64,000 nt of DNA from Planctomycetota bacterium (GTDB lineage Bacteria > Planctomycetota > Phycisphaerae > Phycisphaerales > SM1A02): the NCBI GenBank assembly GCA_016872835.1, contig VGYX01000010.1, positions 47,025 through 111,024 on the forward strand. The letters run 5' to 3'. Position numbers and translations under genes: made by a program. Under the pieces are notes generated by a model. It was given only the letters and a program-made list of their open reading frames with translations. It was not told the origin of the DNA and searched no databases. Within the stretch, counting starts at the first letter, position 1; each line of letters opens with the position of its first letter. Of this stretch, positions 1 through 64,000 are shown one piece after another.

Positions 1-1199
1 TTGGGCAGGATCTCCGAAGGCGGCATGATGAAGCCATAGGTGCCGGTGTCGCGAACCTCGACGCAATAGCTGAGCTGGCCAAGAGCGCCATACGCCCAGT
101 CGCACACGCCCCCCGAGGATGGATAGATCGTGGTGTAGACGGGACCGGCGATGTAGTCACGACCTTCGATCGCCTGAATGGCGTCGTGCATGGACGCGCC
201 GACACGGTCAAAGCTGGTCTGGTCCACCGGGAGCGTGGCCGTGTATCCCCATGGCCACAGCAGCAACTCGCTGTAGGCGTGGATGTCCAGATGCGCCGCG
301 ATGTTGGTGCGCGGCGTGGCCCAGTCGCGATAGGCGCGTGTCTCAGGCTCGCTGAACGCCGACGTGCCGCGATAGGTCTCGCTGCTCTGCTGCGTGCTTG
401 CGCCCTGCCCGCCCCACTGAAAGCCCCAGTTGCGGTTCAGGTCGACACCGTAGCTGCCTCCCGAGTTCAGGCGACGATTCTTGCGCCACAGTCGATTGTT
501 GGACCAGCTGTGGAGGTAGCCATCGGGATTGATCACCGGGAACACGAACACCTCGCTCGCGTCCAGGATCGCTCCGATGCGCGCATCAGTGTCGGCGTCC
601 TCGACGAGTCGATCGATGATCCACATGGCCGTCATCGTGCCGCCCCACTCGCGCGCGTGCTGCGTGCCCGTGAAGGCGAAGGCAGGCATCGAGGTGCCCG
701 CAGGATGCCGCGAGATGCGGATGCCCTTGATGGTGCGTCCCTGGATCGTGGTCACCGGCAGATTCACGATGGAGCAGAGATCGGGACGCGCCGCCACGAA
801 CGAGTCAAGGCGCGCATTGATCGCAGCGAGATCCTTGAAGTCGGCGAACCAGTCGGCCGCCTCCTGCGGCTGGGCAAGGCGCTCTCGCTCGGCCTGCACC
901 AGCGCCTGCACGTCGGGGATGAAGATCTCGAAGGGCACGCCAGCCGCGCGCAGCGTGGCGAGCCGCTCGCGCGGGAGCCGCCAGTCACTGGGCGCGCCGA
1001 TGCCCGGCGCATGCGACCACGGATCGTCGCTGAGCTGTGTGAGAAGCATCAGGTCCTGCGCGTTGCGCAAGGTGGCACGCACCACCACCTCACCGTCGTA
1101 GCGTTCGATGGGCTCCAGCTCGGGCACCTGCGCACGCGCCGTGGAGAACGACAGCAGGGCGGCCAGCACCGACACGGGAATGAGCGCGCGAGCGGACAT
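1..1199 (-). CDS. Secreted M14 zinc carboxypeptidase (C-terminus outside window)
   Basis: Cut by the left window edge, so it has no stop and is missing from the ORF track; about 399 residues are visible. A signal peptide opens it (MSARALIPVSV... ending STARA). The M14 metallocarboxypeptidase motifs are in order: HAREW (first His and Glu zinc ligands), the substrate-binding region around DLNRNW, HLDIHAYSE (third zinc ligand) and VEVRDTGTYGF (catalytic Glu). It should cleave C-terminal residues from peptides outside the cytoplasm. It is a close paralogue of the next gene, in the same order and orientation 101 bp downstream of it, so a tandem duplication is likely. Its paralogue ends in a dockerin-like module, which may also exist here beyond the edge. 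The ATG lies 7 nt after a TACCTT hexamer. Confidence 0.88.
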   Translation of the reverse strand, partial: MSARALIPVSVLAALLSFSTARAQVPELEPIERYDGEVVVRATLRNAQDLMLLTQLSDDPWSHAPGIGAPSDWRLPRERLATLRAAGVPFEIFIPDVQALVQAERERLAQPQEAADWFADFKDLAAINARLDSFVAARPDLCSIVNLPVTTIQGRTIKGIRISRHPAGTSMPAFAFTGTQHAREWGGTMTAMWIIDRLVEDADTDARIGAILDASEVFVFPVINPDGYLHSWSNNRLWRKNRRLNSGGSYGVDLNRNWGFQWGGQGASTQQSSETYRGTSAFSEPETRAYRDWATPRTNIAAHLDIHAYSELLLWPWGYTATLPVDQTSFDRVGASMHDAIQAIEGRDYIAGPVYTTIYPSSGGVCDWAYGALGQLSYCVEVRDTGTYGFIMPPSEILP

Positions 1200-1206
1200 G
1201 TCTCAA

Positions 1207-1212
1207 AAGGTA
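1207..1212 (-). promoter_or_regulatory. TACCTT -10-like element, M14 carboxypeptidase 1
   Basis: On the minus strand TACCTT is followed by 7 nt and then the ATG at 1199. That distance places the transcription start at or next to the A of the start codon. No Shine-Dalgarno sequence is visible between them. Confidence 0.5.
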
Positions 1213-1300
1213 TCCGCGGTGGAGCTCCGGACCAGCGAATTCCGCCGACTCCCTCCTCTTTCAGGCGTGACAAAGCCCGGAAAATCGCGCATGACCGGAG

Positions 1301-3049
1301 TCAACTGAAAAGAATCAGCACGAGTGCGATGTCGCCCGCGTCGACCGTGCCGCTGCCGTCCACGTCCGTTGGGCAGCCCGGGCACACGCCAAAATCCAGC
1401 AGGATCATCGCGATGTCGCTCGGGCCGACCAGGCCGTCGCCATCGAGATCGCCCTCGACACCGCAGCCGTCGGTCTGCGTGGTGCGGACCGACACGGGTG
1501 TATTGACGGGCCAGCGCGTGATCGTGAAGTTCGTCTCGGCCTCGACCCACCAGGTCAGCGTGCTGTCGCAGGCGGTGGCGGGCAGGTTGGCCCCCCACTG
1601 ACCCGAGGCGAGCGTCATGTTCGCGTTCTGGGTGGCGCCGCCGTTGACCTTCCACTTCAGACGGACGGGACTGCTCGCGATCAGCGACCCACAGTTCGCG
1701 GTGACGGTGACCTTCACCTGCGCCGTGGCGTCGGCCGGTGTCGTGGCGCTGGGTCCCGAAACCAGCGTGATGGTGCTCGCCTTCAGGAGTTCCTCCATCA
1801 TGGTGGTCGCGCTGGCCATGTTCTCGCGCACGTTCGGCAGGATCTCGCTCGCGGGCATGATGAAGCCGTACGAGCCGGTGTCGCGGACCTCGGTGCACCA
1901 GCCCATGCCGCCCGTGGCGGTGCTGGTCCAGTCCTCGATGCAGCCCGCGGTGGCGCCGTAGACGGCCCAGCTGTTGCCCACGGTGTAGGTGCGGTTGTTC
2001 ACCGCCTTCAGCGCGTTGCCCATCGCCGTGCTCACGCGCGTGTAGGTGGCCGACTCCGGCGGCAAGGCGCTGGTGTAGCTGTAGGGCCACATGATGATCT
2101 GGCTATAGCTGTGCAGGTCGATGTGGCCGGCGATGTTCAGGCGCGCGTTCACGAAATCGCGCAGGCCCGCGGTCTCGGGCTCGCTGAAGGCCGCGGTGCC
2201 GCGGTAGGTGTCGCTGCTCTGGGTGCCGCTGGATCCAGAGCCGCCGAAGCCGGTGGCCCAGTTGCGGTTCAGGTCCACGCCATAGCTGCCGCCCGAGTTC
2301 AGTCGGCGGTTCTTGCGCCACAGGCGGCTGGTGGTCCAGCTGTGCTCGTAGCCGTCCGGATTCATGACCGGGAAGATGAAGACCTCGCTCGAGTCCACGA
2401 TCGCCGCGAGCCGCGAATCGAAGCCATAGTCCTCGACGAGACGATCTGCGAACCACATCGCGGTCATCGGCACCGCCCATTCGCGCGCGTGCAGCGTGGC
2501 GGTGAACAGGAAGGCGGGCATCGGCGTGCCCGCGGGATGCTTCGAGATGCGGATGCCCTTGATCGGGCGTCCCTGGATGCTGCTGCCGGCCTGCACGATC
2601 GTGCAGAGATCCGGCCGCAGCGCGACGAGTTCGTCGAGCCGCGCGTTGATCGCCGCGAGGTTCTTGAAATCGGAGAACCACGCGAGGGCCTCCTGAGGCT
2701 GCGCCAGACGCTCGCGCTCCGAGTCGATGAGGCCCTGGATGTCGTCGATGAAGATCTCGAAGGGCACCCCGGCGGCACGCAGCGTGGGGAGCGCGTCGCG
2801 CTTCACCCGCCAGTCGCTCGGCGCGCCGATGCCCGGCGCGTGCGACCATGGATCGTCGCTGAGCTGGTTGATGAGCATGAGGTCGCGTGCATTGCGCAGC
2901 GTGACGCGGATCACCACCTCGTCGTCGAAGCGGACCGGCGCCTCCTCCTGCTCGATCAGGGCGATCTCGGGCGGCAGGTCGGTGGGCGGGGCCGCGATCG
3001 CCATCCCGGAGAGCGCCCAAGCGACAGCCATCGTGGAGAGGGTCTTCAC
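1301..3049 (-). CDS. Secreted M14 zinc carboxypeptidase with C-terminal dockerin-like repeats
   Basis: A 582-residue metallocarboxypeptidase. The start is placed at GTG 3049 rather than the track's GTG 3055, because TACCTT ends exactly 6 nt before it and the product MKTLSTMAVAWALSG... is a clean signal peptide. HAREW near residue 187 gives the first two zinc ligands, HIDLHSYSQ near 310 the third, and TEVRDTGSYGF near 386 the catalytic Glu. A beta-rich region follows. The last ~50 residues hold two Asp-rich calcium-loop repeats (GDLDGDGLVGPSD and TDVDGSGTVDAGD) separated by CPGCP, the dockerin-like terminus common in secreted Phycisphaerae proteins. Family and fold are clear; whether the terminus binds a cohesin or acts as a sorting tail is not known. 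Confidence 0.9.
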   Translation of the reverse strand: MKTLSTMAVAWALSGMAIAAPPTDLPPEIALIEQEEAPVRFDDEVVIRVTLRNARDLMLINQLSDDPWSHAPGIGAPSDWRVKRDALPTLRAAGVPFEIFIDDIQGLIDSERERLAQPQEALAWFSDFKNLAAINARLDELVALRPDLCTIVQAGSSIQGRPIKGIRISKHPAGTPMPAFLFTATLHAREWAVPMTAMWFADRLVEDYGFDSRLAAIVDSSEVFIFPVMNPDGYEHSWTTSRLWRKNRRLNSGGSYGVDLNRNWATGFGGSGSSGTQSSDTYRGTAAFSEPETAGLRDFVNARLNIAGHIDLHSYSQIIMWPYSYTSALPPESATYTRVSTAMGNALKAVNNRTYTVGNSWAVYGATAGCIEDWTSTATGGMGWCTEVRDTGSYGFIMPASEILPNVRENMASATTMMEELLKASTITLVSGPSATTPADATAQVKVTVTANCGSLIASSPVRLKWKVNGGATQNANMTLASGQWGANLPATACDSTLTWWVEAETNFTITRWPVNTPVSVRTTQTDGCGVEGDLDGDGLVGPSDIAMILLDFGVCPGCPTDVDGSGTVDAGDIALVLILFS

Positions 3050-3055
3050 CCGCAC

Positions 3056-3061
3056 AAGGTA
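3056..3061 (-). promoter_or_regulatory. TACCTT -10-like element, M14 carboxypeptidase 2
   Basis: Minus-strand TACCTT, then GTGCGG, then GTG at 3049. The 6-nt gap argues for the inner GTG as the start codon. Confidence 0.5.
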
Positions 3062-3164
3062 GACCCAAACGGGTCATCTGCCATCTCGGAGGCACCGTTT
3101 TGTGGCGATTCGTGCCGATGCGCGTCCGTTTGACCGCGAGGGAATCTCGGACCAATCTTCCTCC

Positions 3165-3752
3165 ATGCGACGCATCGCCCCCTTGCACCTCGCCGCGGCC
3201 CTGCTTCTTGTGTCAGCGTGCACCGGCGGTGATCGTCTCGGGGAGCCCTCAGGGAGTCCCATGCAGTTCTCGACCGCCGTGCCGGACACGCCTGTGGCGC
3301 CGCGCGACCTCTGCATGTTCGACGGCGTGAATGGACGCGTGCTGACATGGTCGGACCTCATGCGACTGGTTCGCCGAACCGACGTCGTGGTGATGGGCGG
3401 TGAGGGCGGACCCGATGAGGGTGTGGTACGCGCGGCGGTTGTCGACGACGTGCGCGCGGCCTTCTCTCCGACCGCCGTGATCGACGGCTGCACCGACGCG
3501 GAAGCCTGCGCGCAGGCGGCGGCCGACGCCCTGCATGACAGCAAGCGCGTGGTGGTGCTGTGCCCCGCGTCGTGCGATCTGGCCGAGGTCTCGCGCCGCA
3601 TCCGGGCGCTGCACTGGTTCTCCAGCGTCACCACGGTGGCGATGGTGCCGTCGGGTGCGCGGGCGCTTGCTGCGGCGGAACGCGATCGCGCCGATGTGGT
3701 GATCCACACCGCGCCAGAGCGAGCGGTTCGGGCGTCACAAGCCTCGCGCTGA
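3165..3752 (+). CDS. Small lipoprotein, possibly a truncated ChaN/Tiki-like domain
   Basis: I chose the ATG at 3165 over the track start at 3102, because it gives a lipoprotein signal: MRRIAPLHLAAALLLVSAC with a lipobox Cys near residue 19. The mature part (about 175 residues) has a segment, TWSDLMRLVRRTDVVVMGGE, that resembles the opening of ChaN haem-uptake lipoproteins (WDEL...ADVVLLGE followed by H). The His and the longer C-terminal part of that family are missing. Four later Cys residues are present. Divergent from the M14 gene. Function unknown; the ChaN link is weak pattern matching. Confidence 0.65.
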   Translation: MRRIAPLHLAAALLLVSACTGGDRLGEPSGSPMQFSTAVPDTPVAPRDLCMFDGVNGRVLTWSDLMRLVRRTDVVVMGGEGGPDEGVVRAAVVDDVRAAFSPTAVIDGCTDAEACAQAAADALHDSKRVVVLCPASCDLAEVSRRIRALHWFSSVTTVAMVPSGARALAAAERDRADVVIHTAPERAVRASQASR

Positions 3753-3769
3753 GAAAGAGGTCGGCCAGC

Positions 3770-4159
3770 TCAGCGAACGAGCTTCTGCAGCTCGTCGTTG
3801 TTCTTGGCGATCTTGTACATCTTCTCGATCTTCATCATCGCCATCAGGGCCTGTAGGTCCTTGTTCATGCCGAACAGGATGCTGGAGGCGCCCTGCGCGT
3901 TGGCCAGGTTGCGGCAGGCGATGCACATGCCCAGTCCCATGCTGCTCATGAAGGTCACGTTGGTCAGGTCAAGCACCAGGTGCTTGATCGACTTGCCATG
4001 CTTCTTGAAGTAGGGATTGAACTCGTCGGTGATGATCGGGCTCTCGCGCTGGCCCACATTGGGGCCCACGAGTCGCAGGATGAGGACGGAGCCGTTCCAG
4101 TCGATCTCGACCAGCGGGGTCTTCTTCTTGTCAGGAAGTTCGGCGGGTACTTGGCTCAT
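3770..4159 (-). CDS. STAS-domain protein (anti-sigma factor antagonist-like)
   Basis: A 129-residue single-domain protein. The core, VLDLTNVTFMSSMGLGMCI, matches the SpoIIAA/RsbV STAS motif, where the Ser-Ser pair before MGLG contains the residue phosphorylated by a partner kinase. Family knowledge: such proteins release sigma factors or phosphatases from an anti-sigma kinase. No kinase is adjacent, so the partner is unknown. A charged N-terminal tail (DKKKT) precedes the domain. The leader carries a GGAG-type Shine-Dalgarno sequence, so this gene appears leadered. It ends 18 bp from the convergent lipoprotein gene. Confidence 0.85.
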   Translation of the reverse strand: MSQVPAELPDKKKTPLVEIDWNGSVLILRLVGPNVGQRESPIITDEFNPYFKKHGKSIKHLVLDLTNVTFMSSMGLGMCIACRNLANAQGASSILFGMNKDLQALMAMMKIEKMYKIAKNNDELQKLVR

Positions 4160-4212
4160 GCGTGGCTCCTCACGGGAATCCGACTGTATACCACGCCTAC
4201 GGAGAAGCTGGT

Positions 4213-4704
4213 TCAGGGGCGTTCCACAGCTTCGGGCGGCACCAGAGCCAGCAGCGTGCCGCGGCCTTCGGTCGCGTCGATGTCCAGAAGCGCCACCGCG
4301 CCCTTGCGGAACACCACCACCGCATCGCCGCCGAGCAGACGGCCCACCAGTTCGCCCAGCACCGGCTCATGACCGACCAGCGCGACCGAAGCCTGCTGAT
4401 CGCGCGAACGCAGCATCGTCAGGATCGAATCGACCGCGGCATCGCCACCCTCGGTCTCCAATGCCGTCTCGCGCACCGCGTGCGGCCAGCCGGTCTCGTT
4501 CGCGAGGATCGCCGCGGTGTCCCATGCGCGCACCCAGCCGCTGCTCAGCACGACGGCGGGTGGCTCGATCCAGGACGGAAGCCTCGCGGCGAGTCGCGCG
4601 AAGTCGCGTCGACCACCCTTCGTGAGCGGACGCTCCCGGTCATCCGGCCATTGCACAGCGTCGCGTTCCTTCGCCCGGGCATGTCGGATCACGATCAGAC
4701 GCAT
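4213..4704 (-). CDS. sixA: SixA-like histidine phosphatase
   Basis: 163 residues of the histidine phosphatase (phosphoglycerate mutase-like) superfamily. The catalytic RHARA at residues 7-11 has the nucleophilic His and Arg, and the second catalytic His is in LVGHEP near residue 117. The short length and the RHARA/AxxRDFxRPLT style N-terminus resemble SixA, which dephosphorylates phosphohistidine proteins. The actual substrate cannot be read from sequence. Its ATG and the ATG of the divergent hutI-like gene are 35 bp apart, so the two promoters share almost the whole gap. Confidence 0.8.
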   Translation of the reverse strand: MRLIVIRHARAKERDAVQWPDDRERPLTKGGRRDFARLAARLPSWIEPPAVVLSSGWVRAWDTAAILANETGWPHAVRETALETEGGDAAVDSILTMLRSRDQQASVALVGHEPVLGELVGRLLGGDAVVVFRKGAVALLDIDATEGRGTLLALVPPEAVERP

Positions 4705-4710
4705 ACGGGA

Positions 4711-4716
4711 ATCGTA
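4711..4716 (-). promoter_or_regulatory. TACGAT -10-like element, sixA-like gene
   Basis: Minus-strand TACGAT ends 6 nt before the ATG at 4704. It sits back to back with the hutI element at 4727-4732. Confidence 0.45.
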
Positions 4717-4726
4717 ACCACACGGG

Positions 4727-4732
4727 TACCTT
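4727..4732 (+). promoter_or_regulatory. TACCTT -10-like element, hutI-like gene
   Basis: TACCTT followed by 7 nt and ATG 4740. It supports ATG 4740 over the TTG at 4731 listed in the track, since the TTG would overlap the hexamer. Confidence 0.5.
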
Positions 4733-4739
4733 GCACCGT

Positions 4740-5954
4740 ATGGAACGGATCGCGATCCGCAACGCGCGCGTGCTCACGCTGCATGGTGTCGGCGTGCGCC
4801 GAGGCACGGCGATGCGTGAACTTGGCGTGATCGAGCGAGGCTTCGTGGCGTGCGGGAAAGGGCGTGTGGCGCGCGTGGGCGCGGGCGAACCCGAGGGCTC
4901 ATGGGATCGCGTGATCGACGCGGACGGGTGCGTGTGCATGCCCGCGCTCGTGGACGCGCATGCGCACCTCTGCTGGGGCGGCGATCGCTGGGCGGAGTGG
5001 GAGCGGATCCGCACGGGCGTGCCGTACCCGCAGATCCTCGCCGATGGCGGCGGCATCCTGAGCACCGTGCGCGCCACGCGTGCGGCCTCGCGCGAGCAAC
5101 TCGCCGAGGGCGTGACACGGCGATTGCGCGCGATGGCCGCGCTGGGCGTTGGCGCGACCGACGCGAAGTCCGGTTACGGACTGGAGCCCGAGAGCGAGGC
5201 ACGCATGCTGCGCGCGATCGGCGACGCGGCGGCGGCCTCGCCCGTGCTGGTGCGCCGCACCTTTCTGGGCGGCCACGCGATTCCTCCGGAGGACGCGGGC
5301 TGGCCCGAGCGGCTCGCGCTCGAGGTGATCCCGACCTTCGCCCGCGAGTTCCCCGACGTGGCTGTGGACGCCTTCTGCGAACGGAGCGCGCTGGGTGTCG
5401 ACGCCTGCCGCGCGATCCTTCGTGCCGCGCGCGCGGCGGGACTCGCCGCACGGCTCCACACCGACCAGTTCACCGCCATGGGCGGCGCCGAGATGGCGAT
5501 CGCGGAAGGCGCGCGGACGGTCGACCATCTGGAGGCGGCCACGCCCGAGACGGTGCGGGCCGTCGGCGGATCCGACGCGATCGCCGTGATCCTGCCATGC
5601 TCGGGTTACGCGCTTGACGGCCGCTATGCGCCCGCACGCGCACTGGTCGACGCGGGTGCCGCCGTGGCGATCGGAAGCAACGCGAACCCAGGCAGCGCCC
5701 CCACCGTGGACCTGCGCTTCGCGATGCATCTGGCCGTGCGTCATGCGGGGCTCGGCTGCGCAGAGGCGATCGTGGCGGCCACCGTGAACGCCGCGCACGC
5801 CATCGGCGCCGAAGATGAGGTCGGCATGCTCGCTCCGGGCATGCGCGCGAATCTCGTCGTGCTGGACGATCGCGACGAGCGCAGTCTGGTGCACGCCTTC
5901 GGTGGACCGCCGCCTCGGCTCGTGATGCTCGGTGGGCGTGTGCTGCAGGGCTGA
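4740..5954 (+). CDS. hutI: Imidazolonepropionase (HutI) with an unusual Asn
   Basis: 404 residues of the amidohydrolase superfamily. It matches HutI along its length: VDAHAHLCWGGDR (two metal-binding His), the GGGI.STVRATRAAS segment, GGHAIPPE, HTDQF and VDHLEA. HutI hydrolyses 4-imidazolone-5-propanoate to N-formimino-glutamate in histidine degradation. The oddity is at the usual TDFNPGS motif: here it reads SNANPGS (codons AGC AAC), so the conserved Asp of strand 8 is Asn. Activity is therefore uncertain, or the enzyme has shifted substrate. No hutH, hutU or hutG lies nearby; the neighbours downstream are map and serA. Start chosen as ATG 4740 (MERIAIRNARVL). Confidence 0.82.
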   Translation: MERIAIRNARVLTLHGVGVRRGTAMRELGVIERGFVACGKGRVARVGAGEPEGSWDRVIDADGCVCMPALVDAHAHLCWGGDRWAEWERIRTGVPYPQILADGGGILSTVRATRAASREQLAEGVTRRLRAMAALGVGATDAKSGYGLEPESEARMLRAIGDAAAASPVLVRRTFLGGHAIPPEDAGWPERLALEVIPTFAREFPDVAVDAFCERSALGVDACRAILRAARAAGLAARLHTDQFTAMGGAEMAIAEGARTVDHLEAATPETVRAVGGSDAIAVILPCSGYALDGRYAPARALVDAGAAVAIGSNANPGSAPTVDLRFAMHLAVRHAGLGCAEAIVAATVNAAHAIGAEDEVGMLAPGMRANLVVLDDRDERSLVHAFGGPPPRLVMLGGRVLQG

Positions 5955-5966
5955 GCCACTCACCGC

Positions 5967-5972
5967 TACCAT
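5967..5972 (+). promoter_or_regulatory. TACCAT -10-like element, map
   Basis: TACCAT followed by 6 nt and the GTG start at 5979. It lies in the 24-bp gap after hutI, so map may have its own leaderless promoter in addition to read-through. Confidence 0.45.
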
Positions 5973-5978
5973 CGCGCC

Positions 5979-6794
5979 GTGATTCTGCGGACCTCCCAGG
6001 AGATCGAGGACGCACGCGCGGCCGCAGGCTGCGTGGTGGAGACGCACCGACGGCTGGCCGAGTGGCTGCGCCCGGGCATCACGCTGGCTGAAGTGGACGC
6101 CTTCTGTGCGCAGCTCTTCGAGAAGCTCAGCTGCAAGAGCGCCTTCGTGGGCTACAAGGTGCGCGGCCATCCTCCCTTCCGAAGCCAGACCTGCCTGAGC
6201 CTGAACGACATGGTCGTCCATGGCGAGCATGACGCGACCAAGCTGACCGAGGGCGATCTGCTGGCCGTGGACATCGGTGTGAAGCATCGCGGCATGATCG
6301 GCGACGCAGCCTGGACGTACTCCATCGCCAGCGCCACCGAGGTGGGACTGCGCCTGCAGCGATGTGGGCGCGAGAGCCTGCGCCGCGGCATCGCGGCGAT
6401 TCGCGCCGGGCGCCCGATGATCGAGTGGGCGCGCGCGGTGCAGAACTACGTGGAGCGCGAGTGCCGCTTCCATCTCGTGCGCGGCCTGGGCGGGCACGGC
6501 ATCGGCCACACGCTGCACGAGAGCCCCTACATCGCCAACACCGCACCGAGCTATCCCGGCGAGTGGACCGAGGCGTGGCGCCCCTTCGAGCGGGGCATGC
6601 TGCTTGCGGTCGAGCCCATGATCAGCGCGGGCACCACCGAGGTGCGGTCCCAGGGCAGCGCGTGGCCCGTCTGGACCGCCGACGGCAGCCTGAGCGTGCA
6701 TTACGAGGCGGACGTCATGGTGACCGAGGATGGTTGCGAGAACTTCACGGCGGCGCTGGACGAGCTGCCGGACATCGTGGGAGGCAAGGCATGA
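5979..6794 (+). CDS. map: Methionine aminopeptidase, type I
   Basis: 271 residues. It removes the initiator Met from nascent proteins in the cytoplasm. All metal ligands of the pita-bread fold are present: DIGV and IGDAAW (two Asp), LHESP (His), AVEPM (Glu) and HYEADV (Glu), plus the substrate His in VVHGE. GHGIGHTLHESP is the family signature. There is no N-terminal zinc-finger extension. The start is GTG. The stop overlaps the start of serA by 4 bp (ATGA), so the two are likely co-translated. Confidence 0.95.
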   Translation: MILRTSQEIEDARAAAGCVVETHRRLAEWLRPGITLAEVDAFCAQLFEKLSCKSAFVGYKVRGHPPFRSQTCLSLNDMVVHGEHDATKLTEGDLLAVDIGVKHRGMIGDAAWTYSIASATEVGLRLQRCGRESLRRGIAAIRAGRPMIEWARAVQNYVERECRFHLVRGLGGHGIGHTLHESPYIANTAPSYPGEWTEAWRPFERGMLLAVEPMISAGTTEVRSQGSAWPVWTADGSLSVHYEADVMVTEDGCENFTAALDELPDIVGGKA

Positions 6795-8002
6795 GCGGCA
6801 AGCCGCTGGCGGTGCTGGTGGAGGCGATCCATGCGTCGGCGGACGGCCCGCTGCGCGAGGCGGGCTTCGACGTGGAGCGGCTCGCGGCGAGTCCGGATGC
6901 GACGACGCTGGCATCGCTCGTGGCGCACGCGAGCGTGCTCGGCCTGCGCTCGAAGACCAAGTTGCCGGGGCCGCTGCTGGAACAGGCGAAGTCGCTCGCG
7001 GCCGTCGGCTGCTTCTGCATCGGCACGGATCAGGTGGATCTTGGCGCGGCGGCGCAGCGCGGCGTGCCGGTGTTCAACTCGCCCTTCTCGAACACGCGCA
7101 GCGTGGCGGAGATGACGCTGGCCGAGATCATCGCGCTGGCGCGACGCCTCTTCGAGAAGAGCGCGCAGTTGCACGCCGGACACTGGGACAAGAGCGCGAA
7201 GGACAGCCGCGAGGTGCGCGGTCGCACGCTCGGCATCGTGGGCTACGGCCACATCGGCAGCCAGCTCAGCGTGCTGGCCGAGGATCTGGGCATGCGCGTG
7301 GTGTTCTTCGACATCGCGCGACGGCTGGCGCTGGGCAACGCGCAGTCGCTGCCTTCGCTGCAGGCGGTGCTCGAGATATCCGACGTGGTGAGCCTGCACG
7401 TACCGGACACCGATCGCACGCGAAACATGATCGGCGCGAAGGAGATCGCGCAGATGTGCAAGGGCGCGACGCTGATCAACAACAGCCGTGGCAAGGTGGT
7501 CGATCTTCAGGCGCTCGCCGTCGCGCTGCGCTCCGGCCATCTTTCCGGCGCCGCCGCCGACGTGTTCCCCGAGGAGCCGGCCGAGAACGGCGAGGGCTTC
7601 CGCACGCCTCTGACCGGCCTGCCGAACGTGATCCTGACGCCGCACATCGGCGGCAGCACCGAGGAGGCGCAGGAGGCGATCGCGATCGACGTGGCGGAGA
7701 AGCTCGCGCGATACTGGCGGCACGGCACCACGGCGACGGCGGTGAACTTCCCGCAGGTCGACCTGCCGCAGGTGAAGGATGGGCTGCTGCGCATCCTGCA
7801 CGTGCACCGCAACGTGCCGGGCGTGCTCGGCAAGATGCACACGCTGCTGGCGAAGTCGAGCATCAACATCCACGCGGAGTTCCTGCAGAGCGACCGGGAC
7901 ACGAGCTTCGTGATCCTGGATGTCGACCGCTTCAAGGATCCGCGGCTGCTGGACGGACTGCGCGACATGGAGGAGACCGTGCGGATGCGCGTGGCCTCCT
8001 GA
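6791..8002 (+). CDS. serA: D-3-phosphoglycerate dehydrogenase
   Basis: 403 residues, close to the E. coli-type enzyme length. It oxidises 3-phosphoglycerate to phosphohydroxypyruvate, the first step of serine synthesis. The order is a substrate-binding domain, a Rossmann NAD domain (GIVGYGHIGSQ near residue 151), the catalytic Arg in NNSRGKVVD, Glu in FPEEP and His in TPHIGGST, then a C-terminal ACT-type regulatory domain (VPGVLGKMHTLLAKSSINI), which in this family senses serine. The track start at 6362 is an artefact; ATG 6791 overlaps the map stop. The left end of a palindromic element begins about 10 nt after its stop. Confidence 0.95.
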   Translation: MSGKPLAVLVEAIHASADGPLREAGFDVERLAASPDATTLASLVAHASVLGLRSKTKLPGPLLEQAKSLAAVGCFCIGTDQVDLGAAAQRGVPVFNSPFSNTRSVAEMTLAEIIALARRLFEKSAQLHAGHWDKSAKDSREVRGRTLGIVGYGHIGSQLSVLAEDLGMRVVFFDIARRLALGNAQSLPSLQAVLEISDVVSLHVPDTDRTRNMIGAKEIAQMCKGATLINNSRGKVVDLQALAVALRSGHLSGAAADVFPEEPAENGEGFRTPLTGLPNVILTPHIGGSTEEAQEAIAIDVAEKLARYWRHGTTATAVNFPQVDLPQVKDGLLRILHVHRNVPGVLGKMHTLLAKSSINIHAEFLQSDRDTSFVILDVDRFKDPRLLDGLRDMEETVRMRVAS

Positions 8003-8004
8003 GT

Positions 8005-8262
8005 CCGCGAACGAGGGTTGGAGGTTGTTATCGATCACCTGCCACTCCTCCACGCGCGTCGTGACGGCACAGCCCGTACGCGGCCGCCTTGGCTCCGCTT
8101 CGCATCCGCCTCGGCTTAGCGCTCATCGCTCCGCTCGGCGAATCGGGTCCGGGGAAACATGCGATCGGCTCGCTGCGCTCTTCGCGAAACCGCTTTGCGG
8201 GCTGCGCCGTCACAACGCGCGGATCGAGGTGGTCAATAACAACCTCCGACCCTCGCTATCGG
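8005..8262. mobile_element. Palindromic element A (MITE/REP-like, no ORF)
   Basis: About 258 bp between serA and the S9 peptidase gene. The outer arms, 8012-8040 and 8227-8255, are inverted repeats matching at 26 of 29 positions (core GGAGGTTGTTAT). A second inner pair, 8057-8079 and 8197-8219, matches at about 21 of 23, so the element can fold into a long hairpin. Copy B at 21106-21354 has the same terminal sequence but largely different middle DNA. No reading frame inside looks coding. The right end abuts the -10-like hexamer of the downstream gene. Shared ends plus changing middles suggest a non-autonomous element moved by an enzyme encoded elsewhere. Confidence 0.75.
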
Positions 8263-8268
8263 TACCTT
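8263..8268 (+). promoter_or_regulatory. TACCTT -10-like element, S9 peptidase
   Basis: TACCTT, 6 nt, then ATG 8275. It directly touches the right end of palindromic element A, so any -35 sequence would have to lie inside the element. Confidence 0.5.
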
Positions 8269-8274
8269 GCTGGC

Positions 8275-10386
8275 ATGCTCACTGCACTCCTGACCGCTGT
8301 CCTCGCGTTTGCAGCCGATTCCGCGCCTGCGCCCGTCGTGGAGACGCTTCACGGCGAGACTTTCTCCGACGAGTGGCGTTGGCTCGAGGCGCTCGAGAAG
8401 GACTCCCCCGCCGTCGCAGACTGGACCACCGCGCAGATCGATCGCACGCGCTCCACGCTCGATGCGCTGCCGTGCCGCTCGCGCATCGCCTCCACGCTCG
8501 AGCCGCTGCTGAAGCTGCCGAGCGTGGGCCTGCCGAGCATGCACGGAGAATGGTGCTTCTTCGGTGAGCGCACTGGTGACCAGAATCAGGGCGTCCTGAA
8601 GGTGCAGAGGGGCACCGATCCCGCCTCGCGCGCCACTGCGCGCACGCTGATCGATCCCAACGCGATGGACGCGAAGGGCCTGATCTCGCTCGACTGGAAT
8701 GCGCCGAGTGACGACGGCACCATGCTCGCCTTCGGCACCAGCCGATCCGGCAGCGAGATGAGCGAACTTCGCGTGATGGACGTCGCCTCCGGCAAGACGC
8801 TGCCCGACACGATCACCGGCAAGGTGAGCTTCCAGGGCTGGACGCCCTCGAAGGACGGCTTCCTGTACAGCGCGCTGCGTGATCCGAAGGACCCGTACAG
8901 CCGCGAGGTGCGCTTCCACGTGCTCGGCACCGATCCAGCCACCGATCGCCTGCTCGCGAAGCAGACGAATCCGAGCGAGATCCCCTTCGCCGGCCTGAGC
9001 CGCGACGGTCGCTGGATGATGCTCGGCTTCAGCCGAGGCTGGCAGGCGAACGATCTCGCGGTCGCCGATTTCGAGGCCTGGCGCAAGGGTGCCGGTGATC
9101 CGAAGCTGATCGAGATCGCCAAGGGCCTGCCCGCGCGCTTCACGCCGATCGGCTTCGAAGGCTCGCGCATGCTGATGATGACCACGCTCGACGCGCCGCG
9201 CTCGCGGCTGGTCGCGGTGGATCTGTCGCAACCCGCGCGCGCGAACTGGAAGGACGTCATTCCCGAGCCCAAGGATGAGGTGCTCGAAAGCGTCGGCCTG
9301 ACGAAGGGCGGCATGATCGCGTCGTTCACGAAGCACGTCTGCACGCGCATGGAGCGGTTCGACCGATCAGGCCGCAGCCTCGGCGAGATCCCGCTGCCGG
9401 GCCTTGGCGCCGCCGGCGTGTCGATCGACGAGGATCGCTCCGACGCGTTCATCAGCTACACCAGCTACAACGAGCCGCGCAGCTCGTACCACGTGGCCGA
9501 CCTGGCCGCGCCGAAGCTCGTCTCGTGGTGGAAGCCCTCGGTGCCGCTGGACCTTACGAAGTGGACCGTGGAGCGCGTGCGCATCGCCAGCAAGGACGGC
9601 ACGATGGTGCCGCTGTTCATGGTGCGCCGAAGCGACCTCACGCCGAACGGTGACCGCCCTTGCCTGCTCTACGGCTACGGCGGCTTCAACGTGAGCATGG
9701 ATCCGGGATTCAACCCGGGCATCGCGCCATGGATCGAGGCAGGCGGCGTGTACGCGGTGGCGTGCCTGCGCGGCGGCGGCGAGTACGGCGAGGCGTGGCA
9801 CGAGGCCGGCATGCTCGGCCGCAAGCAGAACGTGTTCGACGACTACTACGCCTGCGCGGAGTGGCTGATCGGCAACAAGTGGACCAGCGCGAAGCGCCTC
9901 GCGATCCAGGGCGGCAGCAACGGCGGCCTGCTCACCGGCGTGGCGATCACGCAGCGACCCGACCTCTTCTGCGCCGCGATCAGCGCGGTGCCGCTGCTCG
10001 ACATGCTGCGCTACCAGAACTTCCTGCTGGCGAAGTACTGGGTGCCCGAATACGGCAGCAGCGACAGTGCCGAGCAGTTCAAGTGGCTGCGCGCGTACAG
10101 CCCGTACCACAACCTGAAGCCGGGCACGGCCTATCCAGCCGTGCTCTTCACGGCGGGCGAGAACGACAGCCGCGTGCACCCGCTGCACGCGCGCAAGATG
10201 GCCGCGCGGATGCAGGCGATGCGGGGAAGCGCACAGGATGGCAATCCGGTGCTGCTCTGGGTCGACCGCGACGCGGGTCACGGACAGGGCAAGCCGCTCG
10301 CCGCACGCATCCGCGATCAGGTCGACCAGTGGTCCTTCCTGATGTGGCGCACGGGCCTGTGCGATTCGTACGCACAGGGCAAGTGA
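8275..10386 (+). CDS. Prolyl oligopeptidase family (S9A) serine peptidase
   Basis: 703 residues. The track start at 8089 runs through the palindromic element; ATG 8275 gives a short hydrophobic N-terminus (MLTALLTAVLAFAA) consistent with export. The N-terminal ~400 residues form a beta-propeller-like region and the C-terminal ~270 an alpha/beta hydrolase. The catalytic triad is visible: GGSNGG (Ser), the Asp in TAGENDSRVHP and His in DAGHGQGK. The LYGYGGF and CLRGGGEYGEAWH motifs are typical of prolyl oligopeptidases, which cut short peptides after proline. It converges on pcrA with 25 bp between stops. Confidence 0.93.
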   Translation: MLTALLTAVLAFAADSAPAPVVETLHGETFSDEWRWLEALEKDSPAVADWTTAQIDRTRSTLDALPCRSRIASTLEPLLKLPSVGLPSMHGEWCFFGERTGDQNQGVLKVQRGTDPASRATARTLIDPNAMDAKGLISLDWNAPSDDGTMLAFGTSRSGSEMSELRVMDVASGKTLPDTITGKVSFQGWTPSKDGFLYSALRDPKDPYSREVRFHVLGTDPATDRLLAKQTNPSEIPFAGLSRDGRWMMLGFSRGWQANDLAVADFEAWRKGAGDPKLIEIAKGLPARFTPIGFEGSRMLMMTTLDAPRSRLVAVDLSQPARANWKDVIPEPKDEVLESVGLTKGGMIASFTKHVCTRMERFDRSGRSLGEIPLPGLGAAGVSIDEDRSDAFISYTSYNEPRSSYHVADLAAPKLVSWWKPSVPLDLTKWTVERVRIASKDGTMVPLFMVRRSDLTPNGDRPCLLYGYGGFNVSMDPGFNPGIAPWIEAGGVYAVACLRGGGEYGEAWHEAGMLGRKQNVFDDYYACAEWLIGNKWTSAKRLAIQGGSNGGLLTGVAITQRPDLFCAAISAVPLLDMLRYQNFLLAKYWVPEYGSSDSAEQFKWLRAYSPYHNLKPGTAYPAVLFTAGENDSRVHPLHARKMAARMQAMRGSAQDGNPVLLWVDRDAGHGQGKPLAARIRDQVDQWSFLMWRTGLCDSYAQGK

Positions 10387-10411
10387 GCGCACAAACCCAC
10401 ACGCCGCATGA

Positions 10412-12637
10412 TCAGCCGATCACCTGCAGCCGCGCGAACTCCTGGATGAGCGTCTTGCGGCCCACCGCCGCGAACGCCACGCGCAGCGCCGTGCTGCCGC
10501 CGCGCGGGCTCACGGCCTCGATCGTGCCCACACCAAAGAGCGGATGCCGCACCCGCATGCCCACGCGCAGGCCGCCGGGGCGCGGCGCAGGTGCGTCGAT
10601 CCCGTCGCTTCCATCGTCGCCGTAATCCTCGGTCGTGTCCTCGCGCACGACTTCGTCGGGCAGTTCACGGACGAACATGCTCTCGATCGTCGCCATCGGC
10701 TGACCGCGCATCGTGCGGCTTGCGGCGCTCGTGAGCAGCAGCCGGTCCTCGGCACGCGTCATGCCGACGAAGCACAGCCGGCGCTCCTCCTCGAGATCAC
10801 CCGGCGTGTCCATGCTGCGCGCGTGCGGCAGACTGCCCTGCTCGAGGCCGACCATGCACACCAGCGGGAACTCGAGCCCCTTCGCCGCGTGCAGCGTCAT
10901 CAGCGTGACCGCGCCGTTCTCGGGATCGAACGCGTCGCTGTCGGCGACCAGCGCGATGCGTTCGAGATACGCCCGCAGCGCGTCGAGTCCGGTCCGGAGC
11001 GGCGGCACGCCCTCCTCCTCGCCCACCGCCTCCTGTGCCAGTCGCTCCGACACGAACTCCGACGACGCACTCACCACCTGTGCCAGGTTCTCCACGCGGC
11101 TCTCGCCCTCGTCGGCGTTCTCGCGGTCCTCCTGCAGATAGTGCGCCTCAAGGCCGCTCTCGCGCGCGATGCGTCCGACGAGTTCGCCCAGCGCCTCCGC
11201 CGGCGAACCTTCCGCCTCGCGGCGCCACGCCAGCACCAGCTCCGCCAGCTTCCGTGCAGCGTTCGCTGCGCGCGCCGTCACTCCCGCCTCCTCCGGCATG
11301 CGAAGCGCCTCGATGAGTGGCATGCCTCGCTTGGCCGCGTGGAGTTCGATGCGCGAGAGGCTGGTGTCGCCCAGACCGCGCGCCGGCACGTTCGCCACGC
11401 GTCCGAGCGCAAGCTCGTCCTGCGGATTCGCGGCCAGACGCAGGTACGCGACCAGGTCGCGCACCTCGCGCCGGTCGTAGAACGCGGTGCCGCGCACGAC
11501 CTGATGCGGAATGTCCGCGCGACGCAGCGCTTCCTCGAGCACGCGGCTCATGCTGTTCATGCGGTAGAGCACGGCCATGCCCTTCCATGGCACACCGCGC
11601 TCGCGCCCCGCCTCGAGCTCGCGCACCACGCGCAACGCCTCGCTGCGCTCGTCCACGCAGCGCACGTAGATCGGCGCATCACCCTCGCCGCGCATGCTGC
11701 GCAACTCCTTGTGGCGCCGCTGGCGATTGCGCTGGATCAGCGTGCTCGCCGCGTCGACGATCGGTCGAACGCTTCGGAAGTTCTCGCCCAGTGGGATCAC
11801 CGTCGCGTCGGGGAAGCTCTGCTCGAACTGCAGGATGTTGCGCAAGTCGGCGCCGCGCCAGCCGTAGATGCTCTGATCGGGATCGCCCACCACGCAGAGC
11901 CGCCGGTGCTCGCGCGCCAGCTCGTGGACCATGCAGAACTGCGCGTGATTCGTGTCCTGGTACTCGTCGACCAACATGTTTCGGAAGCGCCCACGCAGCA
12001 GTTCGCGCACCTCCTCGTGCTCGCGCAGCAGACGCGCGGTGCGGCACAGCAGGTCGTCGAAATCAAGCGCCTTGCTGCGAGCGAGAACCTTTTCGTAGGC
12101 GGCGAAGATGCGTGCGATGGTGCGCGCGCGCCAGTCGCGGCTCTGCGCCGCAGCCGCGTCGGGCGAGAGCAACTGGTCCTTGAAGCCGCCGATCTCGGAC
12201 AGCACCGCATTCGGCGTGAAGCGGTCACTTCCCTCGCCCGCCTCGCTGATCGCCTGCTTGCAGGCCTTCGCCTGATCGTCGGTGTCGAGCACCGTGAAGT
12301 CCGATGGCACGTCCGCCTGCTCTGCATAACGGCGCAGCACGCGCGCACCGAAAGCGTGGAAGGTGCCCGCGACGATGCGCGACGCGTCACCATGACCCGA
12401 CATGAGTTCCTGCACGCGCCGCCGCATCTCGCCCGCGGCCTTGTTGGTGAACGTCAGCGCGAGCACGCTGGAGGGCGACTCGCCGCACGCGACGAGGTAC
12501 GCGATGCGATGTGTGATCACGCGCGTCTTGCCGGAACCTGGTCCGGCGAGCACGAGCAGCGGCGTTCCGCGATGCTCGACCGCCTGCCGCTGGGGCTCGG
12601 TGAGACGCTCCAGCAGGCTGTGCGCGTGGCTTGACAT
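10412..12637 (-). CDS. pcrA: UvrD/PcrA-type superfamily 1A DNA helicase
   Basis: 741 residues. A 3'-5' helicase acting in excision repair, mismatch repair and removal of recombination proteins. Visible motifs: Q motif LTEPQRQAVEH, motif I AGPGSGKTRVITHR, motif II VDEYQDTNHAQ, GDPDQSIYGWRGA, LGENFRS, and near the end LMTLHAAKGLEFPLV and VGMTRAEDRLLLT. The last ~50 residues (VRHPLFGVGTIEAV...) match the small C-terminal Tudor-like domain of PcrA/UvrD, which binds RNA polymerase. A TAAACT hexamer ends 10 nt before the ATG, overlapping an upstream GGAG. Confidence 0.94.
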   Translation of the reverse strand: MSSHAHSLLERLTEPQRQAVEHRGTPLLVLAGPGSGKTRVITHRIAYLVACGESPSSVLALTFTNKAAGEMRRRVQELMSGHGDASRIVAGTFHAFGARVLRRYAEQADVPSDFTVLDTDDQAKACKQAISEAGEGSDRFTPNAVLSEIGGFKDQLLSPDAAAAQSRDWRARTIARIFAAYEKVLARSKALDFDDLLCRTARLLREHEEVRELLRGRFRNMLVDEYQDTNHAQFCMVHELAREHRRLCVVGDPDQSIYGWRGADLRNILQFEQSFPDATVIPLGENFRSVRPIVDAASTLIQRNRQRRHKELRSMRGEGDAPIYVRCVDERSEALRVVRELEAGRERGVPWKGMAVLYRMNSMSRVLEEALRRADIPHQVVRGTAFYDRREVRDLVAYLRLAANPQDELALGRVANVPARGLGDTSLSRIELHAAKRGMPLIEALRMPEEAGVTARAANAARKLAELVLAWRREAEGSPAEALGELVGRIARESGLEAHYLQEDRENADEGESRVENLAQVVSASSEFVSERLAQEAVGEEEGVPPLRTGLDALRAYLERIALVADSDAFDPENGAVTLMTLHAAKGLEFPLVCMVGLEQGSLPHARSMDTPGDLEEERRLCFVGMTRAEDRLLLTSAASRTMRGQPMATIESMFVRELPDEVVREDTTEDYGDDGSDGIDAPAPRPGGLRVGMRVRHPLFGVGTIEAVSPRGGSTALRVAFAAVGRKTLIQEFARLQVIG

Positions 12638-12738
12638 CGAGACTCCGAGTTTAGAAGGGGAAAAACCGCGTGTTCTCCACGTTCAAGCCTCATGCGTTCC
12701 ACAAGATCTTGCGGAAACGGAGACCCAAGACAGCCTCT

Positions 12739-12756
12739 CCACACCAATTGTTGTGG
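12739..12756. promoter_or_regulatory. Dyad 1 upstream of dcd-nrdJ (NrdR-box-like)
   Basis: CCACACCAATTGTTGTGG is a palindrome with one mismatched pair. Its core matches the published NrdR-box consensus (acaCwAtATaTwGtgt) at about 11 of 16 positions by eye. NrdR represses ribonucleotide reductase genes, and nrdJ lies in this operon, but the match is partial. Confidence 0.4.
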
Positions 12757-12777
12757 TGGGTGAGAGAATCTGCCGAT

Positions 12778-12808
12778 GCACAACCGCATGAAACGCCTGA
12801 GGTTGTGC
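12778..12808. promoter_or_regulatory. Dyad 2 upstream of dcd-nrdJ
   Basis: GCACAACC and GGTTGTGC form a perfect 8-bp inverted repeat around a 15-nt spacer. It shares the CACAA/TTGTG half-site with dyad 1. Confidence 0.4.
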
Positions 12809-12824
12809 GCGGTCTTCGTGAAAT

Positions 12825-12843
12825 CGCAACATTTCGTGTTGCG
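12825..12843. promoter_or_regulatory. Dyad 3 upstream of the dcd promoter
   Basis: CGCAACA-TTTCG-TGTTGCG, a perfect 7-bp inverted repeat. It ends 5 bp before the predicted -35 box, a typical operator position. Confidence 0.45.
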
Positions 12844-12848
12844 CCATC

Positions 12849-12876
12849 TTGCGAGCCCAATCTGTAGGGGTAGGAT
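12849..12876 (+). promoter_or_regulatory. Sigma-70-type promoter of dcd-nrdJ
   Basis: TTGCGA, 16 bp, TAGGAT. Start of transcription is expected near 12883, giving a leader of about 160 nt to dcd. Confidence 0.5.
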
Positions 12877-13041
12877 CCGCCGCGTCCTTGGCTCTTGCAG
12901 GCGTGCAAAGGCCCCGGATTCGGTGTTGAGAGCAGTCCGTTTGTTCGGATCCTGTTCGGATGCTTTCGCGGAGGCATTCCCTCGGACTTGTGACCGAGGG
13001 GCGTGAGCGTTCCGACAGGACTGTAAGAGAAAGAGACCGCC

Positions 13042-13632
13042 ATGGTGCTGTGCGACTCTGAAATCCAGGAACGTGTTGGCATCGAGCCCTTCGAGGGCAT
13101 GGCCAAGCGACCGGGCAGGATCTCCTTCGGTGTCAGCAGCTACGGCTACGACGTGCGCGTGGGCACTCGATTCAAGGTGTTCACGAACGCCACCAGCGGT
13201 GGCACCGCAGTCGTCGACCCCAAGAACTTCACGAACGACCTCTTCATCGATGTCGAGCTCGCCGGCACCGGCCGCGACCACATCATCATCCCGCCGAACT
13301 CCTTCGCACTCGCCGAGACCGTCGAGACGATCGAGGTGCCACGCGATTGCCTGGCGATCTGCGTGGGCAAGAGCACCTACGCGCGCTGCGGCATCATCGT
13401 GAACGTGACCCCGCTCGAGCCCGAGTGGCGCGGCAAGGTCACGATCGAGATCAGCAACACCACCCCGCTTCCGGCCCGTATCTACGCCAACGAGGGCATC
13501 GCCCAGATGGTGTTCCTGCAGGCCAGCCGCACCTGCACAAGCAGCTACGCGGACAAGTCGGGCAAGTACCAGGACCAGACAGGACTCACCCTGCCGATGG
13601 TCGACGGCCTCAAGCCGCCGGCCTCGGCCTGA
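13042..13632 (+). CDS. dcd: dCTP deaminase
   Basis: 196 residues, the usual length. It converts dCTP to dUTP, feeding dTMP synthesis. The signature [21 protein letters not shown] is intact, including the catalytic Glu in PLEPEW and the nucleotide-binding Ser/Arg. The trimer-forming C-terminus ends [13 protein letters not shown], as in E. coli Dcd. It is followed after 79 bp by nrdJ in the same direction, so this block links dNTP production (reductase) with pyrimidine balance (deaminase). A GC-rich palindrome lies between the two genes. Confidence 0.95.
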
Positions 13633-13642
13633 CTCGACCACG

Positions 13643-13668
13643 CCGCCCCGCGGGGCGGACCCGTTTTC
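13643..13668 (+). terminator. GC-rich palindrome followed by a T run between dcd and nrdJ
   Basis: CCGCCCCGCGGGGCGG is a perfect 16-bp palindrome followed by ACCCGTTTT. It may attenuate transcription between the genes or mark an mRNA processing point. The loop is minimal, so it is a weak terminator at best. Confidence 0.35.
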
Positions 13669-13711
13669 ACGTCGCTTCTCACTTCACTTCCATCGCAGGA
13701 CAGGACGAACC

Positions 13712-16700
13712 ATGCGAATCCACCGCCGCTTCACCCAGCCGAACCAGGACGTGTACACCTCGATCGAGTGGAGCACCCGCTCCAGCAAGATCTCCAACAG
13801 TGACGGCAGCACGGTCTTCGAGATGACCGATGCGGAGATCCCCGCCAGCTGGAGTCAGCTCGCCACGGACATCGTGGTGAGCAAGTACTTCCGCAAGGCC
13901 GGCGTGCCGCAGTTGCAGAAGGACGGTTCGGCGAAGGTCGACGCGTCGGGCAAGCCCGTGCTTGGCCCTGAGCGCTCGGTGAAGCAGGTGGTGCACCGCC
14001 TCGCCGGCTGCTGGCGCCACTGGGCCGAGAAGTTCGGCTACTTCGCAAGCGCCAAGGACGCGCAGGCGTTCTACGACGAGATCGCGTGGATGCTGCTGAA
14101 CCAGGTCGCGGCGCCCAACAGCCCGCAGTGGTTCAACACCGGCCTGCACTTCGCCTACGGCATCAACGGTCCGGCGCAGGGCCACTGGATCGCCGATCAC
14201 GCGACCGGCGCCTGCTCGCTCGCCGCCGACGCCTACAGCCACCCGCAGCCGCACGCCTGCTTCATTCAGGCCGTGCGCGACGACCTCGTTGGCGAAGGCG
14301 GCATCATGGATCTCTGGACGCGCGAGGCGCGCCTGTTCAAGTACGGCTCGGGCACGGGCACGAACTTCAGCAACCTGCGTGGCGACAACGAGCCGCTCTC
14401 GGGCGGCGGCAAGTCGAGCGGTCTGATGAGCTTCCTGAAGATCGGCGATCGCGCCGCGGGCGCCATCAAGTCGGGCGGCACCACCCGCCGCGCCGCCAAG
14501 ATGGTCTGCTTGGACGTGGATCACCCGGACATCGAGGCCTTCGTGAACTGGAAGGTTCGCGAGGAGATCAAGGTGGCCGCGCTTGTGGAGGGCGTCAAGC
14601 ATCTGGCGCCTGAACTTCAGGAGACGGTCAAGCGCCTGAACCTGAAGCTCGACTACGACTTCAACGGCGAGAGCTACTACACCGTCAGCGGCCAGAATTC
14701 GAACAACTCGGTGCGCCTGAGCGACGCCTTCATGGAGGCCGTCGACGCCGACGCCGACTGGACACTCACCCGTCGCACCGACGGCAAGGTCGCCAAGACC
14801 CTGAAGGCGCGCGGCTTGTGGGGCCAGATCAACTATGCGGCGTGGCGCTGCGCCGATCCCGGCCTGCAGTACGACAGCACCATCAACGCATGGCACACCT
14901 GCCCGCAGGGCGGACGCATCAACGCGAGCAACCCGTGCAGCGAGTACATGTTCCTCGACAACACGGCGTGCAACCTCGCGAGCATCAACCTGCTCAAGCT
15001 GTACGACCCCGAGACCCGCACCTTCGACCTCGAGGCCTACGAGCACGCGATCTCGCTGTGGACCGTGGTGCTCGAGATCAGCGTGCTGATGGCGGCCTTC
15101 CCCTCGCGCGAGATCGCCGAACTCAGCTGGAAGTACCGCACGCTCGGCCTCGGCTACGCGAACCTGGGCGCACTGCTCATGCAGGCGGGCATCCCGTACG
15201 ACAGCGACGAGGGTCGCGCGCTCTGCGGCGCCTTCAGCGCCATCCTGACCGGTCGCAGCTACGCGGCCAGCGCGCTGCTGGCGGCCGAGCACGGCCCCTT
15301 CGACGGCTTCCAGGAGAACCGCGAGGAGATGCTGCGGGTGATCCGCAACCACCGCCGCGCGGCCTACGGTGTCGAGCGCGGCTCGGACGAGTGGGAGAGC
15401 CTGCGCATCCGTCCGGTGTCGATCGATCACGGCCTCTTCAAGGCCGGCAAGGTGCCGCTGGCGAACGCCGGCGACGTGCTGTCGCGGTCGCTCGCCGCGT
15501 GGGATGACGCGCTGCTGTTCGGCACCAAATTCGGCTTCCGCAACGCGCAGGTCACGGTGATCGCCCCGACCGGCACCATCGGCCTGCTGATGGACTGCGA
15601 CACCACCGGCGTGGAGCCCGACTTCGCGCTGACCAAGTTCAAGAAGCTCGCCGGCGGCGGCTACTTCAAGATCGCCAATCAGAGCCTGCGTCCTGCGTTC
15701 AAGTCCCTCGGATACTCGGCCACGCAGACCGACGAGATCCTGGCTCACGTGATGGGCACGCTGAACCTGGCCACGCCGATGCCCGACGCGAAGGGCAACA
15801 TCCCCGCGTCCGGCGCGACGTTCCGCGAGCATCTCTCGGCTGCGGGCTACACCGGCGACGACCTGGTGGCGCTGGAGAACCAGCTCCCGATGATGTTCGA
15901 GCTCGGTTTCGCGTTCAGCGCGTGGAGCATGCCGGCGGCGGTGCTGGCGCACGCGGGCGTCGATGCCGAGGCCGCGAAGGCCGACCCGAAGTTCAATGGC
16001 CTGAAGGTGCTTGGCCTGAAGAAGGCGCAGATCGAGGCGCTCAACCGCCGCATCTGCGGCACGCAGACGGTGGAAGGCGCGCCGCACCTCAAGGCGGAGC
16101 ACCTGCCGGTGTTCGACTGCGCCAACAAGTGCGGTCCCACGGGCACGCGGTTCATCCGCCCCGAGGGCCACATCCACATGATGGCCGCGGCGCAGCCCTT
16201 CATCTCGGGTGCGATCTCCAAGACCATCAACATGCCGCATGAGGCGACCGTCGAGGAGATCGGCGCCGCCTACCGCATGAGCTGGGAACTCGGCCTGAAG
16301 GCCAACGCGCTCTATCGCGATGGCAGCAAGCTGAGCCAGCCGCTCAACACCAAGACCGATGTGGAGCGGGAGGACGAGGACACCGAAGGCCTTGATGAGG
16401 CGTCGGCGGAGACCGTCGCTTCGCCTGAGGAAGTGCTGGTGGAGAGCGGCCGTCTCGCCGAGGGCGAGCGCATGGTCGAGCGCATCGTGGAGCGCGTGGT
16501 GGAACGCGTGATCGAGCGCCCGATGCGTCGTCGCCTGCCCGAGACCCGCGGCAGCATCACGCACAAGTTCAACGTGGCCGGCCACGAGGGCTACCTCATC
16601 GTCGGCCTGTACGAGGATGGGCGTCCCGGCGAGCTCTTCATCACGATGGCGAAGGAAGGCTCGACGATCGGCGGCCTGATGGACTCGCTCGGCACCGCGA

Positions 16701-17326
16701 TCAGCGTGGCCCTGCAGTACGGCGTGCCCGTGGAGAGCCTGGTGACCAAGTTCGCGCACCAGCGCTTCGAACCGATGGGCATGACGACCAACTCGGACAT
16801 CCCCTTCGCCAAGAGCCTGGTGGACTACATCTTCCGCTGGATGGGCATGCAGTTCATCTCGGGCTATCGCGATCAGAACGCACCGCGGCGACCTGCGTCG
16901 CTCGCCGCAGCCACGCCGGCCGAGCCGGCGGGCGACTCGCACGGACGCACCGTCAAGGAGGACACTGGATGGCAGCAGCGCATGGACGGCGCCTCGAGCC
17001 GCGGCGATCGAATGTCGCCGGGCGTCATGGGCGGATCGGACTCGTCGGCGTCGGTCGCCGGCGGCACGGAGAGGATCGCCGTGATCCTGTCGGAGACGTC
17101 GGTGCTCAACGTGCCGGGCGGATCGACGGGCGGCAGTTCGGCTGGGGCGGTGACCGGGAGTGTCACCGTCGTCGCCGATCGGTACGCGCCCGCCAGCGTG
17201 CTTGACCAGTCGAACGCAGCGCTGATGGGCGATGCGCCCGCCTGCGACGCCTGCGGATCGATCACGGTGCGCAACGGCACCTGCTACCGCTGCCTGAACT
17301 GCGGCAACAGCATGGGCTGCAGCTGA
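13712..17326 (+). CDS. nrdJ: Adenosylcobalamin-dependent (class II) ribonucleotide reductase
   Basis: 1204 residues. It makes deoxyribonucleotides with a B12-generated thiyl radical and needs no oxygen or second subunit. Seen in the sequence: NSPQWFNTGL, GTGTNFSNLRG, CSEYMFLDNTACNLASINL (active-site Cys region), APTGTIGLLMDCDTTGVEP, then a C-terminal domain (GSITHKFNVAGHEGYLIVG...) typical of the long bacterial NrdJ form. A charged linker with repeated VERV units (about residues 925-940), a low-complexity Ser/Gly-rich stretch, and a Cys-rich tail CDACGSITVRNGTCYRCLNC follow. The tail is likely the zinc or redox end that re-reduces the active site. It implies B12 supply, as does the MeaB-like fusion downstream. 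Confidence 0.95.
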   Translation: MRIHRRFTQPNQDVYTSIEWSTRSSKISNSDGSTVFEMTDAEIPASWSQLATDIVVSKYFRKAGVPQLQKDGSAKVDASGKPVLGPERSVKQVVHRLAGCWRHWAEKFGYFASAKDAQAFYDEIAWMLLNQVAAPNSPQWFNTGLHFAYGINGPAQGHWIADHATGACSLAADAYSHPQPHACFIQAVRDDLVGEGGIMDLWTREARLFKYGSGTGTNFSNLRGDNEPLSGGGKSSGLMSFLKIGDRAAGAIKSGGTTRRAAKMVCLDVDHPDIEAFVNWKVREEIKVAALVEGVKHLAPELQETVKRLNLKLDYDFNGESYYTVSGQNSNNSVRLSDAFMEAVDADADWTLTRRTDGKVAKTLKARGLWGQINYAAWRCADPGLQYDSTINAWHTCPQGGRINASNPCSEYMFLDNTACNLASINLLKLYDPETRTFDLEAYEHAISLWTVVLEISVLMAAFPSREIAELSWKYRTLGLGYANLGALLMQAGIPYDSDEGRALCGAFSAILTGRSYAASALLAAEHGPFDGFQENREEMLRVIRNHRRAAYGVERGSDEWESLRIRPVSIDHGLFKAGKVPLANAGDVLSRSLAAWDDALLFGTKFGFRNAQVTVIAPTGTIGLLMDCDTTGVEPDFALTKFKKLAGGGYFKIANQSLRPAFKSLGYSATQTDEILAHVMGTLNLATPMPDAKGNIPASGATFREHLSAAGYTGDDLVALENQLPMMFELGFAFSAWSMPAAVLAHAGVDAEAAKADPKFNGLKVLGLKKAQIEALNRRICGTQTVEGAPHLKAEHLPVFDCANKCGPTGTRFIRPEGHIHMMAAAQPFISGAISKTINMPHEATVEEIGAAYRMSWELGLKANALYRDGSKLSQPLNTKTDVEREDEDTEGLDEASAETVASPEEVLVESGRLAEGERMVERIVERVVERVIERPMRRRLPETRGSITHKFNVAGHEGYLIVGLYEDGRPGELFITMAKEGSTIGGLMDSLGTAISVALQYGVPVESLVTKFAHQRFEPMGMTTNSDIPFAKSLVDYIFRWMGMQFISGYRDQNAPRRPASLAAATPAEPAGDSHGRTVKEDTGWQQRMDGASSRGDRMSPGVMGGSDSSASVAGGTERIAVILSETSVLNVPGGSTGGSSAGAVTGSVTVVADRYAPASVLDQSNAALMGDAPACDACGSITVRNGTCYRCLNCGNSMGCS

Positions 17327-17585
17327 GGCAGCCACGGACAACGCCTGGCGCGTTTCGTCACTGCTCCGACGACGCGCCGGGCGCACGCACGCGATGGGGG
17401 ACAGTCACCCCAGGAGGACCCAGGTCGGCGAGTGGATGGACCCTCCTTGCACTGGTCGGACGAGCACGGAGACCGCTTGTCCCGACCCTTCGACTGCGGC
17501 CAACACCGGCGGCCGCACGGTCCGGAACGGAAGCCGGACCTGTCGAAGTGGCCCCCCTTCGGGGCCTGCCCCCATCGCGATTCCT

Positions 17586-17620
17586 GAAACGCCCCTGCCT
17601 TGCGCGGGGGCGTTTCGTTT
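17586..17620 (+). terminator. Rho-independent terminator
   Basis: Perfect 10-bp stem GAAACGCCCC/GGGGCGTTTC with an 11-nt loop, followed by GTTT. It probably ends the dcd-nrdJ transcript about 260 bp after the stop codon. The T run is short. Confidence 0.65.
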
Positions 17621-17678
17621 CATGAACGCATGCGCTTCAGACGCACGCGGCCATTGATCCATCACGTTCCGATCGGGC

Positions 17679-17684
17679 TACACT
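17679..17684 (+). promoter_or_regulatory. TACACT -10-like element, membrane protein
   Basis: TACACT ends 9 nt before ATG 17694, without a Shine-Dalgarno sequence in between. Confidence 0.4.
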
Positions 17685-17693
17685 GCCGGGTTC

Positions 17694-18377
17694 ATGGCGA
17701 TCCAGACCACCATCCAGCCGTTCACGCTCTGGCGCAGCCTCGGCTTCGCCACGCTCTGCGCCACCTTCGCGGTCTGGGGCTGGTACGACTACGAAGTCAA
17801 GATTCCCCGGCTCGAGAAGGACTCCTCGGCCTACATGGCCGCCAAGGACACGCGTGCGTCGCTGCAGAAGGCCGCCGAGGGTGCTCCGCTGAACGAAGCC
17901 CAGCTCAAGCAGATGAAGGACGCGGAAACAGTCCTTGCCGACATCAAGGATCGCTACGGAAGCGCCGTTCCGAACAAGCCCGCCGCCTACGACCGTCCCA
18001 TGCAGCTGTGGCTGTACGTGGTCGGGTGCGGTGTCCTGGGTGTGCCCTCTTTCCTGTGGCCGGTGATCCGCACAAGCCGTCGTACCTATCGACTGGATGA
18101 TGACGGAACGCTGCACACGCCGGACGCGCGCATCGGGGCGGACGAGATCGTCGAAATCGACATGAGCCGTTGGTGCAGTCCTTCGGGCGATCGCCGCAGC
18201 ACGTGGACCGCCAAGGCGGTGCTGAATGACGGCCGTCGCGTGCTGCTGGACGATCACGACTTCAAGAACATGCACTTGATCATCGGCGCGATCGCGAACC
18301 GACTTTATCCCGATCAGTGGACGATCGAAGCCAAGCGCATCGATTCGAGCACCTCGAAGCCGAGCGAGCCGATCTGA
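17694..18377 (+). CDS. Membrane protein with two transmembrane segments, unknown function
   Basis: 227 residues, not assigned to a family. A transmembrane helix spans about residues 12-30 (LWRSLGFATLCATFAVWGW), followed by a ~70-residue charged region likely outside the membrane (EKDSSAYMAAKDTRASLQKAAEG...). A second helix lies at about 103-125 (LWLYVVGCGVLGVPSFLWPV). The ~100-residue C-terminal part (RTYRLDDDGTLHTPDARIGADEIVEID...) looks like a bacterial PH-type beta domain facing the cytoplasm. It is followed after 15 bp by the B12-domain/GTPase gene, so the two may be co-transcribed, though no functional link is evident. Confidence 0.75.
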   Translation: MAIQTTIQPFTLWRSLGFATLCATFAVWGWYDYEVKIPRLEKDSSAYMAAKDTRASLQKAAEGAPLNEAQLKQMKDAETVLADIKDRYGSAVPNKPAAYDRPMQLWLYVVGCGVLGVPSFLWPVIRTSRRTYRLDDDGTLHTPDARIGADEIVEIDMSRWCSPSGDRRSTWTAKAVLNDGRRVLLDDHDFKNMHLIIGAIANRLYPDQWTIEAKRIDSSTSKPSEPI

Positions 18378-18392
18378 GGACGGAGCGACGGC

Positions 18393-19508
18393 GTGCAGGG
18401 AACCACCGAACCCACGACCCCGATCGAGAAGCGCGACCGATGCGGCGATTTGCCGCACCGCCCACGCGTTCTGCTTGGCAAGATGGGCCTCGACGGCCAT
18501 GACCGCGGCGTGAAGCTGATCGCGCGACTCATGCGCGACAGCGGCATCCACGTGATCTACAGCGGTCTGTGGCAGACGCCGCGCAGCCTCGCGATCGGTG
18601 CGCGCGACGAGGACGCCGACTGCATCGCCTGCAGCATGATGAGCAACAGCCACCTGGTGCTGGTGCCGCGCCTGCTCGAGGAGTGCCGTGCGCTCGGCAG
18701 GCCCGACATGGTCGTGAACGTGGGCGGCATCATTCCGCAGGAGGACGTGCAGCCGCTCCTCGATGCGGGCGTGAACCGCGTCTATCACACCGGCACGGGT
18801 CTCGATGCGATCGTGGAGAGCGTGCGCGAGGCCGTGAAGGGCTACACGGCGCTGCAGTCGCCAAGCGCCGAGGCGAAACTCGCGCGTCGCATCAGCATGG
18901 CGCACGCGAAGCCGACGGGCACGCTGCAGGGTCGTCGCCCGAAGCGCGTGATCGGCATCACGGGTGCACCCGGCGCGGGCAAGAGCACGCTGGTCGCCAG
19001 CATGGTCGGCGAGGCGGTACGTCGCGGTCGCCGCATGGCGGTGATCGCGTTCGACCCGATGAGCCCGATCACCGGCGGCGCGCTGCTGGGCGATCGCCTC
19101 CGTGTCGACTTCAACGCGGTCGATGACAAGGTCTTCTATCGCTCGCTGGCCATCGTGGGCGAGGACTACGTGAGCCTGCCCGACATCCTCGGGCTGCTGG
19201 GCGACGCCGGCTTCGATGATGTGATCGTGGAGACGGTCGGCGCGGGACAGAACGACGTCGCGATCCGAAAGCATGTCGACCGCACGGCGGTGGTCGTGGT
19301 GCCCGGCATGGGCGACAGCGTGCAGATGGACAAGGCGGGCATCCTCGAGATCGCCGACATCTTCGTGGCGAACAAGGCCGATCACGCCGGCGAGGCCAAT
19401 CTGGTGCGTGAACTGCTCGACATCGCGTCCGGACGGCCGATCCTCGAGACGATCGCCACGCAGGGCAAGGGCGTGGTGGAACTGCTCGAGGCGCTGTTCC
19501 CCGGCTGA
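18393..19508 (+). CDS. Fusion of B12-binding domain and MeaB-like G3E GTPase
   Basis: 371 residues, start GTG behind a GGAG sequence. Residues ~25-150 are a cobalamin-binding domain of the methylmalonyl-CoA mutase type: GLDGHDRG has the DxHxxG motif whose His ligates cobalt, followed by SMMSNSH and VVNVGG. Residues ~185-370 are a MeaB/ArgK-type GTPase: P-loop GAPGAGKST, DPMSPITGGALLGDR, ETVGAGQND and NKAD. MeaB proteins load and protect B12 in acyl-CoA mutases. In IcmF the same two domains precede the mutase barrel, but here the barrel is absent and no mutase large subunit lies in the window. The GTPase part is shorter than free-standing MeaB. PrpD follows, suggesting propionyl-CoA metabolism. 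Confidence 0.85.
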   Translation: MQGTTEPTTPIEKRDRCGDLPHRPRVLLGKMGLDGHDRGVKLIARLMRDSGIHVIYSGLWQTPRSLAIGARDEDADCIACSMMSNSHLVLVPRLLEECRALGRPDMVVNVGGIIPQEDVQPLLDAGVNRVYHTGTGLDAIVESVREAVKGYTALQSPSAEAKLARRISMAHAKPTGTLQGRRPKRVIGITGAPGAGKSTLVASMVGEAVRRGRRMAVIAFDPMSPITGGALLGDRLRVDFNAVDDKVFYRSLAIVGEDYVSLPDILGLLGDAGFDDVIVETVGAGQNDVAIRKHVDRTAVVVVPGMGDSVQMDKAGILEIADIFVANKADHAGEANLVRELLDIASGRPILETIATQGKGVVELLEALFPG

Positions 19509-19557
19509 ACGACCCCCTGTGCGCTGCTAGAGTGGTGGCCCTTTCACGGAGCCACCC

Positions 19558-21096
19558 ATGTCCATCGACACCCGCATTCTCGGTCGCGACACCAACCAGG
19601 CCCTTGGTATCGGCCAGTACGCCATCGACTTCCTGCGCGACGGCGCACCCAGCGCGAGCGTGCTGGAGCGCACCGGCCTGTTCTTCACCGACGCCGTCCT
19701 GTGCGGCGCCAGCGCGTTGGCGCTCGGCACGAACGCCCCGACACTGCTGCGGCAGGAAGCGCTCCGATACCCCTCCAAGAAGGGCGTGTCGGTCTTCGGC
19801 AGCCGCAAGCGCGTGGCGCCCGAGAAGGCGATCGTCGCCAACTGCGCGGCGGTGCGCGAGTGGGACAGCAACGGCACGAACTTCGGATACCGTCCGCAGC
19901 TCGGCCACACCGCGGGCGAATTCGGCCACAACGACTTCTACGCGGTGCCGGTGGCGGCGGCGCAGATGGCCGGCGAAGGTGGCGCGTTCGCGCTGCGCGG
20001 CATGGCGTGTCTCGACGAGATCCGCGGCCGCCTCGCCGAGGTGTTCTCGTTGAAGACCTGGAAGATCGACCACGTGGTGCATGGCGCGATCGCCAGCGCG
20101 GCCGTCTACGGCGCGATGCTCGGCGCCAGCGCGGAGGAGATCGAGAGCGCAATCGGCATGTTCGTCGCGCACGCGATTCCGTGGCGCGCGATCCGCGCCG
20201 GCAAGCAGCTCAGCGACTCCAAGGGCGCCAGCGCGGCGATCAGCACCGAGTTCGCGATCCTGTGCATGCAGCGATCGATGCGCGGGTTCCTCGGGCCGCG
20301 CGACATCTTCCGCAACCCGGAGAGCATGTTCCGACAGTTCGTGAAGACCAAGGACGACAGTCCGTTCGACCTGCACCTCTCGATGGGCGGCGACGACTTC
20401 GCGGTCATGGGCATGCACTTCAAGCTGGGCCTCTATGAACACCAGTCCGCGAGCGCGCTGCAGGGCCTGATCGACCTGGTGCAAAGGCACGCGTTGATCG
20501 CGCAGAAGCCGCTGGCGATCAGGCGCATCCTGATCACCGCGTACGAGCCCGCCTTCGGCATCATCGGCGACCCCGCCAAGCGCGATCCGAAGACGCGCCA
20601 GAGCGCCGACCACAGCATGGTCTACATCGTGGGCACGCTGCTGCGGAAGGCGTCGGAGCGCGTGGCCAAGCAGGGTTCGGTCGGCACCTCGAACGACGAG
20701 GCGTGGAAGACGCTCATGCTCGGGCCCTACGACTACGACCCTGCCGCGATCAAGAACGAGTCGACGCGCGCACTCATGGCGAAGATGGACTTCGAGCACG
20801 GCGGCGCGGAGTACGACCGTCGCTATCCCGAGGGCATTCCCACCTCGCTGAAGATCGAGATGGAGAGCGGCGAGACCTTCGACAGCGGCCTCGTGATGTT
20901 CCCCGCCGGCCACGCGCGCAACACCACGGCCGACCTGAAGGGCATCCTGGACGCGAAGTTCGCTTTGCTCGGCAAGCTCGCCACCGACAAGCCGAAGCGG
21001 CTCGTGCGAAACCTGCTCGCGATCGGCGAGATGGGCCGCAAGGATCTGGCCGTGATCCACGACTTCGAGATCGCGGACCGCGGCGCCTTCGAGTGA
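19558..21096 (+). CDS. prpD: MmgE/PrpD family protein (2-methylcitrate dehydratase type)
   Basis: 512 residues. PrpD dehydrates 2-methylcitrate to 2-methyl-cis-aconitate in the methylcitrate route for propionate. Family features: NCAAVREWDSNGTNFG, HNDFYAVPVAAAQ, the WKIDHVVHGAIASAAVYGAML segment, the KQLSDSKGASAAISTEFA stretch, and a C-terminal KIEMESGETFDSG strand region. It has a leader with ACGGAG before the ATG. Neighbouring B12-domain/GTPase suggests both serve propionyl-CoA disposal, although no prpB or prpC is in the window. Palindromic element B starts 10 nt after the stop. Exact substrate is inferred from family only. Confidence 0.85.
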   Translation: MSIDTRILGRDTNQALGIGQYAIDFLRDGAPSASVLERTGLFFTDAVLCGASALALGTNAPTLLRQEALRYPSKKGVSVFGSRKRVAPEKAIVANCAAVREWDSNGTNFGYRPQLGHTAGEFGHNDFYAVPVAAAQMAGEGGAFALRGMACLDEIRGRLAEVFSLKTWKIDHVVHGAIASAAVYGAMLGASAEEIESAIGMFVAHAIPWRAIRAGKQLSDSKGASAAISTEFAILCMQRSMRGFLGPRDIFRNPESMFRQFVKTKDDSPFDLHLSMGGDDFAVMGMHFKLGLYEHQSASALQGLIDLVQRHALIAQKPLAIRRILITAYEPAFGIIGDPAKRDPKTRQSADHSMVYIVGTLLRKASERVAKQGSVGTSNDEAWKTLMLGPYDYDPAAIKNESTRALMAKMDFEHGGAEYDRRYPEGIPTSLKIEMESGETFDSGLVMFPAGHARNTTADLKGILDAKFALLGKLATDKPKRLVRNLLAIGEMGRKDLAVIHDFEIADRGAFE

Positions 21097-21105
21097 CCAA
21101 GCACC

Positions 21106-21354
21106 AGGGTCAGAGGTTGTTACCGACCACTCGGGACGCATCTTGGCCGGAGAGTCCAAGGCGGCATCCTGCGGAGCGAGGCGAGCCATCACGCGTGTCT
21201 GCAGGCGATGGGTCACCCAGACGGATCGACCCCGAATGGTCGCTGCGCATGCGAAGCGAAGCAGCGACGGGCCGCATGGGCTTTCCGGTCGTGATGCGTT
21301 GGTGAGGAAAGAGTGGTCAAGTGGTCCGTAACAACCTCTGACCCTCGCTACCGG
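21106..21354. mobile_element. Palindromic element B (MITE/REP-like, no ORF)
   Basis: Arms 21106-21131 and 21320-21345 are inverted repeats identical at 25 of 26 positions (AGGGTCAGAGGTTGTTAC then C or G, then GACCACT). These ends match element A (8005-8262). At the right side both copies continue with the same CTCGCTAYCGG, so the unit reaches about 21354. The middle ~190 bp differs from element A and has no coding look. The right end overlaps the end of the tricorn gene: its TAG stop at 21350-21348 lies inside the repeat. Both copies start about 10 nt after a stop codon. Confidence 0.78.
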
Positions 21355-24300
21355 GCGTTGGGGGATTCGGGTCGCGGTGGCTCGAAACGCTTCGCCGGCA
21401 ACTTCGGCATGAGCTCCGCGATGGCACGATCAAGCTGCGGATCGCGTCCGGCGGCACGATCCGCCGGCGTGAGCTCCACCTCGATGTCCGGCGACACGCC
21501 CTCGTTCTCCACGGCGTAGCCACGCACCGGTGTCCAGTAGCCCCAGCCTGGCTGCGTGGACATGCCGCCATCCACGAAGGCCTTGTCCGCTTCGATGCCG
21601 ATCACGCCACCCCACGTTCGCGTGCCGATCAACGGCGCAAGATTCAGTCGACGCACGGTCTCGGGGAAGATGTCTCCATCGCTGCCCGCACCCTGATCGA
21701 TCAGCACCGCCATCGGTCCCACCAGTGACTTGGAGGGATTCGTCTCCGCCCGCCCGTCGCGTGGCACGCTCCATGCCCATGGCTTGCGCATGAGACGCTC
21801 GATCAGCACCGGACTCACATAGCCGCCACCGTTGTTCCGGATGTCCACCACCATTCCCTCGCGGTCAAGTTGCGGGAAGAACCCGCGCATGAACGCGGTG
21901 ATGCCCGCCGCATCCATGTCCGGCACGTGGATGTAGCCCAGCTTGCCCCCGCTGCGCTCGGCGACGGCCCGCCGATTCATCTCGACCCACTCTTGGTAAC
22001 GCAGTTCCGCCTCGCTGCCTGGCATTCGAATCTCCACGTCGCGGGCATTCGCACCATCCGCCGTGTCCGCGACGGTCAGCATGGTCGCCCGACCCGCGCG
22101 ACCCACCAGCCACTCGCCAATCTCGCGATCCGCGGTGACCTCGCGCCCATCCACGGCGACGATGAACTGTCCAGCCTTCACGCCACGAAAGGGAACCGCC
22201 AGCGGATTCTCGGGGCCGCCCGCAGCTGCGAAATCCGGCAGCACGCGCTCGATCATCCAACCCCCCTCGCGTGGCGCAACCTGCGCACCAAGCACGCCCA
22301 CCTGCACCCCCTCGGGCCAGCGGAACATCTCGCCGCCGCTGATGTACACGTGGCTGTTCGCGAGCTCGCTGCACATCTGCACGATCGCGTCGTTGAGTTC
22401 CTCACGGGTGCCCACCCGATCCACGAGCGGCAGGTACGCCTGACGCACCGCCGCCCAGTTCACGCCGCCCATGTCCGCACGCCAGAAGAAGTCGCGCTGC
22501 AGGCGCCAAGCCTCGTCGAAGATCTGGCGCCACTCCTCGCGGGGATCCACGGACACGCGAACGCTCGCCACATCCACCGTCTCGGGTTCGCCACCCTCCA
22601 CCGACAGGCGAAGCATCGCCTGACCATCCCACGCCACCACCTTCGTGGCCTCGGCGTCCATGTTCCATCCCGTGACGGGGCTTTCCAGCAGCGGCGTGGA
22701 CTTGCCTGCACGGACATCGAAGCGCTCCAGATGCGTGCCGGGCATCCCCATCGGAGGCTCTGGCCACACTTCCTCGCCCACGCTCTCGCGCGGATGCCGG
22801 CCGAGCAGCAGCGCGCCCGGCGCGGCCTCGAATCCGTCGAACTGACCGGGCTTCACCGGCAGCGCGAACACGCGCGCGGCGATGCCCCCGACCTCCACCT
22901 CGATCGGGGCGATCGTCTCGGCGTCATCCTCGTCCTTCGCATCATCGGCCTTGGTTTCCTCGGCCACATCCTCCGTCTTTCCCTCCGCCTTCTCCGCATC
23001 GTCGGTGGGCTCCATCCAGTCGCCGGACTTGCCCGTCGCCCAACGCGCCAGGTCCATGCCAGCTTCGCGCGCCTCACGCGCGAACGGAGGCGGCGTCGAG
23101 GCCTTCAGCGGAACGCCGCAGACCATCGTCACGTCCTGCGTCGCGAAGTTCAGATCTAGGGCGTCCAGCACCGGATCGATGTGGCGATCCGACAGGAAGT
23201 ACAGGTACGCGCCCGCCGGGTCCCAGCGCGGACTCGAGTCATTCGTCATGCCATCACCGATCGCGGACGTCTCTCCGCCCGTCACTGGTCGCACGACGAC
23301 CTGACCATTCCCATTGGCCAACGGTCGCACCCATGTGATCCAGCGGCCATCCGGACTGAAGCGATAGTCCCGGATCGCGCGGTTCGCGCTGCGATCGATC
23401 GCGCTCACGGCGCCGGTCGCCACGTCGACCATCCGAAGCGCGCCGGACTTGTCACCGAAAGCCACATGACGGCCATCCGCGCTCGCCTGTGGTTCGAACA
23501 CCCAGACATCGCTCGTGGCGAGCGTGGCCTCGGGGCCATCGGGCTCGGACAGATCGCGTGCCACCACCGCGAACCCGTCTCCCCGGTCGGTCACGTAGAC
23601 GATCGTGCTCTCGTCCAGCCATGACGCGTCGCGCTCACGCGTCGAGGCGCGCGAAGGCACCTGGATACCGGCCGGCGCATCCTTGAGCGCGTCGGGTCCG
23701 AGTGGCAACGCGAGAAACTCACCGCGCGTCTCCAGCAGAAGCGTCTCACCACCGGGCGCGAGCGAGAACCATGTCATGCCCTCGGTCGGCGGTCGATTCC
23801 GCAGTCGATCGGCGAAGCGATCTCCCACCAGCCGCAGATCCAGCACACGCTCGCTTCCATCCTTCGCATCGAACAGCACCACATCCGCACCGCGCGTGTA
23901 CACGACACGCGTGCCGGTGGCGCCCGGATCGGCCTTCGCCCAGCGCGGCTCCAGATCGGCCGCACCATGCTTCGTGTGCTGACGACGATCGCTTCCATCG
24001 GGCGCCACGCTGCACAGGTTCATGCAGCCGTCAGAATCCGACAGAAACCACACGCGACCCTGCAGCCACATCGGAAAGAGCTCGTTCTCGCGCGTCTTCG
24101 TGAGCCGCGTGAAATTACGTCCGTCGGCGTCGGCGATCCACACGTCCGGCGCGGTGCCGCCACGATAGCGCTTCCAGCTCCAGCTCTCGTTGCTCCACGG
24201 CGTGAAGGCGATCCGTCCACTGGTGGCATCCACGCTCGCGAGCGATCCCTCGCCGAATCCGAGCGGGCGCGAGGGACCACCCGATACCGGCACGCTCCAG

Positions 24301-24743
24301 AGCTCGTCGCGACCCAGCGGGTTCGCACGATCACTGCGGTAGAGGATCGAACCGCCATCGGCCGTGAAGGCAAGTGGGCGCTCCATGCTCGGATGGAAGG
24401 TCAGTCGCTTCGGCGATCCACCCATGACGGGCATCACGTAGACCTCCGGCGTGCCGTCATAGTCGGCCAGGAACGCGAGCGCGGTGCCATCCGGTGAAAG
24501 CACCGGCGCGGTCTCGACGCCCGTCCCGCTCGTGAGCCGCGCCGCGTCGATCGGCCTCGAGGGATCCCCCGCCAGCGAGGCCGTCCACAGATCCCCATCG
24601 GCCACGAACACGAGCCGATCCCCCGCGACGGCCGGATGGATCGCATAACCGCGGCCGGGCGCCGCGGGCAGCGGGACCGTCGGTCCAGCGGCCGGAGCCG
24701 CGTGCGTACAGAGAACCGTCACGATCGCAAGGGCGCATCGCAT
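21348..24743 (-). CDS. Tricorn protease homologue 1 (S41-type), exported
   Basis: About 1131 residues. The start is uncertain: ATG 24743 (MRCALAIVTVLCTHAAPAAG, a good signal peptide with GGAG 11 nt upstream) is preferred, with ATG 24752 and 24773 in frame. Order: six- and seven-blade propeller repeats (LSPDGTALAFLADYDG, FSPDGRWITWV), an acidic Glu/Lys/Asp-rich insert near residue 600, a C1 helical region, a PDZ domain (FRGVKAGQFIVAVDGREV) and the S41 core. The nucleophile Ser is in GAGSDGD, followed by GTRTWGGVIG. Tricorn family members degrade oligopeptides processively. It follows fbp by a few bases. The C-terminal stop comes from palindromic element B. A paralogue lies at 58371. Confidence 0.88.
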   Translation of the reverse strand: MRCALAIVTVLCTHAAPAAGPTVPLPAAPGRGYAIHPAVAGDRLVFVADGDLWTASLAGDPSRPIDAARLTSGTGVETAPVLSPDGTALAFLADYDGTPEVYVMPVMGGSPKRLTFHPSMERPLAFTADGGSILYRSDRANPLGRDELWSVPVSGGPSRPLGFGEGSLASVDATSGRIAFTPWSNESWSWKRYRGGTAPDVWIADADGRNFTRLTKTRENELFPMWLQGRVWFLSDSDGCMNLCSVAPDGSDRRQHTKHGAADLEPRWAKADPGATGTRVVYTRGADVVLFDAKDGSERVLDLRLVGDRFADRLRNRPPTEGMTWFSLAPGGETLLLETRGEFLALPLGPDALKDAPAGIQVPSRASTRERDASWLDESTIVYVTDRGDGFAVVARDLSEPDGPEATLATSDVWVFEPQASADGRHVAFGDKSGALRMVDVATGAVSAIDRSANRAIRDYRFSPDGRWITWVRPLANGNGQVVVRPVTGGETSAIGDGMTNDSSPRWDPAGAYLYFLSDRHIDPVLDALDLNFATQDVTMVCGVPLKASTPPPFAREAREAGMDLARWATGKSGDWMEPTDDAEKAEGKTEDVAEETKADDAKDEDDAETIAPIEVEVGGIAARVFALPVKPGQFDGFEAAPGALLLGRHPRESVGEEVWPEPPMGMPGTHLERFDVRAGKSTPLLESPVTGWNMDAEATKVVAWDGQAMLRLSVEGGEPETVDVASVRVSVDPREEWRQIFDEAWRLQRDFFWRADMGGVNWAAVRQAYLPLVDRVGTREELNDAIVQMCSELANSHVYISGGEMFRWPEGVQVGVLGAQVAPREGGWMIERVLPDFAAAGGPENPLAVPFRGVKAGQFIVAVDGREVTADREIGEWLVGRAGRATMLTVADTADGANARDVEIRMPGSEAELRYQEWVEMNRRAVAERSGGKLGYIHVPDMDAAGITAFMRGFFPQLDREGMVVDIRNNGGGYVSPVLIERLMRKPWAWSVPRDGRAETNPSKSLVGPMAVLIDQGAGSDGDIFPETVRRLNLAPLIGTRTWGGVIGIEADKAFVDGGMSTQPGWGYWTPVRGYAVENEGVSPDIEVELTPADRAAGRDPQLDRAIAELMPKLPAKRFEPPRPESPNAR

Positions 24744-24776
24744 GTCGTGCATTGCTCCATAAGAAAGAGTCATCGA

Positions 24777-25820
24777 TCAGCCGCGCAGGTGGCGCATCAC
24801 ATGCTCCACCTCGTCGGCGCTGCCCATCACCAGCGGCGTTCGCGCATGAAGCTCAGTCGGCATCAGGTCCATCGTGCGCTGCGTACCGGTCAGGCTCGTT
24901 CCACCCGCCTGCTCCACCAGGAAGCTCATCGGATTCGCCTCATACAGCAGACGCAGCTTGCCGCCGGGGTGCTTCTTCGTGGGCGGATACAGGAAGACGC
25001 CACCGTTCACCAGCGTGCGGTGGATGTCCGCCACCATGCTGCCGATGTAACGGCTGCTGTAGCCCTGCGCGTGCGCCCACTTCAGGTAGCGCTGATAGCC
25101 CTCGGGGAAGCCCTCGGTGTAGGCCTCGTTGACCGAGTAGACCTTGTTCGCCCGCGGCATCTTCAGGTCGCGCTGCACCAGCAGGAAGCTGCCCACGCTC
25201 ATGTCGAGCTCGAACATGTGCACGCCGTGGCCGGTGGTGATCACGAACACCGTACTGCTGCCGTAAAGCACGTAGCCCGCGGCGACCTGCTGCACGCCCG
25301 GCTGACACACGGTGCGCACGGCGTCGGGAATGTTCGGATCGTTGCGCAGGATCGTGAAGATGGTGCCCACGCCCACGGCCGTGTCAAGGTTGCTGCTTCC
25401 GTCGAGCGGATCGAACAGCACGCAGTACTTGCCGCCATCGCTGCCCTTTCGAAGGATCGTCGGCTGCTCATCCTCCTCGCTGCCGAGCACGGCGATGGAG
25501 CTGCGGCTGCCGAGCACCCGCATGATCACCTCGTTGGCGATCACGTCCATCCTGATCTGGTCCTCGCCCTGCACATTGATGTCGCCTTCCTTGCCCACAC
25601 CCCCCTGCAGGCGCACGTGCCGCACCTTGTAGGCGATCATCTTGGCCGCCAGCGAGATCGCGCTCACGATCCAGCTGAACTCGCCGCTGGCCTCCGGGAA
25701 GCGCGACTCCTCCTCCAGGATGAAGGTCTGCAGGCTGGTGAGGTTGTCCGTGACCACACCGCGGCGGGCCTGATGCGGCTGCCCGTTCGAGCCGCCCGAT
25801 GCTGCATTGGAGGTGCTCAT
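24777..25820 (-). CDS. fbp: Fructose-1,6-bisphosphatase, class I
   Basis: 347 residues, the usual size. It removes the 1-phosphate of fructose 1,6-bisphosphate in gluconeogenesis. The class I metal-site motif FDPLDGSSNLDT is intact, with the upstream LGSEEDEQ acidic pair (metal ligands) and the substrate motif IGSMVADIHRTL containing the Arg/Tyr region. The C-terminus KLRLLYEANPMSFLVEQAGG is typical. An extra Ala/Ser/Gly-rich N-terminus of about 20 residues precedes the conserved start. Divergent from thiolase with a 54-bp gap. The tricorn gene begins just after its stop on the same strand. Confidence 0.95.
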   Translation of the reverse strand: MSTSNAASGGSNGQPHQARRGVVTDNLTSLQTFILEEESRFPEASGEFSWIVSAISLAAKMIAYKVRHVRLQGGVGKEGDINVQGEDQIRMDVIANEVIMRVLGSRSSIAVLGSEEDEQPTILRKGSDGGKYCVLFDPLDGSSNLDTAVGVGTIFTILRNDPNIPDAVRTVCQPGVQQVAAGYVLYGSSTVFVITTGHGVHMFELDMSVGSFLLVQRDLKMPRANKVYSVNEAYTEGFPEGYQRYLKWAHAQGYSSRYIGSMVADIHRTLVNGGVFLYPPTKKHPGGKLRLLYEANPMSFLVEQAGGTSLTGTQRTMDLMPTELHARTPLVMGSADEVEHVMRHLRG

Positions 25821-25874
25821 GCGTGCAAGGCGAGGCTACCATCCAAAATCAATTCACCCGAGCAAGGAGCCCAC

Positions 25875-27050
25875 ATGAGCCACCCCGTCATCGTCGCAGC
25901 CCGTCGCACACCCGTCGGAAAGTTCGGAGGCTCGCTTGCCAAGGTCGCGGCGCCGCAGCTCGGTGCGTTCGCCATCGAGGCCGCGCTTGCCGACGCACCT
26001 GCCGCGAAGGCCGCAATCGAGGAATGCATCATGGGCAATGTGTTGCAGGCAGGCGTGGGCCAGAACCCCGCGCGCCAGGCGGGCCTGCTTGCGGGCCTTC
26101 CCGACACGCTCAGCGCCGTCACCGTGAACAAGGTCTGCGGCAGCGGTCTGCAGGCCGTGATGCAGGCAGCCACGGCGATCCGCGCTGGTGAACTGCACGC
26201 CGCCGTCGCGGGCGGCCTTGAGAACATGGATCTCGCCCCCCACTTCATGCACCTGCGCAACGGCGTGCGCTACGGCGAAGCGAAGATGCACGATCACATG
26301 GCGCACGACGGCCTGAGCTGCGCCTTCGAGAAGTGGGCGATGGGCTGCGCCGCCGACTACACCGCGCAGAAGGCCGGCATCAGCCGCGCCGAGCAGGATC
26401 GCTTCAGCGCGCAGAGCCACCAGCGCGCCGCGCACGCCACCAAGGAAGGTTGGTTCAAGAAGGAGATCGTCGCGCTCACCGCCGAGAAGATCGGCCAGAA
26501 GGTTGGCTGCGACGCCGACGAGGGCATCCGCGCCGATTCCACCGCCGACGGTCTGGGCAAGCTCAAGCCCGCCTTCGGCAAGGACGGCAGCGTGACCGCG
26601 GGCAACGCGAGCCAGATCAGCGACGGCGCCGCGGCCGTGATCGTGATGAGCGACACGAAGGCGAAGGAACTCGGCCTGAAGCCGCTCGCGCGCATCGTGG
26701 CGCAGGACACCGCGGGCACCGCACCGAAGGACCTCTTCTTCGCGCCGGCGCTCAGCATCGAGCGCCTGCTGAAGAAGGCCGGTCTGGCCACGAAGGACAT
26801 CGATCTCTACGAGATCAACGAGGCATTCGCCGCGCAGGTGCTCGCCGACATCCAGCCGCTCGGCATCGGCGAGGATCGGCTCAACGTCGGCGGCGGCGGC
26901 ATCGCGCTGGGTCACCCGATCGGCGCCAGCGGCGCGCGCGTGCTCGTCACGCTGATCCACCACCTGCACCGCACCGGCGGCAAGCGCGGCGTCTGCTCGC
27001 TGTGCCTCGGTGGCGGCAACGCGGTCAGCATGCTGCTCGAGGCTTGCTGA
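25875..27050 (+). CDS. Acetyl-CoA acetyltransferase (thiolase)
   Basis: 391 residues, standard thiolase length. It condenses or cleaves acetoacetyl-CoA. Catalytic elements: NKVCGSGLQA (nucleophile Cys near 89), YEINEAFAAQ, GHPIGASGARV (His) and the second Cys in SLCLGGGNA. The track start at 24636 is an artefact; ATG 25875 has an AAGGAG Shine-Dalgarno 5 nt upstream. The Cys-Gly-Gly-Gly-Asn ending and the MxxMxxxPH-like loop fit the biosynthetic type (AtoB/PhaA) better than the fatty-acid FadA type, but this is a judgement by eye. The pseudopilin gene follows within a few bases. Confidence 0.93.
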   Translation: MSHPVIVAARRTPVGKFGGSLAKVAAPQLGAFAIEAALADAPAAKAAIEECIMGNVLQAGVGQNPARQAGLLAGLPDTLSAVTVNKVCGSGLQAVMQAATAIRAGELHAAVAGGLENMDLAPHFMHLRNGVRYGEAKMHDHMAHDGLSCAFEKWAMGCAADYTAQKAGISRAEQDRFSAQSHQRAAHATKEGWFKKEIVALTAEKIGQKVGCDADEGIRADSTADGLGKLKPAFGKDGSVTAGNASQISDGAAAVIVMSDTKAKELGLKPLARIVAQDTAGTAPKDLFFAPALSIERLLKKAGLATKDIDLYEINEAFAAQVLADIQPLGIGEDRLNVGGGGIALGHPIGASGARVLVTLIHHLHRTGGKRGVCSLCLGGGNAVSMLLEAC

Positions 27051-27055
27051 CCCGC

Positions 27056-27949
27056 GTGCGGCGCCGAGCCTTCACGCTGATCGAGCTGCTCACGGTGATC
27101 GCGATCATCGGCGTGCTCGTGGCGCTGCTTGTACCCACGGTCCGTCAAGCGCTGGCTCTTGCGCGCGGCGGCAAGTCGCTCAGCAATCTGCGGCAACTGG
27201 CGATGGGTGTGGAGCTGTATGCCACCGACAACAAGGGCTTCCTTCCCGCCGGTGCCTATCCCGCCCCGCCCACGCCACGCATCCGATGGACCGACGCGAT
27301 CTGGCCCTACATGTCGATGCGTGAGATGTACCTCTCCCCGCAACTCTCCGGCGAGGAGATGCAGCGCATGCTCACACCCTTCGCGCATGATCCGAACATG
27401 ACCTGTGGCGGGTACGGCTACAACTACCAGTACCTCGGCAACGGCCGGCATGTCGCCACCTGGAGCGAACCGTACAACGTGCCCTTCCACGCACGCGTCG
27501 GATCGGCGATTCAGTCGCCCGCCAACACGCTGCTGATCTCGGACACCGAGGGCGCCAAGGCGGAACAGATCGACAACGCCGGTGGGCAGACGATGGCCTC
27601 GCCGTGGTCGAAGAATGGCGTCTACACGATCGACCCGCCATTGGCCTCGAAGGATCTTGGATCACGCGGCGCGCGACGCGCGGATGGTGGTCCCTCAAGC
27701 TCCCGGAACTACGGCTATCAAGGTGGCGCCGATGGTGTGCTGAGGGGCGAGGGTGGCGCCACCCGAAGCACCCCGGGCGATCCCATCTGCCGCGCCACAC
27801 CGGCCGCGCGAAATCTGGGCAAGGTGAACGCGGTGTGGTTCGACGGTCACGCCGAGGCCAGGACACCGATGTCGCTTGACGACTTCGACGGCGACGGCAG
27901 CGTGGACAACGGATTCTGGAACGGTCTCGGTCGCGCCGATCGCTGCTGA
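27056..27949 (+). CDS. Prepilin-type pseudopilin of the planctomycetal DUF1559/H-X9-DG kind
   Basis: 297 residues. The start is GTG 27056, or TTG 27044 overlapping the thiolase stop. The N-terminus RRRAFTLIELLTVIAIIGVL is a type IV prepilin leader: peptidase cleavage before Phe and the +5 Glu are present, followed by a hydrophobic helix. SLSNLRQLAMGVELYATDNKG and the C-terminal VNAVWFDGHAE are typical of the large planctomycete pseudopilin family, whose members are present in hundreds of copies per genome and form secretion or adhesion pseudopili. It ends with an Asp-rich DDFDGDGSVDN loop, possibly calcium binding. Confidence 0.88.
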   Translation: MRRRAFTLIELLTVIAIIGVLVALLVPTVRQALALARGGKSLSNLRQLAMGVELYATDNKGFLPAGAYPAPPTPRIRWTDAIWPYMSMREMYLSPQLSGEEMQRMLTPFAHDPNMTCGGYGYNYQYLGNGRHVATWSEPYNVPFHARVGSAIQSPANTLLISDTEGAKAEQIDNAGGQTMASPWSKNGVYTIDPPLASKDLGSRGARRADGGPSSSRNYGYQGGADGVLRGEGGATRSTPGDPICRATPAARNLGKVNAVWFDGHAEARTPMSLDDFDGDGSVDNGFWNGLGRADRC

Positions 27950-27955
27950 GGCGAC

Positions 27956-28342
27956 TCAGCCGGCGGTCCGCATGGCGCACTCGATCGCGGCCGCGAGTCG
28001 GTCCCCCATCAGCGCCTCCTCGTCCACCACCAGATGCGCTCCCGCGCGGCGCAGGTCCATCGCCACGGAGCGATAGCGTGCTCGAACCACCACGAACGCG
28101 TCCGGTGCCATGGTTCGCACCAGTGCCGCGACATGGCCCGCCGCATCCACGTCGGCGATGGTGATCGCCACCACGCGAGCCGAACGAACGCCCGCGTGAT
28201 CGAGCACATCCACACGACCCGCGTCACCCACGTGCACGGTGGCCCCGGACGCGCGCGCCACGTCCGCCAACGCTGGATTCATCTCGATCACGGTCACGTC
28301 ATGACGCCGCGCCTGACCCACACGCTCACCTCGCCAAATCAA
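27956..28342 (-). pseudogene. Decayed RCK_N (KefB/TrkA-N type) domain fragment
   Basis: A 128-codon reading frame that matches only the second half of a potassium-channel or antiporter RCK_N domain: DVTVIEMNPALADVARASG, VHVGDAGRVDVLDHAGVRSA, ALVRTMAPDAFVVVRARYRS. The Rossmann start is broken: instead of GYGxVGxxLA...G the region reads IWRGERVGQARRHDVTVIE, as if a piece of the glycine loop was deleted. No membrane domain precedes it; the upstream end runs into the ahcY terminator. Most likely the remnant of a KefB-like transporter. Expression is doubtful. Confidence 0.6.
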
Positions 28343-28372
28343 AGGGCCCGCGGATCGCTCCGCGGGCCCTGT
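28341..28372 (-). terminator. Rho-independent terminator of ahcY
   Basis: Perfect 10-bp stem GGGCCCGCGG/CCGCGGGCCC with a 6-nt loop. On the minus strand it is followed by TTTGATTT. It lies about 45 bp after the ahcY stop. Confidence 0.8.
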
Positions 28373-28412
28373 TCATTTCACGCCTTCGCGCCGGCCTTCG
28401 CCGGCAACCGCA

Positions 28413-29927
<1,515 letters not shown>

Positions 29928-30002
29928 GGGTGACTCCGAGTCTGGGATGGCAGGAGGTCGGCCTACGCGGCCTTCCATCCATCTATCCGGATGAATGGAA
30001 AC

Positions 30003-30031
30003 AGTGTAGATCACCCGTTGAATCCTGGCAA
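30003..30031 (-). promoter_or_regulatory. Sigma-70 promoter of ahcY
   Basis: Minus strand: TTGCCA, 17 bp, TACACT. Transcription should start near 29996. The leader to GTG 29927 would be about 70 nt and contains a stem TCCATTCATC/GATGGATGGA (9 of 10, allowing G-T), GGCC/GGCC, and GACTC/GAGTC over the Shine-Dalgarno. Confidence 0.65.
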
Positions 30032-30191
30032 GAAAGCCCCTTGAACAACCCGACGGAAGCCCCGAACCCCCTATCTGCCCGTGCGGCCTTCCTTTATAGT
30101 TTGACTCTGGCACCGCTACGCCGGACCGGTGGCAGGCCCACGGAGGCCCGCACCCGTCCGCCTTGGGCGTTTCGCCGACGGAAGGACTGTC

Positions 30192-31949
30192 ATGGACATC
30201 ATCAAGGGCATCGCCGTCAGCCCCGGCATCGTGGTGGGCAAGGCGCTGCTGCTCGGCGCCGCCGAGACCCACGTACCCCGAAGAACGATCGCGCCCCGTG
30301 AGGTCGACGCCGAAGTCGCGCGCTTCGGCGCCGCCGTCGCCGCCGCGATCGCGGATCTCGGCGAGCTTCGCCGCACCACCGAGACGCAGCTCGGCGCCGA
30401 GACGGCCAAGATCTTCTCCTTCCACGAGGGCATGCTGCAGGACCGCACGCTGCTCGATCCGATCCTGCGCGCCATCACCGGCGAGCGCCTGAACGCCGAG
30501 GCCGCGCTGACCGACCAGTTTGAGCGCGTCATCGCGCAGTTCCGCGCCTTCAAGAGCGACGTGTTCGAGCAGAAGGTCGACGACCTCGTCGATCTGGAGC
30601 GCCGCGTGCTCGGCAAGCTCATGGGCGAGGAGGAGGACCGCCTCGCGCGGCTCACCGAGCCCGCCGTGATCATCGGCCATGAGCTCACGCCCAGTCAGGC
30701 GGCGGCCATCGGCCACGGCAAGGCGCTGGCCTTCGTGACGGAACTCGGTGGCCTCACGGGCCATGTGTCGATCGTGTTCCGCGCGCTTGGCCTTCCTGCC
30801 GTGGTGGGCTGCTCGCGCGCCGCCGTGGAGGTGCAGGACGGCGACGAGGTGATCGTGGACGGCGACGCCGGCGTGATGATCGTGCGGCCCGACGAGACCG
30901 CGCGCGCCGAGGCGCTGAAGCGTGCGGAAGCCTCGAAAAGGCTGCGTTCTTCGCTCGCGGAGAACGCCACGCTCGAGGCGGTCACCGCCGACGGCACGCG
31001 CATCCAGCTGCTCGGCAACATCGAGTTTCCCGACGAGGTGGAGACGGTGCTGCGCAACGGCGGCGACGGCGTGGGCCTCTATCGCACCGAGTTCCTCTTC
31101 CTCACCAGCGAGGAGCCGCCCGACGAGGAGGCGCAGTACCAGGCGTACCGCAAGACGATCGAGCTGCTCGACGGACGGCCGTGCACGATCCGAACCCTCG
31201 ACCTCGGTGCCGACAAGATGACGCAGGCGATGCTGCAGGAGCCCGAGCGCAATCCCTTCCTTGGCCTTCGAAGCATCCGCTACAGCCTGCAGAACCAGCC
31301 GATGTTCAAGACGCAGTTGCGCGCGATCCTGCGCGCGAGCGCGCACGGTCCCATCAAGGTCATGTTCCCGCTCGTCAGCACGCTGATGGAACTGCGACAG
31401 GCGCGACTCATCCTGCGCGACGTGATGGAGGAACTCGACGAGGAAGGCATGGCGCACGACCGGCGCCCACGCGTGGGCATCATGATCGAGGTGCCGAGCG
31501 CCGCGCTGATGGCGCGCACCTTCGCCGCCGAGGCGGACTTCTTCTCGATCGGCACGAACGACCTCGTGCAGTACACCCTGGCGGTCGACCGCGGCAACGA
31601 GAAGGTGGCCAGCCTGTACACCGCCGCCAGCCCGGCCGTGCTGCAACTCGTGAAGAACGTGATCCGGGCCGGCCGGAGCGCCGGAATCGAGGCCAGCCTG
31701 TGCGGCGAGATCGCCGGAGACCCCGTTTTCACCATGTTGCTGCTGGGCATGGGTTTGCGTACACTCTCCATGGTCCCGGCGCAGATCCCCGTGGTGAAAC
31801 GCGTGGTGCGTTCCGTGGACATCGGACTTTGCGAACGGTTGGCCCGACGGGTCGGCTCGTTCGACTCGGAGCGGCAGATCCATACGACTCTGCGCGACGA
31901 GTTGCGGAAACTGGACCCCGCGAATTTCGGAGGCTGGGCTGCGGCCTGA
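30192..31949 (+). CDS. ptsI: PTS enzyme I (phosphoenolpyruvate-protein phosphotransferase)
   Basis: 585 residues, normal length. It autophosphorylates from PEP and passes phosphate to HPr. ATG 30192 with GAAGGA upstream is preferred to the track start. The phospho-His motif is [17 protein letters not shown], with Gly where most enzymes have Ser before the His. The PEP-binding barrel is intact: [46 protein letters not shown] and the catalytic Cys in [10 protein letters not shown]. No HPr, HPr kinase or sugar transporter is adjacent. It may therefore serve a regulatory PTS. Confidence 0.93.
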
Positions 31950-32153
31950 GCCACGCGGGAATCGAAACTCGGCTCCGCGCGCAACCTGCGGATGCCGCCC
32001 CCGGAATGATCCGGCGAGGTGCGGCCCCTGCGCGCGCGCGAGCCATGGCGGAAACGGCTTCTCTTATGACACGATGCCATCCTGACCACTGCATTCCCGG
32101 GGCGCTTGGCGCACCGTGCCTGCATGGCCCAGGCGCGTCGCGTCACTGAAGCA

Positions 32154-32185
32154 CGTTCCGCCACGGAACGCCGCCAGATGGCGGC
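32154..32185 (+). promoter_or_regulatory. Two tandem stem-loops before rne
   Basis: CGTTCC-GCCAC-GGAACG (32154-32170) and GCCGCC-AGAT-GGCGGC (32170-32185) are perfect hairpins side by side, ending 11 nt before the GTG and next to the AGGA ribosome site. They sit at the end of a 247-bp gene-free gap after ptsI. A role in RNase E autoregulation through its own 5' leader, known in enterobacteria, is possible. Confidence 0.5.
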
Positions 32186-32196
32186 AGGAAGCAACC

Positions 32197-35112
32197 GTGG
32201 CTGACACGAATCCCAACGACGAAACCCTCCCGCACCCCACTGGCGAGCAGGCGCAGCGAGCGTCCGGCGAGTCCGCACCGCATGCGCACAAGCCCGCCGA
32301 CGACGCGTCGGACGAGCACACGCATGACGAGTTGAGCCCCGGCCAGACCTGGTCGCCCGTCGAGGAGACTCCCTCCCGCGACCGCGGCCCGATCGAGACC
32401 GACCTGACCGCCGAGGTCGACGCACCCGCCGACCTGGAGCGCCCGTCCATCCGCGACGAGGCCGACAGTGACGAGGGTGTGAGCGAGTTCCTGATGGAGA
32501 GCGCCACGACCGCCGAGGGCGAGGCCGCCGGCACCGAGGGCGCGGCCGGGAAGCCCGTGAAAGTGGTCAAGCGACCCCGCGACACCGTGATGGTGGTCAA
32601 TGACGCGATCGGCGACGAGTGCCGCATCGCCTTCGCGCGCGGCCGCAAGCTCGAGAGCTACTTCGCGGAGCGCGCGGGCGCGGCCACGAACGTGGGCAAC
32701 ATCTACAAGGGTCGCGTCACGAACGTCGAGGCCGCCATCCAGGCCGCCTTCATCGACTTCGGCGAGGGCCAGAACGGCTTTCTGCACATCAGCGACGTGC
32801 ATCCGAAGTACTTCCCGGGCGGCGACAAGGCCGAGCGCGTGGGCCACAAGATCCCACGCCGCGAGCGTCCGCCGATCCAGGAGTGCCTGAAGAAGGGACA
32901 GGAAGTCCTCGTGCAGGTGATCAAGCAGGGCATCGGCACGAAGGGCCCCACGGTCACCAGCTACCTCAGCATTCCGGGCCGCCTGCTCGTGATGATGCCG
33001 GACATGGACAAGGTCGGCGTGAGCCGCAAGGTCGAGGACGAGACGCAGCGCCGCGAGATGCGTCGCATTCTCGACTCGCTCGAGCTGCCCAATGGCTGCG
33101 GCTTCATCCTGCGCACCGCCGGCTTCGACCGCAGCCGCACCGAGTTGCAGCGTGACGCCGCGTATCTCACGCGCCTCTGGGAGGCGATGCGGAAGCGCAT
33201 CGACAGCGTGGGTGCGCCCGCCGAGCTCTACACCGAGAGTGACGTGCTGCTGCGCACCGTGCGCGAGATGGTCGACGACACCGTCAGCGACATCGTGGTG
33301 GACAGTGTGAGTGCATGGAACCGCGTGACGGCGTTCCTGGACGTGGTCTTTCCGAAGGACGCGCCGCGCGTGCTCTTCTACGGCAAGCCCGCGCCGATCT
33401 TCACCGCCTTCGACCTGGAGCGGCAGATCGGCGACATCTACCAGCGCGCCGTGCCGCTGCCCTCGGGCGGCGCTCTGGTGTTCGACCAGACCGAGGCGCT
33501 CGTGGCCATCGACGTGAACAGCGGCAAGAGCCGCAGCGCGCGTGACAGCGAGACGAACGCCTTCGAGACCAACAAGGAGGCGGTCGACGAGATCTGCCGC
33601 CAGCTGCGCCTGCGCGACATGGGCGGCCTGGTGGTCTGCGACCTCATCGACATGCGCAGCCCTCGGCATCGCCGCGAGATCGAGGAGCGCTTCCAGCAGA
33701 ACCTGCGGAAAGACCGCGCCAAGACGACCGTGGCGCGCATCAGCGAGTTCGGCCTGGTCGAACTCACCCGCCAGCGCATGCGCCCGAGCGTGCGCAAGGC
33801 CCACTTCGCCGAGTGCCCGCACTGCGGGGGCAGCGGCGAGGTCCGCATGCCGGACAGCACCGCTGGCGAGGCGCTGCGCCGCGTGATGACCCTGCTTGGC
33901 AGCGATCGCGTGCACCGCGTGGAGATGGTGTGCAGCGTGCGCGTGGCCAGCGTGCTGCTCTCGAGCCGCCGTGACCAGATCTTCGACATCGAGCGCGAGA
34001 CCGGCAAGCGCATCGACGTGCGCATCAGCGAGGCGATCGCAGGCGACCGCGTGGACCTCTACGCGTACGACGATCGTGGCGCCGACGTGGAGATCGAGCG
34101 ACTGCCCACGCCGTCGCTGCCGCGCCTGGACGAACTGCCCGAGGAGCCGCCCGAGGAGACCGTCGATCAGGCGTACGAGTCCGGCGAGGCGTCCGAACCG
34201 CGCCGCCGTCGTCGACGACGGAAGAAGGCGCAGCCCGCCGACGCGACCGCGATGCTGCTGTCGGGTGCTTTCGACGATCTGCCCGAAGTGGCCGACGACG
34301 AACCCAGCGTGATCGAGGCGCTGCGTCGCACGGAAGCCGCAGAGCGCGCCGCCAAGGATGCCGAGCGCAAGGCGCGCAACGCCGAACGACACGCCGCAGG
34401 CGAAAACGTGCCCGAGGGCGAGAGCGACGCCGGACCCGAAGGTTCGGAGTCCGGCGATGACGAAGGTTCGGACCGACGCAGCCGTCGTCGACGCCGACGT
34501 CGAGGCCGTGATCGTCAGCGTGATTCGGGTGAGGCGCCCTCCGCAGGTGGCGAAGGCGCGCCCGCTCGCGAAGGCGATGCGGGTGCAGCCAATGGCACCC
34601 CCGCTGACGTAGGTGGCGAGGGTGCACCCGCTGGCGAGGGTGGTCGACAGCGTCGACGTCGACGTCGCGGCGGCCGCGGTCGCAAACGCGATCGTGGCGA
34701 AGGCGCACCGAGCGGCGATGTCGCGCCGCAGACCGAAGGCGGATCAAGCGAAGGCGCCCCAGGTGCCGAGGGCTCGAGCGAAGGCGGCACCGAGGGTCAT
34801 GGCACCGAGGGTCATGGCGGCGAGGGTCACGACAGCGAGGGCGGCGAGCGCCGCGGTCGTCGTCGACGTCGTCGTGGCGGCCGCGGTCGTGACCGGCGCG
34901 AAGGTGGCGAGGGTGGCGGATCCGGATCCTCGGATTCGGGCGCTTCGTCCGCCTCGAACTCGGGTGGCTCATCCGGCGGCTCGTCCGCCGCGTCGGAGTC
35001 CTCCTCGGGCGATGCCTCCAAGCCAAAGTTCACGTTCCGCTCGATTTTCGGTCTGGGCCGCCGGCAACTCACGCCAGGCGCCGCCCGTGACGCGATGAAG
35101 AAGGATGGCTGA
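32197..35112 (+). CDS. rne: Ribonuclease E/G family endoribonuclease
   Basis: 971 residues from GTG 32197 (AGGA 7 nt upstream). It is the main mRNA-decay and RNA-processing endonuclease. An acidic disordered N-terminus of ~125 residues precedes the core, which is unusual. The core has the S1 domain (NVGNIYKGRVTNVEAAIQAAFIDFG), the two catalytic Asp motifs (ALVAIDVNSGKS and VVCDLIDM) and the zinc-link CPHCGG. The C-terminal ~300 residues are low complexity: blocks of Arg (RRRRRR) alternate with Gly/Glu-rich stretches (TEGHGTEGHGGEGHDSEGG), resembling RNA-binding and degradosome scaffold tails. dxr starts 3 nt after its stop. Confidence 0.92.
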   Translation: MADTNPNDETLPHPTGEQAQRASGESAPHAHKPADDASDEHTHDELSPGQTWSPVEETPSRDRGPIETDLTAEVDAPADLERPSIRDEADSDEGVSEFLMESATTAEGEAAGTEGAAGKPVKVVKRPRDTVMVVNDAIGDECRIAFARGRKLESYFAERAGAATNVGNIYKGRVTNVEAAIQAAFIDFGEGQNGFLHISDVHPKYFPGGDKAERVGHKIPRRERPPIQECLKKGQEVLVQVIKQGIGTKGPTVTSYLSIPGRLLVMMPDMDKVGVSRKVEDETQRREMRRILDSLELPNGCGFILRTAGFDRSRTELQRDAAYLTRLWEAMRKRIDSVGAPAELYTESDVLLRTVREMVDDTVSDIVVDSVSAWNRVTAFLDVVFPKDAPRVLFYGKPAPIFTAFDLERQIGDIYQRAVPLPSGGALVFDQTEALVAIDVNSGKSRSARDSETNAFETNKEAVDEICRQLRLRDMGGLVVCDLIDMRSPRHRREIEERFQQNLRKDRAKTTVARISEFGLVELTRQRMRPSVRKAHFAECPHCGGSGEVRMPDSTAGEALRRVMTLLGSDRVHRVEMVCSVRVASVLLSSRRDQIFDIERETGKRIDVRISEAIAGDRVDLYAYDDRGADVEIERLPTPSLPRLDELPEEPPEETVDQAYESGEASEPRRRRRRRKKAQPADATAMLLSGAFDDLPEVADDEPSVIEALRRTEAAERAAKDAERKARNAERHAAGENVPEGESDAGPEGSESGDDEGSDRRSRRRRRRRGRDRQRDSGEAPSAGGEGAPAREGDAGAANGTPADVGGEGAPAGEGGRQRRRRRRGGRGRKRDRGEGAPSGDVAPQTEGGSSEGAPGAEGSSEGGTEGHGTEGHGGEGHDSEGGERRGRRRRRRGGRGRDRREGGEGGGSGSSDSGASSASNSGGSSGGSSAASESSSGDASKPKFTFRSIFGLGRRQLTPGAARDAMKKDG

Positions 35113-35115
35113 ACC

Positions 35116-36285
35116 ATGGCCACGCGGCGCCTGATCCTGCTCGGCAGCACCGGGAGCATCGGCGTCAACACCGTGGAGGTGCTTCAGCACCTGCGTTCCG
35201 AGGGCGTGGTCTTCGAGGTGATCGGACTGGCCGCCGGCTCGAACGCGGCGCTGCTGACGGAACAGGCGCGTGCGCTTGGCGTGCATGAGGTCGCGATCGT
35301 GGATCCCGACGCCGCGCGTTCGCTTCCAACGTCGATGCATGTCCGCACCGGACCCGAAGCCGCGCTTCGGCTGGTCGAGGACCTTGCGCGCCCGGGCGAT
35401 CTGCTGGTCGCCGCGATGGTCGGCTTCGCGGGCCTGGCCAGCGCGATTCGCGCGATCGAACTTGGATGCGACATCGCGCTCGCCAACAAGGAGACGCTTG
35501 TCGCGGCGGGCGATCTCGTCATGTCGCGCGTGGCTGCCAGGGGCGTGCAGCTCTTCCCGATCGACTCCGAGCACAGCGCACTTGCGCAATGCATTCGATC
35601 GGGTCGTGTGCAGGAACTGGAGCGCGTGGTGATCACCGCAAGCGGTGGCCCCTTCCGCACCTGGTCTGCCGAGCGCACCGCGGCCGCCACACCCGCCGAG
35701 GCGCTGCGCCACCCCACCTGGCAGATGGGCCGCAAGATCACCATCGACAGCGCCACGCTGATGAACAAGGCACTTGAACTCATCGAGGCGCACTGGCTCT
35801 TCGGGCTTCCTGCGGAGCGCATCGAGGCGATCGTGCATCCACAGAGCCTCGTGCACGGCTTCGCCGAGTTCCGGGACGGCAGCGTGATCGCGCAGCTCTC
35901 GCCGCCCGACATGAAGCTGCCCATCCAGATGGCGCTCACCTGGCCCGATCGGCATGCGGGCCTCGCCAGGCGGCTCGACTGGAGCACGCTGCGGCAACTC
36001 GACTTCGAACCGGTCGACCATGCGCGGTTTCCGGCCTTGCGCCTGGCGCACGAGGTGATCCGTCGTGGCGGCAGCGCCGGAGCCACGCTGAACGCCGCGA
36101 ACGAGGTGGCGGTGCACGCCTTCCTCGCCGGCCAGATTCCCTTCGGCCGCATCGCGCAGGTGGTGCAGGAGGCGCTCGCGGAACTGCCGGACCGACCGAT
36201 CCAATCGCTGGCCGACGCAGAGCGTGCCGATCACGAGGCGCGCCTCTTCGCCTCAAGCCGCACGGACACGATCGCGCGGACCTAG
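35116..36285 (+). CDS. dxr: 1-deoxy-D-xylulose 5-phosphate reductoisomerase
   Basis: 389 residues, standard size. It converts DXP to MEP, the committed step of non-mevalonate isoprenoid synthesis. NADPH motif GSTGSIG at the N-terminus; metal and substrate motifs FPIDSEHSA, TASGGPFR and WQMGRKITIDSATLMNKALE (with the flexible loop Trp); C-terminal helices NAANEVAVHAFL. Placed between rne and rseP with 3 and 31 bp gaps, so an rne-dxr-rseP operon is likely. Neighbouring dxr and rseP is a common bacterial arrangement. Confidence 0.96.
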   Translation: MATRRLILLGSTGSIGVNTVEVLQHLRSEGVVFEVIGLAAGSNAALLTEQARALGVHEVAIVDPDAARSLPTSMHVRTGPEAALRLVEDLARPGDLLVAAMVGFAGLASAIRAIELGCDIALANKETLVAAGDLVMSRVAARGVQLFPIDSEHSALAQCIRSGRVQELERVVITASGGPFRTWSAERTAAATPAEALRHPTWQMGRKITIDSATLMNKALELIEAHWLFGLPAERIEAIVHPQSLVHGFAEFRDGSVIAQLSPPDMKLPIQMALTWPDRHAGLARRLDWSTLRQLDFEPVDHARFPALRLAHEVIRRGGSAGATLNAANEVAVHAFLAGQIPFGRIAQVVQEALAELPDRPIQSLADAERADHEARLFASSRTDTIART

Positions 36286-36316
36286 ACTCGGGATTCCTCC
36301 TGCAGGAGGTCCCACC

Positions 36317-38374
36317 ATGCAGCTCCTTGGCGACGGCTCCAACATCCTGCTGATCGTGCTTGGCTTCGGCCTGCTCATCGCGGTGCACGAGCTGGGTCAT
36401 TTTCTGGCCGCGCGCTGGGCGGGCATCCGGGTCGAGGACTTCGCGATCGGCATGGGACCCACGGTGGTCGCGTGGCGTCGCGGCATCGGGTTCCGAGCCG
36501 GCAGCACGGCACGCGAGATGGAGCGCCGCTTCGGCTGTCCGCCCGAGGCCGTCACCATGCAGCGACTGCAGGCGGCCGGTGTCGGCGAGACGGAATACAG
36601 CCTGCGCGTGCTGCCGCTTGGCGGCTTCGTGCGCATGAAGGGTCAGGAGGACCTCGTCGCGATCGATCGCGCGGGCGATCCCGACGCCTATCCCTCGCGT
36701 CCCGTCTGGAAGCGCATGGTGGTGGTGAGCGCCGGCGTGGTGATGAACGTGATCCTGGCGATGCTTCTTTACATCGCGGCATTCATGGTGGGTGTGCGAT
36801 TCGAGAGTCCCACAGTCGGCCAAGTCGCCCCCAATGGACCCGCCGCGACCGCGCGCGCGCTGCAGGACGGACCCGACGGCCTGCGACCCGGTGACCGCAT
36901 CGCGCGCGTCGACGGCGTGCCGGTCTCCACCTTCGCCGACGTGCAGATCGCGGTCGCCATGAGCAAGCCGGGTCAGGCCGTCACGCTGGAGGTGGCGCGG
37001 CCGGGCGCAGACAAGCCGCTGCGATTCACCGCGACACCGACCGATGATCCGGTGGCGCGCCTTCGCTCCATCTTGATCACCCCGGCGCGCGATCCCACGC
37101 TCTCGTCCGAGGCTCTCGAGGATCCGATGGCGCAGTACATGCTCGCGCGTTCCGGCCTGTCCGGCGCGGGCGTGCACGGAGGCTGGCGACTGATCTCGGC
37201 CCAGGGCACGCCATGCGTCAGCGCAGACGCGCTCGCCACCGCCTGCACGACCTCGCGCGGACAGCCCGTGCAGACGATCTGGAGCGATGGCGAGGGCGCG
37301 CAACGCACCGCGACGCTGCTGCCCCAACCGATGCTGTCTCGGGTCCAGCCCGTCGACGAGCCCGGCGTGCAGGAATTCTCGCTGCTGGGGCTCTCGCCCC
37401 TCCCACGCATCGACTGGATCCGTGAGGGCTCGCCGAATCAAGGACTGCTGCGACCCGGTGACGTGGTGCTGGCGATCGACGACCTTCGCGGGCCGCGCAT
37501 CGAGCAGTTCCGTGACGCCGTGCGCGCCAGACCGAGTGGGCAGGTGAACCTGACGATCCTGCGCGAGGGCGCGATGGCGTCCGTGCGCGCGCAGGTCGAC
37601 GCACAGGGCCGACTCGACGTGCTTGTCGCGCCCGCGCTGGAGTGCATGCTGATGGCACGGCCCATCGATCGCACGCTCGTGAACGGACTCGCGACGCCGA
37701 GTCCGGCCGCCTCGCTTGAACTGGGCCCGCTTGCCGCCATCCAGTCCGTGCGTGGCAGTCCCGTGCGCACGTGGCGCGAAGTCGCCACGGCGATCCAATC
37801 TGCCGCCGATGCCGATTCGGTCGAGCTGGAGGTTCGCTCGATGGGCGCGCCCTCGGCGGTTCCTGCGCGCCTGACCATGGATCCAGCCAGCCGCGACCAG
37901 ATGCAGGGCCTCGCGTGGGCCGCGCCGATGCCGATGGATCTCTTCGATCCCATGATGACCACGCTGGGCGCGCCGGGACGTCCGCTGGAGGCCGCCAAGC
38001 TCGGGCTGCACGAGACGATCAAGCTTGCCACGATGACCTGGCTCACGCTGGACCGGCTTGCGCGCGGCAGCGTGCCGGTGGACCAGCTCCGCGGACCCGT
38101 GGGCATCGTCCACGTGGGCACGCGCGTGGCGGATCGCGGCTTCACCTACCTGGTCTTCTTCCTTGCGATGATCAGCGTGAATCTGGCGGTGTTGAACTTC
38201 CTGCCGCTTCCGATCGTCGACGGCGGCCTGTTCGTCTACCTAATCTACGAAGCGCTGCGTGGACGCCCGCCCAGCGTGCGGTTCCAGAATGCCGCCACCC
38301 TCGCAGGCCTGCTGCTCATCGGCGGCCTGTTCCTGGTCACCTTCTACAACGACGTGATGCGCCTCGTCAGCTGA
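36317..38374 (+). CDS. rseP: Site-2 metalloprotease RseP, long form
   Basis: 685 residues, clearly longer than E. coli RseP (450). The start ATG 36317 has an excellent AGGAGGT Shine-Dalgarno; the track start is an artefact. First membrane helix carries the zinc motif HELGHFLAARWAG; the C-terminal helix carries NFLPLPIVDGG, with the third ligand Asp. Between them lie a second helix (VVVSAGVVMNVILAMLLYI), at least two PDZ domains (LRPGDRIARVDGVPV; LLRPGDVVLAIDDLRG) and an enlarged periplasmic part. Family role: intramembrane cleavage of anti-sigma factors or signal-peptide remnants. The substrate is unknown; ECF gene at 57699 is far away. Confidence 0.92.
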   Translation: MQLLGDGSNILLIVLGFGLLIAVHELGHFLAARWAGIRVEDFAIGMGPTVVAWRRGIGFRAGSTAREMERRFGCPPEAVTMQRLQAAGVGETEYSLRVLPLGGFVRMKGQEDLVAIDRAGDPDAYPSRPVWKRMVVVSAGVVMNVILAMLLYIAAFMVGVRFESPTVGQVAPNGPAATARALQDGPDGLRPGDRIARVDGVPVSTFADVQIAVAMSKPGQAVTLEVARPGADKPLRFTATPTDDPVARLRSILITPARDPTLSSEALEDPMAQYMLARSGLSGAGVHGGWRLISAQGTPCVSADALATACTTSRGQPVQTIWSDGEGAQRTATLLPQPMLSRVQPVDEPGVQEFSLLGLSPLPRIDWIREGSPNQGLLRPGDVVLAIDDLRGPRIEQFRDAVRARPSGQVNLTILREGAMASVRAQVDAQGRLDVLVAPALECMLMARPIDRTLVNGLATPSPAASLELGPLAAIQSVRGSPVRTWREVATAIQSAADADSVELEVRSMGAPSAVPARLTMDPASRDQMQGLAWAAPMPMDLFDPMMTTLGAPGRPLEAAKLGLHETIKLATMTWLTLDRLARGSVPVDQLRGPVGIVHVGTRVADRGFTYLVFFLAMISVNLAVLNFLPLPIVDGGLFVYLIYEALRGRPPSVRFQNAATLAGLLLIGGLFLVTFYNDVMRLVS

Positions 38375-38400
38375 GACCGTCGCCCATACGGAGAGCTCGC

Positions 38401-39111
38401 ATGAACCATCCCGTCTCCATCATCACCGGCGCAGGATCCGGCATCGGCCGAGCCACCGCCCGCATGCTTGCCGAGCGCGGCCACCATGTCGTGCTGGTCG
38501 GGCGCACCGAGCAGAAGCTTGCCGAGGCCGCCGACGAGGTGCGCGCAGTCGGCCCCGGCGACGTCATGATCGTGCCCGCCGACGTGGCCAACAGCGATCT
38601 TGCGGCATCGGTGGTCGACCAGACTATCGAGCGTTTCGGCGGCGTGGACAACCTCGTGAACTCGGCGGGCGCGGCACCCAACGTGCCGATCGAGCGCACC
38701 ACCGAAGACACCCTCGAGCAGTGCTTCCTGGTGAACACCTTTGGTCCGGCGTTCCTGATCGTGCGCTGCTGGCCGCACTTCAAGAAGCAGAAGTCCGGCT
38801 GCGTGGTGAACGTGAGCACGATAGGCGTGATGATTCCCCTCCCCGGCTTCTTCGCCTACGCCGCCAGCAAGGCCGCGCTCGACAGTTTCACCCGAAGCGC
38901 GGCACTTGAGGGGCGATCCAGCGGTATTCGCTCGTTCTGCGTGAATCCCGGCGCGGTGGAGACGGCGATGCTGCGCGCGAACTTCAGCGAGAGGGTGTTT
39001 CCGCGCGAAAAGACCCTGAAGCCCGAGGCCGTGGCCGAGGTGATCGTTCGCTGTATCGAGGGTGAGCGCGCGGACGATCACGGCAAGTCGATCGTGCTAC
39101 CGAGCCCGTGA
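38401..39111 (+). CDS. Short-chain dehydrogenase/reductase
   Basis: 236 residues from ATG 38401, the classical SDR size. NAD(P)-binding TGAGSGIGRAT at residues ~10-20, the NSAGA motif, VNVSTIG (catalytic Ser region) and YAASKAALDSF (catalytic Tyr and Lys). After Arg in VLVGRTEQK an NADP preference is plausible. The substrate cannot be inferred. It follows rseP by 26 bp, and its stop is 4 bp from the convergent smpB stop, so no terminator fits between them. Confidence 0.9.
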   Translation: MNHPVSIITGAGSGIGRATARMLAERGHHVVLVGRTEQKLAEAADEVRAVGPGDVMIVPADVANSDLAASVVDQTIERFGGVDNLVNSAGAAPNVPIERTTEDTLEQCFLVNTFGPAFLIVRCWPHFKKQKSGCVVNVSTIGVMIPLPGFFAYAASKAALDSFTRSAALEGRSSGIRSFCVNPGAVETAMLRANFSERVFPREKTLKPEAVAEVIVRCIEGERADDHGKSIVLPSP

Positions 39112-39115
39112 GCGC

Positions 39116-39586
39116 CTAACGGCGCCGGTTCATCTCGCGCTCGATGTCGCGCCGCGTCTCACGCTCGCGGATCGCCTCACGCTTGTCGCCCTTCCTCCGG
39201 CCGTGCGCCACGCCCACGAGCAGCTTGGCAACGCCATTCTTGAAGTAGATCTTCAGGGGCACGATCGAGGCGCCCTTCGCCTGCATCGCCAGCGCCAGCT
39301 TCTTGATCTCGGTGGCGTGCGCCAGCAGCCTGCGCGTCCGCACCGCCGGGTGCTGACGGTCGCGGCCTGCCGGCGGATACTCCGAGATGTGCACGCCGTG
39401 CAGTTCCAAAGAGGGTGGTTCCATGCGGGCCATCACGAAGCCCTCGGCCAGGCTGGCCTGCCCCGCGCGGATGCTCTTCACCTCGCTGCCACGTAATACC
39501 AAGCCGCACTCCAGCGTCTCCCCGATCTGGAAGTCGTGCCGCGCCTTGCGGTTCTCGATCTCGGGCTCGTGGGTGGACTTGGACAT
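39116..39586 (-). CDS. smpB: SsrA-binding protein
   Basis: 156 residues. It binds tmRNA and brings it to stalled ribosomes in trans-translation. Conserved blocks: ENRKARHDFQIGETLECGLVL, GSEVKSIRAGQASLAEGFV, RTRRLLAH, and the basic C-terminal tail GRRKGDKREAIRERETRRDIEREM, which reads into the mRNA channel. No tmRNA gene was recognised in the window. The upstream 226-bp gap towards the M36-like gene holds a minus-strand TATCTT too far away to be leaderless. Confidence 0.95.
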   Translation of the reverse strand: MSKSTHEPEIENRKARHDFQIGETLECGLVLRGSEVKSIRAGQASLAEGFVMARMEPPSLELHGVHISEYPPAGRDRQHPAVRTRRLLAHATEIKKLALAMQAKGASIVPLKIYFKNGVAKLLVGVAHGRRKGDKREAIRERETRRDIEREMNRRR

Positions 39587-39812
39587 GGGAACCGTGCCGG
39601 ACGGGCGACGGCCGGAGGGTCAAGATAACGCTCTTTGATCCATATTTCGGACCGGATGGCCGTGATACGTTTCCGGGAGCGCCCACAAAGTCTCAAAATC
39701 ATGCCTCATGGTTATTGTCCAGCGCCGTTTTCGGGGGAAGATTGGACATCGCCCACGAGGCGGAGATACCCCACGGATCCGATCGGGATCCTCCAGATCC
39801 GGAAATGACCAC

Positions 39813-42641
39813 ATGCGTCACCCTGCTCGAACCGCTTCACTCTGTCTTCTCGCCTGTGGTGCCACCGCGCTGGCCACCGTGCCGCCTTCGGCGCTGCCGT
39901 CCACCGCGATCGCCGCACCCGGCTTGGGCATCGACATTCGTGATCGCTTCAACCAGACCTTCCCGGGCGGATCGCTGATCGAGGTCCGTGGCCAACTGCG
40001 CCGCGTGTTCGGCCAGCGCTTCTCGACCGGTGCCACGCCGCACGACAGCGTGGAGTCGTTCCTCATGGACTGGAGCTCGCTGTGGGGCGTGCCCTTCGAG
40101 CAGCTGCAGCCGGTCGGCCCCTTCGATGACGGCGCACATCAGATCGAACTCATGCATGAGGAGGACGGCACCAACCCCTCCTTCACCTCGGTGTACTGGC
40201 AACAGCATGTGCGTGGCGTGCCTGTCTTCCGAGGCTGGGTCTGGGGCCTTGCGGCCAACGAGCCGTCCTTCCCGATGGTGCTTGGCGGCGGCACCCTGAA
40301 GGATCTGGGTGCTGACTTCCCCGCTTCGCTGGAGAGTCGCGACCTCTCACCCTCCACGATGGACCCCGCGGTCTACGCGCGCGAGGCGCTGAACCAGTTC
40401 GGCGCGCCACCGCTGATGACCTCGCCGCGGTACGTGGTGTGGGCAGGCGTCGACACCGATCCACAACCGGCCCGCCTGGCCATCGAGTTCGTCGCCACCG
40501 GCGGCGGACCGTGGGATCCGACGAATCACCAGAAGATGCAGTACGTGGTCGATGCCGACACCGGCGAGATCCTGCACCAGGAGAGCCAGATCCTTCACGG
40601 CGCCGTCTCGGGCACCGTGAGCGGCAAGGTGACCGACGGCTCCAAGGCCGATGCGTGCAACACCGAGGTCACGAAGGGCTTGCCGTACGTCGGTGTGGTG
40701 GTCGGCGGCACCACGAGCTACGCCGACGCAAACGGCAACTTCAACGTCACCTACACCGGCACGAGCAACGTCAGTGTGGCCCCTACGATCAACGGTCGCT
40801 TCTTCCGCGTGAACGAGTCCGGCGGCAACACCGTGGCCTCGGTGTCGGCCCAGACCGTCGCCAACGGCGGGTCCGCGACCTTCACCTTCAACAGCACGCC
40901 GGCGGTCGCACAGACCGCCCAGGTCAACTGCTATTTCGAGTCGAACAAGGTGCGCGACATGGTGCTTGCGGCGCACCCGACCTACCCGACCATCGCGAAT
41001 CAGACTTCGTTCCCGATCTACACCAACATCGCGGACTCCTGCAACGCCTACTACGACGGCGCGAGCATCAACTTCTTTGCCGCCGGTGGCGGCTGCAACA
41101 ACACCGGCTTCAGCTCGGTGGTGCACCACGAGTACGGGCACCACGTGGTGAACCGTGGCGGCAGCGGCCAGGGTGCCTACGGCGAGGGCATGGGTGACTG
41201 CATGAGCGTGCTCATGCTGGACGAGCCCCAGTTGGGTGTGGGATTCTTCGCCAACAACTGCTCGAGCGGCCTTCGCAACGCGGCAAACAGCTGCCAGTAC
41301 AACGCGTCAAGCTGCTCCAGCTGTGGCAGCGCCATCCACTCCTGCGGCCAGCTCCTCTCGGGCGCCGTGTGGGACGTGCGCAACCTGCTGCGTGCCGCCT
41401 ATCCGAACGACTATCGCACGCGCCTGGCGCGTCTGGTCGTCAACTCGGTGCCGATGCACGCCGGCCAGAGCGACATCGCCTCGGACATCGCCGCCGACTT
41501 CCTGACCATCGACGACGCCGTCAGCAACGGTGGCAACAACGACATCCGTGACGGAACCCCGAACTACAACCTGATCACGCAGGCCTTCAACGCCCACGGC
41601 CTCACGGCGCCGTCGCTCGCCCTGATGATCTTCGAGTTCCCGAACACCGTGCCGAACGCGATCGATCCGGCTGGCGGCCAGACCTACGACCTGACCATCC
41701 GTCCCGTCTCCAGCCAGATCCAGACAGGCTCGGAGAAGATGTGGTTCCGCGAGGGCACGAGCGGCTCGTTCACGGAGCTGGCCCTGCAGAAGCAGTCGGG
41801 CGACACCTACCGGGCGACCTTCCCCGCGACCACCTGTGGCAGCGCGCTGCAGTTCTACTTCGAGGCAAGCAGCACCGGTGGCACGATCGTGCGGTCGCCG
41901 TCCACGGCGCCGACGGATCTGCTGTCGACGGTCAGCCGCATCTCGTACGCGATCGCGCTGGACGACAACTTCGACGGCACGACCACCGCCTTCGTCTCGA
42001 CGGGCAACGTCGGTCCGAGCCGCGGCGGATTCCTGCGCACCGGTCCGATCACGGTCAACAACTGCAACGGTCCCGTGATCGCGACTGGCAAGGCGTGGGT
42101 CACGGGCTCGCTGAGCACCTCGTGCAACGACATTGACGCTGGTTGGACCGAGATGCTGTCACCCACGTTCGACGTGTCGGGCGGGCAGACGATCGCGCTC
42201 TCGATCGTTACCTACCTCAGCAACGACACCGGTGGCTTCCCGGGCGAGGATCCAATCACGATCTCGGCCTCGAACGATGGCGGAACCACCTGGGTCGTGA
42301 TCGACACGATCTACCAGTCGCACGGGTGGACGAGTCGACGCTACGAACTGCAGAACTACCTGGCACCGTCAAGCACGGTACGCATCAAGGTGCGCGCCGA
42401 GGATCTTGGCGCCGGTGACAGTCAAGTGAAGGCGGCCGTCGACAACATCCGTGTGGAGTCGATCGTGTGCACCGCCGGTCTGTTCGGCGATCTTGATGGC
42501 GACGGAGTCGTGGGCGCGGGCGACGTGGCTGTCCTGCTGCTTGAGTACGGAGCGTGCGCGGGCTGCCCAGCGGATCTCGACGGCTCGGGAACGGTAGATA
42601 GCGGCGATCTTGCCCTGCTGATCCTGAGTTTCACCGAGTGA
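39813..42641 (+). CDS. Secreted M36-like zinc metalloprotease with dockerin-like end (1)
   Basis: 942 residues from ATG 39813, giving a signal peptide (MRHPARTASLCLLACGATALATV). A fungalysin/FTP-type propeptide-like region follows (QQHVRGVPVFRGWVWGL; YVVDADTGEILHQES). The catalytic motif VVHHEYGHHVV near residue 437 is HExxH, and GEGMGDCMS about 20 residues on supplies the third, gluzincin-type Glu ligand. A Cys-rich insert (SCQYNASSCSSCGSAIHSC) is unusual. A jelly-roll region precedes two Asp-rich repeats (GDLDGDGVVGAGD; ADLDGSGTVDSGD). It should act outside the cell as an endopeptidase. The next gene is its paralogue. Confidence 0.82.
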   Translation: MRHPARTASLCLLACGATALATVPPSALPSTAIAAPGLGIDIRDRFNQTFPGGSLIEVRGQLRRVFGQRFSTGATPHDSVESFLMDWSSLWGVPFEQLQPVGPFDDGAHQIELMHEEDGTNPSFTSVYWQQHVRGVPVFRGWVWGLAANEPSFPMVLGGGTLKDLGADFPASLESRDLSPSTMDPAVYAREALNQFGAPPLMTSPRYVVWAGVDTDPQPARLAIEFVATGGGPWDPTNHQKMQYVVDADTGEILHQESQILHGAVSGTVSGKVTDGSKADACNTEVTKGLPYVGVVVGGTTSYADANGNFNVTYTGTSNVSVAPTINGRFFRVNESGGNTVASVSAQTVANGGSATFTFNSTPAVAQTAQVNCYFESNKVRDMVLAAHPTYPTIANQTSFPIYTNIADSCNAYYDGASINFFAAGGGCNNTGFSSVVHHEYGHHVVNRGGSGQGAYGEGMGDCMSVLMLDEPQLGVGFFANNCSSGLRNAANSCQYNASSCSSCGSAIHSCGQLLSGAVWDVRNLLRAAYPNDYRTRLARLVVNSVPMHAGQSDIASDIAADFLTIDDAVSNGGNNDIRDGTPNYNLITQAFNAHGLTAPSLALMIFEFPNTVPNAIDPAGGQTYDLTIRPVSSQIQTGSEKMWFREGTSGSFTELALQKQSGDTYRATFPATTCGSALQFYFEASSTGGTIVRSPSTAPTDLLSTVSRISYAIALDDNFDGTTTAFVSTGNVGPSRGGFLRTGPITVNNCNGPVIATGKAWVTGSLSTSCNDIDAGWTEMLSPTFDVSGGQTIALSIVTYLSNDTGGFPGEDPITISASNDGGTTWVVIDTIYQSHGWTSRRYELQNYLAPSSTVRIKVRAEDLGAGDSQVKAAVDNIRVESIVCTAGLFGDLDGDGVVGAGDVAVLLLEYGACAGCPADLDGSGTVDSGDLALLILSFTE

Positions 42642-42878
42642 GGCAATCAAGCCCGAAAAAAAGCAGGTCTGCGGGGTTTATTCGCCGGACTCTGCAGGTT
42701 CTGTTCCCGGCGGCCTCCTGATTTTGAATTACAGGGCTTTTGTTCGGCGACTTTTGAAATCCGAGCTCCTTACACTTGGTGATATTGCAATCCGGGGCAT
42801 GTTGAAGCGCTGGCAACCCTCCCGGCCAAGCCGCCCACGGCCGGCCAGGACCATCTCTGCAGAGGAGCTCGAGACAAG

Positions 42879-45746
42879 ATGCGATTCACTTCCCGTTCCT
42901 TCGTGATCGGCACCCTCGCAGTGTCGGCGATCGCCCTTGCTGGCAACGACATGCAGTCGCGCCCCGGTGGTGTCGGGCCCGGCCTTGGAAACGGTGCCGA
43001 TGGCGGCCAACTTCCGATCGAGGATCAGTTCGAGCAGACATTCCCGGGCGGCCAGCTCCTGAAGAATGGCACGCACCTCCGTCGCGTGTGGGGCCGACAG
43101 TTCTCCTGGGGCGCCACGCCGCACGAGAGCGCGGAAAAGTTCGTCAAGAAGTGGAGCTCACTCTGGGGCGTTCCCTTCTCACAGCTCTGCGAAGTCGGCG
43201 TGAACGCGAATGGTGATCACCTGACCCAAGTCGGCGGCGTCGAAGGCGCCGGCGACTTCACCATGGTCTCCTGGAGTCAGCAGGTCCGTGGCGTGCCCGT
43301 GTTCCGCGCAGGCGTTTGGGGCATGGTCGGCAACGAGGCCAACCATCCGCTCGTGCTCGCGGGCGGCACCCTGAAGGCGCTCGGCAACTTCCCGCAGACG
43401 ATCGCGGATCGTGATCTCTCCGCCTCCACGATCGATCCCGCAGTGTACGGCCGTGAGGCGCTGAACCAGTTCAACGCACCCCCCGAGGTGAACAGCCCGC
43501 GCTACGTCGTGTGGGCCGGCGTCGACGCGCAGACCGTCGAGCCGAAACTTGCTGTCGAGTTCACCGCCACGGGTGGGAGCGCGCTGGATTCAGTCAACTA
43601 CCAGAAGATGCTGTACGTGGTCGACGCCGACACCGGCGCCGTGCTGCATCAGGAGAGCCTGATCCTGCACGGAACGGCGCAGGCGCAGGTGAACGCGCTC
43701 GCGACGACCGGCATGAAGGCTGCCGCGTGCAACACCACGGCCGTCACGGGCCTGCCCTACGTGCGCGTGCTCTTCGGTTCGACCACCGTGTACGCCGATG
43801 CGACCGGCCGTGCGACATTCAATTACACCGGCACCGCCGCGCAGACGGTGAATCCGTCCACGCTCACTGGTCGCTACTTCACCGTGCAGGACAGCAGCGG
43901 CACAGCCGTGCAGTCCGTGAGCAGCCAGAGCGTGAACGACGGCGCGGTGGGCACCTTCCAGTACGCCAGCACCACCAGCCAGTACACACGCTCGCAGATC
44001 GACACCTACTACCACGCGAATCGGGTGCGTGATCACCTGCTGCGTTACAGCCCCGGATTCCCTGGCATCGGCGGCGGCCAGACGATGGTGATCAAGAACG
44101 GCGTGAGCGGCAACTGCAACGCGTTCTACGACGGCAACATCAACTTCTACCCCTCGGGCGGCGGCTGCAACAACACGGGCTTCGCCACGGTGGTGCACCA
44201 CGAGTACGGTCATCACATCGTGTCCTCGGCCGGCAGCGGTCAGCAGCAGTACGGCGAGGGTTTCAGCGACGTCATGGGCGTGCTTCTGAGCGACGAATCG
44301 CAGCTCGGTGTCGGTTTCTATTCGAGCACCTGCACAAGCGGTATTCGCAACGCGCAGAACACCTGCGTGGGCACCCAGACCGGCTCCACCTGCGGCACGG
44401 GGATCCACTCGTGGGGTCAGGTGCTCAGCGGCTGCTTCTGGGATCTGCGAAACCAGCTGATCGCAGCCTATCCCGGCGACACGCGCGGACGGCTTTCGAC
44501 CGATCCGGCCAACGGCGTGGCCGACTACCGCGACATCCTGTCGTATCTGGCCACGAACTCGGTGCTGGCGCACGCCGGCCAGTCCGACATCTGGACGGAC
44601 ATCACCGTGGACGTGCTCACGCTGGATGATGCTCCGAGCCAGGGCGGCAACAACAACATCGGTGACGGCTCGCCGAACTACGCCCGCATCGCGACCGCGT
44701 TCGGGAACCACGGCCTGACCGCACCCGCGCTGAGCCTGTTCACGATCACCTCGCCCGCGGCTCCCAGCACGATCGATCCGGCCGGCGGTGACACCATCGA
44801 CGTGGTGATTACACCGGTGACCGGCACGGCGCAGACCGGATCGCAGAAGCTGTTCGTGCGCACAGGTACCAGCGGCGCGTTCACCGGCACCGTGATGGCC
44901 AACGTGGGCGGCAACACCTGGCGGGGCACCTTCCCCGCCACCAGCTGCAACGCGACCGTGCAGTACTACTTCGAGGTCAAGAACATCTCTGGTACGGCGG
45001 TCAATGACCCGCCGACGGCGCCAGCCTCGGTGTTCACCACCAAGGCGATCACGCCCGGCGGCACCGTCACGGTTGTCTCGGAGGACTTCGCGACGACCGA
45101 TGGCGGCTTCGTGGTCACCGGCACGCCGTTCTCGGGCTTGGGCGGTTGGGAGTGGGCGGTCCCCAGTGGCCGCAGCTGCAACGCACCCAGCACCCCCAGC
45201 AAGTGCTTCATCACGGGCAAGCCGATCGCCACCGGCACCTGCAACGACTTGGATGGTGGCCCGACGATCCTGACCTCTCCCGTGTACGACCTGTCCGGAT
45301 CGGCGGCCGCCGAGGTCTCGTTCCAGACCTTTTACCTGGTCACCGGCACCGGCAACACGTCGGATCCGCTGGTGTGCAAGGTGTCCAACAACGGCGGAAG
45401 CAACTGGGTCACCATGCTCAGCCTGACCTCCTCGGGCAGCTGGACGACCCGAACGTTCAACATCGCGGACTACGTCGCGCTGACCTCGAACATGATGTTC
45501 CGCTTCGAGGCCGCGGACACCGGCACCGACAACACGCTGGTGTGCGGCATCGACAACTTCTCGATCAACACGATCTCCTGCGGCATCGAGGGTGACCTCG
45601 ACGGTGACGGCAATGTTGGTCCGTCCGACCTCGCCGTCCTGCTGCTGGACTTCGGTGTGTGCCCGGGCTGCGCCGCCGACCTTGACGGCAGCGGTGTAGT
45701 CGACGACGGCGATATCTCGCTCCTGCTCCTGCTATACACCTCCTGA
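42879..45746 (+). CDS. Secreted M36-like zinc metalloprotease with dockerin-like end (2)
   Basis: 955 residues, a tandem paralogue of the previous gene with the same order: signal peptide (MRFTSRSFVIGTLAVSAIALA), FTP-like propeptide (QQVRGVPVFRAGVWGM), HExxH in VVHHEYGHHIV near residue 440, third-ligand GEGFSDVMG, beta domain and terminal dockerin-like pair (GDLDGDGNVGPSD; ADLDGSGVVDDGD, joined by CPGCA). It lacks the Cys cluster of copy 1 but has CTSGIRNAQNTCVG and GSTCGTGIHSWG instead. A strong hairpin terminator follows. The 237-bp gap between the copies is AT-richer than the genes and probably holds its promoter. Confidence 0.82.
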   Translation: MRFTSRSFVIGTLAVSAIALAGNDMQSRPGGVGPGLGNGADGGQLPIEDQFEQTFPGGQLLKNGTHLRRVWGRQFSWGATPHESAEKFVKKWSSLWGVPFSQLCEVGVNANGDHLTQVGGVEGAGDFTMVSWSQQVRGVPVFRAGVWGMVGNEANHPLVLAGGTLKALGNFPQTIADRDLSASTIDPAVYGREALNQFNAPPEVNSPRYVVWAGVDAQTVEPKLAVEFTATGGSALDSVNYQKMLYVVDADTGAVLHQESLILHGTAQAQVNALATTGMKAAACNTTAVTGLPYVRVLFGSTTVYADATGRATFNYTGTAAQTVNPSTLTGRYFTVQDSSGTAVQSVSSQSVNDGAVGTFQYASTTSQYTRSQIDTYYHANRVRDHLLRYSPGFPGIGGGQTMVIKNGVSGNCNAFYDGNINFYPSGGGCNNTGFATVVHHEYGHHIVSSAGSGQQQYGEGFSDVMGVLLSDESQLGVGFYSSTCTSGIRNAQNTCVGTQTGSTCGTGIHSWGQVLSGCFWDLRNQLIAAYPGDTRGRLSTDPANGVADYRDILSYLATNSVLAHAGQSDIWTDITVDVLTLDDAPSQGGNNNIGDGSPNYARIATAFGNHGLTAPALSLFTITSPAAPSTIDPAGGDTIDVVITPVTGTAQTGSQKLFVRTGTSGAFTGTVMANVGGNTWRGTFPATSCNATVQYYFEVKNISGTAVNDPPTAPASVFTTKAITPGGTVTVVSEDFATTDGGFVVTGTPFSGLGGWEWAVPSGRSCNAPSTPSKCFITGKPIATGTCNDLDGGPTILTSPVYDLSGSAAAEVSFQTFYLVTGTGNTSDPLVCKVSNNGGSNWVTMLSLTSSGSWTTRTFNIADYVALTSNMMFRFEAADTGTDNTLVCGIDNFSINTISCGIEGDLDGDGNVGPSDLAVLLLDFGVCPGCAADLDGSGVVDDGDISLLLLLYTS

Positions 45747-45772
45747 GCGGGTCCGATTCCCGGAACGTATCC

Positions 45773-45802
45773 AGCGGGCGGCCTGTCGGCCGCCCGCTTT
45801 CC
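45773..45802 (+). terminator. Rho-independent terminator
   Basis: AGCGGGCGGCC/GGCCGCCCGCT, an 11-bp perfect stem with a 4-nt loop, followed by TTCC. It closes the second M36-like gene, 25 bp after its stop. Confidence 0.75.
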
Positions 45803-45867
45803 TTCAGTGGCATGGCGGCTTTCCAGGCATTCCGCTACACTTTCCGCCCCGGCGACTGGCCGGCTTG

Positions 45868-45951
45868 GCCCAGGTGGCGGAATTGGCAGACGCGCCAGCT
45901 TGAGGTGCTGGTGGGAGCAATCCCTTGGAGGTTCGAGTCCTCTTCTGGGCA
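45868..45951 (+). tRNA. tRNA-Leu (anticodon GAG)
   Basis: 84-nt class II tRNA. Acceptor stem GCCCAGG pairs with TCTGGGC with one G-T; the D arm contains GGCGGAATTGGCAGACGC; anticodon stem CCAGC/GCTGG encloses TTGAGGT, giving GAG; a long variable arm (TGGGAGCAATCCCTT) and a T arm with TTCGAGT follow. The discriminator is A and CCA is not encoded. A TACACT hexamer at 45836-45841 places the transcript start about 20 nt upstream. Confidence 0.95.
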
Positions 45952-45983
45952 TTTCGGTTCGCGGTGGAGGCCGCACGATCACG

Positions 45984-46700
45984 ATGACCGCCCTCTCCAT
46001 CCAGCAGGCGGAGCCGGGCGCAGCGACGCTGCGCATCAACGAGATCTTCCATTCCATCCAGGGCGAGGGCCTGCGTGCAGGCGAGCCCTGCTTCTTCATC
46101 CGCCTGTCTGGATGCCCGCTGCGCTGCACCTGGTGTGACACGGCCTACGCGTTCCGCGAGGGCGCCCCGCGCACGATCGAGAGCCTGGTGCAAGAGGCCC
46201 GCCGCGTCGGATGCCCGCTGGTGCAGGTCACCGGCGGCGAGCCCCTGGCGCAGAAGAGCTGCCTGACCCTCGTGCACGCCCTGTGCGACGCGGGCTTCAC
46301 CGTGACCATGGAGACCAGCGGTGCGCTCGACATCTCGCCCCTGGATCCACGATGCATCCGCATCATGGACCTGAAGTGCCCGGCAAGCGGCGAGTCACAC
46401 CGCAATCTCTGGAGCAACGTCGCACACCTGTGCCGCCGGGATGAGGTGAAGTTCGTGATCGCAGATCGCGGCGACTACGAGTGGGCGAAGGCCCGCATGA
46501 AGGAGCACGCGCTTGTGGATCGGGTAGCGGCCGTGCTGATGAGCGCGGCATGGGAGCAGCCAAGGGGTGCCGAGATCGCCGGTAGCGCGGGGCTTTCGGC
46601 GCGGGATCTGGCGGCCTGGATCCTGGCGGATGGGCTGCCGGTGCGCATGCAGACGCAGCTTCACAAGATCATCTGGGATCCTCAGACGCGCGGCGTCTGA
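45984..46700 (+). CDS. queE: 7-carboxy-7-deazaguanine synthase
   Basis: 238 residues. A radical SAM enzyme that contracts 6-carboxy-tetrahydropterin in the route to queuosine and 7-deazaguanine bases. The cluster motif CPLRCTWCDT (CxxxCxxC) and the glycine motif QVTGGEPLAQ are intact, and the start INEIFHSIQGEG matches QueE, as does the ending MQTQLHKIIWD. The track start at 45807 runs through the tRNA; ATG 45984 is used. No other que genes are nearby. It starts 32 bp after the tRNA and may depend on that promoter. Confidence 0.92.
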   Translation: MTALSIQQAEPGAATLRINEIFHSIQGEGLRAGEPCFFIRLSGCPLRCTWCDTAYAFREGAPRTIESLVQEARRVGCPLVQVTGGEPLAQKSCLTLVHALCDAGFTVTMETSGALDISPLDPRCIRIMDLKCPASGESHRNLWSNVAHLCRRDEVKFVIADRGDYEWAKARMKEHALVDRVAAVLMSAAWEQPRGAEIAGSAGLSARDLAAWILADGLPVRMQTQLHKIIWDPQTRGV

Positions 46701-46713
46701 TGCCCGGACCTGC

Positions 46714-47466
46714 TCAGTAGACCCAGCCTTCGACCCGTGCCTCGACCGGCGGCACCCACTGCAGCGGATCGGTCACCAGCAGGATCGCGTCGAGCAGGTC
46801 GCCCTCGGGATCCTGTTCCGCGCTCCGAGCCATCTCGGCCGCCAGAGTCAGCCGCTCGCGGCCCTGCAGCCGCTTCAGGAGGTCGGCACGCACGCGGCGC
46901 GGCGGATCACCCGCACCCTTGTAGCCGTGATCGGGCCATCCCTTCAGGCGAAGCACGCTCGCGGGGCAACCCTCGCACACGGTCACGCTGCCGCCCGCCG
47001 CCTGCACCGGCTCCACGCGCACACCGGCCTCGGCGAGCGGCCGCAACACTTCGGCGATCAGCGTCCACGTCTGCTTGAAGACACGCAGATTCATCGGCGC
47101 CATCGGTGTTCGAAAGGCCGTGTCACACACACGCTTGGGCTCGCGACGGTCCACGGTACGAACCTCGCCTCGCCACAATCGGGGCGATCCGAAGCCGGCG
47201 ACCCACGCGGCCATCGCGCTCCAGTCGGGCGTGACCTCGAAGCTTCGCAGCGTGTCGAGCGGCAGTCCCACCGGCGCGTCGATGCGCACGAGATGACGGC
47301 GCCCATCCTCGCGCATGGCGAGAATCCGGCGCACCAAGGCGCCACGATCGAATCGTCCGTCGAGTCGAACGGCGGCCTTCGGCACATCAAGATCACGCGA
47401 AACCATGCGTATCTTGGCCGCGCCGCCCGAGTCGGCCCCGGAGAAGTCCACCCCGTGAAGGATCAC
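46714..47466 (-). CDS. DUF429-like protein (predicted RNase H-fold)
   Basis: 250 residues from GTG 47466, right after the stop of the preceding gene; GTG 47505 is an in-frame alternative overlapping that gene. The order of acidic motifs resembles DUF429 predicted nucleases: ILHGVDFSGA, RIDAPVGLP, then a late CEGCPASVLRLKGW and LLDAILLV. Such proteins keep an RNase H-type fold, but their activity is not established. It is convergent with queE (13-bp gap). Family assignment is by motif style only. Confidence 0.6.
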   Translation of the reverse strand: MILHGVDFSGADSGGAAKIRMVSRDLDVPKAAVRLDGRFDRGALVRRILAMREDGRRHLVRIDAPVGLPLDTLRSFEVTPDWSAMAAWVAGFGSPRLWRGEVRTVDRREPKRVCDTAFRTPMAPMNLRVFKQTWTLIAEVLRPLAEAGVRVEPVQAAGGSVTVCEGCPASVLRLKGWPDHGYKGAGDPPRRVRADLLKRLQGRERLTLAAEMARSAEQDPEGDLLDAILLVTDPLQWVPPVEARVEGWVY

Positions 47467-47470
47467 GCGC

Positions 47471-47704
47471 TCAGTTCCGACCGCACTGGGAACCGGGCTT
47501 GCCACAGGGGCAGCAGCCCCCCATCGGGAGGCTCATGCCCGCGCCCTGTGACGCGGCACCACTGACGCCGAACACGCTGTGGCGACGCACGAAGGCACGG
47601 CCCTTGCCCGCGGGATCCTCGACGGGACTGTCCGCTTGGCTCATGGGACGGAGCAACTCGATGACCTCGCCATCAGCCTCGCAGATGTACTCGTAGATCG
47701 GCAT
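47471..47704 (-). CDS. FmdB-type small zinc-ribbon protein with incomplete first knuckle
   Basis: 77 residues. It opens MPIYEYICEADGEVIELLRPM like FmdB-family zinc ribbons, but the usual CxxCG at the first knuckle is only a single Cys (CEADG). The C-terminus provides a CCPCGKPGSQCG cluster instead. The middle is PVEDPAGKGRAFVRRHSVFGVSG. Unknown role, possibly a regulatory or metal-binding adaptor. The DUF429-like gene follows by 4 bp, so the two form a pair. Its start has TAGGAT 8 nt upstream. Confidence 0.75.
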   Translation of the reverse strand: MPIYEYICEADGEVIELLRPMSQADSPVEDPAGKGRAFVRRHSVFGVSGAASQGAGMSLPMGGCCPCGKPGSQCGRN

Positions 47705-47712
47705 GGGAAGGA

Positions 47713-47718
47713 ATCCTA
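47713..47718 (-). promoter_or_regulatory. TAGGAT -10-like element, zinc-ribbon gene
   Basis: Minus-strand TAGGAT ends 8 nt before ATG 47704. Confidence 0.4.
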
Positions 47719-47738
47719 GCCTGAGCGGCGCGGCTTGA

Positions 47739-48725
47739 TCAACGCGCACGCCTGGATCGCGGCGCTCCACCGCCGCCGTGGCGGCGATTCGCACGCGCCC
47801 CGCGGCCATCGTTCGCGCGGCGTGGCGCCGGGGATTGGGCGCCGCTCCGAGCGCCTCGAGGCGCGATGTCGAGCGTCTGCGTGGCACGCGCAGGCTTCGC
47901 CTCGCCACGCTCGTCGCGTCGGGCGCGCGCCGCCGCTGGACGGAACGCCGCCTCGCGAAGCTCGCGCAGTTCCGACGCGTTCAGCTCGCGCCACGCGCCC
48001 ACGCCCAGACCCCTCAGGCGCAGCGGCCCCATGGCCACGCGACGCAGGCGTCGGACGGGGTGGCCCAGACGCAGCATCATGCGACGGATCTGGCGATTGC
48101 GCCCCTCGCGCAGTTCCATCAGCAGCGTGGTCTTGGTGCTGTCGCGGCCGAGCAGCTTCAGCTTGCTACGGCTCGTACGCGTGCCGACCTCGTCCTTCTC
48201 CGGCAGGAAGACGCCCTCACTCAGCCGGCGCACGGCCTCGTCGTCCAAGCGACCGCTCACGGTGACCTCGTAGGTCTTGTGCACCTCGAAGCGAGGATGC
48301 GTGAGACGGTTGGCCAGCTCGCCGTCGTTGGTCAGCAGCAGCAGACCGCTGGAATCCATGTCCAGCCGGCCCACCGGGAAGATGCGCGCCTTCAGCGGGT
48401 GGTCCACGATGTCGATCGCGCGGCGGCGACCCTCGGGATCCTCATTCGTGCACACGATGCCCTTGGGCTTGAACAGCATGATGTACACGTGCTGCTCGTG
48501 GCGACGGATCGGGCGGCCATCCACCTCGATGCGATCATTCGCAGGATCGACCCACGCGGGCAGACCATCAAGCACGGTGCCGTTCACGCACACGCGGCCT
48601 TCCTCGACCATCTGCTCGCAGTCACGGCGACTCGCGACACCGGCGGCGGCGAGCACCTTCTGGATCCGCTCACCGCGACGATCGTCATTGAACGGATGGG
48701 ACGGACCGTGGCGGCGCCTGGGCAT
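47739..48725 (-). CDS. RsuA/RluB-family pseudouridine synthase
   Basis: 328 residues from ATG 48725. An S4 RNA-binding domain opens it (RIQKVLAAAGVASRRDCEQMVEEGRVCVNG), then the catalytic domain with GRLDMDSSGLLLLTNDGEL (catalytic Asp) and EGRNRQIRRM. It isomerises uridine in rRNA; RsuA (16S) or RluB (23S) specificity cannot be told by eye. The C-terminal ~70 residues are Arg/Ala-rich and disordered, as in RluB of several groups. Start and promoter face those of the yihY-like gene 36 bp away. Confidence 0.9.
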   Translation of the reverse strand: MPRRRHGPSHPFNDDRRGERIQKVLAAAGVASRRDCEQMVEEGRVCVNGTVLDGLPAWVDPANDRIEVDGRPIRRHEQHVYIMLFKPKGIVCTNEDPEGRRRAIDIVDHPLKARIFPVGRLDMDSSGLLLLTNDGELANRLTHPRFEVHKTYEVTVSGRLDDEAVRRLSEGVFLPEKDEVGTRTSRSKLKLLGRDSTKTTLLMELREGRNRQIRRMMLRLGHPVRRLRRVAMGPLRLRGLGVGAWRELNASELRELREAAFRPAAARARRDERGEAKPARATQTLDIAPRGARSGAQSPAPRRANDGRGARANRRHGGGGAPRSRRAR

Positions 48726-48731
48726 CGCGGG

Positions 48732-48737
48732 ATGGTA
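48732..48737 (-). promoter_or_regulatory. TACCAT -10-like element, pseudouridine synthase
   Basis: Minus-strand TACCAT ends 6 nt before ATG 48725. Confidence 0.45.
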
Positions 48738-48749
48738 CGGCCCCGCTCG

Positions 48750-48755
48750 TACACT
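48750..48755 (+). promoter_or_regulatory. TACACT -10-like element, YihY family gene
   Basis: TACACT ends 6 nt before ATG 48762, and 12 bp from the facing element at 48732-48737. Confidence 0.45.
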
Positions 48756-48761
48756 GCGCGC

Positions 48762-49694
48762 ATGCAGGAACACGCCTCGGCTTCGGTGGAATCCCGCGGT
48801 TGGCTCGGCCTTTCGCATCATCTGGGACTCCTGCGTCGGTGGATCGCCATGGACCGCGCCAGCCAGATGGCCAGCGCGCTGGCCTACCGCACGCTGCTGG
48901 GCCTGCTGCCGGTGCTCGTGGTGGCCACGCTGGTGTTCAAGGCGATCGCGGGCCCACGCTTCGGCCAGATGGTCGAGGATGCGCTGGCGGGACTTGGATT
49001 GAACAACATGCAGATGGCCTCGCCCAAGGGCGGCGCACCGATGGCCATGGGCGCATGGCTTCGCGGCGTCGTCGAGGACGCGAGCAACTTCGATCTCTCC
49101 GCGATCGGCTGGGTCGGTGCCGGCGCGCTCATTCTCAGCGCGGTGTGGGTGGTGGCGACCGTCGAGGACTGCTTCAACCAGATCTGCCGGACCGATCAGG
49201 GCCGCAGCTGGCCGCGCCGAGTGATCACGTACTGGTTCGCGCTCACGGCGGGCCCCCTGCTGCTGGCGATGGTTCCGCTGGTGAACGGCCTGGTGGAGCG
49301 CGCGGCGGAGAATCTGCCGCAGTGGTCATGGCTGCTCTCCACGCTACGCATCGGCTGGTCCACCTTCGTGCTTTGGTCGCTCATGTTCGCGGTATATGTC
49401 ACGGTGCCATCGAAGGCGCCGCGTCTGCGCGCCGCCGCGGTGGGCGCGCTCGCAAGCGCGATCGGTCTGGAGATCAGCCGAAGCTTCCTGCATTTCTATG
49501 TGACACGAACGCTCGGTCTGAGCCTGGTCTACGGCTCGCTGGGTCTGGTGCCCGTGTTCATGTTCTGGATGTACGTGATCTGGATGATCGTGCTGGTCGG
49601 ACTGCAGGTCGCGGTGCTGTGGGATGCGCTCGACAGCCGCGGTCTTTCGAACCTGCTCTCGTCCGGGGACGGCGAGGGCTCACGAACCGCCTGA
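48762..49694 (+). CDS. YihY/BrkB family inner-membrane protein
   Basis: 310 residues with about six hydrophobic segments: near residues 35-60 (ALAYRTLLGLLPVLVVATLVF), 115-140 (WVGAGALILSAVWVVATVE), 160-180, 200-220, 230-250 and 265-290 (VPVFMFWMYVIWMIVLVGLQ). The start QMASALAYRTLLGLLPVLV corresponds to the family's conserved first helix (AAAIAFYALLSLFPLLL). The function of this family is unknown; the old RNase BN name is discarded. It overlaps the convergent DUF1570 gene by 15 bp. Confidence 0.88.
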   Translation: MQEHASASVESRGWLGLSHHLGLLRRWIAMDRASQMASALAYRTLLGLLPVLVVATLVFKAIAGPRFGQMVEDALAGLGLNNMQMASPKGGAPMAMGAWLRGVVEDASNFDLSAIGWVGAGALILSAVWVVATVEDCFNQICRTDQGRSWPRRVITYWFALTAGPLLLAMVPLVNGLVERAAENLPQWSWLLSTLRIGWSTFVLWSLMFAVYVTVPSKAPRLRAAAVGALASAIGLEISRSFLHFYVTRTLGLSLVYGSLGLVPVFMFWMYVIWMIVLVGLQVAVLWDALDSRGLSNLLSSGDGEGSRTA

Positions 49695-50813
49695 TCGACG
49701 CACCGGCCGTCCGTCGCGGAAGTCGGCGAGCTTGCGGCCCCACGCGGTCTCGGCAAGACCCGGCTCGCGACGGATCTCCTCGCGCAGCCAGCAACGCTCC
49801 ACGGCGTCGATCGGGCCGAAGATCGACTCGAAGGTCTCCACGCGCTTCGTGGGAAGCGCGAACGCACCGGATCGAAGCACCTCGAGATATCTCGTGAACT
49901 CTCGCGTGCGATGGCGTGCCAGCCAGGTGGTGAAGGCCCACGACTGCGCATAGAAGTCGCGGATCGCGTCCTCCTCGCCGTCGGTCGGCATGCCCTCCGC
50001 TATCACGAGCGCCTGCAGCGGCACCAGTCGATCCTCGCGCATCGCCTCACGGAAGGTCTGCTGGCGACCGGAATTTTCGCTCTGGAAACCGAGATCTCGG
50101 TCGCTTGCGTTCTCCGCCTCGAAGGCCGTCGCGATGCCCTCGGCCAGCCACAGCGGATACGGGACACCGCGACGCTGCACGTCACAGTGGAAGAAGAGCT
50201 GGTGCGCGGCCTCGTGCGACACGGTGCCCAGAAAGCCTGCGCTCGCGGTGGCGGCGACGCGGCGTCGCTGCGCGTCAATCTCTCGCTGCACGCGCGCCAC
50301 CTGCCCATCGGCATCGAGAGGCTGGACACCCGCCGCCGCCGCCTCGCGTTGCACACGGAGATTCTGCGCCTGCAACTGTCCAAGCGTCTTCTGGACCTTC
50401 TCGTCGCTCAGGCCGTCGAACAGCACAAGCCGGTCCGCGCCCGGGTTGTAGTACCCGGCTGCCCAGGCCCGGTCCATCCCGTCGTTCGTGCGTGCAAAGA
50501 CGCTGTAATCGCCCTTCTCGCGAAACATGACGGCAACCAACTTGTGCTTCAGCGGCTCGGGACGAACCCCCAGCCGAAGGCAGTTCTGCTGGAAGGACCG
50601 GTAGGTGCTCTCCAGCAGGCCCGCGATCGACTGCGTGTTCTCCTTCGGTGCGTCGGACAGCAGCACAAAATGATCCGTCTCGGTGGGCTGCATGGTCGGT
50701 ACGAGCGGCCGCGTCGCCTCCAGAACCTCGCTCCGCGTGGCAAGCGCTGCGCCGGCTCCATCGGCCAGCGAGGGGCCCAACATCGCGACAAGGATCGGAA
50801 GCAGCGGTGACAT
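49680..50813 (-). CDS. DUF1570/peptidase MA-like exported zinc protease
   Basis: 377 residues from ATG 50813 (GTG 50816 also possible, and exactly 6 nt from a TAGGAT). A short signal peptide precedes a domain with FRQNCLRLG-like helices; the metal motif GTVSHEAAHQLFF near residue 215 is HExxH and PLWLAEGIATAFE supplies a downstream Glu, as in peptidase MA proteins. DUF1570 proteins are abundant in planctomycetes and uncharacterised. Divergent from nuoB. Confidence 0.78.
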   Translation of the reverse strand: MSPLLPILVAMLGPSLADGAGAALATRSEVLEATRPLVPTMQPTETDHFVLLSDAPKENTQSIAGLLESTYRSFQQNCLRLGVRPEPLKHKLVAVMFREKGDYSVFARTNDGMDRAWAAGYYNPGADRLVLFDGLSDEKVQKTLGQLQAQNLRVQREAAAAGVQPLDADGQVARVQREIDAQRRRVAATASAGFLGTVSHEAAHQLFFHCDVQRRGVPYPLWLAEGIATAFEAENASDRDLGFQSENSGRQQTFREAMREDRLVPLQALVIAEGMPTDGEEDAIRDFYAQSWAFTTWLARHRTREFTRYLEVLRSGAFALPTKRVETFESIFGPIDAVERCWLREEIRREPGLAETAWGRKLADFRDGRPVRRSGGS

Positions 50814-50822
50814 CACGCTTTC

Positions 50823-50828
50823 ATCCTA
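50823..50828 (-). promoter_or_regulatory. TAGGAT -10-like element, DUF1570 gene
   Basis: Minus-strand TAGGAT, then 6 nt to GTG 50816 or 9 nt to ATG 50813. Confidence 0.4.
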
Positions 50829-50893
50829 GTCCGGCCTCTATCCCGAGCATTTTGGCCTTCGGATGGGGACTCGCCCTGCCCGCCCGCCTGCCC

Positions 50894-50899
50894 TACCAT
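50894..50899 (+). promoter_or_regulatory. TACCAT -10-like element, nuoB
   Basis: TACCAT ends 8 nt before ATG 50908; no Shine-Dalgarno sequence follows. Confidence 0.45.
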
Positions 50900-50907
50900 A
50901 AGTTTCC

Positions 50908-51477
50908 ATGGGTCTTGAATCCGCTCTGCCCGTCGACAGCGTCCTGTCCACCCAGCTCAATCGGGTGGTCAACTGGGCGCGCCGCTCCAGTGTCTGGCCG
51001 ATGCCCTTCGCCACCGCCTGCTGCGGCATCGAATTGATGGCGACCGCCTGCAGCCGCTTCGATCTGGCCCGCTTCGGCGCCGAGGTCATGCGGTTCAGCC
51101 CTCGCCAGAGCGACCTTCTGATCGTGGCCGGACGCGTGAGCGTGAAGACGCTGCCCGTGCTTCAGCGCATCTACATGCAGATGGTGGAGCCCAAGTGGGT
51201 GATCAGCATGGGTGCGTGCGCCAGCACCGGCGGCGTGTTCGACACGTACGCGGTGGTGCAGGGCGTGGACCAGTTCATTCCGGTCGACATCTACGTGCCG
51301 GGCTGTCCGCCGCGGCCGGAGATGCTCATCGAAGGCATCATGGCGATCCAGCGGATCATCGACGCGGACAACATTCCGCGTGATCCGGAAGGCAAGCGCC
51401 TGCCCCTGAACATCGCCGTGGCGCCTAACTACGAACCGCGACCGATGCCGGTCCCAGTGACGGTGGGCGCCTCGTGA
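50908..51477 (+). CDS. nuoB: NADH-quinone oxidoreductase subunit B
   Basis: 189 residues. The complex I subunit that holds iron-sulfur cluster N2. All four Cys ligands are visible: the tandem pair in [20 protein letters not shown] and VPGCPPRPE. The length is within the family range, with a short Pro-rich tail. Unusually, no other nuo gene is in the window: it is followed by an M28 peptidase gene that overlaps its stop by 4 bp (GTGA). A peripheral-arm subunit is thus separated from the rest of complex I, unless it is a second copy. Confidence 0.93.
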
Positions 51478-53192
51478 ACGCAGCGGCCGAGACGGCCGCC
51501 AGCAGTTCGAGGCAGCCCCGTGACGTCGAATGGCCGGGAATCGCCCTGCGCGTCATCGTGCTTCTGGCGGCGGTCGCGGCCGGCAGCGTGATCGGTCTTC
51601 GCGGCCTGGAGACGCCGCAACCGGCGCCCGCCGACGCGGACTCCTTCTCGGCGATTCGCGCAGCGAAATTCGCGCAGACCATCCTGGGAGATCAGCCGCG
51701 CCCGGCTGGCTCGCAGGCGAACGCCGAAGCCGCACAGCGACTGACTGAATGGCTGCGTGCCCGCGGACTTGAGGTCGAATCGGCTGAAACCAAGGTTCGC
51801 ACGGCGGGACGCGAAGTCACCATCCGCAACGTGGTCGCCCGGAAGACGGGCGCCATGCCCGGCCCGGCCATCATGCTGTGTGCGCACATCGATTCGGCGC
51901 CGGGATCGCCGGGCGCCGGCGACGACGGCTTCGGCGTGGCCGTCCTTCTGGAGGCCGCCGCGGCACTCGGTGTCGGGCCGTGGCCGGGCCGCGACATCAT
52001 CCTGCTCTTCACGGACGCCGAGGAGTCCGGCCTGCTTGGCGCGCGCCAGTTCGTGAGCAACCACCCTTGGAACGCGAAGGTCGGCACGGTGATCAACGTG
52101 GACAACCGCGGCAACGCGGGTCCCTCGATCCTGTACGACCTGTGCGGCGATTCCGCGGAGGTGCTTCAGTCCTGCTCCCCCGCCCTCGGTCCGATCGTGG
52201 GCAGCAGTCTCTACGCCGAGATCGCCTCACGCATGCCGAACTCGAGCGATCTGTCCGTATTCCGCGAAGCGGGCATGAGCGGCATGAACTTCGCGCTCGT
52301 GGGTGGCCATGAGCACTATCACGCCTCGACCGACACGTGGAGCCAGGCGAATCTTTCCTCGCTGCAGCATCAGGGCGAGATCGCGCTGGAGGCGATGCAG
52401 GCGCTGGCCATGCACCGCGCGGACACGCCCAAGGCGGAGGGCCGAGCCATCTATCAGGACTTCGCCGGCACCATGCTTGCGTGGTGGCCGGCGCGCACGG
52501 GCGTGACGGCGTCGTTCCTGTGCGTGGGGGCGCTTGGCGTGGCAGGCTTGGTCGTCAGCCGACGCAACACCGTCAAGCCGCGCGATCTGGCCATCGGGTG
52601 GGTGGCCGCGCTGGTCCGCTTCATCGTGGCAGGTCTCGTGACCTGGAGCCTGCTGCTCGGCGCCGAGTGGGCGGGGATGTTCGGCATGGCGGCAGCGAAG
52701 TTGGGCATGCCCGATGCCAGCCTGACGGATCGCTACCGAGCGGCGTTCTGGCCATCGCACGGCCCGGCGCTGATTGCGGTCGCCACGCTGGCGGGGCTTG
52801 GCTGCAGCATCCTTGCTGCCCGTCCGTTGCTGCGGAATCGCGAGCCCCTCTGCACCTTCATGGGTGGATGGTCCACGCTCGCGGTGTTCGTCGCGATCCT
52901 TTCGGTCGTGCTGCCTGGCGCCTCGGCACCCCTGCTGCCGATCGTGCTGGTGACCTCGCTGGCGCTCGTCGCGCTCACGCTGGTGATCGAGCACAAGCAG
53001 AAACTTGCAGTCCTTGCCACACTGGCGCTTGGTGGATTCCTGGCTGGACTGCTCTTCGTACCGATCGAGTACCTGAGCTGGATCGGCGTCGGGCTGTCCA
53101 TGCCGTCATTCGTGGCGATGCGCGCGGCCGTGCTGGCGCTGGTGCTTCTGCCGGCACTCACGCCCGGCGTCGCTACCGCAGCGACTCGGTGA
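51474..53192 (+). CDS. Membrane-anchored M28 zinc aminopeptidase
   Basis: 572 residues from GTG 51474. One membrane helix near residues 22-45 is followed by the M28 peptidase domain with all ligands: [11 protein letters not shown] (His), AGDDGFGVA (Asp), [10 protein letters not shown] (catalytic Glu and ligand), NVDNRGNAG (Asp) and HYHASTDTW (His). The C-terminal ~230 residues form about six further transmembrane helices, an arrangement like eukaryotic ER metallopeptidase 1-type proteins. The peptidase domain probably faces the periplasm. It ends 19 bp before the convergent aminotransferase stop. Confidence 0.88.
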
Positions 53193-54396
53193 ACAGGCGA
53201 AGGCGGCCGATCCCCTCGCGGATCGCGCTCTCGGCGCACGCGAAGCTGATGCGGATGTTCGTGCGTGCGCAGTCGCCGAAGTCCTCGCCCGGCACCAGCG
53301 CGACCAGCGACTCCTCAAGTAGCGCCTCGGCGAAAGCCTGTGCGGAATCGATCATGCGACCCGCGGGCGACTTCAGGCCCACACAAGCTTTGATGCATGG
53401 GAATGCGTAGAAGGCGCCGGTCGGCGCGCAGGTGCGAAGCCGCGCGATGCCCGAAAGCAGTTCGCGCGTGCATTGCGCGCGTGCCGCGAACGATTTCCGC
53501 ATGGACTCCACGCTGGCGGCGCCGTTGGCAAGCGCCTCCACCACCGCAGGCATGATGAAGGTGGGAATGCTGTTCGTGAGCTGACCCTGCAGCTTGATCG
53601 CCTCGCGGATGAAACGACCGCCGTCGCCGGGCGCGGCCACGTAGCCCACGCGCCAGCCGGTCATGGCGAAGGCCTTGCTCATGCCGTTGATGGTGATTGT
53701 GCGCTCAGCCAGCCTCGGATCGGCGCCAGGACTCACGTGCCCCAAGCCCGCACGCACCTCCGGGTAGACCAGCTTCTCGTAGATCTCGTCGCTGATCACG
53801 GTGATCGGCGGGTTCGACGCAAGCAGATCGAACAGAGCACGAAGCGTCTCGACCGGCTGCACCACGCCGCAGGGATTGCTGGGGCTGTTCAGCAGGATCG
53901 CGCGGGTGCGCGGGGTGATGGCGCGCTCGATCGCCGCGACATCCAGAAGGAAGCCGCGCTCGACCGTGCTGCCCACCTCCACGCAGGTTCCGCCATAGAG
54001 CTCGATGAGCGGTCGGTAGCTCACCCACGCCGGCGTGGGCAGGATCACCTCGTCGCCGGCGTTCAGCATGGTCTGCAGGGTCAGCGCGATCGCGTGTTTG
54101 GCGCCCACCGTCAACGTGACATGCTCGCCCTTGCAGGCGATGCCGTTCTCCTGCTGCAACTTTCGCGCCACCGCCTCGCGCACCGCCTTGTCACCGGGGG
54201 TGGGCGCGTAGCGCGTGAGGTTCGCGTCAAGCGCGCGCTTGGCCGCCTCGCGAACGGGCGAAGGCGTGTCGAAGTCGGGCTCGCCGACCCCGAATCCGAT
54301 GACCGGCTTGCCGGCGGCCTTCAGCGCCGCGGCCTTCGCGCTCACGGCAAGCGTGGCGCTCTCCTTCATCCGTGCGACGGCATTGCCAATCTGCAT
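53173..54396 (-). CDS. Class I aminotransferase (aspartate aminotransferase type)
   Basis: 407 residues from ATG 54396; its last codons overlap the 3' end of the M28 gene. PLP-dependent fold type I. Features: GFGVGEPDFDTPSPVREAA, TRYAPTPGDKAVREA, NSPSNPCGVV, SDEIYEKLVYP, and the PLP Lys in NGMSKAFAMTGWRVGY, then RISFACAE with the carboxylate-binding Arg. It resembles the AspB-like thermophile-type aspartate aminotransferase. Substrate preference among Asp, aromatic or Ala donors is not resolved. Divergent from prfB with a 66-bp gap. Confidence 0.92.
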   Translation of the reverse strand: MQIGNAVARMKESATLAVSAKAAALKAAGKPVIGFGVGEPDFDTPSPVREAAKRALDANLTRYAPTPGDKAVREAVARKLQQENGIACKGEHVTLTVGAKHAIALTLQTMLNAGDEVILPTPAWVSYRPLIELYGGTCVEVGSTVERGFLLDVAAIERAITPRTRAILLNSPSNPCGVVQPVETLRALFDLLASNPPITVISDEIYEKLVYPEVRAGLGHVSPGADPRLAERTITINGMSKAFAMTGWRVGYVAAPGDGGRFIREAIKLQGQLTNSIPTFIMPAVVEALANGAASVESMRKSFAARAQCTRELLSGIARLRTCAPTGAFYAFPCIKACVGLKSPAGRMIDSAQAFAEALLEESLVALVPGEDFGDCARTNIRISFACAESAIREGIGRLRLFTESLR

Positions 54397-54403
54397 GCGC
54401 CGG

Positions 54404-54409
54404 AAGATA
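54404..54409 (-). promoter_or_regulatory. TATCTT -10-like element, aminotransferase
   Basis: Minus-strand TATCTT ends 7 nt before ATG 54396. Confidence 0.4.
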
Positions 54410-54450
54410 TCGCAACGCCACCACCAGCCCGGTGGCCGTGCCCTCATCGC

Positions 54451-54456
54451 TACACT
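54451..54456 (+). promoter_or_regulatory. TACACT -10-like element, prfB
   Basis: TACACT ends 6 nt before ATG 54463. Confidence 0.45.
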
Positions 54457-54462
54457 CCTCCG

Positions 54463-55591
54463 ATGCACTTTGACGCCCACCAGCCGGTTCTCGACGAGCT
54501 TGAGGCGCGGATCACCGCCATCCGCGACTCTCTTTGACTGGCCTCGCAAGATCTGCGAACGTGACGCGCTGGTCGAGCGCATGGGCGCCGCCGACCTCTG
54601 GAACGACCCGAAGAACGCGCAGAAGGTCATCGCCGAACTGAAGGTGCTGCGCGCGCAGGTGGAACCCCTCGAGGGCGTGATCAAGGACTTCGAGGACGCG
54701 AAGGTCGGCTACGAGATGGCGAAGGAGGCCGGCGACGCCGACCTGCTGAACGAGGTCGACGAGACGCTCTTCCACCTGCAGTCGCGCATGGCCAAGGTCG
54801 AGCGCCAGAGCCTGCTGAGCGGAAAACATGACTTCCGCAACTGCTTCGTGAACATCCAGGCCGGCGCGGGCGGCGTCGAGGCCGAGGACTGGGCGGGCAT
54901 GCTGGAACGCATGTACCTGTACTACTGGAACGAGATGGGCTGGAAAGCCGAGGAGATGCACCGCAGCGCCGGCGCCGAGGCAGGCGTGAGCGAAGTGGGC
55001 TACCGACTCGAGGGCCCCTTCGCGTTCGGCTACATGGGTTGCGAGCGTGGAACGCACCGCCTGGCGCGCGTGAGCCCGTTCAACGCCGAAGGCAAGCGAC
55101 AGACCAGCTTCGCCACGGTCGACGTGTCGCCCGAGTTTGAGGAAGCTGATCTGGAGATTCCGGCGCGCGACCTGGAGATCGTGCCCTTCGTGCGCGCCAG
55201 CGGTCCGGGCGGCCAGAACGTGAACAAGGTCGCCACGGCGATCCGCGTCACGCACATCCCGACCGGCATTCAGGTGGTCGCCAGCACCTTCCGTGACCAG
55301 CCGCAGAACAAGAAGCAGGCGCTCACCATCCTGCGCGGCAAGCTTGAGCAGATCGAGGAAGAGCGACGCGCCGCCGAGATCGCGGCCGTGACGGGCGGCA
55401 AGGTCACACGCGACTGGGGCAACCAGATCCGCAGCTACGTGTTCTACGACAACCGCGTGAAGGATCATCGCAACGGGCACGAGACCGGAAACCCGCAGCA
55501 TGTGCTTGATGGCCATGTCGCCGGCTTCATCGAGGCCGAATTGCAGCGCCGACGCACCGAACGCGAGAAGTCCACGGGCAAGGCAGACTGA
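54463..55591 (+). CDS. prfB: Peptide chain release factor 2, expressed by programmed +1 frameshift
   Basis: RF2 ends translation at UGA and UAA. The frame from ATG 54463 codes for 24 residues (MHFDAHQPVLDELEARI...) and stops at TGA 54535-54537. The rest is in the +1 frame from 54536 (DWPRKICERDALVER...), giving a 375-residue product of normal RF2 length. The site CTT TGA C is the classical autoregulatory slip sequence, in which low RF2 favours the shift. The tripeptide anticodon motif SPF (RVSPFNAEG) and the catalytic GGQ (GPGGQNVNKV) are intact. The Shine-Dalgarno-like AGGGGG found just before the slip site in E. coli is missing. The stop overlaps the next gene by 1 bp. Confidence 0.95.
54532..54538 (+). 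promoter_or_regulatory. prfB +1 frameshift site CTT TGA C
   Basis: CTTTGAC, with the zero-frame UGA read only slowly when RF2 is scarce. The preceding bases, GCGACTCT, show no purine-rich stimulator. Confidence 0.9.
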
Positions 55592-57603
55592 TGTCGGGCG
55601 TGACTGATCCGATCGTAGATCTGGGGCCCGACCAGTGGCGTGATGCACGCCGCAGCGGCCAGCTGGAATGGCTCTGCACCAACGGCATCGGTGGCTACGC
55701 CTGCGGCACCGTGGGCGGTCTGCTGCAACGACGTTGGCATGGACTGCTGGTGGCGGCCACCGATCCGCCGGCCGGTCGCACGCTGCTGGTTCCGAAGATC
55801 GAGCTGTTCGTCAGGCAGGGCGGCCGCGAATGGCCGCTCACCGCGAACGAATGGTCGGGCGGCGGCATCGAGGCGCCGGGCCTTGGGTATCTCGCGCGCT
55901 TCCACATGACGGGGTCAGTGGTGGTGCGACACTGGCGGATCGGCGCGACCGTGCTTGAGGAGCGCATCGCCATGGCGCGCGGACGCAATGCCACCGCCGT
56001 GCTGCTGACGCTGCGCCACGCGTCGGAGCCGGTGCAGGTGCGGATCAAGTGTCTCGCGAACCGTCGACCGCACGATCATCTGGTGCAGGCCAACGCCTTT
56101 GAAGCCTCGATCGCCGCGGAGGGTTCCGCGCTACGCGTGGACTTCGCAGGCGCCACCGGCGAAGGTGCCGCGCTCCACCTGCAGGCCGATGGCGCGAAGA
56201 CGATCGCCGACGGCACGTGGTATCGCGACTATGTGCTTCCGGTGGAACGCGCGCTGGGCTACGACTGCGTGGGCGCGAACCTGTGCGCTGGCGAACTCGC
56301 GATCACCCTGAAACCGGGCGAGTCGCGCGGCTTCACCGCCAGCACACGCCGCGAAGAGTCTGGCGAGGCGGCGCGCATCGTGGCCGCGAACCTGCGTCGC
56401 TCGAAGAAGCTCGTGGAGAACGCGGGCGCCACCGGCGATCACCTGCGCGCACGCCTGACGCTCTCGGCCGACCAGTTCATCGTGGATCGAGCACTGCCGG
56501 ACGGCCGCCGCGGCACCAGCGTGATCGCGGGCTACCCGTGGTTCGCCGACTGGGGGCGCGACGCACTCCTCTCGCTGCCTGGACTCTGCCTCGCCACCGG
56601 TCGCGCCGACGACGCCGCAAGCATCCTGCGATCGCTTGCGCGCTTCGAGAAGGACGGCCTGCTGCCCAACCGCTTCCCCGCGCCGGGCGAGCCGTGGATG
56701 GACAACAGCGTCGACGCCCCGCTGCTGCTCGCCGAAGCCGCACGCCGCACCGTGAACGCGACGGGCGACATGGACCTCGCCCGCGACCTCTGGCCCACGC
56801 TGCTCTCGATCTGCACGAACTTCCTGCGCGGCACACGTCACGGCATCTCGGTGGATCCGGCCGACGGCTTGGTGCGCGCGGCCGAGCCCGGCACGCAACT
56901 CACCTGGATGGATGCGAAGGTCGGCGCGCGTGTGATCACCCCGCGCATGGGCAAGCCGGTGGAGATCAACGCGCTCTGGATCGGTCTGCTGCGCACGCTG
57001 GTCGCATGGGCGAAGCCGCTGCGCCTTGACGCAGGCCCCGCCAACGCCGCACTGGTGAAGGCGCTCTGTAGCTTCGCACGATTCACGCGCACCGACGGCA
57101 CGGGCCTGATCGACGTGCTCGACGGCCCCGCAGGAAACGAGTCGTGCCTGCGTCCGAACCAGCTGTTCGCGCTGTGCGGGCCCGAGCCGCTCGTGGAGCC
57201 GCGACTGGCAAGGGCGATGCTCGATGGCACCCAGCGCGCGTTGCTCACCCCCTTCGGACTGCGCACCCTGGGGCCGAACGAGCCCGGCTACATCGGCCGC
57301 TTCGAAGGCCCCGTGGAGATCCGCGACGAGGCCTATCACATGGGCACGGTGTGGCCGTGGCTGCTGGGGCCCTACGCGGCTGCGCTGCGTCGCTTCGGAA
57401 CTCCGGAGCAGATCCACTTCGCGCGCGAACCTTTCGCGCATCACATGAAGGAAGGCTGTCTTGGCCAGGTGTGTGAAGTGGCCGACGGCGACGCGCCGCA
57501 GCGACCCAGTGGATGTTTCGCGCAGGCGTGGAGCATCGCCGCGCTGCTTGATGACGGCGTGGGAGATAACGCCGCAAAGCGCGCTCGATTCTCCCGAAGT
57601 TGA
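55591..57603 (+). CDS. Glycogen debranching enzyme (amylo-alpha-1,6-glucosidase type)
   Basis: 670 residues, the size of prokaryotic archaeal-type debranching enzymes. N-terminal beta domain (EWLCTNGIGGYACGTVGG...RRWHGLLVAA), then an (alpha/alpha) barrel with the family signature GYPWFADWGRDALLSLPGL and acidic residues in WMDAKVG and EIRDEAYHMGTVWPWLLGPY. It hydrolyses alpha-1,6 branch linkages in glycogen or similar glucans. Its ATG shares one base with the prfB TGA, so the two are translationally coupled. No glycogen synthase or phosphorylase is nearby. Confidence 0.92.
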   Translation: MSGVTDPIVDLGPDQWRDARRSGQLEWLCTNGIGGYACGTVGGLLQRRWHGLLVAATDPPAGRTLLVPKIELFVRQGGREWPLTANEWSGGGIEAPGLGYLARFHMTGSVVVRHWRIGATVLEERIAMARGRNATAVLLTLRHASEPVQVRIKCLANRRPHDHLVQANAFEASIAAEGSALRVDFAGATGEGAALHLQADGAKTIADGTWYRDYVLPVERALGYDCVGANLCAGELAITLKPGESRGFTASTRREESGEAARIVAANLRRSKKLVENAGATGDHLRARLTLSADQFIVDRALPDGRRGTSVIAGYPWFADWGRDALLSLPGLCLATGRADDAASILRSLARFEKDGLLPNRFPAPGEPWMDNSVDAPLLLAEAARRTVNATGDMDLARDLWPTLLSICTNFLRGTRHGISVDPADGLVRAAEPGTQLTWMDAKVGARVITPRMGKPVEINALWIGLLRTLVAWAKPLRLDAGPANAALVKALCSFARFTRTDGTGLIDVLDGPAGNESCLRPNQLFALCGPEPLVEPRLARAMLDGTQRALLTPFGLRTLGPNEPGYIGRFEGPVEIRDEAYHMGTVWPWLLGPYAAALRRFGTPEQIHFAREPFAHHMKEGCLGQVCEVADGDAPQRPSGCFAQAWSIAALLDDGVGDNAAKRARFSRS

Positions 57604-57698
57604 AACACGATCGAATCTTTACCTTGATTCCGAGGAGATGACGTCGCACTTCCCTCGGGAATGAGGATACGCGCCGATAGACTCGCAAGAGCACGCAC

Positions 57699-58325
57699 AT
57701 GCGTGAACCTTGCTTGCAGGAGATCTTCGCGAACGAGCCAGCCTCCATCTTGAACCGAGTGGCCACCGGCGAACCCGGCGCGATCAACGAGTGCATGCAG
57801 CGCTTCCATGGCCTCGTGTGGTCGCTCGCCCGACGCATGGGTGCGGGTGCTGCAGACGCCGAGGACGCGGTGCAGGAGATCTTCATCGACTTGTGGAAGA
57901 GCGCGGAGCGATTCGATCCAGCGATCGCCAGCGAGACGACCTTCGTGGCCATGATCGCGCGTCGCCGGCTCATCGATCGCGGGCGACGCCGCATGCGACG
58001 ACCCGAGGCCGCCATGATCGAGGAGACGGTCTCCGCACCACCCACGCCGAACGACATGACGGAACTGAAGGACGCGGCGCGCATCGCGGAGGACGCGATG
58101 AAGACCCTTCGCCCTGAGCAGCAACGCGTGCTTCAACTTGCGATCCATCATGGATGCAGCCATGAGCAGATCTCGATCAGCACGGGTCTTCCACTTGGAA
58201 CCGTGAAGACTCACGCCCGCCGTGGCCTGATCCGGCTGCGGCAAGCCTTGGCCGAATCCGGCATCGTTCCGGAGGGTTTCGTGCCGCCTCCGGCGGCTGG
58301 CGGCAAGGAATCGGCGAAGGCCTGA
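57699..58325 (+). CDS. ECF-type RNA polymerase sigma factor
   Basis: 208 residues. Region 2 is visible in DAEDAVQEIFIDLWKSAERFDP and the following ARRRLIDRGRRR; region 4 is a helix-turn-helix in ISTGLPLGTVKTHARRGLIRLRQAL. It lacks region 3 and the long N-terminus, as in extracytoplasmic-function sigma factors. A short Pro/Ala tail ends it. No zinc-binding anti-sigma gene is adjacent; the next gene, 45 bp on, is a tricorn protease, perhaps a regulatory target. Upstream, GGGAAT at 57657 and GATAGA about 16 bp later could be an ECF-type promoter; this is tentative. Confidence 0.9.
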   Translation: MREPCLQEIFANEPASILNRVATGEPGAINECMQRFHGLVWSLARRMGAGAADAEDAVQEIFIDLWKSAERFDPAIASETTFVAMIARRRLIDRGRRRMRRPEAAMIEETVSAPPTPNDMTELKDAARIAEDAMKTLRPEQQRVLQLAIHHGCSHEQISISTGLPLGTVKTHARRGLIRLRQALAESGIVPEGFVPPPAAGGKESAKA

Positions 58326-58370
58326 GCCGCGCCCGAAACCGCGCCGTGGTCTCGCGGTACAACTCGCTCC

Positions 58371-61300
58371 ATGAAGCGATTCAGCCTGCCGATCGGACCG
58401 GTCGCACCTCTTCTGCTGGTCTCGGCCGTGATGGCCGCGGATCCGCTCGAGGCGCCTCCGGCCTCCATGCTGCGATCGCCCGACATCGGCGCGAAGGACA
58501 TCGTCTTCTCGTTCGCGGGTGACCTGTGGCTCGTGGACAAGAATGGCGGCATGGCCCGGCCGCTCACCGACGCGCCCGGCCCCGAGAGCACCCCTCGCTT
58601 CTCGCCCGATGGAACGCGCGTCGCGTTCGTGGGCGGCTACGAGGGCAACCGCGATCTCTACACCATTCCGGCAGGTGGCGGCCAGCCGAGCCGTGTCACG
58701 CACCATCCGACCAGCGAGGGTCTGTGCGACTGGAACGGCGACATGCTGATGTTCGTCACGGGCGATCTGGGTGGACTCACGCGACAGGCGCGACTGTTCC
58801 AGGTGCCGATGACGGGCGGTCTTCCCGCCGCGTTGCCGGTTCCCTATGGCGCCAACGCCGCGGTGAACCGCACGGGCGAGTGGCTTGCGTACACGCCGCA
58901 CTCGATCGACAACCGCACCTGGAAGCGTTATCGCGGCGGCATGGCGACCGACATCTGGCTCTACAACCTGAAGACGGGCGAGAGCCGGCGCGTCACGGAC
59001 TGGGAGGGCATCGACACGCTGCCGATGTGGCACGGCGATTCCCTCTACTACCTGAGCGATCGTGGCGAGGGCAACCGCCTGAACATCTTCCGCTTCGATC
59101 CCGCGTCGGGAAAGACCTCGCAGGTCACCACGTTCACCGACGAGGACATCCGATGGCCGAACATCGGGCCCGATGACGCCTCGAGCGGCGAGATCGTCTT
59201 CCAGAAGGGCGATCGTCTGATGGTGGTGGATCTCGGCAGCGGCGCGTCGCGCGCCGTCGACGTGCGCGTGCCTGGCGACCGACCGAAGGTGGCGCCGCGT
59301 TCCGTCGATCAGTCGAAGAACATCTCCGCGTGGAGCGCAGGCCCCAGCGGCAAGCGCGTCGTGGTGAGCGCGCGCGGCGACCTCTGGACCGCACCCGCCG
59401 AGAACGGAACGCCGCGACCACTCACCGCGACCAACGGCATCTTCGAGCGCGATCCTGCGTGGAGCCCCGACGGCAAGTCCATCGCCTTCTTCGACGACTC
59501 GACCGGCGAGTACGAGCTGTACGTCATGCCCGCCGACGGCAAGGGAACCAAGCGGCAGCTCACCGCCGATGGCGGTCCGTTCAAGAGCGACATCACCTGG
59601 AGTCCCGACTCGAAGCGTCTGACCTACAGCGACAAGACGGGCACGCTCTGGCTCGTCACGCTGGAGGATGGCGCGCGCGCGCGTGTGGACCGTAATCCAA
59701 GGTCGAGCCCGATGCGGATGAGCTTCAGCCACGACGGCGCGTGGATCGCCTACGCGCGCGGCACCGATGATCGCGACACCGCGAACATCTGGCTGTACGA
59801 GGTCGCCACCCGCACCTCCACACCCGTCACCGCCGGCATGTTCGACGACAGCCTGCCGACCTTCGACCGCAAGGGCGAATATCTGGTCTTCGCCAGTGGC
59901 CGTCGCTTCGAGCCCAAGTACAGCGGCCTTGACACCACCTGGATCTACGACGAGACCGAGCACCTCTATCTGGTGCCGCTGCGCAAGGACGTGAAGCTGC
60001 CGTGGCCCGCCGAGAGCGACGAGGAGGACGCGAAGTCCGGCAAGGACGAGAAGAAGGACGAGAAGAAGGACGAGGCCAAGAAGGACGAGGCCAAGAAGGA
60101 CGAGACGGATTCGAAGCCCGCCGAGCCCGCGAAGGAGCCCGCCGAACCTGCGAAGGAATCCGCTGCCGCCGCCGACGCACCGAAGGACGAGGCCAAGAAG
60201 GACGAGGCGAAGGAAGATGAGGCCAAGAAGAAGGAGCCCGATCCGATCAAGATCGACCTGGAGGGCTTCGAGGTGCGTGCGATCCAGTTGCCCCCAAAGG
60301 CCGGTGGCTACGCGGCGATCGGCTTCAACGACAAGGGTCAGCTGCTGTATGCGCGCGATGGCATCAAGCTGCTCGACCTGACCGACACGGAGAAGAAGGA
60401 GAAGAACGTCGGCGAGGGCGGGCGCTTCGAGATCACCGCCGACGGCAAGCGGCTGCTGGTGGGCCGTGGCGGTGGCGGCGCGCTGGTCGACGCGGCAGCC
60501 GACGGCAAGAGCCGCAGCGTGATCACGGCCCCGATGGACGCGCGCCTCGATCCGCGCGCCGAATGGCGGCAGATCATCCTGGACGCGCATCGCATCATGC
60601 GCGACTGGTTCTACGACCCCGGTCTGCACCAGGTCGACTGGGACGGCCAGCGTGACCGTGCGCTCAAGCTGCTCGAGAGCGCCAACAGCCGCGAGGACGT
60701 GAACTGGATCATCATCGAGATGATCAGCGAGCTGAACGTGGGTCACGCCTACCTGCAGGGTCAGGGCGACGTGGAGAACCTCGCCAATTCCAGCGCCGGC
60801 ATGCTGGGCGTGGACTGGGAGATCGGCGAGGGCGAGGGTGGCGCGAAGGCCTACCGTTTCGCCCAGTTGATCGAGGGTGCGCCGTGGGACGCCGACGCGC
60901 GCAATCCGCTGCGTGAGGTGGGCGTGAAGCCCGGCGAGTACCTGCTGGCGGTCAATGGCCGCGCGGTGGACATGTCGCAGGATCCGTGGACCGCTTTCGA
61001 GGGCCTGGCGGGCAAGACGGTCACGATCACGGTGAGCGAGAAGCCCGTGCGTGACGGCACCGAGCGTGACGTGGTGATCCGCACGCTCTCCAGCGAGCAG
61101 CCGCTGCGCTACCGCGCATGGATCGAGCGCAACCGGCAGTTCGTGGACCGCATGAGCGACGGCAAGGTGGGCTACATCTACGTTCCGAACACCGGCGTCG
61201 ACGGCCAGAATGATCTAGTGCGGCAGTTCCAGGGCCAGCGCACGAAGCCCGCGCTGCTGATCGACGATCGCTGGAACGGTGGCGGCCAGATTCCGAATCG

Positions 61301-61805
61301 ATTCATCGAGATGATGAACCGCCCCGCCACCAACGCATGGGCGCGTCGCGACGCGGGCGAGCAGGTCTGGCCGCCGGACACGCACAACGGACCGAAGGCC
61401 ATGCTGATCAACGGGCTCGCGGGCTCAGGAGGCGACATGTTCCCGTGGCTCTTCCGGCACCACAAGCTCGGGCCGCTCATCGGCACGCGCACATGGGGTG
61501 GTCTTGTGGGCATCAGCGGGAATCCCGGCTTCATCGACGGCGGCAGCATCAGCGTGCCGACCTTCGGCTTCTACGAGCTCGACAGCACATGGGGCGTGGA
61601 GGGCCACGGCGTGGATCCCGACATCGAGGTGATCGACGATCCCGGCGTGATGAAGGGCGGCCTGGCCGCCGGTGGCCGCGATCCACAGCTTGAGAAGGCG
61701 GTCGACGTGCTGGTGCAGCAGGTGAAGGAGAAGCCCTTCAAGAAGCCCGCGCGCCCGGCGTCACCCGATCGTCGCGGCATGGGCCTGCCCGAGTCGGATC
61801 GCTGA
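58371..61805 (+). CDS. Tricorn protease homologue 2 (S41-type), exported
   Basis: 1144 residues, a paralogue of the gene at 21348 with the same layout. Signal peptide MKRFSLPIGPVAPLLLVSAVMAA, propeller repeats (FSPDGTRVAFVGGYEGN; WSPDGKSIAFFDDSTGEYEL), then a long Lys/Asp/Glu/Ala-rich run of repeated KKDEA units around residues 545-625. The C1 and PDZ regions (KPGEYLLAVNGRAV) and the S41 core follow: nucleophile Ser in AGSGGDMFP, GTRTWGGLVGI and IDGGSISVPTFGFY. The charged run lies in the same place as the acidic insert of homologue 1. TACAAC sits 7 nt before the ATG. A strong terminator follows. Confidence 0.9.
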   Translation: MKRFSLPIGPVAPLLLVSAVMAADPLEAPPASMLRSPDIGAKDIVFSFAGDLWLVDKNGGMARPLTDAPGPESTPRFSPDGTRVAFVGGYEGNRDLYTIPAGGGQPSRVTHHPTSEGLCDWNGDMLMFVTGDLGGLTRQARLFQVPMTGGLPAALPVPYGANAAVNRTGEWLAYTPHSIDNRTWKRYRGGMATDIWLYNLKTGESRRVTDWEGIDTLPMWHGDSLYYLSDRGEGNRLNIFRFDPASGKTSQVTTFTDEDIRWPNIGPDDASSGEIVFQKGDRLMVVDLGSGASRAVDVRVPGDRPKVAPRSVDQSKNISAWSAGPSGKRVVVSARGDLWTAPAENGTPRPLTATNGIFERDPAWSPDGKSIAFFDDSTGEYELYVMPADGKGTKRQLTADGGPFKSDITWSPDSKRLTYSDKTGTLWLVTLEDGARARVDRNPRSSPMRMSFSHDGAWIAYARGTDDRDTANIWLYEVATRTSTPVTAGMFDDSLPTFDRKGEYLVFASGRRFEPKYSGLDTTWIYDETEHLYLVPLRKDVKLPWPAESDEEDAKSGKDEKKDEKKDEAKKDEAKKDETDSKPAEPAKEPAEPAKESAAAADAPKDEAKKDEAKEDEAKKKEPDPIKIDLEGFEVRAIQLPPKAGGYAAIGFNDKGQLLYARDGIKLLDLTDTEKKEKNVGEGGRFEITADGKRLLVGRGGGGALVDAAADGKSRSVITAPMDARLDPRAEWRQIILDAHRIMRDWFYDPGLHQVDWDGQRDRALKLLESANSREDVNWIIIEMISELNVGHAYLQGQGDVENLANSSAGMLGVDWEIGEGEGGAKAYRFAQLIEGAPWDADARNPLREVGVKPGEYLLAVNGRAVDMSQDPWTAFEGLAGKTVTITVSEKPVRDGTERDVVIRTLSSEQPLRYRAWIERNRQFVDRMSDGKVGYIYVPNTGVDGQNDLVRQFQGQRTKPALLIDDRWNGGGQIPNRFIEMMNRPATNAWARRDAGEQVWPPDTHNGPKAMLINGLAGSGGDMFPWLFRHHKLGPLIGTRTWGGLVGISGNPGFIDGGSISVPTFGFYELDSTWGVEGHGVDPDIEVIDDPGVMKGGLAAGGRDPQLEKAVDVLVQQVKEKPFKKPARPASPDRRGMGLPESDR

Positions 61806-61834
61806 ACCATCCGCGACACGCCGCGCTTGAAACG

Positions 61835-61870
61835 AAGAACGCCCCGGACGCAACCGGGGCGTTCTTGTGT
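61835..61870 (+). terminator. Rho-independent terminator of tricorn 2
   Basis: A perfect 13-bp stem, AAGAACGCCCCGG/CCGGGGCGTTCTT, with a 6-nt loop ACGCAA, followed by GTGT. It starts 29 bp after the stop. On the minus strand it could also serve the convergent hypothetical gene. Confidence 0.85.
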
Positions 61871-61889
61871 AGGCGTGCAAATGTGGAAT

Positions 61890-62321
61890 TCAGGCCTTGC
61901 GATACGCGCCGCCAAGACCGCGCTTGCCGTTGCTCTCGAACAGCGCCTTCACCTTCTTGCCGTCGGACTCGAAACCCTCCGTCAGCCGCTTGAACGCGGC
62001 GGCGCAGCGCTTGGGATCCAGGCCGGCCTTCTGGCAGATGGCCTCGCGACTCATCCAGGCGCCACCACAGGCCGAAGCGAGCGCCTTGTACTGGCTCTCC
62101 ATTTCGGCCGGGCTGCTGCGATAGCGCTTGCCGGTGGTGCCGGCGCGGCCATTGCCTGAAGCAATGCGAGCGGACTGACGCAGGTTCTGCCCCCCGGAGA
62201 TTCCCAGTTCCTGCAGGGTGGACACAAGCCGCTCGTACTCGCCGCGGATGCGACGCAATTCGTGAAGCTCGGCCATCATGGTGCGGAGTCGCTTGGCGAC
62301 CGTCGTGGTGTATCGGGGCAT
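61890..62321 (-). CDS. Hypothetical basic protein with coiled-coil start
   Basis: 143 residues from ATG 62321 (TTG 62345 is a poorer in-frame start). Not recognised. The N-terminus (VAKRLRTMMAELHELRRIRGEYERLVSTL) looks like an amphipathic coiled coil. The centre is Gly/Arg-rich, and the C-terminal part (AEMESQYKALASACGGAWMSREAICQKAGLDPKRCAAAFKRLTEG) resembles a helix-turn-helix with a KKVKALFESNGKRGLGGAYR tail, which could be a winged-helix DNA-binding domain. Convergent with tricorn 2. Confidence 0.6.
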   Translation of the reverse strand: MPRYTTTVAKRLRTMMAELHELRRIRGEYERLVSTLQELGISGGQNLRQSARIASGNGRAGTTGKRYRSSPAEMESQYKALASACGGAWMSREAICQKAGLDPKRCAAAFKRLTEGFESDGKKVKALFESNGKRGLGGAYRKA

Positions 62322-62780
62322 TCCGCGATTGTCGGGGGAAAGCAACGAATTCGCAAGCCCGAAACTGACTTGTCGCTGCCGGATACCGGAAGTTTCCGCA
62401 CCGCGCAGGCCGCCGAGATCTCCGCGTATGCAAGTGAAAGGTCATGTCAGCCAGACCCATCGCTTCGACCGGCTGCGAGCAGAAGTCCAGCGCGCCGACC
62501 ACGCCCAAGATCGAGAGCAGCGCGAGGAGCGCAGGCGAATCAGCCGGAAAGGCCGCGGCCGAGGGCAGCAAGACCGTCGCCAACGATGCAAAGGCTGCCT
62601 GCGAGGCGACGAAGCCGCAAGAAACCTTGATCGCGGCATTACACTGGCGCGCGATCCTCGCTTGCGGGTGGTCCCTCAAGCGGCGCGTTTCCGGGGCGCT
62701 CCAGCACGCTGGACTCCGGGAAGCGGCGATCGGGATCTTTCCGAATCAGGGTCGTCGCACCCTGGCTGAAGGAGCGTCGC
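62322..62780. other. 459-bp gap, one doubtful ORF
   Basis: Overlapping frames on both strands have similar third-position GC, so strand cannot be decided by eye. Plus-strand 62444-62800 (118 codons, Ala/Ser-rich, no Shine-Dalgarno at proper distance) is listed separately. A minus-strand frame with a hydrophobic stretch (SPALLALLSILGVVGALDF) starts only with TTG. Confidence 0.5.
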
Positions 62781-62800
62781 ATGCCGGAGTCAACCGCTGA
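62444..62800 (+). CDS. Doubtful small hypothetical ORF
   Basis: 118 codons, Ala/Ser/Lys-rich in its first half (SAGESAGKAAAEGSKTVANDAKA), Arg/Gly-rich later. GC at third positions is about 80% in the first 65 codons. It overlaps the next gene by 20 bp and has no recognised family or signal peptide. Included for completeness. Confidence 0.22.
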   Translation: MSARPIASTGCEQKSSAPTTPKIESSARSAGESAGKAAAEGSKTVANDAKAACEATKPQETLIAALHWRAILACGWSLKRRVSGALQHAGLREAAIGIFPNQGRRTLAEGASHAGVNR

Positions 62801-63200
62801 ACTCGCCGCACTGGTCGCCCAGATGCAGCACGAGAGACGCCTGCTCAAGGATCGCCTTGCCCAGATCGAGTCCGCCGGCGGAGGCATCTCCAACGGCCAG
62901 TTCGGTGACATCCGCTGCACCGGCTGGAACGTGATGGACGAGCTTGGATCCGTGCGGATCTCCGCCGCCACCGCACCTGACGGAAGCGCAGGACTTTCGT
63001 GGCGCGATCGTGAACGAAGGCTTCGCGTGACGATTGAGACCTACAAGGACGGGGGTTCCGGCATCGCGTTCCGCGACATCGATCGCAAGAAGCGCGTGGT
63101 CGCGGGCACGCTGGGCGATGGCTCGGTGGCGCTGCCCACGCGCGATCTCAAGGCGGCCGCAAGCGGCGGCATGCCGGCGATCGATGCGGATCCGGGGTGA
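62781..63200 (+). CDS. Small hypothetical protein with coiled-coil start
   Basis: 139 residues, ATG with GAAGGAG 6 nt upstream, so this gene is leadered. Not recognised. Residues ~5-30 (AELAALVAQMQHERRLLKDRLAQIESAGG) form a likely coiled coil; the remainder is a run of short beta-strand-like units (GFDIRCTGW-type, GSVRISAATAPDGSAGLSW, RLRVTIETYKDGGSGIAF, KKRVVAGTLGDGSVAL), each about 20 residues and ending at Gly/Asp turns. A small beta protein is likely. Confidence 0.7.
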   Translation: MPESTAELAALVAQMQHERRLLKDRLAQIESAGGGISNGQFGDIRCTGWNVMDELGSVRISAATAPDGSAGLSWRDRERRLRVTIETYKDGGSGIAFRDIDRKKRVVAGTLGDGSVALPTRDLKAAASGGMPAIDADPG

Positions 63201-63249
63201 GGTCGCGTCGGCTTTGGTTCTGATTTTGACCGCATTTTGAGACCACACC

Positions 63250-63296
63250 AGTTGCACGTGCCGGAATCCCTACACATTCGACCTTATCGTGCAACT
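63250..63296. promoter_or_regulatory. Inverted repeat before the RCC1-repeat gene
   Basis: AGTTGCACG at 63250-63258 and CGTGCAACT at 63288-63296, a perfect 9-bp inverted repeat with a 29-nt spacer, 58 bp upstream of the ATG. It may be an operator or a transcript stem. Confidence 0.35.
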
Positions 63297-63353
63297 CATG
63301 TCGGGCATATTGCGGAGGGGCCTTGTGAGCCGGGGCCGAAGGAGCCTTCCGGA

Positions 63354-64000
63354 ATGAACTGCAACGCACGATTCATCCATCGCACTCTGATCGCGTTCGC
63401 GGTCGCGGCTGTCGCGTGGCTTGCTGGGCGGGCGGGTGCGGAAGTGGATGTGGTTTCGTGGGGAATCCAGACGTACGATCAAGGCGACGTTCGAGAGCGG
63501 TACTCCCAGATCGCGGCGGGCGGGGACCACACCGTCGCGCTCAAGAGCGACGGCACCGTGGTCGCCTGGGGCTCCAACTCCTCCGGCCAACGCAACGTGC
63601 CTAGCGGTCTCTCGGGCGTAACCCAGATCGCGGCGGGCGGGGACCACACCGTCGCGCTCAAGAACGACGGCACCGTGGTCGCCTGGGGCTCCAACTCCCT
63701 CGGCCAACGCACCGTGCCTAGCGGTCTCTCGGGCGTGACCCAGATCGCGGGGGGCGGGTACCACACCGTCGCGCTCAAGAACGACGGCACCGTGGTCGCA
63801 TGGGGCTCAAATGGCAACGGCCAACGCAACGTGCCTAGCGGTCTCTCGGGCGTGACCCAGATCGCGGCGGGCTACTACCACACCGTGGCCCTTGTCACCT
63901 TCACCGACTGCAACGCCAACGGCCAACGCGACAGCTACGAGATCGGCAAGGGTTGGGCCGCCGACTCCAACGCCAACGGCCGCATCGACAGCTGCGAGTA
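63354..64000 (+). CDS. Exported RCC1-repeat protein (C-terminus outside window)
   Basis: 215 codons are visible and the frame runs off the right edge, so it is absent from the ORF track. ATG 63354 has GAAGGAG 10 nt upstream. Signal peptide: RTLIAFAVAAVAWLAGRAGA. Three and a part RCC1-type repeats of 39 residues follow (QIAAGGDHTVALKSDGTVVAWGSN...), a beta-propeller module used for binding. After the repeats come two Asp/Asn-rich calcium-loop units (DCNANGQRDSYEI and DSNANGRIDSCEY) seen in many secreted planctomycete proteins. With only about 3.3 blades a full seven-blade propeller is not reached. Confidence 0.85.
   Translation, partial: MNCNARFIHRTLIAFAVAAVAWLAGRAGAEVDVVSWGIQTYDQGDVRERYSQIAAGGDHTVALKSDGTVVAWGSNSSGQRNVPSGLSGVTQIAAGGDHTVALKNDGTVVAWGSNSLGQRTVPSGLSGVTQIAGGGYHTVALKNDGTVVAWGSNGNGQRNVPSGLSGVTQIAAGYYHTVALVTFTDCNANGQRDSYEIGKGWAADSNANGRIDSCE
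63507..63890 (+). repeat. 117-bp tandem repeats inside the RCC1 gene
   Basis: Units 63507-63623, 63624-63740 and 63741-63857, plus a partial unit to about 63890. They are near identical at the DNA level, with most changes confined to a few codons in each unit, so they arose recently or are homogenised by recombination. Unit number may vary between strains. Confidence 0.9.

Follow-up and report, generated by a model that had tools for sequence, protein, structure and literature searches.

Elements A and B, two noncoding segments of the 64-kb window (the whole stretch of 64,000 nucleotides that was analyzed), are probably non-autonomous REPIN-like palindromic elements, each a hairpin of two inverted ends, whose family is linked to an HUH-Y1 transposase of the RAYT/TIRYT type; we infer both their mobilization and a role at gene 3' ends. 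The window comes from a 2.39-Mb draft genome that is 98.9% complete. Element A spans positions 8005 to 8262 and element B positions 21106 to 21354, and inverted ends bound both. Their features are as follows.

6785 to 8002, plus strand: gene upstream of A, phosphoglycerate dehydrogenase-like by sequence (start approximate)
8003 to 8013, plus strand: outer flank of A, GTCCGCGAACG; related outer flanks (GTCCGCGTAAC) occur at many copies
8014 to 8038, plus strand: left arm of A, AGGGTTGGAGGTTGTTATCGATCAC, 11 nt past the stop codon of the serA-like gene (8000 to 8002)
8053 to 8221, plus strand: middle of A, belonging to repeat family M, with inner arms at 8053-8076 and 8198-8221 and the core at about 8073-8201
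8229 to 8253, minus strand: right arm of A, the top-scoring half-site of the genome (41.6 bits)
19558 to 21096, plus strand: gene upstream of B, MmgE/PrpD-like by sequence
21106 to 21130, plus strand: left arm of B, 9 nt past the stop codon of the upstream gene (21094 to 21096)
21131 to 21320, minus strand: middle of B, a diverged family M copy, inverted relative to that of A
21321 to 21345, minus strand: right arm of B, separated by 2 nt from the TAG that ends a convergent S41-type gene

A preliminary description had claimed that the ends are inverted repeats with further arms inside, that the ends of A also bound B, and that each element starts about 10 nt past a stop codon, and all of this held up. 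The outer arms of A (8005-8040 and 8227-8262) are 36 nt long and 83% complementary, and those of B (21106-21131 and 21320-21345) are 26 nt long and 96% complementary. Inner arms are present in A (24 nt, 92%) and also in B (21136-21158 and 21277-21299, 78%). The core GAGGTTGTTA, allowing one mismatch, occurs in the window only at the four ends of A and B (0.59 matches expected), and the conserved arm begins at 8014 in A, 11 nt past the stop, and at 21106 in B, 9 nt past it. Folding of the entire element A gave a z score of -6.25. Next to B, the convergent gene ends in a TAG (21348-21350, minus strand) that is itself part of a conserved outer flank, CCGGTAGCG. The outer flank of A probably belongs to the mobile unit, and in relatives the outer ~8 to 12 nt usually vary jointly with the element.

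The search of the whole genome with the end sequence, which the preliminary description had proposed, revealed numbers above the handful of copies that it had set as a threshold: a degenerate 18-mer with at most two mismatches gave 29 matches, versus 0 for a reversed-pattern control, and a 38-position half-site profile (E up to 0.1) detected 50 half-sites. With a relaxed pattern, both arms were readable at 12 loci, nine of them 49 to 60 bp long and three 240 to 249 bp long (A, B, and C12:24538-24805), and the remaining loci of the family have a single arm only. Scoring for decayed partners of these one-armed copies was mostly blank, against a background set that included a real arm (maximum 40), and we give it no weight. 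Since most complete copies are near-perfect hairpins of 49 to 60 bp, almost without a middle, the long form of A and B is the exception. The family is a dispersed extragenic palindromic repeat with many copies (tens, not hundreds), and its inverted doublets form hairpins, as those of REPINs do, with tips that vary among copies yet stay self-complementary. Element A is thus one of dozens of such small repeats located immediately behind stop codons in freshwater planctomycetes.

We looked for the family in relatives with two arm patterns. The first (R1) had almost no matches beyond the genus sample. The second identified six same-genus genomes with elements, namely, this one and G001, G004, G008, G010, and G012, and gave 0 or 1 match, the control level, in each of the other ten same-genus genomes. 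The arms are of the type AGGGTCRGAGGTTGTTAYYGACCAC in this genome, AGGGACGGGCCTACATATCGG in G004 and G010, AGGGACGGGGGTCGTTATTGG in G008 and G012, and AGGGACGGGGGTTGTTATTGG in G001. A single arm of the genome's own consensus formed no stable hairpin (z of -0.94); outer flank and arm combined, in the G004/G008-type sequence, folded with a z of -5.2. Two Verrucomicrobia matches to the pattern were dropped from the family because they carry a different palindrome: at the same locus in two genomes, we found a 50-bp palindrome, TATAAGGGTCAGAC(G/A)TAACTATTGA... (L265, 6953-7003; L280, 727-777), which looks like the ends studied here.

Variants are common to both arms of one element. Identical arm pairs made up 10/14 (1.0 expected), 8/9 (1.3), 8/15 (4.1), and 6/17 (4.1) of the pairs in four genomes, in which the within-pair mismatches were reached by 0, 0, 0, and 1 of 2,000 shuffles, respectively. 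We counted 47 single-arm versus 7 joint arm changes in this genome and 12 versus 32 in G004, G010, and G001 together, counts that, like those of site sharing below, still include some likely fold-back artifacts. The excess of single-arm changes in this genome fits decay once the enzyme was lost. Compensatory change in REPINs is already known (PMC3116915), and arm correction via replication template switching is a candidate cause of the covariation (PMC8794818). In a three-protein tree of the six species, only the pairs G008-G012 and G004-G010 are resolved, so that gains and losses are without polarity. Several contigs fold back exactly at perfect hairpins (the center of C17 in G001 [L062], L177/L182, L200, and L207, those at L200 and L207 being contig-end fold-backs of G004); they are probably assembly artifacts, and with contigs folded at hairpins the elements are undercounted in the metagenome-assembled genomes (MAGs).

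The preliminary description had called the middles of A and B unrelated and had argued for mobility from ends that stay fixed while middles differ. The middle of A has 131 bp in common with C12:24538-24805 at 85% (its match there, C12:24605-24733, being in inverted orientation) and matches C32:345-474, a copy without REP arms, at 78%; further matches are partial on C1 and in G012 and were found at two loci in G010 and four in G004. The middle of B aligned to that of A in inverted orientation with a score of 68 (best of 300 shuffles, 51), scored 93 against a family M copy elsewhere (best shuffle, 53), and aligned inverted to most M copies above all 300 shuffles. Because the two middles align, the claim that they are unrelated is wrong. 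Repeat M is carried, in opposite orientations, by all three long copies, and A and B represent the uncommon long form of the hairpin, with the same kind of insert, a palindromic repeat. The argument for mobility loses its support as well, since the middle is shared and diverged and most copies are nearly without one. In family M, the apex is conserved, and the base stem comprises 19 pairs; among nine copies, double changes that preserve the pairing occur at 15 of these pairs (16/41 for the whole structure). Neither element A nor an M copy matched Rfam up to an E value of 1. M is a second palindromic family, with a core of ~130 nt and a variable but complementary base stem, whose copies occur with or without REP-type ends (window 8053-8221 and 21131-21320; L300, L294, L298, L295, L299, L301, and L302); on contig C258 of G010, its left part is tandemly duplicated.

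No transposase is present in the 64-kb window, as had been noted, but a decayed one sits on contig C9. This sole Y1_Tnp match in the genome (C9:128301-128543; PF01797, E = 3.4e-8) contains internal stops and is flanked by family ends on the left (C9:128230-128267) and right (C9:128842-128862). By-eye comparison with an intact homolog suggests that an internal deletion took out the Y motif. The intact homolog, a protein of 223 aa with NHWH and YVERNP, is encoded in G004 (LaPlata_bin-4201) between inverted ends of that genome's own type (L092, 29-nt arms). It matches REP_Tyr_transpos (NF047646; E = 2e-15) with 56.8 bits, below the cutoff of 80, as well as PDB entry 4er8, TnpArep (E = 3.6e-5), and Y1_Tnp, the only Pfam domain detected. 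M24 and ABC-F genes adjoin both the decayed and the intact gene. The recommended look for a Y1 gene beside some copies was therefore positive, with a cognate HUH-Y1 gene flanked by the same repeats, as in REP/RAYT systems. Relative to G004, this genome has the segment with the RAYT and the M24 peptidase gene in inverted orientation (L031, 6239-8197, versus L212), and family ends lie at the breakpoints. In the same order, other long inverted repeats lie on either side of many Y1 genes (L077 to L089, L093, L095, L097, L098, and L104), and inverted-repeat families linked to Y1 genes may be common across this order.

From these sequences, we infer a REP-type mobilization of the family by the RAYT. 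The transposase would have acted on single-stranded hairpins, cutting and pasting elements; in this genome, it is now dead, and the copies are decaying. No convincing homolog was found in same-genus genomes besides G004 and none in the draft MAGs G001, G008, G010, and G012, which leaves mobilization in these four unexplained. No excision or movement of elements was observed among the genomes compared.

The comparison of sites with relatives, also proposed beforehand, did reveal empty ones. With sites defined via orthologs of each upstream gene, G010 and G001 have no element at site A, where G008 and G012 hold another type. Site B is empty in G010 (TGAcgcTCA), G004 (TGAcccTCA), and G001, and in G008 and G012 two further element types occupy it. 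What is new is that six related species with differing arm types occupy many of the same sites. Of 53 site groups built from the retrieved elements, 25 include at least two species; G000 and G012, for instance, have 13 in common, versus a rough random expectation of ~0.3 that assumes 2,000 gene ends. Arms of different type groups at the same site (0.676) resemble each other no better than arms at different sites (0.666); paralogs in one genome reach 0.841. G008 and G012 share ten sites, with flanks 92 to 99% identical, and at five of the ten the element is not the same: in four cases it differs over its whole length, and in one (L224/L240) the arms agree but the tip does not. At these differing sites, the alignable flanks end 0 to 15 nt from the arms. 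Such a pattern suggests in-place exchange. A bolder version, which we put forward only tentatively, is that an enzyme or recombination swaps one REPIN-like hairpin for another exactly between the same two stops, so that addresses would persist across species while hairpins turn over fully, without sequence memory of the site. Alternatively, elements may insert repeatedly at preferred gene ends under selection. Outer flanks do not separate the two: their relatedness at orthologous sites (0.342 versus 0.304; bootstrap P = 0.046), from a set with one likely fold-back (L182), is nearly uninformative on common insertion. In a small search of the open-access literature, we did not find same-site occupation by different types described.

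Evaluation of the neighboring genes, called by a GC-frame heuristic, placed 30 of the 59 two-armed elements between convergent genes and 26 between tandem genes; only 3 had divergent neighbors. The distance from an incoming stop codon to the arm is at most 15 nt in 71 of 84 cases (median, 8), and in 22 of the 30 convergent cases this is true of both stops. Preference for gene 3' ends and REPs providing stop codons are known (PMC3733652). Once transcribed, a hairpin in this position and with this fold would be a bidirectional 3'-end element, which could attenuate transcription, stabilize the mRNA 3' end, or act on ribosomes as reported for REPs no more than 15 nt from a stop. Such a function would explain why occupied sites persist while elements swap.

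Location flush with stops, between convergent and tandem genes and rarely divergent ones, persistent sites, and very stable hairpins would all be expected as well of host-encoded 3'-end hairpins (terminators), never mobile and maintained by selection, that resemble each other via a trans-acting factor or gene conversion. We consider this origin improbable: relatives have empty sites with just 3 nt between convergent stops, the same ends flank a transposase, and the outer 8 to 12 nt usually change with the element, whereas conversion acting through the arms would leave them unchanged. The U-tract of intrinsic terminators is absent right after the hairpin in most copies, A and B included; a few G008 and G012 copies carry T runs. 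Derivation from a DDE transposon, as miniature elements (MITEs) with terminal inverted repeats and a target-site duplication, would account for the repeats and the variable interiors, but no target-site duplication was visible by eye when empty and filled A and B sites were compared, and the only transposase found between the ends, in a search that covered Y1, is a Y1; we regard it as very improbable. Least plausible of all are DNA-uptake-type signals with species dialects, also in inverted pairs at gene ends, since the species-specific versions at shared sites recall the dialects of Neisseriaceae uptake sequences but the copies number tens, not hundreds to thousands, and the repeat unit is a cassette of ~50 to 80 bp linked to a transposase.

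A mobile REPIN-like family is the reading we retain, and further points against it are that there is no GTAG/GGAG tag, that tens of copies are low for REPs, and that one arm of the own consensus folds into no stable hairpin by itself. The preliminary description had been reminded of REP/RAYT elements; dispersed inverted doublets, a Y1 gene between the same ends, and empty sites bear this out in part, but the GTAG tag is missing, as no GTAG/GTGG (or CGTC) tetranucleotide is conserved at the foot of the arm alignments. We therefore do not file the family with the GTAG REPs, and the TIR/TIRYT branch fits best. How REP and REPIN populations spread and persist is an open problem in the field, and this clade has close genomes, about 25 shared sites, empty sites, differing elements at shared sites, and a transposase that is intact in a relative but dead in this genome. 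With these, in-place exchange can be tested directly against repeated insertion at favored gene ends. One can also ask whether stop-codon hairpins are retained for an effect on gene expression.

The nearest described class is that of the TIR families of TIRYT/TIRtron tyrosine transposases (PMC3733652), probably within subclass 2.1 of another classification, to which almost all members of Bertels's RAYT group 1 belong (PMC6006769). As in TIR/TIRYT systems (PMC3733652), a RAYT-like gene lies between long inverted repeats unrelated to GTAG REPs, and moderately abundant related copies, often dimers, are dispersed in the genome. The TIR/TIRYT motif GGGGWSAS is matched only approximately, at 7/8 positions here (AGGGTCAG) and at 6/8 in relatives (AGGGACGG). 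The features of subclass 2.1 are NH[VYF]H, Y[IV]xLNP, and a C-terminal domain; the G004 protein shows NHWH and YVERNP. In the papers covered, we did not find TIR/TIRYT elements described that are flush with stop codons and that differ in sequence between species at the same sites, as those studied here do. With REPINs (Bertels and Rainey 2011, PMC3116915), they share the inverted doublet hairpin, the variable tip with compensatory changes, and the RAYT link; they differ in lacking a GTAG-type tag, in numbering tens of copies, in their strict stop-codon placement, and in having a long form with a second palindrome. In the REP "orthoswitch" of pseudomonads and stenotrophomonads, orthologous RAYT loci have different flanking REP classes in related strains (PMC3686654). 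The class change at orthologous RAYTs and the decay of REPs after RAYT loss are alike, but in that model the new variants spread to other places and the old ones decay where they are, whereas here the types differ at the same sites. Finally, REPs of E. coli also form hairpins within 15 nt of a stop, where they reportedly make ribosomes stall and reduce translation (PMC12306157). The share of E. coli REPs that lie this close is between 11% (RepRanger) and about half, compared with the 71 of 84 incoming stops seen here, from sequence alone.
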